DNA of 34,052 nucleotides from Methanobacteriota archaeon (GTDB taxonomy: Archaea; Thermoplasmatota; Poseidoniia; Poseidoniales; Poseidoniaceae), in NCBI GenBank assembly GCA_002710015.1, contig PAOW01000027.1:1-34052 (forward strand). Reading direction: 5' to 3'. The notes under the pieces were generated by a model that saw only the letters and a list, made by a program, of their open reading frames with translations, was not told the origin of the DNA and did not search any database. The position numbers were made by a program, and so were the translations under genes. Below, one piece after another: positions 1 to 34,052 of the stretch (position 1 is the first letter of the stretch; the number at the start of each line of letters is the position of its first letter).

Positions 1-1742
1 ATCTCTCCTTTCTCCATCCAAATTATGTTTAATGTCTTACCCCAATATTCATCCTCATGTCCAGGGAAATCATCTCGCGTGTGCCCGCCCCTACTTTCCT
101 CTCTGGCTAAAGCAGCGAGAGTAGCAACAGTGGAAATGTCTACCATATTTTTCAAGTCGAGCGCTTGATGCCAACCAGAGTTATATTTCCTGCTTGTACC
201 GGGGAATGATTTTTTCTCTCGCTTGGAGAACTCCTTTAGGTCGTCAAGCGCTTCTTCCAACTCTTTTTTGACTCTAATAATCCCGACTTTCTGCTGCATC
301 ATTTCTCTTATGTCATCGTAGATAAGTCCGGGATTTTCACCCTCTCCTCTTTCAAGAGGTTCTAGCATTTCTTTGATTGCAGATTTGACTTGTTTTTCAT
401 CAATGCTTGGCTGAGCTAGAGATTTAGAGCGTTTAGCAGCGAATTCCCCAGCACGCTTGCCAAATACAATCAAATCGGATAGAGAATTTCCACCTAGGCG
501 ATTTGCTCCATGCAAGCCACTTGCTGTTTCCCCACAAGCGTAGAGTCCGGGCACTGTTGTTTCTTGAGTTTCAGCATCCACAATAACACCTCCCATAACA
601 TAATGAGCAGTTGGTCCAACCTCCATTGGTTCTTTTGAAATGTCAACGCCTGCTAGTTCCTTGAATTGGTGATGCATCGACGGCAGTTTGGCCAATATTG
701 CAGCTTCTCCTCTGTGTGATATATCCAAAAAGGCACCTCCGTGAGGGCTACCTCTGCCGGCCTTGACTTCGCTATTAATCGCTTTTGCAACTACATCTCT
801 AGTCAGCAATTCGGGAGGTCTGCGAACGGTGGCTAACTTTCCAGACACGACTTCTTCAACCCATTGATCCGCTTCTTCTATTGTTTCAGCATGGTCTCCT
901 TGGAACATTTCTGGAACGTATTCAAACATGAACCTATCTTGTTCACTGTTGAACAGCCTACCACCTTCTCCTCTAACACCCTCGGTGACTAGTATACCTC
1001 GAACAGATGGGGGCCATACCATGCCAGTAGGATGGAATTGAACGAATTCCATATCTCTCAATTCGGCACCAGCCCAAAGAGCTAGTGCATGTCCGTCACC
1101 TGTATATTCCCATGATCCAGAACAAACAGACCAACATCGAGTAATCCCTCCTGTTGCTAGAACAACCGACTTCGCTGAAAATGCGTGGAAATCTCCATTC
1201 ACTCTTGTGTAAGCAACGCATCCTGTTACTCTGTCCCCTTCTTTTAGTAGGTGTCTTACTGTATATTCTGTGAACATGTCTATTCCTTCGTGGATACCTC
1301 GCTCCTGAAGGGTCCGAATCAGTTCTAATCCTGTTGCATCTCCGACGTGCGCTAATCTAGGGAATGTGTGACCACCAAAGTTTCTCTGATTTATCAGATT
1401 CTTCGGGGTTCGATCAAATACAGCACCCCATTGTTCAAGCTCCCTGACACGGTCTGGGGCTTCTTTTGCATGGTATTCAGCCATTTGCCAATTTGCAAGC
1501 CATTTGCTTCCTTTCATGGTGTCGTGGAAATGGACTTTCCAACCGTCTCTTGGATCTGCATTTTGTAATGCAGCAGCGCATCCTCCTTCCGCCATAACAG
1601 TATGTGCTTTGCCGAGTAATGATTTGGTGATAATAGCCGTTTTTGCTCCCGACCTTGCTGATTCAATTGCGGCCCTCAGACCTGCGCCACCAGCCCCTAT
1701 AACTACTACATCATACTCATGAAGGGTGTATTCTTCTTCCAA
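1..1742 (-). CDS. sdhA: Succinate dehydrogenase/fumarate reductase flavoprotein subunit (3' end beyond left edge)
   Basis: FAD-bearing catalytic subunit of complex II, which oxidises succinate to fumarate (or the reverse) on the membrane's inner face. The frame is open from a TTG start at 1742 to the window edge (580 codons). A GGAGGTG ribosome site lies inside the end of the preceding gene, and no in-frame ATG lies near. Visible: dinucleotide-binding GAGGAG at residues 17-22; the covalent-FAD histidine in AHTVMAEGG (about H47); HPTG at 237-240; RGEGGRLFN at 257-265; RDVV with the likely catalytic arginine (about 315); TAHY (H380); ANRLGGNSLSD (R415); and the C-terminal RGGHTRDDFP signature near 551-560. 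Typical length is 570-600 residues, so only a little is missing. The gene begins 1 base after the anchor gene's stop, so the two are translationally coupled. The iron-sulfur subunit is not in the window and may lie downstream. SDH versus fumarate reductase cannot be separated from sequence alone. Confidence 0.93.
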   Translation of the reverse strand, partial: MEEEYTLHEYDVVVIGAGGAGLRAAIESARSGAKTAIITKSLLGKAHTVMAEGGCAAALQNADPRDGWKVHFHDTMKGSKWLANWQMAEYHAKEAPDRVRELEQWGAVFDRTPKNLINQRNFGGHTFPRLAHVGDATGLELIRTLQERGIHEGIDMFTEYTVRHLLKEGDRVTGCVAYTRVNGDFHAFSAKSVVLATGGITRCWSVCSGSWEYTGDGHALALWAGAELRDMEFVQFHPTGMVWPPSVRGILVTEGVRGEGGRLFNSEQDRFMFEYVPEMFQGDHAETIEEADQWVEEVVSGKLATVRRPPELLTRDVVAKAINSEVKAGRGSPHGGAFLDISHRGEAAILAKLPSMHHQFKELAGVDISKEPMEVGPTAHYVMGGVIVDAETQETTVPGLYACGETASGLHGANRLGGNSLSDLIVFGKRAGEFAAKRSKSLAQPSIDEKQVKSAIKEMLEPLERGEGENPGLIYDDIREMMQQKVGIIRVKKELEEALDDLKEFSKREKKSFPGTSRKYNSGWHQALDLKNMVDISTVATLAALAREESRGGHTRDDFPGHEDEYWGKTLNIIWMEKGE

Positions 1743-1743
1743 A

Positions 1744-2556
1744 CTATGCACCTCCGATTACAATAAGGCTAAAATCACTAATGAATCCCTTTGAACAAGC
1801 GATTGTCCAAGCGTCACCGACAAATACCAACGTTAGAGAGACCCAAAACCAAAATCCGTGGTCTCGATTTATGACGCTTATCCTAGAGAACAATGCTCCT
1901 CTCATTTTAGAGACACCGCTGACCCATCTGTCTAGCATTCCTCCTGCTAAGTGACGCATTGCATGACAAGATGTCACGTAAAATGTCAAGCAAACAGCTT
2001 CAAGAGTTAGTATGATAGTGCCCCCTGTCATACCGTAACCATTTCCATTGAATGTCATTGTATGAGTGATGTCCCACCATTTAATCAATAGGATAGGGAT
2101 AACCATGTAAAGGAAATACCTGTGAAGGTTGTTCACAATAAAGAGCCTCTTCTCTCCTTGATATCCGATTATTTTGTTCACCTCAGGTTCATCCACCCAA
2201 CATGCAGTCGGGCTAGCAAAAAATGTTCGATAGTAAACACGACGCATGTAGTAGCACGTTCCTCTGAATGAAAACGGAATCCATAAAATTAGCACGGCAG
2301 CGTTCACCCACGAGGGATGATTCCAACCAGAAAACATGTCCCATTGCAGAACGTTGGGGGAAAACATCGGCGATATTACGTGGGCTCCATTAACGTAATA
2401 ATCGATGTGATCTGAGAAAAATACGACCCTCCAAAAGGTCCACAGAACTGCCAAAATCAAACTTATACCCATAACCATGGGTTGGGACCACCACTTGTCG
2501 ATTCGATTAGTCCGACCCATGCCATTCAGCATTGGGAGTTTGATACCTTCACCCAT
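1744..2556 (-). CDS. Succinate dehydrogenase membrane anchor, actinobacterial-like single-chain type
   Basis: A 270-residue integral membrane protein ending 1 base before the SDH flavoprotein gene. It has about five hydrophobic helices (near 28-47, 84-97, 145-161, 179-197, 235-255). The stretches RGTCYYMRRVYYRTFF (98-113), NNLHRYFLY (142-150) and SCHAMRHLAGG (196-206) resemble the roughly 270-residue anchor subunits of actinobacterial complex II, such as the mycobacterial Sdh1 anchor (recalled, not searched). Conserved histidines H145, H198 and H202 lie in or next to helices and are candidate haem b ligands. It would hold the flavoprotein and iron-sulfur subunits at the membrane and pass electrons to quinone. 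The ATG start is preceded by GGTGG at a 6-base gap, directly after a strong GC hairpin (2572-2591). It is not a pair of short SdhC/SdhD proteins. Confidence 0.8.
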   Translation of the reverse strand: MGEGIKLPMLNGMGRTNRIDKWWSQPMVMGISLILAVLWTFWRVVFFSDHIDYYVNGAHVISPMFSPNVLQWDMFSGWNHPSWVNAAVLILWIPFSFRGTCYYMRRVYYRTFFASPTACWVDEPEVNKIIGYQGEKRLFIVNNLHRYFLYMVIPILLIKWWDITHTMTFNGNGYGMTGGTIILTLEAVCLTFYVTSCHAMRHLAGGMLDRWVSGVSKMRGALFSRISVINRDHGFWFWVSLTLVFVGDAWTIACSKGFISDFSLIVIGGA

Positions 2557-2571
2557 CGATTGCCACCAACA

Positions 2572-2591
2572 CCGCCCCCGTTAGGGGGCGG
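2572..2591 (-). promoter_or_regulatory. Perfect GC hairpin abutting the SDH anchor ribosome-binding site
   Basis: CCGCCCCC (2572-2579) and GGGGGCGG (2584-2591) form a perfect 8-bp stem with a 4-base loop. On the transcribed minus strand it lies about 50 bases after the aldehyde dehydrogenase stop and 4 bases before the GGTGG ribosome site of the anchor gene. No oligo-U follows it in that direction, so a leader structure affecting translation or mRNA stability is more likely than an intrinsic terminator. Function is inferred from position only. Confidence 0.55.
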
Positions 2592-2640
2592 AATGAGACA
2601 CCCCAGTATCGACTAGGTCTTTGAGGTGTTCGGCTCTTGT

Positions 2641-4269
2641 TTACGCAAGGGACGAATAGTCAACTTCTGCTTCAGCCATTTCAATTTCGTCAACATCCAT
2701 CTGAGCGAGTTGCAATTTACCTGATAATTCGTCATTCACAGCATGCCAGTACGAGTAAGACTCTATGACCCAAATTCCTGACTCCCTTGTCCCATTTCCA
2801 CTGCCTTTTACTCCTCCAAATGGCAAATGAGCTTCGGCCCCAGTTGTGGAGTTGTTTATTCCTGTCATACCAGCCTTTATTCCAGTCTTGAATCGATATG
2901 CCTCGAGTCTATCATTTGTGTATATAGCAGATGACAGTCCGTATGGAGATGCATTGGCCAAATGGAGGGCGTGATCAAAATCTACCGCTTTAACGACAGT
3001 AACTGCTGGGCCAAAAACTTCCTCATGGAAGCAGTCCATGTCTTCTGTGACACCAGTATAAACATGGGGCCACATGTAAACTCCAGCTTCCGGATTGCCC
3101 ACGAAATTCTTTGGCGTATTCCCCGTAGTAATCCTTCCTTGACCCCATTCTTTGGTAACACCTTCGGCATCAATTTTCGATAGGCATGAAAGGAAATCGA
3201 TTGCATATTTCTCAGAGAGCATTGAACCATACAATACGTCCTCATTATGTAGTGAATCTCCTATGCGTGTATTCTTCACTTTGTCCATAAATTTCTCCAT
3301 GAATTCATCGTAAATATCCTGATGTAGAATCAGATTTCCTAGGCTCGTACAGCGCTGTCCGGCAGTGCCAAAGCCACCCCAATATGCACCTTCAACAGCA
3401 TTGTCGATGTTAGCGGATGGCATTACTACCAGTGGATTTTTACCGCCAAGTTCTAGACTACATGAGACTAAATTTCTTCCACAAACCTCTCCTATTGCCT
3501 TGCCAACAGACGTGCTACCCGTGAAGGAAATTTTGTTGATAAGCCCTTCATCAACTGCATCGACCAAATACTGACCAGCACCACTCCCTTTGCCATGGAT
3601 TAGGTTAATGACACCATCTGGCAACCCGGATTGATGCATTATCCTTGCCAATGCAAAAGAAAGCAGTGGAGAATCTTGAGGAGATTTCCAGACACATGTG
3701 TTTCCGCAAATTATAGCTGGAATCATTTTCCAAAAGGGAACAGCAGATGGGAAATTGCACGCATTTATGATCCCACAAACACCAAGCGGTCTGCGATATG
3801 TGAATAGTTCTTTGTCGGGAAGTTCTGAATTGACTGTTTGACCGTAAAGTCTCCTACCTTCAGATTGGAAGAATAAACATGTGTCTATGGCTTCTTGAAT
3901 CTCTCCTCCACACTCTTTCAGAGTCTTTCCAATTTCTCTTGCTTGTAATCGAACAAGTTCTTCCTTGTGTTGCATAAGCAATCTCCCCATATTGCCTATT
4001 ATCTGGCCACGTGTTGGTGCAGGGGTTGAAGACCAATCAGGAAGGGCACTACGCGCTGCATCAATTGCCTTCCTAACATCTTCTTTGTTCGATAGAGGAA
4101 ATTCTCCAAGCACATCAGCGAGGATTGCAGGGTTGATGCTGTCGAATGTTTCTCCAGAAACTGATAATTCTAATTGCCCGCTAATTATGTTGTAACCTCT
4201 TACCTTGGGAAGCGAGTGAGGATTCTCACTTTCCATGAAATCTAGACCGGCCTCGAGTATGTGCGTCAT
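2641..4269 (-). CDS. NAD(P)-dependent aldehyde dehydrogenase family protein
   Basis: A 542-residue ALDH-superfamily enzyme that oxidises an aldehyde to its carboxylic acid with NAD(P)+. Seen in order: the Rossmann-region NACNFPSAVPFWK (N172 the likely oxyanion-hole asparagine), the cofactor-lysine context WKSP (K195), FTGSTSVG, the general-base glutamate in LELGGKNP (E273), the nucleophile in GTAGQRCTS (C307), EEVFGP and the late PFGGVKGSG motif. The chosen ATG at 4269 has GAGGAG 5 bases upstream. The frame runs upstream to 4380, but that extension encodes a hydrophobic stretch with no ribosome site and is rejected. Substrate is not clear; ALDH7-like and semialdehyde dehydrogenases both share these motifs. 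It sits upstream of the SDH genes on the same strand, which would suit an enzyme delivering succinate, but that is only a contextual guess. Confidence 0.85.
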   Translation of the reverse strand: MTHILEAGLDFMESENPHSLPKVRGYNIISGQLELSVSGETFDSINPAILADVLGEFPLSNKEDVRKAIDAARSALPDWSSTPAPTRGQIIGNMGRLLMQHKEELVRLQAREIGKTLKECGGEIQEAIDTCLFFQSEGRRLYGQTVNSELPDKELFTYRRPLGVCGIINACNFPSAVPFWKMIPAIICGNTCVWKSPQDSPLLSFALARIMHQSGLPDGVINLIHGKGSGAGQYLVDAVDEGLINKISFTGSTSVGKAIGEVCGRNLVSCSLELGGKNPLVVMPSANIDNAVEGAYWGGFGTAGQRCTSLGNLILHQDIYDEFMEKFMDKVKNTRIGDSLHNEDVLYGSMLSEKYAIDFLSCLSKIDAEGVTKEWGQGRITTGNTPKNFVGNPEAGVYMWPHVYTGVTEDMDCFHEEVFGPAVTVVKAVDFDHALHLANASPYGLSSAIYTNDRLEAYRFKTGIKAGMTGINNSTTGAEAHLPFGGVKGSGNGTRESGIWVIESYSYWHAVNDELSGKLQLAQMDVDEIEMAEAEVDYSSLA

Positions 4270-4405
4270 GGGGACTCCTCTGCGCTTTAGGACATGAATC
4301 CTTGCCTGATTTAGTAAACCCCATGAAATACAAATTATCATTGCAAAAATACCATGACTTAAAATTGAGCCTTTCACCAAGCCTAATTACCGGAGGGTGC
4401 TAACT

Positions 4406-6637
4406 ATGTCCAAAGATAGCAATAAATCGATTTCTCTCAAAGTCTCTAAGGCAATCCCGAGTGATGTAGGTCATGGTAGAGCTCGCATAAGTGGTGAGAA
4501 TGGTCTGGATCTAAAACCAGGAGATATTATCGAAATAAAGGGGGAAAAGAGAGCTACTGCTGCTATATACTGGCGCAGCCGTCCAGAAGATTCCAAGATG
4601 GACATAGTTCGTGTTGATGGTATAATCAGAAAAAATGCAGGCGTGAGCCTTGGAGATAAAGTAACCGTATCGAAGGTCGAAGCCAAAATTTGTACTAAAC
4701 TCGTGCTTTCTCCAGTAATGGCAAACAAGCAGAAGGTAAAGTTTGGACCCGGAATTGAAGGATTTGCCAGACGAGGACTCAACAAAAGGCCAGTAGTTGC
4801 TGGTGATAGGATATTTATTCCCGGAATGACATTATTCGCTGAAGCCCTTCCGTTTGCAGTCTTACAGACTACACCTAAAGGAATAGTGCAGGTAAATTCA
4901 GACACAGACATCGTTATCAAGGACGAAGCGATTGATGATGATGACGTTGGGCAATCACAAGGAATTACCTACGAGGATATTGGGGGAATTGGTAGCCAGT
5001 TACTGAAAGTCAGAGAAATGATCGAGCTACCTTTGAAGCATCCTGAACTATTTCGTAGGCTAGGTATTGACCCGCCAAAAGGAGTACTGCTACACGGTCC
5101 TCCCGGAACTGGTAAAACCATGATTGCTAAAGCAGTCGCAACCGAAACAAATGCACACTTTACCTCGATAAACGGTCCCGAAATTATCTCCAAATATTAC
5201 GGGGAGTCAGAAAAGCAACTAAGAGAAATTTTTGATGAAGCGGCAAACAATGCTCCTGCAATAGTGTTCCTCGATGAGATAGATTCAATCTGCCCAAAGA
5301 GAGAAGATGTTAGCGGAGAGGTGGAGCGTAGAGTCGTCGCACAGATGCTAACTCTAATGGATGGTATGCAAGGTAGGGACAATGTAATTGTCATCGGTGC
5401 AACAAACCGAAGAGATGCTATGGATCCGGCATTGAGACGACCTGGCAGATTTGACAGAGAAATTGAAATCGGTGTGCCAGATAGAGAGGGTAGAAAAGAA
5501 ATCCTTGATGTCCATACAAGACAGATGCCCATTGCAGATGATTTCGACGTAGAATGGGTTTTAGAAAACTCATACGGGTTTGTTGGTGCAGACTTGGCAG
5601 CGCTGGTTAGAGAATCAGCAATGAAAGCCCTGAGGCGCTATCTTCCTGAGATAGATTTAGATGAAGACACAATTCCACCAGAAGTTCTTGAAAAAATGGA
5701 GGTAAAGATGGAAGATTTCCGACTGGCTATAAGAGAAATAGAGCCGAGTGCACTAAGGGAAATCTACGTTGAGATTCCTGATGTTTCATGGGATAGTGTT
5801 GGAGGTCTCTCAGAAATAAAAGACCGACTGAAAGAAAGTGTTGAATGGCCACTCACAAAGCCCGAACTATTCGATCACTTCGGCATAAAACCTCCAAGAG
5901 GAATTGTGCTATTTGGTGCTCCAGGAACTGGTAAGACCTTACTAGCCAAAGCAATCGCAAATGAAGCTAAAGCAAATTTCATATCGATAAAGGGCCCTGA
6001 GCTTATATCAAAGTGGGTTGGGGAATCTGAAAAAGCCATAAGAGAAATTTTCAAGAAGGCAAAGCAGTCATCTCCTTCTATAATATTCCTTGATGAATTT
6101 GAATCAATTGCAGGCATGAGGTCCTCAAACTCACAAACCGGTGGCTCAGATGTTTCTAACAGAGTAGTCAATCAATTGCTTGCTAGTATGGATGGAGTAG
6201 AAAGTCTAGATGGTGTGATTGTAGTCGCAGCAACGAATCGCCCTGAGATGATAGATCCTGCATTATTGAGAAGTGGCAGGTTTGAGAGAGTTCTTCACGT
6301 TCCACCACCAGACAAACCTGCAAGAGAAGCGATTATGGAGATACATTCTGAAGGAATGCCACTGTCTACATTCTCGATGAAAGATATCTTATCAGGAATG
6401 GAAGGTTTCACAGGAGCGGACATTGAAGCAGTATGTAGGGAAGCCGCTTTAATTGCGATGCGTGCAGGTAAAAAGAAGGTCACTAAGGCGCACTTTTCTG
6501 ATGCTATTAACCGAGTTCGCCCAACCGTGACCCCAGATATGCTCGAGTATTATTCCAAGATGGAGGAAAGGCTAACTTCTGGACTTTCCAACATCAAGCG
6601 CTCAAGAGATACCGGGTATGGTATGGAATCAATGTGA
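4406..6637 (+). CDS. Cdc48/VAT-type AAA+ ATPase with two ATPase rings
   Basis: A 743-residue archaeal homologue of Cdc48/p97, a hexameric unfoldase that extracts or unfolds proteins, often feeding the proteasome. Layout: N-terminal double-psi barrel and Cdc48-type substrate domain (about 8-175); D1 ATPase with Walker A GPPGTGKT (231-238), Walker B FLDE (288-291) and arginine-finger region RRPGRFD (344-350); D2 with Walker A GAPGTGKT (504-511), Walker B FLDE (561-564) and RSGRFE (622-627). D2 has FLDEFES where many relatives have DE-aromatic-DS, a mild change outside the catalytic glutamate. ATG at 4406 is preceded by GGAGG with a 9-base gap; an in-frame GTG at 4397 overlaps that ribosome site and is less likely. 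It is divergent from the aldehyde dehydrogenase, and the 136-base region between them holds both promoters. Confidence 0.95.
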
Positions 6638-6703
6638 TATTCTCTAATCCGATTTGTTGAAGTGGTAGTAAGGAATAGGTAGAAACACACGAGGGTCATT
6701 AAC

Positions 6704-6943
6704 ATGTCAAGTTTTAGCGCAGAATTCCTGCAAAGAGACGTGGTCGATGTGAATGGAGAATTATTCGGTCATCTAAAGGATATTGTAATCGACTCTCGCA
6801 GTGGAGAGATTACTGAAATTTCAGTAAAGGTTGTAACTGAAATCGATGTGAATAAATTACCATGGCCTACTGTTGATGGCGTTTGTCAGGTACCTGCCCA
6901 AGAGATATCAAAAATATCTTCAAAAATAGTGTTAAAGCGTTGA
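6704..6943 (+). CDS. Short PRC-barrel domain protein
   Basis: A 79-residue protein consisting of one PRC-barrel domain: the opening RDVVDVNGELFGHLKDIVID followed by a charged strand, a PWP turn (about 54-56) and VPAQEISKISSKIVL at the end are typical of the family. The barrel is a small beta fold used for protein-protein contacts in RNA processing (RimM), photosynthesis and, in haloarchaea, cell division, where short PRC proteins (CdpB) work with FtsZ. There are no membrane helices. The ATG has GAGGGT about 7 bases upstream. It is 66 bases downstream of the Cdc48 gene and may be co-transcribed. The role here is unknown; a CdpB-like division role is a hypothesis from length and fold. Confidence 0.8.
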   Translation: MSSFSAEFLQRDVVDVNGELFGHLKDIVIDSRSGEITEISVKVVTEIDVNKLPWPTVDGVCQVPAQEISKISSKIVLKR

Positions 6944-6947
6944 GCAA

Positions 6948-6956
6948 TTTTATATC
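6948..6956 (+). promoter_or_regulatory. TATA box upstream of the DUF4350-DUF58 operon
   Basis: TTTTATATC sits 5 bases after the PRC-barrel stop codon. With normal archaeal spacing, transcription would begin near 6978-6982, giving a leader of about 45 bases before the TTG start at 7025. This indicates the operon has its own promoter rather than relying on read-through. Confidence 0.5.
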
Positions 6957-7024
6957 ATCTGCCCACAACCTTCTAAACCCAAGCGTAAGCGTGTATGTCT
7001 GTATCTTGTACTAGAGGTGACATT

Positions 7025-8644
7025 TTGGGTGACCGACCGCGTTTCAATAAACGAAGGATTATCCTTCAAACAGCGTTTTGGTTTGTTCTAATAATGCTGC
7101 TATCGACCGTTGTCTCACAAGTGATAAACATTGGAAAACAGGATGGACAGTCAGCATATGGGACTGACTGGGATGATCTATCAGCTTTCAGAGAGGACAT
7201 TAACGATATGGGCATAGAGACAAAATCCTTGGTCTCAACTCCTTTACTATTGTCTGATATTGAAGATCCTGCCAACGCAACATTCATTGTAGCAGGTGTA
7301 GAGCGGGACACGCTTTCTATACCTCAGTTCTCAACTGATGGGTTCCTAACATTTTCAACAGAAGACGGTTATACTCCTGCAGAGGTTGATGCAATCAAAG
7401 AATTCGTATTTGCTGGAGGCGATGTTTTAGTGATGGACGATTACGGATATTCTTCGTCTATCGCAGAGGCCTTTGGTGTAAAATTCAAAGGACTACAATT
7501 GTTTGACCCAGTGTACGTTTATGATTTAGATTACAATTTCATTTGGATGTGCGTTCAGGAGTCACCATGTGGAATGAATGGCACAGAGCTTGATAATTCA
7601 ACACTTGAAACTCACAACAGGTGGAATATAGAAGACAGCGGCACCCACATCTGCAAGTTATACGACGGTAAAGAGACCACATCATCTGGAGCAGGTGTTT
7701 GTAGTCAGCACTTTAGAGACGGTGTAATTCAGTATGATTCATCATACAAGGTCTTACTAAACAACATAACTGGGATAGATGTCTTGCCAAATTCTAAAAC
7801 AGGCATGAGCACAACAGAAATACGAGCAGTAACTTCTGCGGAATCCTCGGTAGACGTCAATGGGGATGGTGAGATTTGGGCTGGTAGTGAACAGAACTCA
7901 GAAACTCCAGACCTATGGGGGCAATTTAATCTGTCAATCGAGGTCTGTGTTACTCAGGATTGTAATTTTGCTCAAGGCGGTAGAATTACATTCATCTCAG
8001 ATGGCTCAATTCTAACCAATGCCTTGTATGATTACAAAGGATACAACCAAGGCAAATATGGTGAAACAGACAAAACCATACCAGATAATGACAACAGAAA
8101 ATGGGCGTTAGATTACATCGCAGACTCACTGGTTGACCCTCTTGCAGCGAATAAGACCGAGAGCACACTACCTGTTGTCGCTCCCAATGCAATGGTGATA
8201 TTTGACGAAAGTCGACATATTCAACCAAGTATCGCCTCCGAGTCCTACAATACAATTTACTTCTTGTTGGTATATTTCACAGGAGAAGGTCTAGCAATGC
8301 TACTGTTATTCCTTATCCTATTCATCTCGTTTGAAGCAGTGTTATTGAAAAAGAAGGATCCAGAGCCATGGAGGCACGTATTCTCGATTATTTACTATGG
8401 ATTTGGTGATGCTAATAGATACACATACTATGCAAAATCCAACAAGATCAAGCAGGTATTCCTTTCTAAGGTTAGAAATCAGAATGGCCTTACTAGAGAA
8501 GAATTCGATTCATTACCTGCCCGAGAGCTTCAAAGCATGATTAATGATCCAGTGTTGGTAAAATTCGTCTTTGAGAATAAGAAATACTCACTTGAACAGA
8601 CAGTTGCAATTGTCAAGAGAATAAAGGTATGGGGGCGTTCCTGA
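7025..8644 (+). CDS. DUF4350-like membrane-anchored extracytoplasmic protein
   Basis: About 539 residues. An N-terminal membrane helix follows a basic leader (ILQTAFWFVLIMLLSTVV), then an outside domain, a second helix near the C-terminus (FLLVYFTGEGLAMLLLFLILF region) and a basic cytoplasmic tail of about 90 residues. The segment holding SDIEDPANATFIVAG, FSTEDGYTPAEVDAIKEFV and AGGDVLVMDDYG is typical of DUF4350, a glutamine-amidotransferase-like fold usually encoded beside DUF58 and MoxR genes. Start: TTG at 7025 has GAGGTGA 4 bases before it, matching the ribosome sites of the next two genes; an in-frame ATG at 6995 has none but cannot be excluded. It lies 10 bases upstream of the DUF58 gene. 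Molecular function is unknown; related clusters are thought to act in envelope or chaperone processes. Several cysteines in the outside domain may form disulfides. Confidence 0.7.
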   Translation: MGDRPRFNKRRIILQTAFWFVLIMLLSTVVSQVINIGKQDGQSAYGTDWDDLSAFREDINDMGIETKSLVSTPLLLSDIEDPANATFIVAGVERDTLSIPQFSTDGFLTFSTEDGYTPAEVDAIKEFVFAGGDVLVMDDYGYSSSIAEAFGVKFKGLQLFDPVYVYDLDYNFIWMCVQESPCGMNGTELDNSTLETHNRWNIEDSGTHICKLYDGKETTSSGAGVCSQHFRDGVIQYDSSYKVLLNNITGIDVLPNSKTGMSTTEIRAVTSAESSVDVNGDGEIWAGSEQNSETPDLWGQFNLSIEVCVTQDCNFAQGGRITFISDGSILTNALYDYKGYNQGKYGETDKTIPDNDNRKWALDYIADSLVDPLAANKTESTLPVVAPNAMVIFDESRHIQPSIASESYNTIYFLLVYFTGEGLAMLLLFLILFISFEAVLLKKKDPEPWRHVFSIIYYGFGDANRYTYYAKSNKIKQVFLSKVRNQNGLTREEFDSLPARELQSMINDPVLVKFVFENKKYSLEQTVAIVKRIKVWGRS

Positions 8645-8654
8645 GGTGATTTAG

Positions 8655-9908
8655 ATGTGGACACGCAAGGCTTCATTCACATTTACGGGCGGTATTGCTC
8701 TAATCTTGATTGGAATGATGATTTCCAATCACCAAATGATGATTCTAGGTCTTGCTTTTATCGCTTTCATTGTTGTTAACTCGTGGGTTAGTGGTCATGG
8801 TGATGTAGAGGTCCAAAGGACATTGTCAGCTGATAATTTATACAAGGGTGATGACTTGTATGTCGAGTTACTTGTCACAAACCGAAGTCGCAGGAAAACT
8901 CAGCAATTAGAAGTCTATGACAATGTTCCACATGAGATGAAACTCAGAAGTGGCCTAAATCAAATGAGATTGAATCTCAAGCCTGGTGAAAGTGCTAGAA
9001 TTCGCTACGTTTTGCGTTGTCCACTACGTGGCCACTATTCCATCGGCCCAGTATCTTTACGATATAGAAACACATTCAATCTATCAGTGGATGAAATGTA
9101 TGTAGATCATCACTCTGACATCATAATTTTCCCACAGATAAGAGATGTTGAAGAGGCGTTTATCCGCTCTAGAACAGCTAAGATGTATACAGGTGCTACA
9201 ACATTAAGAACGCCTGGACCGGGAACTGAATTTTACTCTTTGAGAGAGTATGTTCCGGGTGACCCATTCAAGAACATCAACTGGAAGGCTTTTGCTCGAA
9301 CGGGGGACTTGATGATTAACGAAAAATGTAGAGACGCAGTTACTGACCTCTACATTATACTTGATAGCAGAGACATAGCAAGAATTGGAACTGTCCTGAA
9401 GAATCCTCTTGAAATGGGTACCGTCGCTGCTGCGAGTCTCGCATCCTTTTTCATACAAAGAAGAGATTCAGTCTCCCTAACCATATACGACGAAAAGCTC
9501 TCATTTTTACCACCCGATACCGGAGATAAGCAGTATTTCAAGATTTTATCATCTTTAGCAGGAGTTGCACCAAGAGGCACAATGCCATTGCAAGCTGTGA
9601 CAAATAGCTTAGCAGCGAGATTCAGTAGGGGTAGCCCAGTTTTCATTATTTCTTCATGTGAAGGGGATGGAACAGTTCCATCAGCAGTAAGAGATTTGGT
9701 AGGAAGAGGGCACGAAGTGACAGTCCTCTCTCCTTCATCTATCGACTTTGAAAGACTTGTGAGTAGAATACCACGCATGTCGTATGAGGTTTTGAAACTG
9801 GAGCGTCAAAATAGATTGACATCTCTAGCAGGTTTTGGTAGCCAGGTTATTGATTGGATGCCAGATATGGATTTATCACAAGCATTGTTGCAAGTAAGGG
9901 GTTATTGA
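8655..9908 (+). CDS. DUF58 family protein with N-terminal membrane hairpin
   Basis: A 417-residue protein with two adjacent N-terminal membrane helices (about 8-45), an Ig-like beta region (about 50-150, DDLYVELLVTNRS) and the defining DUF58 core LREYVPGDPFKNINWKAFAR (about 197-216), followed by a von Willebrand A-like part starting at LYIILDSRD. DUF58 proteins normally partner a MoxR AAA+ ATPase. GAGGTGA lies 5 bases before the ATG, overlapping the upstream stop. It is the middle gene of a three-gene operon with gaps of about 10 bases. No MoxR gene is present in the window, so the ATPase partner, if any, is encoded elsewhere. Confidence 0.88.
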   Translation: MWTRKASFTFTGGIALILIGMMISNHQMMILGLAFIAFIVVNSWVSGHGDVEVQRTLSADNLYKGDDLYVELLVTNRSRRKTQQLEVYDNVPHEMKLRSGLNQMRLNLKPGESARIRYVLRCPLRGHYSIGPVSLRYRNTFNLSVDEMYVDHHSDIIIFPQIRDVEEAFIRSRTAKMYTGATTLRTPGPGTEFYSLREYVPGDPFKNINWKAFARTGDLMINEKCRDAVTDLYIILDSRDIARIGTVLKNPLEMGTVAAASLASFFIQRRDSVSLTIYDEKLSFLPPDTGDKQYFKILSSLAGVAPRGTMPLQAVTNSLAARFSRGSPVFIISSCEGDGTVPSAVRDLVGRGHEVTVLSPSSIDFERLVSRIPRMSYEVLKLERQNRLTSLAGFGSQVIDWMPDMDLSQALLQVRGY

Positions 9909-9917
9909 GGGAAGATT

Positions 9918-11066
9918 ATGGCAGGAGAGGTGACACCACAAGGTGAAGGAGCGAGATCACTCCACTTGCGTCAACTACGTCTTCAGTGGCAAATTGTTAC
10001 CTTACAAGTCATTGCTACACTTGCATTAGTTTGGATGTATTTGGAGGTAGTATCTACATATGTTGTAGGTAGTATTGATCACACACAATTGTTCGATACA
10101 ATCGAGGCGGGAACAGATACAGAATTACCACTTGCAGATTGGATATCCGGTAGTAACTCTGAGGGGCTAGCACGATTTTATGTGCCACTTGGATTAGGAT
10201 TAGGCCTTGGCGGTGTTATGGCCGTTTTGGCATTCCAAACACCTAAGTTCCAGCAACGAGCGAAACTCGCTTTGATTATTGGAGCGATTCTGCTTTTGGC
10301 TGGTAGGTTTGTCTTGGCCTATGGATGGCAACTAATTGGTGAGGGATGGAGTGTTCCAGATGAGGATGTAATTCAATTACTGAGGTGGCCTCTGTTAACG
10401 ATGCTATCATTCATAATTTTGACATTTTATCTCCTACCAGTTATCACAGGCACGAAAGGAATCTGGGGACTCTCCCGAAGAGGAGTAGCATGGTCGATTG
10501 GGTTCACGCTTCTATTCTTGGGTGTCCATGCTGTGCTTACTTTCCCACTCATTAGAACCCAATTAGGAAGTTATGGCAGCCAACTGACTACTTTGGAGAT
10601 AATAGTATCAGAGCCGACGGTTTTTGGATTGGTAACTGCGGAACAAATCTCGCTTATTTTAATCGCATGTTTGATGATGGTATTCCAGGAGTCTGCATTC
10701 GGGGTAATCAGGCAATTAGAGTATGCCTACAGACTCCCAGAATCTTGTAAGAGAGATCCTGAGTATGTGGCTCAAATGGATAATATACTGAATGGCCATA
10801 TCAGGCATACCGCTCTATTCCTCAGTCTTACCGTTGTAGCAACAACGGTGGCACTCGGATTCCACTCGGTTTTACTTGATCTTGTGAGTGGTATTACGGG
10901 ATCGCAGTGGGCTGCTCAAGTTGGCGAATCTATCGAATTAACTCTCACATATGGCTTAGTGATTTCAGCTCTGTTATTCTTAGGAATCATGGCGCTGCTT
11001 AGGTTTGTAGTTCCTTGGCAGAGGTTTTGGGGTCTAATAGAATCATCATTCAATTCTAGAAATTGA
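9918..11066 (+). CDS. Multi-pass membrane protein of the DUF4350-DUF58 operon, unknown function
   Basis: A 382-residue protein with about seven to eight predicted membrane helices (near 25-48, 90-108, 118-138, 155-175, 190-210, 238-256, 295-317, 338-362) and a charged cytoplasmic loop around 262-292 (LEYAYRLPESCKRDPEYV). I do not recognise a family. ATG at 9918 follows GAGGGA, 9 bases after the DUF58 stop, so it belongs to the same transcript. Given the membrane-bound partners, it probably forms the membrane core of their complex. Its stop codon touches the stop codon of the convergent gene at 11067 with no base between. Confidence 0.7.
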   Translation: MAGEVTPQGEGARSLHLRQLRLQWQIVTLQVIATLALVWMYLEVVSTYVVGSIDHTQLFDTIEAGTDTELPLADWISGSNSEGLARFYVPLGLGLGLGGVMAVLAFQTPKFQQRAKLALIIGAILLLAGRFVLAYGWQLIGEGWSVPDEDVIQLLRWPLLTMLSFIILTFYLLPVITGTKGIWGLSRRGVAWSIGFTLLFLGVHAVLTFPLIRTQLGSYGSQLTTLEIIVSEPTVFGLVTAEQISLILIACLMMVFQESAFGVIRQLEYAYRLPESCKRDPEYVAQMDNILNGHIRHTALFLSLTVVATTVALGFHSVLLDLVSGITGSQWAAQVGESIELTLTYGLVISALLFLGIMALLRFVVPWQRFWGLIESSFNSRN

Positions 11067-11267
11067 TTATTTCGTGTATGCATTTTGTAGAATACGGCCT
11101 AGTATTTCCGATAACAGCACAACAATCATTGGTAGACCGCATAGCCAAGAAATCCATAATTGGAATCCAGACAATGAATCTTTTAGCTCATACCCAACAT
11201 AAACAGCAGCAAATATTGCTGTTAGAAAAATAATTTTCTCAATCCATAGAGGATAAGGCTGTCCCAT
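11067..11267 (-). CDS. Small two-helix membrane protein in the Roadblock cassette
   Basis: A 66-residue protein with two hydrophobic helices (about 10-27 and 35-55) joined by a short polar loop. The start ATG is 8 bases after the stop of the 1044-residue gene, with GGTGG in that gap, so translation is coupled. No family recognised. As the last gene of a cassette whose other products are soluble and coiled-coil proteins, it may provide the membrane attachment point. The ORF has a clear ribosome site and operon position, which supports a real gene despite its size. Confidence 0.62.
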   Translation of the reverse strand: MGQPYPLWIEKIIFLTAIFAAVYVGYELKDSLSGFQLWISWLCGLPMIVVLLSEILGRILQNAYTK

Positions 11268-11275
11268 TAGCCCAC

Positions 11276-14200
11276 CTACAAATCGATTCCATCCAGCGAT
11301 TCTTCTAAATCATCAAGTGTTGAATCGGTAAATTCCGCTGATTCTACGGGGTCCGACCTTCTCGCCCATCTAGCATCTAGCCTAGCTAACTCTTCTTCAA
11401 GAGTTGCTCTTTCATCACTTTGTGCGATTAAATTTGTGCTGCTATCAAGTGTTTCTATTTCCTCATCCACAGGAGTAGACAATTCCGTCCATTCCTCAGT
11501 GATTTCGCTTGCTTCGACAGCTACTGCTATTTCTTCATCAATCAACTCGCCTTTCATTTCTTCAATGGCAGTTTCATTTACAGGTTCTCTTTCTCCAGCG
11601 GGCATAGAATCCCTTTCGAATGGTAATATTCCATCTCTTTTGAAATCCCACAGCGCTCCTCTAACTTCTCCCTTTACGAATCCACTAGCATCTAATTGAG
11701 TGAGTAATTCTTCTAGAGTTGTGGTTGTTGCCTCAAGTTTAACCGCAGAGCCTGCGTCTCTCATATCAGATTCTAGGTGTATATCATCCAGTGCCTTTTG
11801 AATGAGTGACCGGGTCTCTCTAGCAAGGACAGGTAACGATTCAGGCCTTTTTGTATTGTTGAGGAGTGCTTGGACTTGCTCGGGAGGAGCTCCAAGTCTC
11901 TCCAGTTGTTCGAGCACGTTTTTTATCCTTCGCAGCATAGTAATAGAGCGATCATAATCCTCTAACAGATTCTCTAGATCTAAAACTAGGCTGGTAACGG
12001 TTTCACCAAGTTGGTGCTCGAGTCTTTGTTGAACAGACCATCTTGCTAAACCACGAACAGCACCAGCAGTCTGAGGTACTTGCCTCTCAAGTAAGGACAT
12101 CACCTCATTAGACAATAGATGACGTGGTGTTCTTGCGACGTGATCCACGCATCCCTGTATCACTTGTAGAGCCCTTTCTACTGCACGATCTAGGAGGGAG
12201 ACTGAGTAGCCTAAGGTTCTGGCATGCTCTAGTCGCTCCAATACCGGTCCAAGCGTGTTGAATTGTTTATTTTCATGAAGTAGAGCCTGTGCAAGCGGCT
12301 CTTCTGACAACCTCGCTCGTAGTAATTCAGCCTCTTTGATATCTGATAGAGCCTCTTCGTGAGCAATAGCAAGCGCCTCTGCTTGGTCAAGTAAATTCGA
12401 TAACTCACCTTCAGCCTGGCCACGCCTTGCTCCAAGGTCACCTAATTCTTTCAAAACCTGTCTTCTTTCATCCATTAATTCACGCATTTCGGATTGTATA
12501 TTCGCTGCTCTATTCTCTTGTTCATTAAGACGGATACGATCTTCTTGAGTTCTTTCTCTAGCAACCTTGGCTTCAGCTTCGACCTGTTTCAGCCTTAATT
12601 GTGAGTCACTAATTTTGGCTTCAATCTCTGATAACTCACTCTGTGCTCGCCTGTGTTTATCTCTTGTGGCATCGACCTGTTCTTCTATCATTCTCTGCCT
12701 TCTCTGATCATCCTCAATTCTCGAACGAATGCTCGCTAGAGTTTCAGAGTATGAGTCTATGTCACTCGATAGTGCGGCTTCTTTGGTTGCCATTTCTTCG
12801 ATTTTGGCAGATAATTCAGAACTAGCTTTACTATCTCCTAGAATTCTTGCCAATTCAACAGCTCTTTCGCTTAACTGATGTTCGAGTTCATTAACTCGTT
12901 TGGATAATCTATCACTTCTAGCCTCAGCATTTTCAGTGCTCGCTTGAGCAGCTGAAATATCGAGTTGCATCTGATCGATAGTCTTGTTATAATTCGCAAT
13001 CTTGTTTTGAATATCAGCGACTTGTTTATCTGCCTCAATAGCACTAACCTTAGCGGCACTTTCCGATGCCTGGGCGGAATCTAATGCAACCCTTAAGCTC
13101 TCAATATCTCGTAAGGCTTCTGATAATTTTACCTCAGACTGTTCTAATTTTCTTCGCAATCCATCATCAATACCAGTTGATGTATCTATCTTGGTCAATC
13201 CAGTTGAAGGGACTGAGATTGTAATGTTGAATTCGTATTTTGTCCTTTCCTTTCGCAGTTTCTGCAAACCTATCTCAAAACCATATAATTGTCTCAAGTT
13301 TTGACCTAGCAATGCTTGACGAGATTCTGATCTTGTTCTTGTTGTTGCTAATTCTTCACAGAATTTTTCGAGATTGAAATCTGGAACGTTTCCTGATTCT
13401 GGACCCAGAATTGTTCCTGTTGGCAATCTGTGTAATGTCAAAACCCTGCGAGATTCAGTCAGCGAATTTACAGCTTCGACGATTTTTGTTTGCTTAGGGG
13501 CTTGAATCGCAACAGGAACTCCTTTGACAAGAGCAACTCTGACGGCTTTTGATGACTTTCCGGCACATAGGTGCCCAGTGAGCCCTTCCTCAACTGCGGA
13601 ATTTAACATCGAAACTATTGCATCAGTCCCTCCTCTTCCTTCTCGGACTACGTGCCCGTCACTCAATGGTTCTCCGCCCATTCCCATAATTTCAGCTTGA
13701 CCTTCCATCACAGATGCAATCTGATTGATAAGGCGGCCGTGATCTACGTCTGCTTCGGTCCAAACAGCTAGTGCCACATCACCAGCTTCAGCCAAAAGTA
13801 GTGCGCCATCATCTGTATGTAGTGTCCAGTGGCCCTCGCCGTCAAGACCCAAATCGGTGGCCATAGCCTTCCTGCCGGCCAAGGTTTCGCCCACTTGCGT
13901 AGCTAGGCTATCGGCAGTTGAGGGTAATTCCCCAGCATCATGGATAAGCATCCCAGAGTCAACAGCAATTCCTCCTCTTACCTCTGGTCGTTGTACGAGG
14001 TTGTCTAGAATTACGGAAAGGTCCCTAGAGAGCAATCTCTCAAGCGAGTCGCCTGAACCGATTAAACCTCTCATGTCTGCATTATGTTCGAATGCTTCTG
14101 GAATTATTTGAGCAACTGAGCCTAGTGCGCTTTGGCTCCAAGCTCTCGCTACAAGCCTGTGGCCGTCTGCTTCTAGTTCTGTTAATCTCTCTTTTGCGGC

Positions 14201-14410
14201 AATTCCGCAAAGAAGCGTTTTTCCTGTCGCAGGTTCAGCAACCCACCCTACTATTCTGCCCGAACGTATGATTCTGTGACCGCTTGCAGTAGATCTTCTT
14301 CCAAGATAGGTAGTGATACAACCATACTCAAATGGTAAGATAGCTCCATCTACCACATCTATTTCGTCATCAACTAGCACTCCGTATGGTAAATCGAACA
14401 CGTCTATCAC
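11276..14410 (-). CDS. Large P-loop-like, Roadblock-like and coiled-coil protein, possibly a scaffold
   Basis: A 1044-residue protein starting with GTG in a GTGA overlap with the stop of the upstream Roadblock gene. Regions seen: 1-115, a beta-rich part with a Walker A-like motif AEPATGKT (58-65); 124-238, a Roadblock/LC7-like segment (RPEVRGGIAVDSG, then DDGALLLAEAGDVALAVW); 258-332, an alpha/beta domain resembling DUF4388-type modules (weak); 418-705, a long coiled coil rich in E, Q, R and A; 715-925, further helices; 940-1044, a strongly acidic tail. It would be labelled SMC-like by its coiled coil, but it has no SMC signature motif, C-terminal ATPase lobe or hinge. No convincing Walker B follows the P-loop, so ATP or GTP binding is unproven. 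It may be a scaffold pairing its internal Roadblock-like domain with the neighbouring Roadblock protein, possibly regulating a small GTPase or the cell envelope. Function is unknown. Confidence 0.72.
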   Translation of the reverse strand: MIDVFDLPYGVLVDDEIDVVDGAILPFEYGCITTYLGRRSTASGHRIIRSGRIVGWVAEPATGKTLLCGIAAKERLTELEADGHRLVARAWSQSALGSVAQIIPEAFEHNADMRGLIGSGDSLERLLSRDLSVILDNLVQRPEVRGGIAVDSGMLIHDAGELPSTADSLATQVGETLAGRKAMATDLGLDGEGHWTLHTDDGALLLAEAGDVALAVWTEADVDHGRLINQIASVMEGQAEIMGMGGEPLSDGHVVREGRGGTDAIVSMLNSAVEEGLTGHLCAGKSSKAVRVALVKGVPVAIQAPKQTKIVEAVNSLTESRRVLTLHRLPTGTILGPESGNVPDFNLEKFCEELATTRTRSESRQALLGQNLRQLYGFEIGLQKLRKERTKYEFNITISVPSTGLTKIDTSTGIDDGLRRKLEQSEVKLSEALRDIESLRVALDSAQASESAAKVSAIEADKQVADIQNKIANYNKTIDQMQLDISAAQASTENAEARSDRLSKRVNELEHQLSERAVELARILGDSKASSELSAKIEEMATKEAALSSDIDSYSETLASIRSRIEDDQRRQRMIEEQVDATRDKHRRAQSELSEIEAKISDSQLRLKQVEAEAKVARERTQEDRIRLNEQENRAANIQSEMRELMDERRQVLKELGDLGARRGQAEGELSNLLDQAEALAIAHEEALSDIKEAELLRARLSEEPLAQALLHENKQFNTLGPVLERLEHARTLGYSVSLLDRAVERALQVIQGCVDHVARTPRHLLSNEVMSLLERQVPQTAGAVRGLARWSVQQRLEHQLGETVTSLVLDLENLLEDYDRSITMLRRIKNVLEQLERLGAPPEQVQALLNNTKRPESLPVLARETRSLIQKALDDIHLESDMRDAGSAVKLEATTTTLEELLTQLDASGFVKGEVRGALWDFKRDGILPFERDSMPAGEREPVNETAIEEMKGELIDEEIAVAVEASEITEEWTELSTPVDEEIETLDSSTNLIAQSDERATLEEELARLDARWARRSDPVESAEFTDSTLDDLEESLDGIDL

Positions 14411-14745
14411 CTAATAACCGAGTTCAGCATGTCTACATCGCATTCCACTGCGTGTCTCCACCTTGCAATCCTACCACTGTTTCCAGAAATAACCAAACTT
14501 GCGTCATCGCTAATACGGGTCAACAGCAGCATATTTCCTCCTTCTTGCCAAAGTTCCAATCCTCTCCCGATGTTGGATTTCTCTCCCAATCTTTCCATTG
14601 CTTGAACAATGTTAGCGGTATTTTCGATGTTTGGAACTTTACCTTTGTTACCAACAAATGCCAGTAATCCATTTTTTTTGGAAATGAGGTATGCTTGTTT
14701 TGCTCCTGGAAGGGTGGTAAATCCTGCCAAAATGCGTTGCATCAT
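14407..14745 (-). CDS. Roadblock/LC7-like domain protein
   Basis: A 112-residue single-domain protein. The order of elements fits the Roadblock/LC7 (MglB-like) fold: a helix with PGAKQAYLISKKNGLLAFVG (first strands), a long helix around NIVQAMERLG, the strand pair GLELWQEGGNMLLLTRI and DDASLVISG, and a final helix. Roadblock proteins dimerise and regulate Ras-like GTPases or act as scaffolds. It overlaps the next gene by four bases, implying equimolar coupled synthesis. There is no ribosome site at the ATG, so the transcript may be leaderless or the gene may start at its second methionine. A longin or profilin-like relative is the main alternative. Confidence 0.6.
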   Translation of the reverse strand: MMQRILAGFTTLPGAKQAYLISKKNGLLAFVGNKGKVPNIENTANIVQAMERLGEKSNIGRGLELWQEGGNMLLLTRISDDASLVISGNSGRIARWRHAVECDVDMLNSVIR

Positions 14746-14952
14746 GTGCGCTCAAATATGTTGAGGGAGAAAAGGCATTCAAGAAGTTTGGCTTTTCAAA
14801 ACGCCCGTAGGGCGATTTAGGAGGGTTTTTGATTTTGCCAACTACGTTTTCTAAAAATCGAATAAACTCACACTTTATTTAAATTGAAAATTTAATAATC
14901 CAATTGATATTTTCAACCGTTTACATCAAAACTAGAACCTCGTGCCCATGAC
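14746..14952. promoter_or_regulatory. Divergent promoter region with short GC inverted repeat
   Basis: A 207-base AT-rich intergenic region between the minus-strand Roadblock cassette and the plus-strand tRNA thiolase. It contains the inverted repeat CGCCC (14802-14806), GTA, GGGCG (14810-14814) and AT-rich TATA-like stretches (TTTAAATT near 14878-14885 and AATTTAATAA near 14889-14898) on the thiolase side. No tRNA or small ORF of note was seen. Confidence 0.4.
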
Positions 14953-15912
14953 ATGGCCGAGATGTTTGAAGTACCCAGTTGTGACAAATGTCGCAACCCG
15001 GCGATTCATCATCAGGTATATTCAGGACGGATGATGTGCGGCGCTCACCTTGCTGATAGTGTGAGAAAGAAAGTATCAAAGGCACTCCGAGAGCAACTTC
15101 ACCTTCCCAAGGGCAAACATACAACAATCCTAGTCGCAATATCTGGTGGTAAAGATTCAGCGGTATTGCTGGAAAGGATCCATGATAATCTAAACCAAAG
15201 AAGAGATGTAACTATTGTCGGAGGATGTGTTGATGAAGGTATTGAAGGATATCGTCCTCCGTCTCTTGAATGCGCAAGAGAACTTTGTGAGAGCCTAGGA
15301 GTAAGATTTGAGACGGTTTCATACCCTGAATTAGGGTTCAAAGAGATGGACGAGGTAGCACAAAAGATAATTGAAAAAAAGGACAAGAAAGCTCCTTGCT
15401 CGTACTGTGGCGTGTTCAGGAGGCAAGGCATAAATCACCTTGCAGAAAGAGTAGGTGCGGATGTTATCGCATTAGGACACAATCTAGATGATATGGCTCA
15501 AACAATAATGATGAACATGCAAAATGGAGACATTGAAAGGACACTTCGACTCGCTCCTCATACGGATACACCGATAGAAGGGATGGCTCCAAGAATCGTG
15601 CCACTTAGGTGGGTTCCAGAGCAAGAAATTCACCTCTATGCTCTGCATAAGAAATTGCCAATTCACCACGAGGAATGTCCACATGGGGATGGAGCACTGA
15701 GATTTAGACATAGAGAAACTATCGCAAAGATGGAAGCAGACGTTCCCGGGACGAGACATGGCCTACTTAGAATGGCGGATGACATAAAGAAGTTGAGGAA
15801 AATGGCTGGCAGCAGCCTGTCTTCTGTTAAGCCAATAAATTGTCCTGAGTGCGGCCAGGTTTGTAGCGGAAGTGTTTGCAAGGCTTGTGAAATGAGTAAA
15901 CAAATCTCATGA
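14953..15912 (+). CDS. tRNA 2-thiolation protein, NcsA/TtuA family
   Basis: A 319-residue ATP-dependent sulfurtransferase of the Ncs6/Ctu1/TtuA family that adenylates a tRNA uridine and replaces its 2-oxygen with sulfur (U34 for Ncs6, U54 for TtuA). Visible: N-terminal zinc knuckle CDKC (C10, C13) with CGAH (C29, H32); the PP-loop SGGKDS (64-69); the iron-sulfur or sulfur-relay cysteines PCSYC (C149, C152) and C242 in EECPHG; LGHNLDD (174-180); and a C-terminal zinc ribbon (C297, C300, C309, C312). All family cysteines are present, so it should be active, using a ubiquitin-like sulfur carrier encoded elsewhere. Wobble versus T-loop target cannot be told from sequence. Its TGA stop touches the stop of the convergent gene. 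Confidence 0.9.
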   Translation: MAEMFEVPSCDKCRNPAIHHQVYSGRMMCGAHLADSVRKKVSKALREQLHLPKGKHTTILVAISGGKDSAVLLERIHDNLNQRRDVTIVGGCVDEGIEGYRPPSLECARELCESLGVRFETVSYPELGFKEMDEVAQKIIEKKDKKAPCSYCGVFRRQGINHLAERVGADVIALGHNLDDMAQTIMMNMQNGDIERTLRLAPHTDTPIEGMAPRIVPLRWVPEQEIHLYALHKKLPIHHEECPHGDGALRFRHRETIAKMEADVPGTRHGLLRMADDIKKLRKMAGSSLSSVKPINCPECGQVCSGSVCKACEMSKQIS

Positions 15913-17658
15913 TCAAACTCTTCTTTGGAGCCTTTCCATAAATTTGTCAGCACGTCCCAATGATTCAAGACATACTTCTGTGTTTCCTACCTTCAAACTG
16001 TCTTTAGCAATGGCAATCGCTTTTTCCACCTCTTTCCTGTCATCATCACCAACACTGATGTTGCTGGCATCACATTGATTTCTCAATATAGCCCACTGTT
16101 GATTGAGATATTCAATTAATTCAGAGGCTTCCTCACTTTCTTTTGATACAGAATCCAAATCTGTCGTCAATTTATCTAGCAAAGATGCGGCACTAGTCCA
16201 TCTTAAATTTTCAGCTTCCTCTTCAATGGCGGTCAGCCTAGAGTCCCATTCTGCAATATCATCTCTTTGTGCCCATCGTGACACAAGGTGCTTTTTTTGT
16301 CTTAGCGCCCTTCTAACATCATCCATTGCTTCTCTCTCTGAGTTAATTTCCCTTATTATTCCATCAGCTAGTCCTTTTGCATGAGCGGAATTTCCCTGTA
16401 AAATTGCATCATCAGCATCATCAAGCCTCAGCTCAAGTTGAGTCTTGTCCAAACCATCTGCCGATTTCAGCAATTTTGCCGCATCTTTAACTGATTTTTC
16501 GGCAATTATCAGTGCTTTTTCACCAGCTAAAATTTGCTCGGGTATTACCATGGCAAATTCAAAGGCCTGTTTTGGTTTTTCTGAAGCTAATTTTTTCTTT
16601 GCTTCCATCAGCAAATCCTCTAAGTTTTGCTGCTTATGCTCCGATTTTGAAAGAACGTTGCTAGCTTCTGCAATCGCATTTTCAGCTTTAGCCCACCATT
16701 TGATTATTTCAAGAGCGTTTTTCTTAGCTTGTCTGAATAAAGCCTCTCCCTCTCGTAAACTGCCTAATTCTAATTCCCTTTGACCCATATCCCAAGCCTT
16801 TCGGGGGCGTTTTACAACAGGTGCAATTTTCTCAGCCTCTGATATAGCCTTCAAGGAATCTTCCTTTATTTCATCAATATCACCTGCAAGCGAGAGTGTC
16901 CGTTCAATATCCTCTTCGGCTTCATCCAAAAGCCGCATTCCCCACTCAGGATCTCTATGACCTTCTTCTCTGCCAGTCATGACTAAACTTGCTGCCTGAT
17001 CTATTGCAATACCTTCACTTCTTAGATTAAGTATAACAGATTCTAGATTATTTAATCTTACATCAAATTCTTTTCTCGATTGACGCATATCATCATTTCC
17101 ATACCAATCGTACAATACCAATGCGAGGGCCATTAAGCACACAAATAATTGGAGATAAGAGGCAAGATTATCGAAGTCTGCAGTGGTTAGCAAGGAAACA
17201 GATAGAATTAGTCCAAGGAATCCCATAATTGCTCTATACTTCAACACAGAAATATCGCCTCGCAATATATTTCTGCTAGTTACAAAAAGAGCACCTGAAA
17301 CAGATATTAATATTGACATCCCTAGGATCTCAGACGTATTTCCCTCGATATAATTCAAAGCTACAATGGTTATTGGCAACCAAAAAATCGTGCAGACTGT
17401 TCCAATTCTTGATCTAGCCTGCTTTTCCATGCTTCCTAAGTCTTGAACAAAAACAGCCCAGGCTATAATTACCATTGCGTATCTTAAATCCGAATTTAGG
17501 GAACCACCGTTAATCGTTGAATTTATTGAGGGCCATGCAAGCCAAATCGAAACTGCAAGCATTAGAATTGCGGAAAATCCTGAAAGTTTCTCTAACCTTT
17601 TTTCCCTGAGATCCATTTCAGCCTTGATTGCATCTTCGAGATCAACAAAGCCATCCAT
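15913..17658 (-). CDS. Membrane protein with six helices and long coiled-coil cytoplasmic domain
   Basis: A 581-residue protein of unrecognised family. After a charged 25-residue start come about six helices (26-44, 57-74, 86-104, 110-127, 141-159, 166-184), then roughly 390 residues of almost pure alpha helix rich in A, E, K and L with heptad-like spacing and repeated helical-hairpin units (for example AKGLADGIIREINSEREAM). The ATG has GAGGGTGA upstream. It begins 27 bases after the stop of the surface-protein gene on the same strand, so it is probably its operon partner and could be an inner membrane adapter linking the envelope to cytoplasmic partners. No enzymatic motifs were found. Its stop is back-to-back with the tRNA thiolase stop. 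Confidence 0.65.
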   Translation of the reverse strand: MDGFVDLEDAIKAEMDLREKRLEKLSGFSAILMLAVSIWLAWPSINSTINGGSLNSDLRYAMVIIAWAVFVQDLGSMEKQARSRIGTVCTIFWLPITIVALNYIEGNTSEILGMSILISVSGALFVTSRNILRGDISVLKYRAIMGFLGLILSVSLLTTADFDNLASYLQLFVCLMALALVLYDWYGNDDMRQSRKEFDVRLNNLESVILNLRSEGIAIDQAASLVMTGREEGHRDPEWGMRLLDEAEEDIERTLSLAGDIDEIKEDSLKAISEAEKIAPVVKRPRKAWDMGQRELELGSLREGEALFRQAKKNALEIIKWWAKAENAIAEASNVLSKSEHKQQNLEDLLMEAKKKLASEKPKQAFEFAMVIPEQILAGEKALIIAEKSVKDAAKLLKSADGLDKTQLELRLDDADDAILQGNSAHAKGLADGIIREINSEREAMDDVRRALRQKKHLVSRWAQRDDIAEWDSRLTAIEEEAENLRWTSAASLLDKLTTDLDSVSKESEEASELIEYLNQQWAILRNQCDASNISVGDDDRKEVEKAIAIAKDSLKVGNTEVCLESLGRADKFMERLQRRV

Positions 17659-17684
17659 GGTTCACCCTCAGTTATTCACACATA

Positions 17685-20258
17685 TCAGAATCTCGGTTTA
17701 TCTCTACTTCTGAGCCACAAAATACCGCATGTCGCAACTACTACGATTACAAACAAATCAAAGAAATCCAGCCCAATTCCAGATTCATAATTGCTGGATG
17801 AGTGCTTGATAACGGTTTGATTTGAGTCATCAATGTATGATAAATCGACTGAAAAAGAATCAAACCAGTCTAAATCGTCTTCAATCAAAACCAGTTTAGT
17901 TGAGGTTTTTTGGTAATTAGATGACTCAACAATCGAGCTAACACACTCATATTTCGTACACAGCATAAATTCTGTATCCGTAGCTCCATTATTTTGCACT
18001 GTAATCCAGAATTGATTTTTGCCAGGACTCACATCTTCAGACACAGCCATGATTCCGATTATTTCCAAATCTCTCTGAATTGGTGGAGCGATTGCAATAC
18101 TTTGCAAAAAACTTGCAGAATTACCCTTAGTATCAACAGTAGTAATTCTGAGTGGATGACTGCCTATCCCCGGGTTTGGGAGCTCATAAAATTGTGCGTT
18201 ATCCCAGCTGATATTGGAAACATTTGTTCCCAAAAATTCAATTGCGAATTTAATTTTGTCAATTGAATCATGGTCGTCATAGGATTCGGTTAAATCAAGC
18301 TTTATTCGATCACCCAATCTTGCAGGAGAATTCACCTCCTCCCAGCCTGTTGTTTGGAACACCGAGTTATCGACTCCAGATCTATCATAACCAATTTCTG
18401 TCAAATCTTCATTTGGCCGCTTTTTTAGTAATTTGGAAATTACGACTGGAGGGGCGTTATCTTTCAAACTTACATTCCAAGTTTTACTCGTTTTGTGTCC
18501 TACATCATCAGTTACATTAGCCATCAACCAGTATTGAATCTCATTCCTTTGTTTATGCCTTTCAGTAATATTATCACTGATTGAGTTTAATTTTGAATCA
18601 ACGTTGAACTGAGTAGTGAGATTTGCACCCGTATGATACCAGTCTTGCGACTTGTTGCTGGTCCAGACAATCTCCAGAGCAGTATCATGATCATCACTTA
18701 CATTCAGGTCAAGATGAAACACGCCGGGGGATATCTCAAAATTGTCATCAGTGTTGTGTATCATTGGTGAATCATCATCAAGAATAAAACTTCGATTGAG
18801 GATACTAACCAATCCCCCCTCATCTATGCATTGAACAGATACGTCTAGCAAGGAGTCCGGTTCGAAAGATGACAAATTGATACCTTTGCTAATGTTGTCT
18901 CCAAAAATGTTCCATTCACATTCATGTTTTGAAAGAGGGGCGTCATTGATGGTCACTTCGAAATCATACGATGTGTTTTCCCATGGCAGTGCATTACTCT
19001 CAATCATCGATAGTTGTGGAGGTGAATTGAGTCCTAGGCTAATAGTGTAAAAACCGGACACTGAGGATAGATTTCGAGCAAGTGAGAACTCGTTAGCATT
19101 TCCGCTAATCCACTCATTGAGGGGGCTTGAGAGATACTGGTATTCTCCACCGGTTTTTATTGTTAGAGGGGTTGATTGGCGCAAATCATTTTGAAATGGC
19201 ACCTCTAATCTCATAAGTTCAATGTGGGACCTTGATGATGATACATCAGCAGTCTCATTCCAACCCCAACTGTAATGACTGATGTTGATATCTGATGTGA
19301 TTGAAATGTTATTGAAAGACACATCATTATCATCAATAATACAACAGTTTGCCTCTTTACCATTGAGATAAATTACATTCTCTAAAAGAGTATTAAGGTT
19401 ATTCACGTCTCCATCAAGAAACCTTTCCACTTGACTTTCGATTCCAGCGTTCACACCTGGTATGAAAGGTAGACCCAACCCCTTGTTGAAAACGTGATTT
19501 GCAGACCATTTCCCGGTTACATCGCTGTTGGGAATTAGGCCTGATTCAAGAGATAATACAGCATTACCCACTGGCTGGGAAGAATTCAATTGCTGATTTA
19601 CCCAACTAGTATTTGGTGGCCATGTTGTCTGACCAACAGGGTATCCATCCATCAAAACTCTTGCTTCCCATCCACCGTTGAATTCGCCAACGGTAAGACT
19701 CTGATTGATCCAGCTAACAATATGTCCAGTCATCTTGTGGACAGCAATCACAGTAACACTATCTGAATAATTTCCACTCAAATCGTATGTTTCAGTAGCA
19801 TTTGGTATTAGGATATGGTTTTCATTATACCTCTGATAACTACCACCGTCGCCTAGCAATATTAGTTCAACACCACTTGGTGCATCTACCAATCCATCGC
19901 TTACACTAGCTTGCCAATCACTACCTAGGACTGTAATTGTATGAACACCCTCAACCGAGAACAGATTATCAATTATGGGATAGGCATCCAATACGACAGT
20001 AGTTTGTGATGATGGGACTGGTGGATGCCACATCACAACATATCCTTCACAGGTTGCTGTAGGAAGAAACATACCTCCTTTGGGCTGATTTAGCTCTGCT
20101 CCAGTCCATGGGTCCACTATATTGATGTCGCAATCGTTGATTGGATTTCCAAAGGGATCTTCTACTTCCACCGTCCAGTTTGGTCCCTGTTCAGCCCACG
20201 AAGCGGGTATCAGGAGTAGTATTGCTAGAAAAACTACCCTTCGCATGGATATTTGCAT
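17685..20258 (-). CDS. Secreted, C-terminally anchored Ig-like surface protein
   Basis: About 857 residues. The start chosen is the methionine at 20258, which has GAGGT 8 bases upstream and places a signal peptide (RRVVFLAILLLIPASWA) at the very start; the frame continues to 20330, but that would bury the signal. After cleavage near AWA/EQG come several Ig- or fibronectin-like beta regions dense in NxS/T sequons, with a CARDB-like repeat near the end (ENNGA-type segment), and a C-terminal helix (FFDLFVIVVVATCGILWL) followed by a short basic tail RSRDKPRF. This is the layout of an archaeal S-layer-like or adhesive surface protein. It is divergent from pyrB and upstream of the coiled-coil membrane protein. 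Its ligand or role is unknown. Confidence 0.72.
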   Translation of the reverse strand: MQISMRRVVFLAILLLIPASWAEQGPNWTVEVEDPFGNPINDCDINIVDPWTGAELNQPKGGMFLPTATCEGYVVMWHPPVPSSQTTVVLDAYPIIDNLFSVEGVHTITVLGSDWQASVSDGLVDAPSGVELILLGDGGSYQRYNENHILIPNATETYDLSGNYSDSVTVIAVHKMTGHIVSWINQSLTVGEFNGGWEARVLMDGYPVGQTTWPPNTSWVNQQLNSSQPVGNAVLSLESGLIPNSDVTGKWSANHVFNKGLGLPFIPGVNAGIESQVERFLDGDVNNLNTLLENVIYLNGKEANCCIIDDNDVSFNNISITSDINISHYSWGWNETADVSSSRSHIELMRLEVPFQNDLRQSTPLTIKTGGEYQYLSSPLNEWISGNANEFSLARNLSSVSGFYTISLGLNSPPQLSMIESNALPWENTSYDFEVTINDAPLSKHECEWNIFGDNISKGINLSSFEPDSLLDVSVQCIDEGGLVSILNRSFILDDDSPMIHNTDDNFEISPGVFHLDLNVSDDHDTALEIVWTSNKSQDWYHTGANLTTQFNVDSKLNSISDNITERHKQRNEIQYWLMANVTDDVGHKTSKTWNVSLKDNAPPVVISKLLKKRPNEDLTEIGYDRSGVDNSVFQTTGWEEVNSPARLGDRIKLDLTESYDDHDSIDKIKFAIEFLGTNVSNISWDNAQFYELPNPGIGSHPLRITTVDTKGNSASFLQSIAIAPPIQRDLEIIGIMAVSEDVSPGKNQFWITVQNNGATDTEFMLCTKYECVSSIVESSNYQKTSTKLVLIEDDLDWFDSFSVDLSYIDDSNQTVIKHSSSNYESGIGLDFFDLFVIVVVATCGILWLRSRDKPRF

Positions 20259-20345
20259 AATCTCATACCTCATCAAGAAAGCGGGTTCTCGCGCCCATAT
20301 GTTCATGGTCGGGTTAGTCACAAGTCCCACAGAAGGGGGAATAAT

Positions 20346-21296
20346 ATGCCCGGACTAATCACGATGGACGACCTTACAGATGAAGAGATAATCTCGATAT
20401 TAGATGACGCCGAGAGATTGCTTCCAGTAGCACGTGGAGAACTATACTTGCCTTTGCTGAAAGGTAGAATACTTGGAAATTTATTTTTTGAGCCGTCCAC
20501 AAGGACTAGAATGTCATTTGAGACAGCAATGAAACGATTAGGAGGGGATGTGGTAAACCTAGGAGATGTGAAGAGTTCTTCTGTTGTAAAAGGCGAAACC
20601 CTGTTTGATATGATACAAATGGTAGACGGTTACACAGATATTATCGCAATGAGGCACCCAAGGCAAGGAGCTGCGCAATATGCTTGTGATAGCGCTAAAG
20701 TGCCAATACTAAACGGAGGAGACGGTGCTGGACATCATCCAACCCAAACGATGCTAGATCTGTTCACTATTAGACGAGCTCATGGTAAATTAGAGGGTTT
20801 GAATGTTGTTCTTGCAGGTGATCTGAGGTATGGCAGAACCGTACATTCATTGTCACATGCTTTGACTAGACTTGGATGTAATGTTACATTTGCATCCCCT
20901 GAAAGTTTGCGAATGCCTGAAGAAATAGTATCTGATTTGAAAGACAATGGTGCCGAAGTGGTTGAGACAGACGACCTATTTGGACAAATAAATACAGCAG
21001 ATGTAATTTACATGACCAGAATCCAGAAAGAAAGATTCCCTGACGAGGATGAATATGCAAAGGTTGCAGGAGCTTACAAGTTACATGCTAAGGACTTGGA
21101 TGTAGCTAAGCCCGATATGATAATCATGCATCCTTTGCCAAGAGTAGACGAGATACATCCCTCAGTTGATTCAACTCGACATGCCTGCTACTTTGAACAG
21201 GCGTTTAACGGAGTTGTAGCAAGAATGGCGTTGATGTGTCGACTTCTGGGAGTCGAAGTTCCAGCGGATGTAGAAAAAGCAGGAGGGATAATATGA
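20346..21296 (+). CDS. pyrB: Aspartate carbamoyltransferase catalytic subunit
   Basis: A 316-residue enzyme joining carbamoyl phosphate to aspartate, the first committed step of pyrimidine synthesis. Motifs: the carbamoyl-phosphate loop STRTR (51-55) in FFEPSTRTRMSFE; GDVKSSSVVKGET (the mobile 80s loop); MRHPRQGAA; DGAGHHPTQTMLD; DLRYGRTVHSL (240s-type aspartate region begins further on); and HPLPRVDEI. The ATG at 20346 has AAGGGGGA 5 bases upstream; the open frame continues upstream to 20253 into the divergent gene's leader and is not used. It overlaps pyrI by 4 bases (ATGA), the usual archaeal arrangement. Confidence 0.97.
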   Translation: MPGLITMDDLTDEEIISILDDAERLLPVARGELYLPLLKGRILGNLFFEPSTRTRMSFETAMKRLGGDVVNLGDVKSSSVVKGETLFDMIQMVDGYTDIIAMRHPRQGAAQYACDSAKVPILNGGDGAGHHPTQTMLDLFTIRRAHGKLEGLNVVLAGDLRYGRTVHSLSHALTRLGCNVTFASPESLRMPEEIVSDLKDNGAEVVETDDLFGQINTADVIYMTRIQKERFPDEDEYAKVAGAYKLHAKDLDVAKPDMIIMHPLPRVDEIHPSVDSTRHACYFEQAFNGVVARMALMCRLLGVEVPADVEKAGGII

Positions 21297-21769
21297 GCCA
21301 GGAAGGAAACATGCGCAGAGTTACTGCAATCAAAAACGGGACTGTTATAGATCACATTCCTGCAGGAAAAGCACTGTCAGTCCTAAAGATGCTAGGCATT
21401 GCTGGAGACATGTCCAATCCTGTTTCACTTGTTATGAATGTGCCATCTAAGAAAATGGGTGGGAAGGATATAATCAAAGTTGAGGATAGAGAGTTAACAC
21501 AGGGCGAACTTGACAAACTTTCACTGGTTGCTCCAGATGCTTCAGTTGCCATAATAAGAGCATATACTGTTGCGGAAAAATTGGAAATAAATCTAACAGA
21601 GGAAGTTGTTAATGTTGCAAGGTGTACATTTTCGAATTGTATAACAATCAACCCTAGAGAGCCATTGCCTCACAGACTCATTGTAACCAAGCGAGAGCCA
21701 CTTGAATTGAGATGCAGGTATTGTGGAAAACCACAGGATATCGATGGGCTAATAGACAGTTTATTCTAA
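21293..21769 (+). CDS. pyrI: Aspartate carbamoyltransferase regulatory subunit
   Basis: A 158-residue regulatory chain that binds CTP/ATP in its N-terminal domain and joins the catalytic trimers through a C-terminal zinc domain. Visible: the allosteric region (RRVTAIKNGTVIDHIPAGKAL, about 8-28) and the four zinc cysteines C111, C116, C141 and C144 (CTFSNC and CRYC). The start ATG overlaps the pyrB stop. Normal length and intact ligands imply a regulated, holoenzyme-forming ATCase. Its TAA stop abuts the stop of the convergent membrane protein gene. Confidence 0.96.
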   Translation: MSQEGNMRRVTAIKNGTVIDHIPAGKALSVLKMLGIAGDMSNPVSLVMNVPSKKMGGKDIIKVEDRELTQGELDKLSLVAPDASVAIIRAYTVAEKLEINLTEEVVNVARCTFSNCITINPREPLPHRLIVTKREPLELRCRYCGKPQDIDGLIDSLF

Positions 21770-24304
21770 TCATAGATCGAATAAACCTGCTTTTTCACAA
21801 GCTTTGAAATTTATCCAACCCGGCATTCCCAAATCAATTGGAACGCCTCCAACAGTGGTAATCAATCCAGTTAGTATCAGATGGTTAGCAACTGGATTAT
21901 TCGACCAGTCTGCTTTTTTCCCATCGCTTCTGCCCCTCATTAGTTTATCGTTTGACCTACGAGAAGCCCAAGCGTTTGCATTCCATGCATGATTTTTCAT
22001 GCTATTATTGGTAACACTTGGAGGTACGACCACATTGTGTGAGGATTCCCAATTCTTTTCCCATTCTCCTTCCATTGTATCAGCCCAAACTAATCCAGTA
22101 GTCTCGCTCTCCGGCATTTCCATCTCACCTTGGATAGCCAATTGAATAGCCAATCTTCTCAAGTGTGGATGTCTTGGATGTGCTTTCATGGTCTTTTCAA
22201 CTATGTTGATAGCACTTGCTTTCATGCCTCTATCGAGGTATAGGAGTGCTCTTGCGGTTTGGCCGTGAGGCCAATCTTCTAATTTGACATCATTTTTACT
22301 TGCCCACGCCTCAAGTTTATCCAGTGCAACATTTGATTGTGACCATAGTCTGAATCGAGCAATATCACCTAAGATGTGTAACTTTGCAGCAGGCTTGAAT
22401 TTCCATTTGATATTGCTACCTGGTGTTCCTGATTGGTAACGTCTCAGAACGTCTATGTTCCTCTTTGTAACAGAATCTAAACGTAGTAATGGACGGATTG
22501 AATTTGGTAGCTTTATTTTTGGATTAAACACCGATGCCACCCATTTCAGCCTTGCAGCTTCAATATCTTCGTCTGCCAGCAAATCTAGTCTTGGTAATGC
22601 TTCTGGGATGTCACGCTGGGCTAGGGAAGCCGCCGCTAGAATCATTCTGGCAATTTCAGCTGTCCTTCCTGCTCTGAGTGCTAAAAATGAGAGAGAAACT
22701 TGCTCTGCTTGGTCCCACCTTCCAAGGGCCATAAGCATCTCCATGCTCGCTTCAGTTCTTCTAACTAAAGAAAGTCCCTCAATACTCTCCTCTCCATGAT
22801 CTTCATACAATAATTCCATTTTTTCCATTGCTTTGGACCAATTGTCATCCCTCAGTAATTCACGGAAATCATCACCTTTTCTGTAAATTATTTTCTCAAG
22901 TGACTCAAGCTCAATTCTCTTCTGGTTCGCCATAGCATCGAATGAGATGTCATCCAATCTCTGTCCAGTTCTGCGCGATAGCAACCATATACCAAGGAAC
23001 ACAACTTGGCCGCCTGAAGCTAGCATCCAAGTCATTTCTTCTAGCGCATTTTTTCTTATTACTTGACAAACCGAATCTTCCCAAGTTCCACATTCAGCAC
23101 CCTGTGGAAGGTATTGTGAATCCCAAAACGTCAACATGGCCAAAGCAAGTAAAAGCATCGATTGCCCTGCAAATCCAGTGAAACAGAAATTCAGAACATT
23201 TGCTTGTTGGCTTCTCTCACTCCTCAATAGTCTCGAATCTGCTAATCTTATCCCGCCTTTACCAGACACATCTGCTATGTCTAAGAACAAAATTCTCGCA
23301 ACCTCATAAACAAACAAAAAGCCAACAATTGCGACGTTAAGTAGCAAAAATAGCAAGACCATAGTTACTAGAGGAACTCGTATTCCCGCTTCCGAAATGT
23401 GTGAGAATAATTCGATTGCATAGAACCCAAAGATTCCGCCTTCTTCCATTATTGTTGTCTGTGGTCGGTATTCCGGTAGTTCAAGAACTCGCTGGGAATG
23501 CTCAAACATGCTAGGATCTATTGCTAGTAAAATCAGAGAAACTAGAGTGTTAAACGCGATAAATGGCATGGCAGCAGTGTTCAACCAAACCAAGGTCGAA
23601 ATCAGTTGCTTCCTTGCATTGGGTTTGTGCGGATAAAAAGCTGAGGGGTCACCTTTCGATAGTTGCCGACTCGATTCTTTTAGGGCAGTCCAAGCGGATC
23701 CCATGACCCTTCCATATGCGATGAAACCTGGAGCGAATGCTAAACATCCAACTAGAGCTAATCTGCGGTCAATTTCAACATTAGCAAGCCCCATTATAAA
23801 CCACATAATTGCCAACGCTGTAAACCACAAAATTGTGATAGAGATTCCAGCTCCACTTCTAAAGGTGCTAGCTTCCTGGAGAGATTCTCTTCTTCCTCCA
23901 GTTCTAGTGATTATTTGGGTACTCATGGAAACTCCCGTCGAAATCATGGCGGGAACTATGATTAGCACTAAGGCCGCAGCAAGTGAAATCATGTGCAACC
24001 CTTTGGTTAGGTTTGCTTGATAGAATAACCACTCAACTCCAAGCAGTATCGCACCCGTTAGCGCCATAACATAGACTGTCAATCCATTTCTCATTCCTTT
24101 AGCTTTCAAAAGCTTCTTTGCTTCATTTTTATCTGAGGTAACAGTATGAACCTCGTATCGTTTTGGGCCGGTTGGGAAAGCAACCTGGAGTCCAGACAGA
24201 CCTCTTGGGATAAGGAATTCCTGAAACAAGTAGGCTGTAAATCCAGAAAGCAATATTGCTAGTATGGTCATACCATTAAACTCGCTGACTAACGTGATCC
24301 CCAT
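21770..24304 (-). CDS. Membrane protein with helical-repeat C-terminal domain, coupled to thrS
   Basis: An 844-residue protein of unrecognised family. The first half (to about residue 440) has eight or more hydrophobic helices separated by short charged loops; a large soluble segment of about 390 residues follows, with helical repeats of TPR-like character (for example ARALLYLDRGMKASAINIVEKT) and a tail that ends near a GGVPIDLGMPGW stretch. The start ATG at 24304 lies 7 bases after the thrS stop, inside a GAAGGTTGAG ribosome-site context, so translation is coupled; an upstream in-frame ATG at 24370 lies within thrS and is unlikely. The linkage to thrS may be only positional. The pairing of membrane core and repeat domain suggests a scaffold. 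Confidence 0.65.
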   Translation of the reverse strand: MGITLVSEFNGMTILAILLSGFTAYLFQEFLIPRGLSGLQVAFPTGPKRYEVHTVTSDKNEAKKLLKAKGMRNGLTVYVMALTGAILLGVEWLFYQANLTKGLHMISLAAALVLIIVPAMISTGVSMSTQIITRTGGRRESLQEASTFRSGAGISITILWFTALAIMWFIMGLANVEIDRRLALVGCLAFAPGFIAYGRVMGSAWTALKESSRQLSKGDPSAFYPHKPNARKQLISTLVWLNTAAMPFIAFNTLVSLILLAIDPSMFEHSQRVLELPEYRPQTTIMEEGGIFGFYAIELFSHISEAGIRVPLVTMVLLFLLLNVAIVGFLFVYEVARILFLDIADVSGKGGIRLADSRLLRSERSQQANVLNFCFTGFAGQSMLLLALAMLTFWDSQYLPQGAECGTWEDSVCQVIRKNALEEMTWMLASGGQVVFLGIWLLSRRTGQRLDDISFDAMANQKRIELESLEKIIYRKGDDFRELLRDDNWSKAMEKMELLYEDHGEESIEGLSLVRRTEASMEMLMALGRWDQAEQVSLSFLALRAGRTAEIARMILAAASLAQRDIPEALPRLDLLADEDIEAARLKWVASVFNPKIKLPNSIRPLLRLDSVTKRNIDVLRRYQSGTPGSNIKWKFKPAAKLHILGDIARFRLWSQSNVALDKLEAWASKNDVKLEDWPHGQTARALLYLDRGMKASAINIVEKTMKAHPRHPHLRRLAIQLAIQGEMEMPESETTGLVWADTMEGEWEKNWESSHNVVVPPSVTNNSMKNHAWNANAWASRRSNDKLMRGRSDGKKADWSNNPVANHLILTGLITTVGGVPIDLGMPGWINFKACEKAGLFDL

Positions 24305-24311
24305 CGTAAAC

Positions 24312-26339
24312 TCAACCTTCTTGCGGTGGGACAAGTGAAGGGACAGAGTGCTTGTTATTGATTTCATCAAGCAACTCAGAAAGGAATTGTTCTAGATCAA
24401 CACCTGCTCTTTGGTCTCCGTTTCTAGCTCTTATAGAAACAGCATTGTTTGCAACCTCTTCTTCACCTAATATTAGCATGTATGCAGGTTGGAATTTTCT
24501 GTGCATTCTAATTTTTTTACCAATCGTATTATCTCCATCATCGATTTCAGCCCTGATGCCAGCCTCTTTGAGTTTCGAAAGTATATTGCGTCCATAATCA
24601 ACTTGTTTCTGTGATATTGTTAGAATATGAATCTGGGTCGGAGCAAGCCAAGTTGGGAATTTTCCGGCAAAGTGCTCTATCAGGACTCCACAAAACCTCT
24701 CCATCGAGCCAAATGGTGCCCGATGTATCATTACAGGGCGATGCATTTCTCCATCACTACCTTTGTATTTTAAATCAAATCTTTCTGGCAAATTATAGTC
24801 CACTTGAACCGTCCCAAGTTGCCATTCTCTACCGATTACATCTTTCACAACGAAATCAATTTTTGGTCCATAAAAGGCTGCTTCACCAGGTTCCTCTGAC
24901 CAATTAACGCCTAGACTCCTTGCAGCTGCTCTACAAGCATCCTCTGCCCGGTCCCATTTCTCAGCATCTCCAACATACTTACTGGAGTCAGGATCTCTTA
25001 GACCTACTCTAACACGGTAGTCCGTCATTCCGAGTGCTTCGAATATAACTTGAACTAACTCAATACATCCTAGCACCTCACCAGCAATTTGATCTTCTGT
25101 GACGAATAGATGTGCATCATCTTGTGTGAATCCTCTAACCCTTGTCAGCCCTGAAATCTCACCCGATTGCTCCCATCGATACACGGTTCCAAATTCAGCT
25201 AATCTCAAAGGCAAATCTCTGTATGACCGTGCTTGTGATGAAAATATTTTGATATGATGAGGACAATTCATTGGCTTCAGCATGTATCCTTCAATATCTC
25301 CACTTGCCATCATATTGGATAATTCTCCACAACTGCAACCTTCCTTTGCGAGCCTTGACATCATTTCTTTCTCTACTAGTGGGGGGTATTGTGAATCTTG
25401 GTAATACGGGAAATGGCCGCTAGTCCTATACAAGTCTAATTTCCCTATATGAGGAGTGTAAACCTGCTGATATCCTTGCCGGGTTAGATGTTCTGAAATG
25501 AAGTTCTGCAAACTTGTCCTGATGGTTGCACCTCTAGGAGTCCATAGAATCAGACCTTGACCCACGTCTTCATCGACATGGAACAATTGTAGGTCTTTTC
25601 CTAATTTCCTGTGGTCTCTTTTCTTTGCTTCTTCGATAGCAGCCATTTTAGCTTTGAGAGCGTCTTTTGTAGGCTCGACCAATCCATAGATTCTGGTCAA
25701 TTTGTCTCGATTTTGATCACCTCGCCAAAATGCGGATGATACAGAAGTAAGCCTAACATGCATCAACTTGGCCGTTGAGTGAACGTGCGGTCCTTTGCAC
25801 AAATCAAACCAATCACCTTGGGAGTATATGGTAGAACCAGCGCCTTCATCGATTCTTTCTTTGATGATCTCTATTTTGTATGGGTTATTTGCAAACATTT
25901 CGCTTAGTTCGGCCTCAGAGTGTTCAATCCTAAGAATTGGGAGATTTTTCCTAGCCAATTCATGCATTTTCTTTTGAACTTTCTTTAATTCATCAGCTCC
26001 GAAGTCTTGTAAATCAGCAAAATCATAGTAGAATCCCCTATCGATTGGTGGACCAATAGTTGGTTTTGCTTCTGGGTATAATTCCGATATCGCTTGAGCA
26101 AGTAAATGTGCAGCAGAGTGTCTAAGAATATACATTCCAGCATCCGAGTACGCAGATATACCTTCAACGGCGCAATCGGAGGTGATCTCTGATGAAAAAT
26201 CTCTTTCTTCTCCGTCGACCAGAGCGGCTACGCAATCATGCTTTCTGCCCTCAATATCAATCACGATTTCTCCAGCGGTAATGCCAACAGTATATTCGTT
26301 GACTGAACCATCTGGTAAGGTAACTGAAATCATGCCCAT
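24312..26339 (-). CDS. thrS: Threonyl-tRNA synthetase, bacterial-type architecture
   Basis: A 675-residue class II synthetase that charges tRNA-Thr with threonine. Domains: TGS (about 1-60); the bacterial-type editing domain with HSAAH (H74, H78) and CKGPH (C181, H185); the catalytic core with motif 2 YRWEQSGEISGLTRVRGF, zinc ligands C359 (KPMNCPHH), H410 and H539 (IHRAPFGS), and motif 3; and an anticodon-binding domain from about 566. Most euryarchaeal enzymes instead carry an unrelated D-aminoacyl-deacylase-like editing domain, so this copy looks bacterial in origin. Between SGHFPYYQDS and the zinc cysteine there is extra sequence with CSC (335-337) compared with the E. coli enzyme. ATG at 26339 has GGAGG 7 bases upstream. 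Confidence 0.95.
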   Translation of the reverse strand: MGMISVTLPDGSVNEYTVGITAGEIVIDIEGRKHDCVAALVDGEERDFSSEITSDCAVEGISAYSDAGMYILRHSAAHLLAQAISELYPEAKPTIGPPIDRGFYYDFADLQDFGADELKKVQKKMHELARKNLPILRIEHSEAELSEMFANNPYKIEIIKERIDEGAGSTIYSQGDWFDLCKGPHVHSTAKLMHVRLTSVSSAFWRGDQNRDKLTRIYGLVEPTKDALKAKMAAIEEAKKRDHRKLGKDLQLFHVDEDVGQGLILWTPRGATIRTSLQNFISEHLTRQGYQQVYTPHIGKLDLYRTSGHFPYYQDSQYPPLVEKEMMSRLAKEGCSCGELSNMMASGDIEGYMLKPMNCPHHIKIFSSQARSYRDLPLRLAEFGTVYRWEQSGEISGLTRVRGFTQDDAHLFVTEDQIAGEVLGCIELVQVIFEALGMTDYRVRVGLRDPDSSKYVGDAEKWDRAEDACRAAARSLGVNWSEEPGEAAFYGPKIDFVVKDVIGREWQLGTVQVDYNLPERFDLKYKGSDGEMHRPVMIHRAPFGSMERFCGVLIEHFAGKFPTWLAPTQIHILTISQKQVDYGRNILSKLKEAGIRAEIDDGDNTIGKKIRMHRKFQPAYMLILGEEEVANNAVSIRARNGDQRAGVDLEQFLSELLDEINNKHSVPSLVPPQEG

Positions 26340-26408
26340 ATGCTTGCCTCCATCTCAATCGGGTGCGCTTCTGTTCTTCACCTTGGCGATAAAAAACCAC
26401 TTAATTTC

Positions 26409-26417
26409 GTATATATG
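26409..26417 (-). promoter_or_regulatory. TATA box for thrS
   Basis: On the minus strand CATATATAC lies about 70 bases upstream of the thrS ATG. Standard spacing puts the transcript start near 26385-26388, leaving a leader of roughly 47 bases. It lies between thrS and the stop of the small upstream gene (26433), so thrS has its own promoter. Confidence 0.45.
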
Positions 26418-26432
26418 TGCAGATATAATGGG

Positions 26433-26699
26433 TTACCACTGAACGTCAAAGTCGTCTCCTTCCTTGGACGATAATTCCTTCACAACCTCCACAGTTTTCT
26501 CTGGTTTAGAGTCCGTGGTAGCTTTCTTCGATACTATAAATTCTGTTCTTTTTTCTTCAATGTCTCTTTGTCCTCTGAATTTTGGCTCTTCAAATTTCTT
26601 TACAGTTTTGGTGTGTGATGTTTTTTTATCATCATTTTCTTGCTTTAATTGATCATCCCATGCGCCCTCAAAAGTTAGTTTATCCTTCTTGCGCTCCAT
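26433..26699 (-). CDS. Small highly charged protein, unknown function
   Basis: An 88-residue hydrophilic protein dominated by K, E and D, with no hydrophobic helix and low complexity consistent with disorder. The end carries an aromatic/acidic DDFDVQW. The start chosen is the ATG at 26699 (MERKKDKLTFEGAWDDQ); the frame extends upstream to 26750 into the intergenic region without a ribosome site. The ATG has no clear Shine-Dalgarno site, so a leaderless message is possible. It is divergent from the NAD-kinase-like gene. No family recognised. It might be a nucleic-acid or protein binding accessory; that is only a guess from composition. Confidence 0.55.
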   Translation of the reverse strand: MERKKDKLTFEGAWDDQLKQENDDKKTSHTKTVKKFEEPKFRGQRDIEEKRTEFIVSKKATTDSKPEKTVEVVKELSSKEGDDFDVQW

Positions 26700-26762
26700 G
26701 TTAGTCCGTTGTATAAACGATACATAATCGGTTTGATGTAGCGTTAGCATTTGGGGTTGTTT

Positions 26763-27866
26763 ATGCGCTTAGCAATTGTAGTTAATCCCGATGCAGGGCT
26801 TGGCGGCCGTTTAGGGTTCAAAGGAAGCGACGGTAGGGCTGAAGAAGCTAGGGCTGCAGGTGCTGAAGATAGGGCTGGACCGAGAATGAAGCAATGTCTT
26901 GAGCACTTATCCAATATTGCTAGAGAACCTATCGAAATAGTCGCTTGGGACGGTAGGATGGGTGGTGATTGGATACCAGGAGAATATACATCAACTGGAG
27001 ATACCCCAACAAAAACATCAGCGAAGTCTACCTCTGATTTCATAAAATCTCATACACCTGATATTTTCCTTTATGCTGGTGGAGATGGAACAACTCGAGA
27101 CATAGTTGAGGCGTTAGGAGAATCTTCAATTCCAATAGTTGGTGTTCCTGGGGGCGTAAAAATGCATAGTGGCTGTTTCGCAACAACGCCTAAAGCTGCC
27201 GCAGAGGTAGTTTGGTCATTCTTTACTGGTGATTTGATGGTTGCTAGAACAGAGGTAATGGATCTTGATGAGGAGGTCTATCTCAAAGGAGAGTGGAGAG
27301 TGAAAATGTATGGTGAAGCATTTACTCCAGCGAGCCCAAGGTGGATGCAGGGGGCTAAAGAGCAAGTGCAGAGAGAGAGTGAGGAAGAAACCCTTGAGTC
27401 CATGTCACTACATATCAATAATTTAGTTGAACAAGACCAGAACCTCATGATTGTATGGGGCAGTGGAGGGACTCTTAGGCAGATATGCAAGCTCTCAGGA
27501 AATGAGTCAACATTACTCGGAATTGACATCCAGCACAATGGGAAAATGCATCTAGATCTAAATGAACAAGGCCTACTAGAGATTATTTCACAACATGTTG
27601 GGTCAAAATTACTACTACTTTCGCCAATGGGCGGTCAAGGGTTTTTGATTGGAAGAGGAAATTTACAATTATCTCCCGCAGTATTGCGATTAATTGGGAT
27701 TGAGAATATTTTGGGTATTGCAACACCTGCAAAATTGCTCGGATTAAACTCACTTCGGATTGATACCGGAGACCCAGAATTAGATCAAGAAATTAGAGAT
27801 AGAAAATACATGAAGATGTTACAAGGATACCGAACAACTCGAGTAATTAGGGTAGCAGATGACTGA
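26763..27866 (+). CDS. ATP-NAD kinase family protein (COG3199-like)
   Basis: A 367-residue protein of the diacylglycerol/NAD-kinase superfamily branch found widely in archaea and some acetoin-catabolism (AcoX) clusters. Motifs: VVNPDAGLGGRLGFKGSDG (about 6-24), the nucleotide-binding GGDGTTRD (about 105-112), a GVPGGVKMHSGCFATTP segment, SPMGGQGFLIGRGNLQLSP and ATPAKLLGL, and DTGDPELDQEI near the end. It probably phosphorylates NAD or a related small molecule, but the substrate of this branch is not well defined. The ATG at 26763 is preceded by GGGGTT at a short gap; an in-frame TTG lies at 26751. Length is normal for the branch and no key motif is missing. Confidence 0.85.
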   Translation: MRLAIVVNPDAGLGGRLGFKGSDGRAEEARAAGAEDRAGPRMKQCLEHLSNIAREPIEIVAWDGRMGGDWIPGEYTSTGDTPTKTSAKSTSDFIKSHTPDIFLYAGGDGTTRDIVEALGESSIPIVGVPGGVKMHSGCFATTPKAAAEVVWSFFTGDLMVARTEVMDLDEEVYLKGEWRVKMYGEAFTPASPRWMQGAKEQVQRESEEETLESMSLHINNLVEQDQNLMIVWGSGGTLRQICKLSGNESTLLGIDIQHNGKMHLDLNEQGLLEIISQHVGSKLLLLSPMGGQGFLIGRGNLQLSPAVLRLIGIENILGIATPAKLLGLNSLRIDTGDPELDQEIRDRKYMKMLQGYRTTRVIRVADD

Positions 27867-27970
27867 TTTATACATCCTCATGGAAACGATTGCATCACTT
27901 TGAAATGTGCTGATTCCGGTTTTTGTATTTCCATATTTAGCTTTGATTGCAGCATTAATATCGGGTTAAA

Positions 27971-27977
27971 ATTTATA
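27971..27977 (+). promoter_or_regulatory. TATA box of a probably leaderless transcript
   Basis: TTTATAC, preceded by AAAA, lies about 27 bases before the ATG at 28002 (centre to ATG). That spacing puts the transcript start at or within a base or two of the ATG, so the message would have no ribosome-binding leader. This also supports the 28002 start. Confidence 0.55.
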
Positions 27978-28001
27978 CGAATAGCCAATTTTATTTGTTA
28001 C

Positions 28002-28637
28002 ATGGGTTCAGTCGACAACGTAGCCTTTAGTGAGTCAGTTGTCACGGATTCATCCCTTCAAAATAGGAAACTCTCTCATATTTGTATATTTGACGATTGT
28101 CAAAAAGGTAAGAGAGGTGGTGGAGACTTCTGCAACAAGCATAGATTTCTTGCAGAAGGTTCCATTGAGAATTCGGAGGGAAAAATAGTTGCGGAAAATA
28201 ATATTGCAGTGGATAAAAAAATATCCAACACTCAAATTATATCGATCCCTAGACCAATAAAAAACGAAATAGACTTCAATGAGTCGAATAATGACGAAGA
28301 AGACGAACAAATCAGCGTAAATGTAGCAATAAGAAATTACGACAAAAAACCTTTCACACGCAGAGATGTAATTTCATTTATATCGATGGCTTTTGCGGCA
28401 TTCTCACTTTTCAATGCCCTTGAATATGGAAATGGGGAGTCGTTATATGGATGCTTGATTTTCTTCTTTGCAGGACTTGTTTTGATAGCGACCTCAAGTC
28501 ATGGTAGGATGCACAAACTTTTGCTAGTGGTGTTTTATGGAGTGATGTTCTTTATTCTACCAAATCTAGCATTCTTGGCTCAGAATATGACATTCGGTGG
28601 AGGTATGGGAAACCCAGGAGGTTGGGGCGGTCCTTAG
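28002..28637 (+). CDS. Zinc-finger-like membrane protein with glycine-rich tail
   Basis: A 211-residue protein of unrecognised family. The N-terminal soluble part has a possible metal site C28-x4-C33-x10-C44-x2-H47 (HICIFDDC and FCNKHR). A polar acidic stretch follows (about 85-104), then three membrane helices (122-142, 147-165, 171-193) and a Gly/Met/Pro tail ending GGWGGP. The ATG is placed by a TATA element 27 bases upstream with no leader; longer in-frame readings start earlier only at non-ATG codons. It may be a membrane sensor, but nothing directly shows it. It converges on the DoxX-fusion gene with 24 bases between stops. Confidence 0.6.
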   Translation: MGSVDNVAFSESVVTDSSLQNRKLSHICIFDDCQKGKRGGGDFCNKHRFLAEGSIENSEGKIVAENNIAVDKKISNTQIISIPRPIKNEIDFNESNNDEEDEQISVNVAIRNYDKKPFTRRDVISFISMAFAAFSLFNALEYGNGESLYGCLIFFFAGLVLIATSSHGRMHKLLLVVFYGVMFFILPNLAFLAQNMTFGGGMGNPGGWGGP

Positions 28638-28661
28638 TGAGCAATAATTAGAATAAATTCA

Positions 28662-29687
28662 TCAAAGTATGTGTGTTCTAACGATGCAAGACGATGGTTT
28701 TTTTGGAGCTTCACTAAAACCAAACCTGCATGGTTTATCCATCGGCCTGAATTCACCAGCATCTTTACCTGAGATTAATGCATTAGCACTTGTAATATGA
28801 GAAACTCTGTCGATTGCATACCACTCCTTTCGATTATTTTTTGTAATTCCGTAAGTTCTTGTTGAAAAAATTAGTTTCGCAAAGAATAGTTCAACGGTTG
28901 CTATGAATAGTAAAGATCGTCTGAATGGAATAGGGAATCCTTTGTTCCAAGTGAATTCTATATCCATTGTTTGACAGCTTACCTTTAATTCTCTTTCATT
29001 CCCAATAGTCTTAACATCCTCAATAATCACCTCATCAAAAGAATACATGTCAGTAACATACTCCGCAATCTCCTTTGTTGGTGCGATTAGGACTCTAGTT
29101 CCATCTGGTTTCGCCCACATAATGTCTGCAAATTCTCCAAATACTGATGTTTTCCAAGCTCCGACAACGATTCTATCTCCTGTTTCAAAACCACTTGAGG
29201 TAATTCTTCCAGAAAATATGTCCAGAGAATCATGTAGTTTCTCCTTTCCTTTGAAAGGAGTTACTTGCCCTGTCCAAGTTATGATGACAATCAGTAAGAT
29301 TTGGATTATCAGTCTAACAACGTGCCAGAGGTCACCGTACGTTTTCCCATTAAATGGTATGTCATTATACCACATATTGAAATTGGCCCAATATAGCGTT
29401 ACAAGTAACCAAACTCCGCTCACAGAAGCCCAGGATCTTGTCTGAGGTATTATGAAACACAAACCAAACATTATCTCAAAAAATCCGCTGGCTAAGACCC
29501 AAAACTCTGCGTTAGGTAATGCAGAGGGCACTATTGGCTCATACCGGATTGGGTTAACAAAATGATCAATTCCCACGTTGATGAAGGCAAGCCCCAGAGC
29601 TAGCGCTACAATGTCTCGAATAGTAACTGAAGTCACTATGTTAGTGATGGTGGATTTGTATCCCACGTATTGTGCTGACAAATTCAA
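28662..29687 (-). CDS. DoxX-like membrane domain fused to an unrecognised soluble domain
   Basis: Up to 341 residues. The first 140 residues form a four-helix DoxX/DoxD-like domain (helices near 23-42, 62-80, 88-104, 121-140, with HFVNPIRYEPIVP after the first helix). The soluble part from about 160 begins FETGDRIVVGAWKTSVFGEFADIMW and continues LIAPTKEIAEYVTDMYSFDEVII; I associate similar sequence with uncharacterised actinobacterial proteins, from memory only. A late RFGFSEAPKKPSS lies close to the end. DoxX members work in redox or membrane-linked oxidation, so an envelope or oxidative function is plausible. Start is uncertain: TTG at 29687 has no ribosome site, and an in-frame GTG at 29666 sits about 25 bases after TTTTTTAAT, matching a leaderless start. 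Confidence 0.7.
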   Translation of the reverse strand: MNLSAQYVGYKSTITNIVTSVTIRDIVALALGLAFINVGIDHFVNPIRYEPIVPSALPNAEFWVLASGFFEIMFGLCFIIPQTRSWASVSGVWLLVTLYWANFNMWYNDIPFNGKTYGDLWHVVRLIIQILLIVIITWTGQVTPFKGKEKLHDSLDIFSGRITSSGFETGDRIVVGAWKTSVFGEFADIMWAKPDGTRVLIAPTKEIAEYVTDMYSFDEVIIEDVKTIGNERELKVSCQTMDIEFTWNKGFPIPFRRSLLFIATVELFFAKLIFSTRTYGITKNNRKEWYAIDRVSHITSANALISGKDAGEFRPMDKPCRFGFSEAPKKPSSCIVRTHIL

Positions 29688-29735
29688 TTAAAAAAGGAAT
29701 GTCAGGTAATCTGAGTAATCTCTCGTTAATCAAAT

Positions 29736-29775
29736 AAAAAAAAGCCCCCCACAGAGCCGAAGTTCTGTGAGGGGC
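29736..29775 (-). terminator. Intrinsic-type terminator after MC1: UUCG hairpin and eight U
   Basis: Read on the minus strand, GCCCC and GGGGC flank CACAGA and UCUGUG, with an inner C(UUCG)G tetraloop (one A.C mismatch mid-stem), followed by eight U at 29743-29736. It starts 48 bases after the MC1 stop and is placed to end the MC1 transcript before the DoxX-fusion gene. This resembles a bacterial Rho-independent terminator; archaea usually rely on oligo-U tracts without a required hairpin, so the strong stem may also stabilise the 3' end. Confidence 0.75.
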
Positions 29776-29822
29776 AAAGTCCCGCAAGGGCGTCTCAGCA
29801 TTGCATCATTGCAACCTTAATA

Positions 29823-30086
29823 TCAAAGGTGCTCGATTCCTTGCTTCTTTACGTTAGCCTTCTTGATCTTGTCAGGAAGCCACGCTGGGCCGTTTGCAGG
29901 CTTATCGACGATGTCGATGCGTCCAGTGAAGACGTGGACTCTCTTGGTTCCACGCTCACGCAGACGGATGTCTGTGTGTCCGCGTGTAGCTGCTTTTAGT
30001 GCTGCTCCACGTGGTTGTCGGCTTGCAAATACTTGGCTTGTGTCTTTTCCGCCCTCCATGAGAACGAAGTACTTCTTTTCACCCAT
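29823..30086 (-). CDS. Chromosomal protein MC1
   Basis: An 87-residue monomeric DNA-bending protein of the MC1 family, known from methanosarcinas and haloarchaea, which compacts the archaeal chromosome without forming histone octamers. Conserved stretches: KKYFVLMEGGKD, RQPRGAALKAATRG, DIRLRERGTKRVHVFTG, and PAWLPDKIKKANVKK with the DNA-contacting basic and aromatic residues. Length matches the family (about 90). The ATG has GAGG 8 bases upstream. It has its own TATA-like promoter and a strong terminator, as for a highly expressed gene. Presence of MC1 suggests it may be a principal nucleoid protein here; no histone gene is in the window. Confidence 0.93.
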   Translation of the reverse strand: MGEKKYFVLMEGGKDTSQVFASRQPRGAALKAATRGHTDIRLRERGTKRVHVFTGRIDIVDKPANGPAWLPDKIKKANVKKQGIEHL

Positions 30087-30122
30087 AGGTTATACCTCGA
30101 TGTGCATACACTTTTCTAAGGG

Positions 30123-30130
30123 TTATAATA
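30123..30130 (-). promoter_or_regulatory. TATA box with purine-rich BRE for MC1
   Basis: Minus-strand TATTATAA preceded by GGGGGAAA, a good match to an archaeal BRE-TATA pair. Transcription would start near 30100-30104, just ahead of the GAGG ribosome site of MC1 (30095-30098). An imperfect inverted repeat (30142-30157 with 30200-30215) lies immediately upstream. Confidence 0.5.
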
Positions 30131-30141
30131 TTTCCCCCGGA

Positions 30142-30215
30142 AAACCGCTATACTGCGGCACATATTGGGCGCAGTTGGCCATTTCAGAAGCAACTTTTAC
30201 GCAGTATTACGGTTT
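30142..30215. repeat. Imperfect 16-base inverted repeat between MC1 and Lrp genes
   Basis: AAACCGCTATACTGCG (30142-30157) pairs as an inverted repeat with CGCAGTATTACGGTTT (30200-30215), 14 of 16 positions matching, separated by 42 bases. The first arm also contains a local CCGC/GCGG hairpin (30145-30158), and a third CGCAGT lies at 30170-30175. The second arm touches the stop of the Lrp-domain gene; the first is just upstream of the MC1 BRE. It could be an operator pair or an RNA 3'-end structure. Confidence 0.6.
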
Positions 30216-30448
30216 CATATATCTGCTCCAGCAAGAGTTTTTGTGTTTATTACTCCTGGAACTTGCCTAATGGTCTCTACCACAGTTCTTGCAATCTTAG
30301 TAAGGTCATTATCCTCAAGCTTTGCGATTATATCGTAATCTCCAAACAGTAGAGTAGTGTCAACTACATTCTCTATTTCCTTTATAGTTTTGAAGGCATC
30401 ATACTCCTTACCGGGTGATACATTCACTAACACATAACCTACTGCCAT
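30215..30448 (-). CDS. Stand-alone Lrp/AsnC effector-binding (RAM) domain protein
   Basis: A 77-residue protein made only of the ligand-binding and oligomerisation domain of Lrp/AsnC regulators: GYVLVNVSPGKEYDAFKTI, then FGDYDIIAKLEDNDLTKIA and the strand ending GVINTKTL. The helix-turn-helix half is absent by design: the ATG is preceded by AGGG and the upstream DNA has no open HTH frame. Such single domains assemble into octamer-like rings that sense amino acids and modulate other proteins. It is 37 bases downstream of the surface-protein gene, and an inverted repeat lies at its 3' end before MC1. Target is unknown. Confidence 0.88.
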   Translation of the reverse strand: MAVGYVLVNVSPGKEYDAFKTIKEIENVVDTTLLFGDYDIIAKLEDNDLTKIARTVVETIRQVPGVINTKTLAGADI

Positions 30449-30485
30449 GATAGCCCTAGATACTCAAACATCAAGAAGTCTGCGA

Positions 30486-33400
30486 TTACCTTAGGTCCTC
30501 CAGACTTTTTCGATATTCTTCCCACTGATTTTCTTCCCATTCATCAGGTCTAGGACCATCCAGCCATTCAATGAATTCCTTCAAAGACCAACCTTCAGGT
30601 ATTCTATCATCTCTTGTTGGCTCATTATCCTCACTTTGCCACTTTTCAGCGATTTCGTTTTCCTTTTTTCTAATAACGAAGAAGGTAACAACGATAATTG
30701 ATAATATTACGATGAAACCAATTATGATAAACACAGGACTGGTTTTCGAGGACTGATCAGATGTATTCGTAACAGATTCGCAATCCTCAATGCAATCATC
30801 TCCAGATTCTACCAAAATCGTTTGATTAAACGTCACATTGTTTCCACTCCAGTCCTCACATGAAATAACGAAGTCAACGCTTCCGTTGACGGACTTTGGC
30901 AAAAGCCAGGAAGAACTCCAAACACCTACTCCACCAATATCGCTAACCATACTTGGATTGTGTTTGAATAACTCATTACCATATTGTGTTACAATCAATC
31001 CACAGTTAGCATCTATACCATCAGCATCGGTCATCTCAACAACAATCTCTAACAATGATTGATGGGGAAGATTACTATCGTATGTGACGTTAATAATTGG
31101 TGGAGAGTGCATGAAATTGAATGGCAGATAGGATATAGCAACAATTTCGTCAATGTCAATCACTCTAAACCCTAAGCTACCGGAACCCGGTACAAAAGAG
31201 GAATCCAGTGTAACCCTGAAGTGATATTCATCGGTTTGACCAATCTGTTCTTGACCGCACTCAACAGGAGCTTGTGATGGTGCTACAACAGTCCAGCCAA
31301 ATTGTTCAATTGTGGAGTATGCGTCTTTTACAGGCCGCGATGATTTTACCCGAAGGACAGCGTCCGCATATTGACCAAACATCAGTGTGTCTATCTCAAC
31401 ACCATCCTTACAAAGAATAGTCTCTAGAATTTCAGGTGGGCTAAGCAGAATCGGTGAACTGAGTGTAGAATAGTTAGTTCCTCCGTTAGCTCCCGTGACA
31501 TTTACTTGGATGAACAAATCCCCGTTATCAATACTCTCTGTGGTAGATAATGGAATCATTGCGAACCCATCTTCGAGTTGGAATGGGTTGGTGTAACTGC
31601 TTTGACCTGGCCACTTAATTGTAAGATCTCCATAGGCTTCAGAGACGGAATCATCACGGTCAGTCACCTCTACTCTAAGATATTCATTACCACTGGCGAG
31701 GATGTTTTCAATTGGGTTCTCTAAACTATCTACTATGGACAAGTCAATCACAGGTGGCATGTCATTAACTTGTATCGTTCTTCTTGATAATAGGCTATTT
31801 TCAATATCTCTAAGTTCGAGTGTGAAAGAATCTAGGCTTGATGAGGGAGAAAGATTGAATGATGCAATGTAACAATGTTGGTTGCTACTGCTACCTTGAT
31901 TGTATGTTAGACCGTCTATTTGGCCACGAGATGCTACGAATTGTGGTCTTTCAGTAACAGGGTCGTGGTCGGCGTCGAGTGCGCATGCTCTAAGAGTTAG
32001 TATATGCCCTCTTTTTACGCCTCCAACTGGGAATGAAGTCAATATTGAAGCTCCACCCCAATCAGGGTCATCAACCTGAGAAACATGAATTCCAAACCAA
32101 GTCGCTGGTGCATCAATTATCTGTGCGACAGCAAGTGATTCGGCTATCGATGATTGGTTCGATGCATCAGTTACATTGACCTTCAAGTCAAGCATTCCAA
32201 GTGGGATGTCCGATGGAAGATCTATGCTAGTCCACCATGTTACGCCATCTTGACTTCCAGTATTTTTCCAAGTCCATTCCGTACTATTATTGCCGAACGT
32301 AATTCTCCAAGCGATTGTAGCTATTTCTATTCCAGTGTCATCACTTGCATCAACACTGCAAACAAACCGGTCGCCTCGACTGTATTCTTCAGAGTCGCAG
32401 TAAATCAAGTCAACAGATGGAGCATTATTGACCCATAATAGGAAGTCTACCTGATTATTACTGATATTTCTCTCAGGATTATTCAAAGAAGACGCTTCCC
32501 ATTTTATTACTAAATTATTCCATCCAGATCGAGTTGAATTAAGTGAAATTGAGATGATTTGTCTACTTCCAATTTCAGAACCGGCTGGTATTGTTAATGA
32601 CAAATTTTCCAATACTTCTCCACCTAATTTATCTATGATTTTTAGATTACCCACCGCAATACCTGGGCCTATATTTTGGATTGCGACATCCATTGAGAAC
32701 TCTTTCCCATTAGACACGTTTTCTATGACTCTTACATCAATAATTTCAGTATCGTGAACAATATCTGCATAGGGACTCATCTTAGGGTCTCCAACTACAA
32801 CGCCCATCCAGCCAATTAGGTTGTTTGAAGCGGCATATGATTCAGCAAGATTAAACCCGCTAGCATATGATGACAACAGAATACTAGGATACGAAACAGC
32901 TGTTAGATATGGCTCATAGACGTATCCCTTCACTCCACTAGCACCATCTTCCAAGATGTCCGCAATCAGAGATTGCCCATATGAAGTCCCCCACTTGAAT
33001 GACCTTGCACCCGTGCTTACGGCTGTTTCAACAATAGATCCATCAACCCAATCCATTGATGGTCTTATCACTCTCAATACAGTGGAGTCCAAGTATAAAC
33101 CACCATCAGTCGATGTTGGAGTAATGTCGATGGAGATTCTAATTTTCATCGAGACAGCATCTGAATGGGGCCTGAACCTCATCGTTTGGGTTGCCCAAGC
33201 ATTGTTGAAATTTTTACTTGAAGATGTATTTCCATACAATTCAGTTCCATTACCATCAATAGATGTGACTTGTATCTTGAATTGGCCAAATACGTCACCA
33301 TCTCGCTTACCGTGAGTGTAGACTACCCAGGCGTGATTGGTAAAATTCTCATCAATTGTGTGAACAGTTTCTAGGTAGGCTACATCCTGACCATTTCCTG

Positions 33401-34052
33401 AGTATGAGGAGCAGTTGTCAACAACCTCTCGATTCAGCACCGTTATCGAATTATTATCCAGAGCTGTATCCCAAATCATAAGAGAGTCTATTTTACCCTC
33501 ATAGTATGAATTACCGGCTCTATTTACCCCTAATTTGTATAAGTCAAAGTTGTTTAGTGAGCCATTTGGATATGTGTTGGTATTTACTAAAACTCCATCC
33601 ATGTATTGCTTAGTGTAGCCGTTATCAAACACGGTGACTAAGTTACTCCACTTCTGTGGGATTACGTCACCAAACGCTCTTGTCTGGTTATTGTGTAATT
33701 TCCACTGGCCTCCTGATATCATGTGTTGGAATGATGAATTGGAACCAGCATTGTTGTCAATAGCAAATGTGGACGCGTAATTTGTTTGATTCGAGGTATT
33801 CGCCCATACCCATTGGCTTATGGTGAAATTTCCCAACCAATCGTCAACATCGACCTTTGCATAATCATCAACTCCGTCGAACCATAAGCATCCTCCGTTC
33901 ATACAATTTATCCAGTTTGTATTGTCCGTTCCGTAAAGCGTGAAATTAGAATTATTGGATATATTGTCTGCCGTAGTCTGACCGTTTCCTTCTTCAAAAT
34001 CCCATTTGTGAATCAAACTTTCAGATTGTGGGATGTAATCTCCTGACACATA
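30486..34052 (-). CDS. Giant LamG/TIGR03790-like surface protein (5' end beyond right edge)
   Basis: At least 1188 codons; the frame is open through the last base, so the start and signal peptide lie outside. A LamG/concanavalin-like domain comes first (LIHKWDFEEGNG through EGKIDSLMIWDTAL, about 12-200). Next is a piece resembling the TIGR03790 family, a caspase/gingipain-like fold (GVKGYVYEPYLTAVSYPSIL, then LIGWMGVVVGDP, about 370-425), then a CARDB-like repeat and at least four Ig-like beta domains. Near the end is one membrane helix (VFIIIGFIVILSIIVVTFFVI) and a cytoplasmic tail with RIPEGWSLKEFIEWLDGPRP and a second Trp-rich repeat-like piece. Many sequons imply glycosylation. LamG inserted in a TIGR03790 protein is the best reading. 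It may be a surface glycan-binding or processing protein; catalytic residues cannot be confirmed as the N-terminus is missing. Confidence 0.75.
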   Translation of the reverse strand, partial: YVSGDYIPQSESLIHKWDFEEGNGQTTADNISNNSNFTLYGTDNTNWINCMNGGCLWFDGVDDYAKVDVDDWLGNFTISQWVWANTSNQTNYASTFAIDNNAGSNSSFQHMISGGQWKLHNNQTRAFGDVIPQKWSNLVTVFDNGYTKQYMDGVLVNTNTYPNGSLNNFDLYKLGVNRAGNSYYEGKIDSLMIWDTALDNNSITVLNREVVDNCSSYSGNGQDVAYLETVHTIDENFTNHAWVVYTHGKRDGDVFGQFKIQVTSIDGNGTELYGNTSSSKNFNNAWATQTMRFRPHSDAVSMKIRISIDITPTSTDGGLYLDSTVLRVIRPSMDWVDGSIVETAVSTGARSFKWGTSYGQSLIADILEDGASGVKGYVYEPYLTAVSYPSILLSSYASGFNLAESYAASNNLIGWMGVVVGDPKMSPYADIVHDTEIIDVRVIENVSNGKEFSMDVAIQNIGPGIAVGNLKIIDKLGGEVLENLSLTIPAGSEIGSRQIISISLNSTRSGWNNLVIKWEASSLNNPERNISNNQVDFLLWVNNAPSVDLIYCDSEEYSRGDRFVCSVDASDDTGIEIATIAWRITFGNNSTEWTWKNTGSQDGVTWWTSIDLPSDIPLGMLDLKVNVTDASNQSSIAESLAVAQIIDAPATWFGIHVSQVDDPDWGGASILTSFPVGGVKRGHILTLRACALDADHDPVTERPQFVASRGQIDGLTYNQGSSSNQHCYIASFNLSPSSSLDSFTLELRDIENSLLSRRTIQVNDMPPVIDLSIVDSLENPIENILASGNEYLRVEVTDRDDSVSEAYGDLTIKWPGQSSYTNPFQLEDGFAMIPLSTTESIDNGDLFIQVNVTGANGGTNYSTLSSPILLSPPEILETILCKDGVEIDTLMFGQYADAVLRVKSSRPVKDAYSTIEQFGWTVVAPSQAPVECGQEQIGQTDEYHFRVTLDSSFVPGSGSLGFRVIDIDEIVAISYLPFNFMHSPPIINVTYDSNLPHQSLLEIVVEMTDADGIDANCGLIVTQYGNELFKHNPSMVSDIGGVGVWSSSWLLPKSVNGSVDFVISCEDWSGNNVTFNQTILVESGDDCIEDCESVTNTSDQSSKTSPVFIIIGFIVILSIIVVTFFVIRKKENEIAEKWQSEDNEPTRDDRIPEGWSLKEFIEWLDGPRPDEWEENQWEEYRKSLEDLR

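Follow-up and report, generated by a model that had tools for sequence, protein, structure and literature searches.

In bacteria and eukaryotes alike, Roadblock domains are known to act as platforms for small GTPases. In the eukaryotic p14-MP1/Ragulator complex, which serves Rag GTPases and is not known to have a long coiled coil, a Roadblock heterodimer acts as a scaffold. The MglB and MglC proteins of Myxococcus and Thermus are small and stand-alone, and the target on which Mgl proteins act is MglA, a Ras-like GTPase. Structures of Asgard Roadblock proteins have been solved (7f8m, 7yh1, and 9jue), and Rab- and Rag-like GTPases occur in Asgard archaea according to PMC10933270. Actinobacterial conservons, as far as the available descriptions go, contain a kinase, a conserved protein, and a GTPase. 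Roadblock genes that lie away from any MglA-type GTPase form a known class of orphans, none of which had been characterized by 2014 according to the available text of PMC4316618.

The locus analysed here consists of a gene for a small protein, J, directly followed by a gene for a large protein, I. J resembles MglB and MglC in being small and stand-alone, its profile places it in the same domain family, and the predicted fold of I is shared as well; no MglA-like GTPase was found with Arf and Roc profiles, and the partner of J would be a 1041-aa coiled-coil protein. The Asgard structures are the closest solved relatives of J and rank high in the fold search with I; the J-I genomes differ from Asgard archaea in their GTPases, as judged by a search for Arf and Roc. 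Among PDB sequences, the I domain comes closest to the conservon protein CvnB5, and the J-I unit has none of the three conservon components named above. Like the orphan MglB/Roadblock genes, J and I have no adjoining MglA-type GTPase, and they add a fixed pair, a long coiled coil, and a helical region without a PDB match. The sequence-only reading had known of no described system with this layout, and none was found in the openly licensed literature available; the word Roadblock is absent from the main text of two Poseidoniales genomics papers in the form available (PMC6461757 and PMC6336850), and papers of 2019 report, in the sections available, no cultured member of the order. Two linked genes in abundant marine archaea thereby gain a role to look for, and a fixed Roadblock pair in an order in which Arf- and Roc-type GTPases were not found raises the question of whether assembly alone can also be what the Roadblock domain is used for.

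The window, which is the whole 34,052-nucleotide stretch of DNA that was analysed, belongs to a genome of 1.7 Mb (82% complete, 41 contigs). The features of the locus are as follows.

14407..14745, minus strand: J, 112-aa protein assigned to Roadblock/LC7 by a family-profile match to PDB Roadblocks and by Pfam PF03259 in two relatives.
11276..14401, minus strand: I, 1041-aa protein, with its start placed at codon 4 of the ORF in the sequence-only reading.
14066..14362, minus strand: alpha/beta region at the N terminus of I (residues 14-112), of no known family, containing GKT (14216-14224) (model, pLDDT about 85-93 per block; no Pfam family).
13694..14038, minus strand: I residues 122-236, predicted Roadblock domain (model compared with PDB, profile, Pfam).
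13346..13675, minus strand: another alpha/beta region of I (residues 243-352), likewise of no known family (model; no DUF4388 match).
12299..13165, minus strand: I residues 413-701, predicted coiled coil (heptad periodicity, SMC coiled-coil matches).
11582..12298, minus strand: I residues 702-940, conserved helical region (highest block conservation; model all helical, pLDDT 82).
11279..11401, minus strand: I residues 1001-1041, conserved acidic C-terminal tail behind a variable linker (block conservation).
11067..11267, minus strand: H, 66-aa protein with two hydrophobic segments, a neighbour outside the J-I unit.

The three ORFs have the positions and strand first reported, the 8-base gap between I and H is present, and in the window the genes are flanked by a TtuA-like gene on one side and by membrane-protein, DUF58, and DUF4350 genes on the other. 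The GTGA overlap proposed between J and I was judged unlikely. Because Met-Phe at codon 4 of the longer ORF is conserved in 33 of 33 full-length rows and in all 51 aligned N-regions (evidence that is partly dependent, as the scripts sought a start near this codon), the start of I most likely lies at 14401, which would leave a gap of 5 bases. Across 74 loci, with the start of the profile match taken as the start of I, this gap ranges from -8 to +13 bases, and the genes overlap in ten (by 1 base in eight and by 8 bases in two). Of 75 distinct I starts for which 400 bases or more were available, 74 had J directly upstream, three more starts having too little sequence; in the single exception the intervening stretch reads N. 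The conserved unit is J-I. The claim of tight coupling was borne out for this pair, and the trio as one unit was not confirmed.

Comparisons were based on chosen subsets of sequences from which rows with unread letters were dropped: 23 chosen rows taken from 33 full-length I rows and others (alignment A1), 25 J rows (A2), 51 rows left from 83 once near copies were removed (A3), and 29 rows from 53 after the same near-copy filter and with added rows (A4). The 22 relatives of I have 34-90% identity, and the conservation of I and J is far beyond chance.

J had been read as Roadblock-like, and this was borne out by its family profile, which ranked the Asgard Roadblocks first in the PDB (7f8m, E 1.6e-9; 7yh1, 7.3e-7), followed by MglC (0.0059) and, more weakly, MglB (0.073). 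Pfam PF03259 was above its cut-off in two J relatives of the second family (L057, E 9e-8; L060, 7.7e-6), reached only E 0.1 in a third (L063), and was present at E<=1 in 13 of the 25 aligned members. The J of the window had no Pfam match, and its single-sequence search of the PDB gave chance matches only. On this profile evidence J is classed as a Roadblock/LC7 protein.

The N-terminal part of I (residues 1-395, 51 sequences) was modelled with a mean pLDDT of 85 and a pTM of 0.66, and the best PDB matches to the predicted fold were Roadblocks (3kye, E 4.5e-7), with Asgard Roadblocks, MglB, and p14-MP1/Ragulator among the further matches. Among PDB sequences the I profile matched CvnB5 (3leq) best, with E 0.0026 over residues 132-230, and Pfam Roadblock was found in 5 of 51 members, sub-threshold in all (best 2e-4). 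By profile and structure prediction, residues 122-236 are a Roadblock domain; the segment had been placed at 124-238. Searches against Roadblock/LC7 thus gave matches for J and for the I domain, the latter below threshold. No Pfam family was found for the alpha/beta regions on either side, and hhalign gave no likeness between them that would make them duplicates. The strand and helix order of residues 243-352 may resemble that of DUF4388/PATAN, a family put forward for comparison in the sequence-only reading; it was set aside for want of profile support, matching none of the 51 N-regions at E<=1 and no genome among 145 of the phylum, while 3 of 14 control genomes were positive. In a Thermus plasmid record, the initial 50 kb contained no entry named as a DUF4388 protein that could serve for comparison.

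The P-loop-like motif seen in the N-terminal region is not a family feature: GKT occurs in 3 of 23 rows and GKS in none. Since the motif is not common to the family, the proposal that it acts as a switch or survives as a degenerate remnant was dropped in both forms, and I was rejected as a P-loop NTPase because the Walker A motif is not conserved. The coiled coil of nearly 290 residues, on the other hand, was recovered as a heptad-periodic, proline-free stretch at about 413-701, with a 3.5-residue power of 2.50 vs 1.02 for shuffled sequences, 0 of 500 of which reached that value. Conservation per 25-residue block (23 rows) is 0.50-0.70 at residues 1-375 and 0.67-0.90 at 651-900; it is 0.57-0.62 in the C-terminal tail vs 0.38-0.49 before it. 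Residues 640-945 were predicted to be all helical (mean pLDDT 82, pTM 0.61; 74 to 82 over five models, which makes this the less certain model), and this model had no PDB fold match at E<=0.001. The C-region also gave a FliS-like hit, 1orj at E 0.023, which was taken as chance because the fold search found nothing.

The preferred reading, to which a probability of roughly 0.45 is given, is that a Roadblock-based scaffold particular to Poseidoniales, working without a Ras/Arf/Roc-type switch, is built from two subunits, J and I. It is drawn from the layout of I, since this protein carries an assembly module on one side of a rod and a conserved region on the other, as a scaffold would. The Roadblock domain in each protein, their adjacency, their joint absence from one clade, and the Arf and Roc results given below also speak for it, and the self-contained scaffold proposed from the sequence can reasonably be inferred. 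With a coiled-coil rise of 0.15 nm per residue, I would form a dimeric rod of about 43 nm. Because Roadblock domains dimerize, J may pair with the Roadblock domain of I or bridge two such domains, forming a Roadblock platform at the N-terminal end of the rod. Alignment of J with the I domain by hhalign covered 93 columns with a single-comparison E of 0.0011 and a probability of only 20.5%, and five other domain pairs gave no alignment. This mutual similarity, the adjacency of the genes, and the heteromeric habit of Roadblock proteins, among which such complexes are frequent according to the available part of PMC9481161, argue for the pairing. At the opposite end of the rod, the conserved helical region would hold another partner, and the complex would tether or position something without a Ras/Arf/Roc-type switch. 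A more specific version, in which J-I is a two-subunit rod tether of about 43 nm that works without any Ras-type GTPase, has been kept through a dominant order of ocean archaea, and whose Roadblocks serve purely for assembly and whose far-end helical fold is new, is rather unlikely as a whole.

The main alternative casts J-I as a conventional GAP- or GEF-like Roadblock regulator whose GTPase is encoded elsewhere and lies outside the Arf and Roc families, e.g., a GPN-loop ATP_bind_1 protein. Roadblocks are regarded as NTPase regulators, and 328 of 749 Roadblock genes in one survey did not adjoin their GTPase (both from the available text of PMC4316618); CvnB5, to which the I domain is nearest among PDB sequences, is of the conservon type, in which, in the descriptions available, a Roadblock is paired with a GTPase. 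As the sequence-only reading had noted, no Ras-like GTPase is encoded nearby, none being present in the window or in the viewed loci, and no candidate was identified; this alternative is considered unlikely. Arf (PF00025) was found in 11 of 118 genomes, all of family f3, which we take to belong to another order, and Roc (PF08477) in 12, namely the same 11 and one genome of family f1 (G066). In the latter, three short pieces follow one another on one contig in an exon-like succession and a fourth match lies on another contig; these matches are probably contamination. At E<=0.001, with these two profiles, neither family was found in any other f1 or f2 genome, and a switch of the PF00071, Rag, or GPN kind may exist. 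A module of the MglA-MglB type was rejected, as the loci hold no cognate GTPase and Arf/Roc matches in f1 and f2 are confined to G066.

Within the class, a search of 118 genomes, most of them 70-96% complete, found I in 63: 52 of 53 in f1, the family read as Poseidoniaceae, and 11 in f2, presumably Thalassarchaeaceae (genera g14, g16, g18, and g21). These counts are among the matches listed, and some I-bearing f2 genera may have I-less members. Of 389 genomes in the phylum, to which the profile searches for I were confined, 82 gave a match to the profile of the C-region, and all 82 belong to f1 or f2; within the phylum searched, I was found only in Poseidoniales. The one f1 genome without I (G081) is probably an assembly gap, because the neighbouring TtuA match is also missing. 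Seven I-less f2 loci keep the TtuA, membrane-protein, DUF58, DUF4350, and CDC48-like genes, with 90-360 bases between TtuA and the membrane-protein gene, and among 809 ORFs there the profiles for J and for the N- and C-regions of I reached no E below 0.48. In a midpoint-rooted tree built from neighbouring genes, with 24 rows and 1275 columns, the seven I-less rows form one clade (100/100), and two deep f2 branches have support of 86/75 and 91/69. Given a root between f1 and f2, this monophyly suggests that J and I were lost together once, cleanly, and that H was kept. Such a loss would fit the reduced genomes of MGIIb, which are about 400 kbp smaller, the most basal clades excepted, according to Tully (PMC6336850). 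J-I might serve a trait of larger-genome lineages that reduced lineages gave up; that these are particle-associated, larger-genome lineages is a guess from the literature.

H has the two hydrophobic segments first noted, and a complex of J, I, and H anchored in the membrane by H would agree with the two-segment ORF found after 61 of 63 distinct I ends with 420 bases available (one more was too short) and with the 8-base spacing in the window. An H-like ORF nevertheless lies at the equivalent place in six of the seven loci without J-I, which makes such an anchor very unlikely and the trio doubtful as a unit: H is a separable neighbour. Five of these ORFs (E 3.8e-7, 3.8e-6, 1.3e-4, 4.4e-4, and 0.0037) rank above all unrelated ORFs; the sixth (0.047) falls below an unrelated membrane ORF (0.0059) and was assigned by position and strand. 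In sum, the observations of the sequence-only reading were partly confirmed and its interpretation was partly supported.

A role of J-I in organizing the archaellum, or polarity for it, as Mgl does in bacterial motility, is highly improbable: I and archaellin co-occur in f1 and two f2 genera and MglB is among the fold matches of I, but I occurs without an archaellin match in g16 (three genomes) and g21 (one), archaellin occurs without I in g20 (two genomes) and g13 (three, with single weaker matches), and the order has no identifiable chemotaxis genes according to the available text of Rinke et al. (PMC6461757). With mismatches in both directions, an archaellum association of I was not supported. 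An SMC/Rad50-like chromosome protein is most improbable, for although NCBIfam SMC models match I residues 415-720 (E 2e-11), an archaeal SMC-related model reaches 0.06, and JetC of a defence library reaches 3e-5, the SMC matches are confined to the coiled coil and far under the cut-offs (42.4 vs 567 bits), Pfam gives no ATPase head (only AAA_13, E 4.2, over the coiled coil), and the P-loop is not conserved in the family. Membership of a defence system was likewise rejected, the library matches lying in the coiled coil only, as were viral relatives, since none of four pattern matches in viral contigs is a relative.

A second Roadblock gene, R2, occurs in 61 of 118 genomes, comprising exactly the 11 I-bearing genomes of f2 and 50 of 53 in f1 (missing from G035, G053, and G101). 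The shared absence of R2 and I was set aside as a functional link and does not prove a shared pathway, because a PurP-like gene beside R2 is missing too (0 of 7 I-less genomes tested) and the I-less genomes are one clade, hence perhaps one event. R2 lies away from J-I in most of these genomes, at G000:C37:9432-9719 in that of the window, and its neighbours are what we take from their sequences to be coiled-coil, GNAT-like, and PurP-like genes.

The genes beside H, the 66-residue protein with two hydrophobic segments, and its counterpart at loci without J (the 112-residue Roadblock protein) and I (the 1041-residue Roadblock and coiled-coil protein) were located as follows:

window 4397-11066: run of CDC48-family ATPase, PRC-barrel, DUF4350, DUF58 and membrane protein genes
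L134-L139, in the interval that separates the TtuA and membrane protein genes: H-like ORF

The run was common to I-bearing and I-less genomes, and the H-like two-segment membrane ORF was retained at L134-L139 in the absence of J and I. Near its N terminus this ORF carries a conserved motif around Pro-Leu-Trp-Ile-Glu-Arg.

A second small Roadblock gene, R2, which was also seen in L087-L094, was unlinked to J-I and was flanked by a GNAT-like gene on one side and a coiled-coil gene on the other:

G000:C37:9432-9719 (within L161), minus strand: R2

Both small Roadblock genes, J and R2, therefore lie beside a coiled-coil gene. The GNAT-like and PurP-like names of the R2 neighbours are tentative assignments from their sequences. 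The PurP-like protein had two matches each in G000, the genome of the window, and G047, and none in the tested I-less f2 genomes (presumably Thalassarchaeaceae; G001, G003, G005, G009, G024, G036, and G056).

A Ras-like GTPase gene (~179 aa) was present in each genome of f3, presumably another order. The three loci viewed (L153-L155) share the two genes that come after it, the second being TPR-like by eye. In the f1 genome bin G066 (read as Poseidoniaceae), small-GTPase matches (G066:C7 and G066:C15) occurred as successive short pieces; these resemble eukaryotic exons and are probably contamination.
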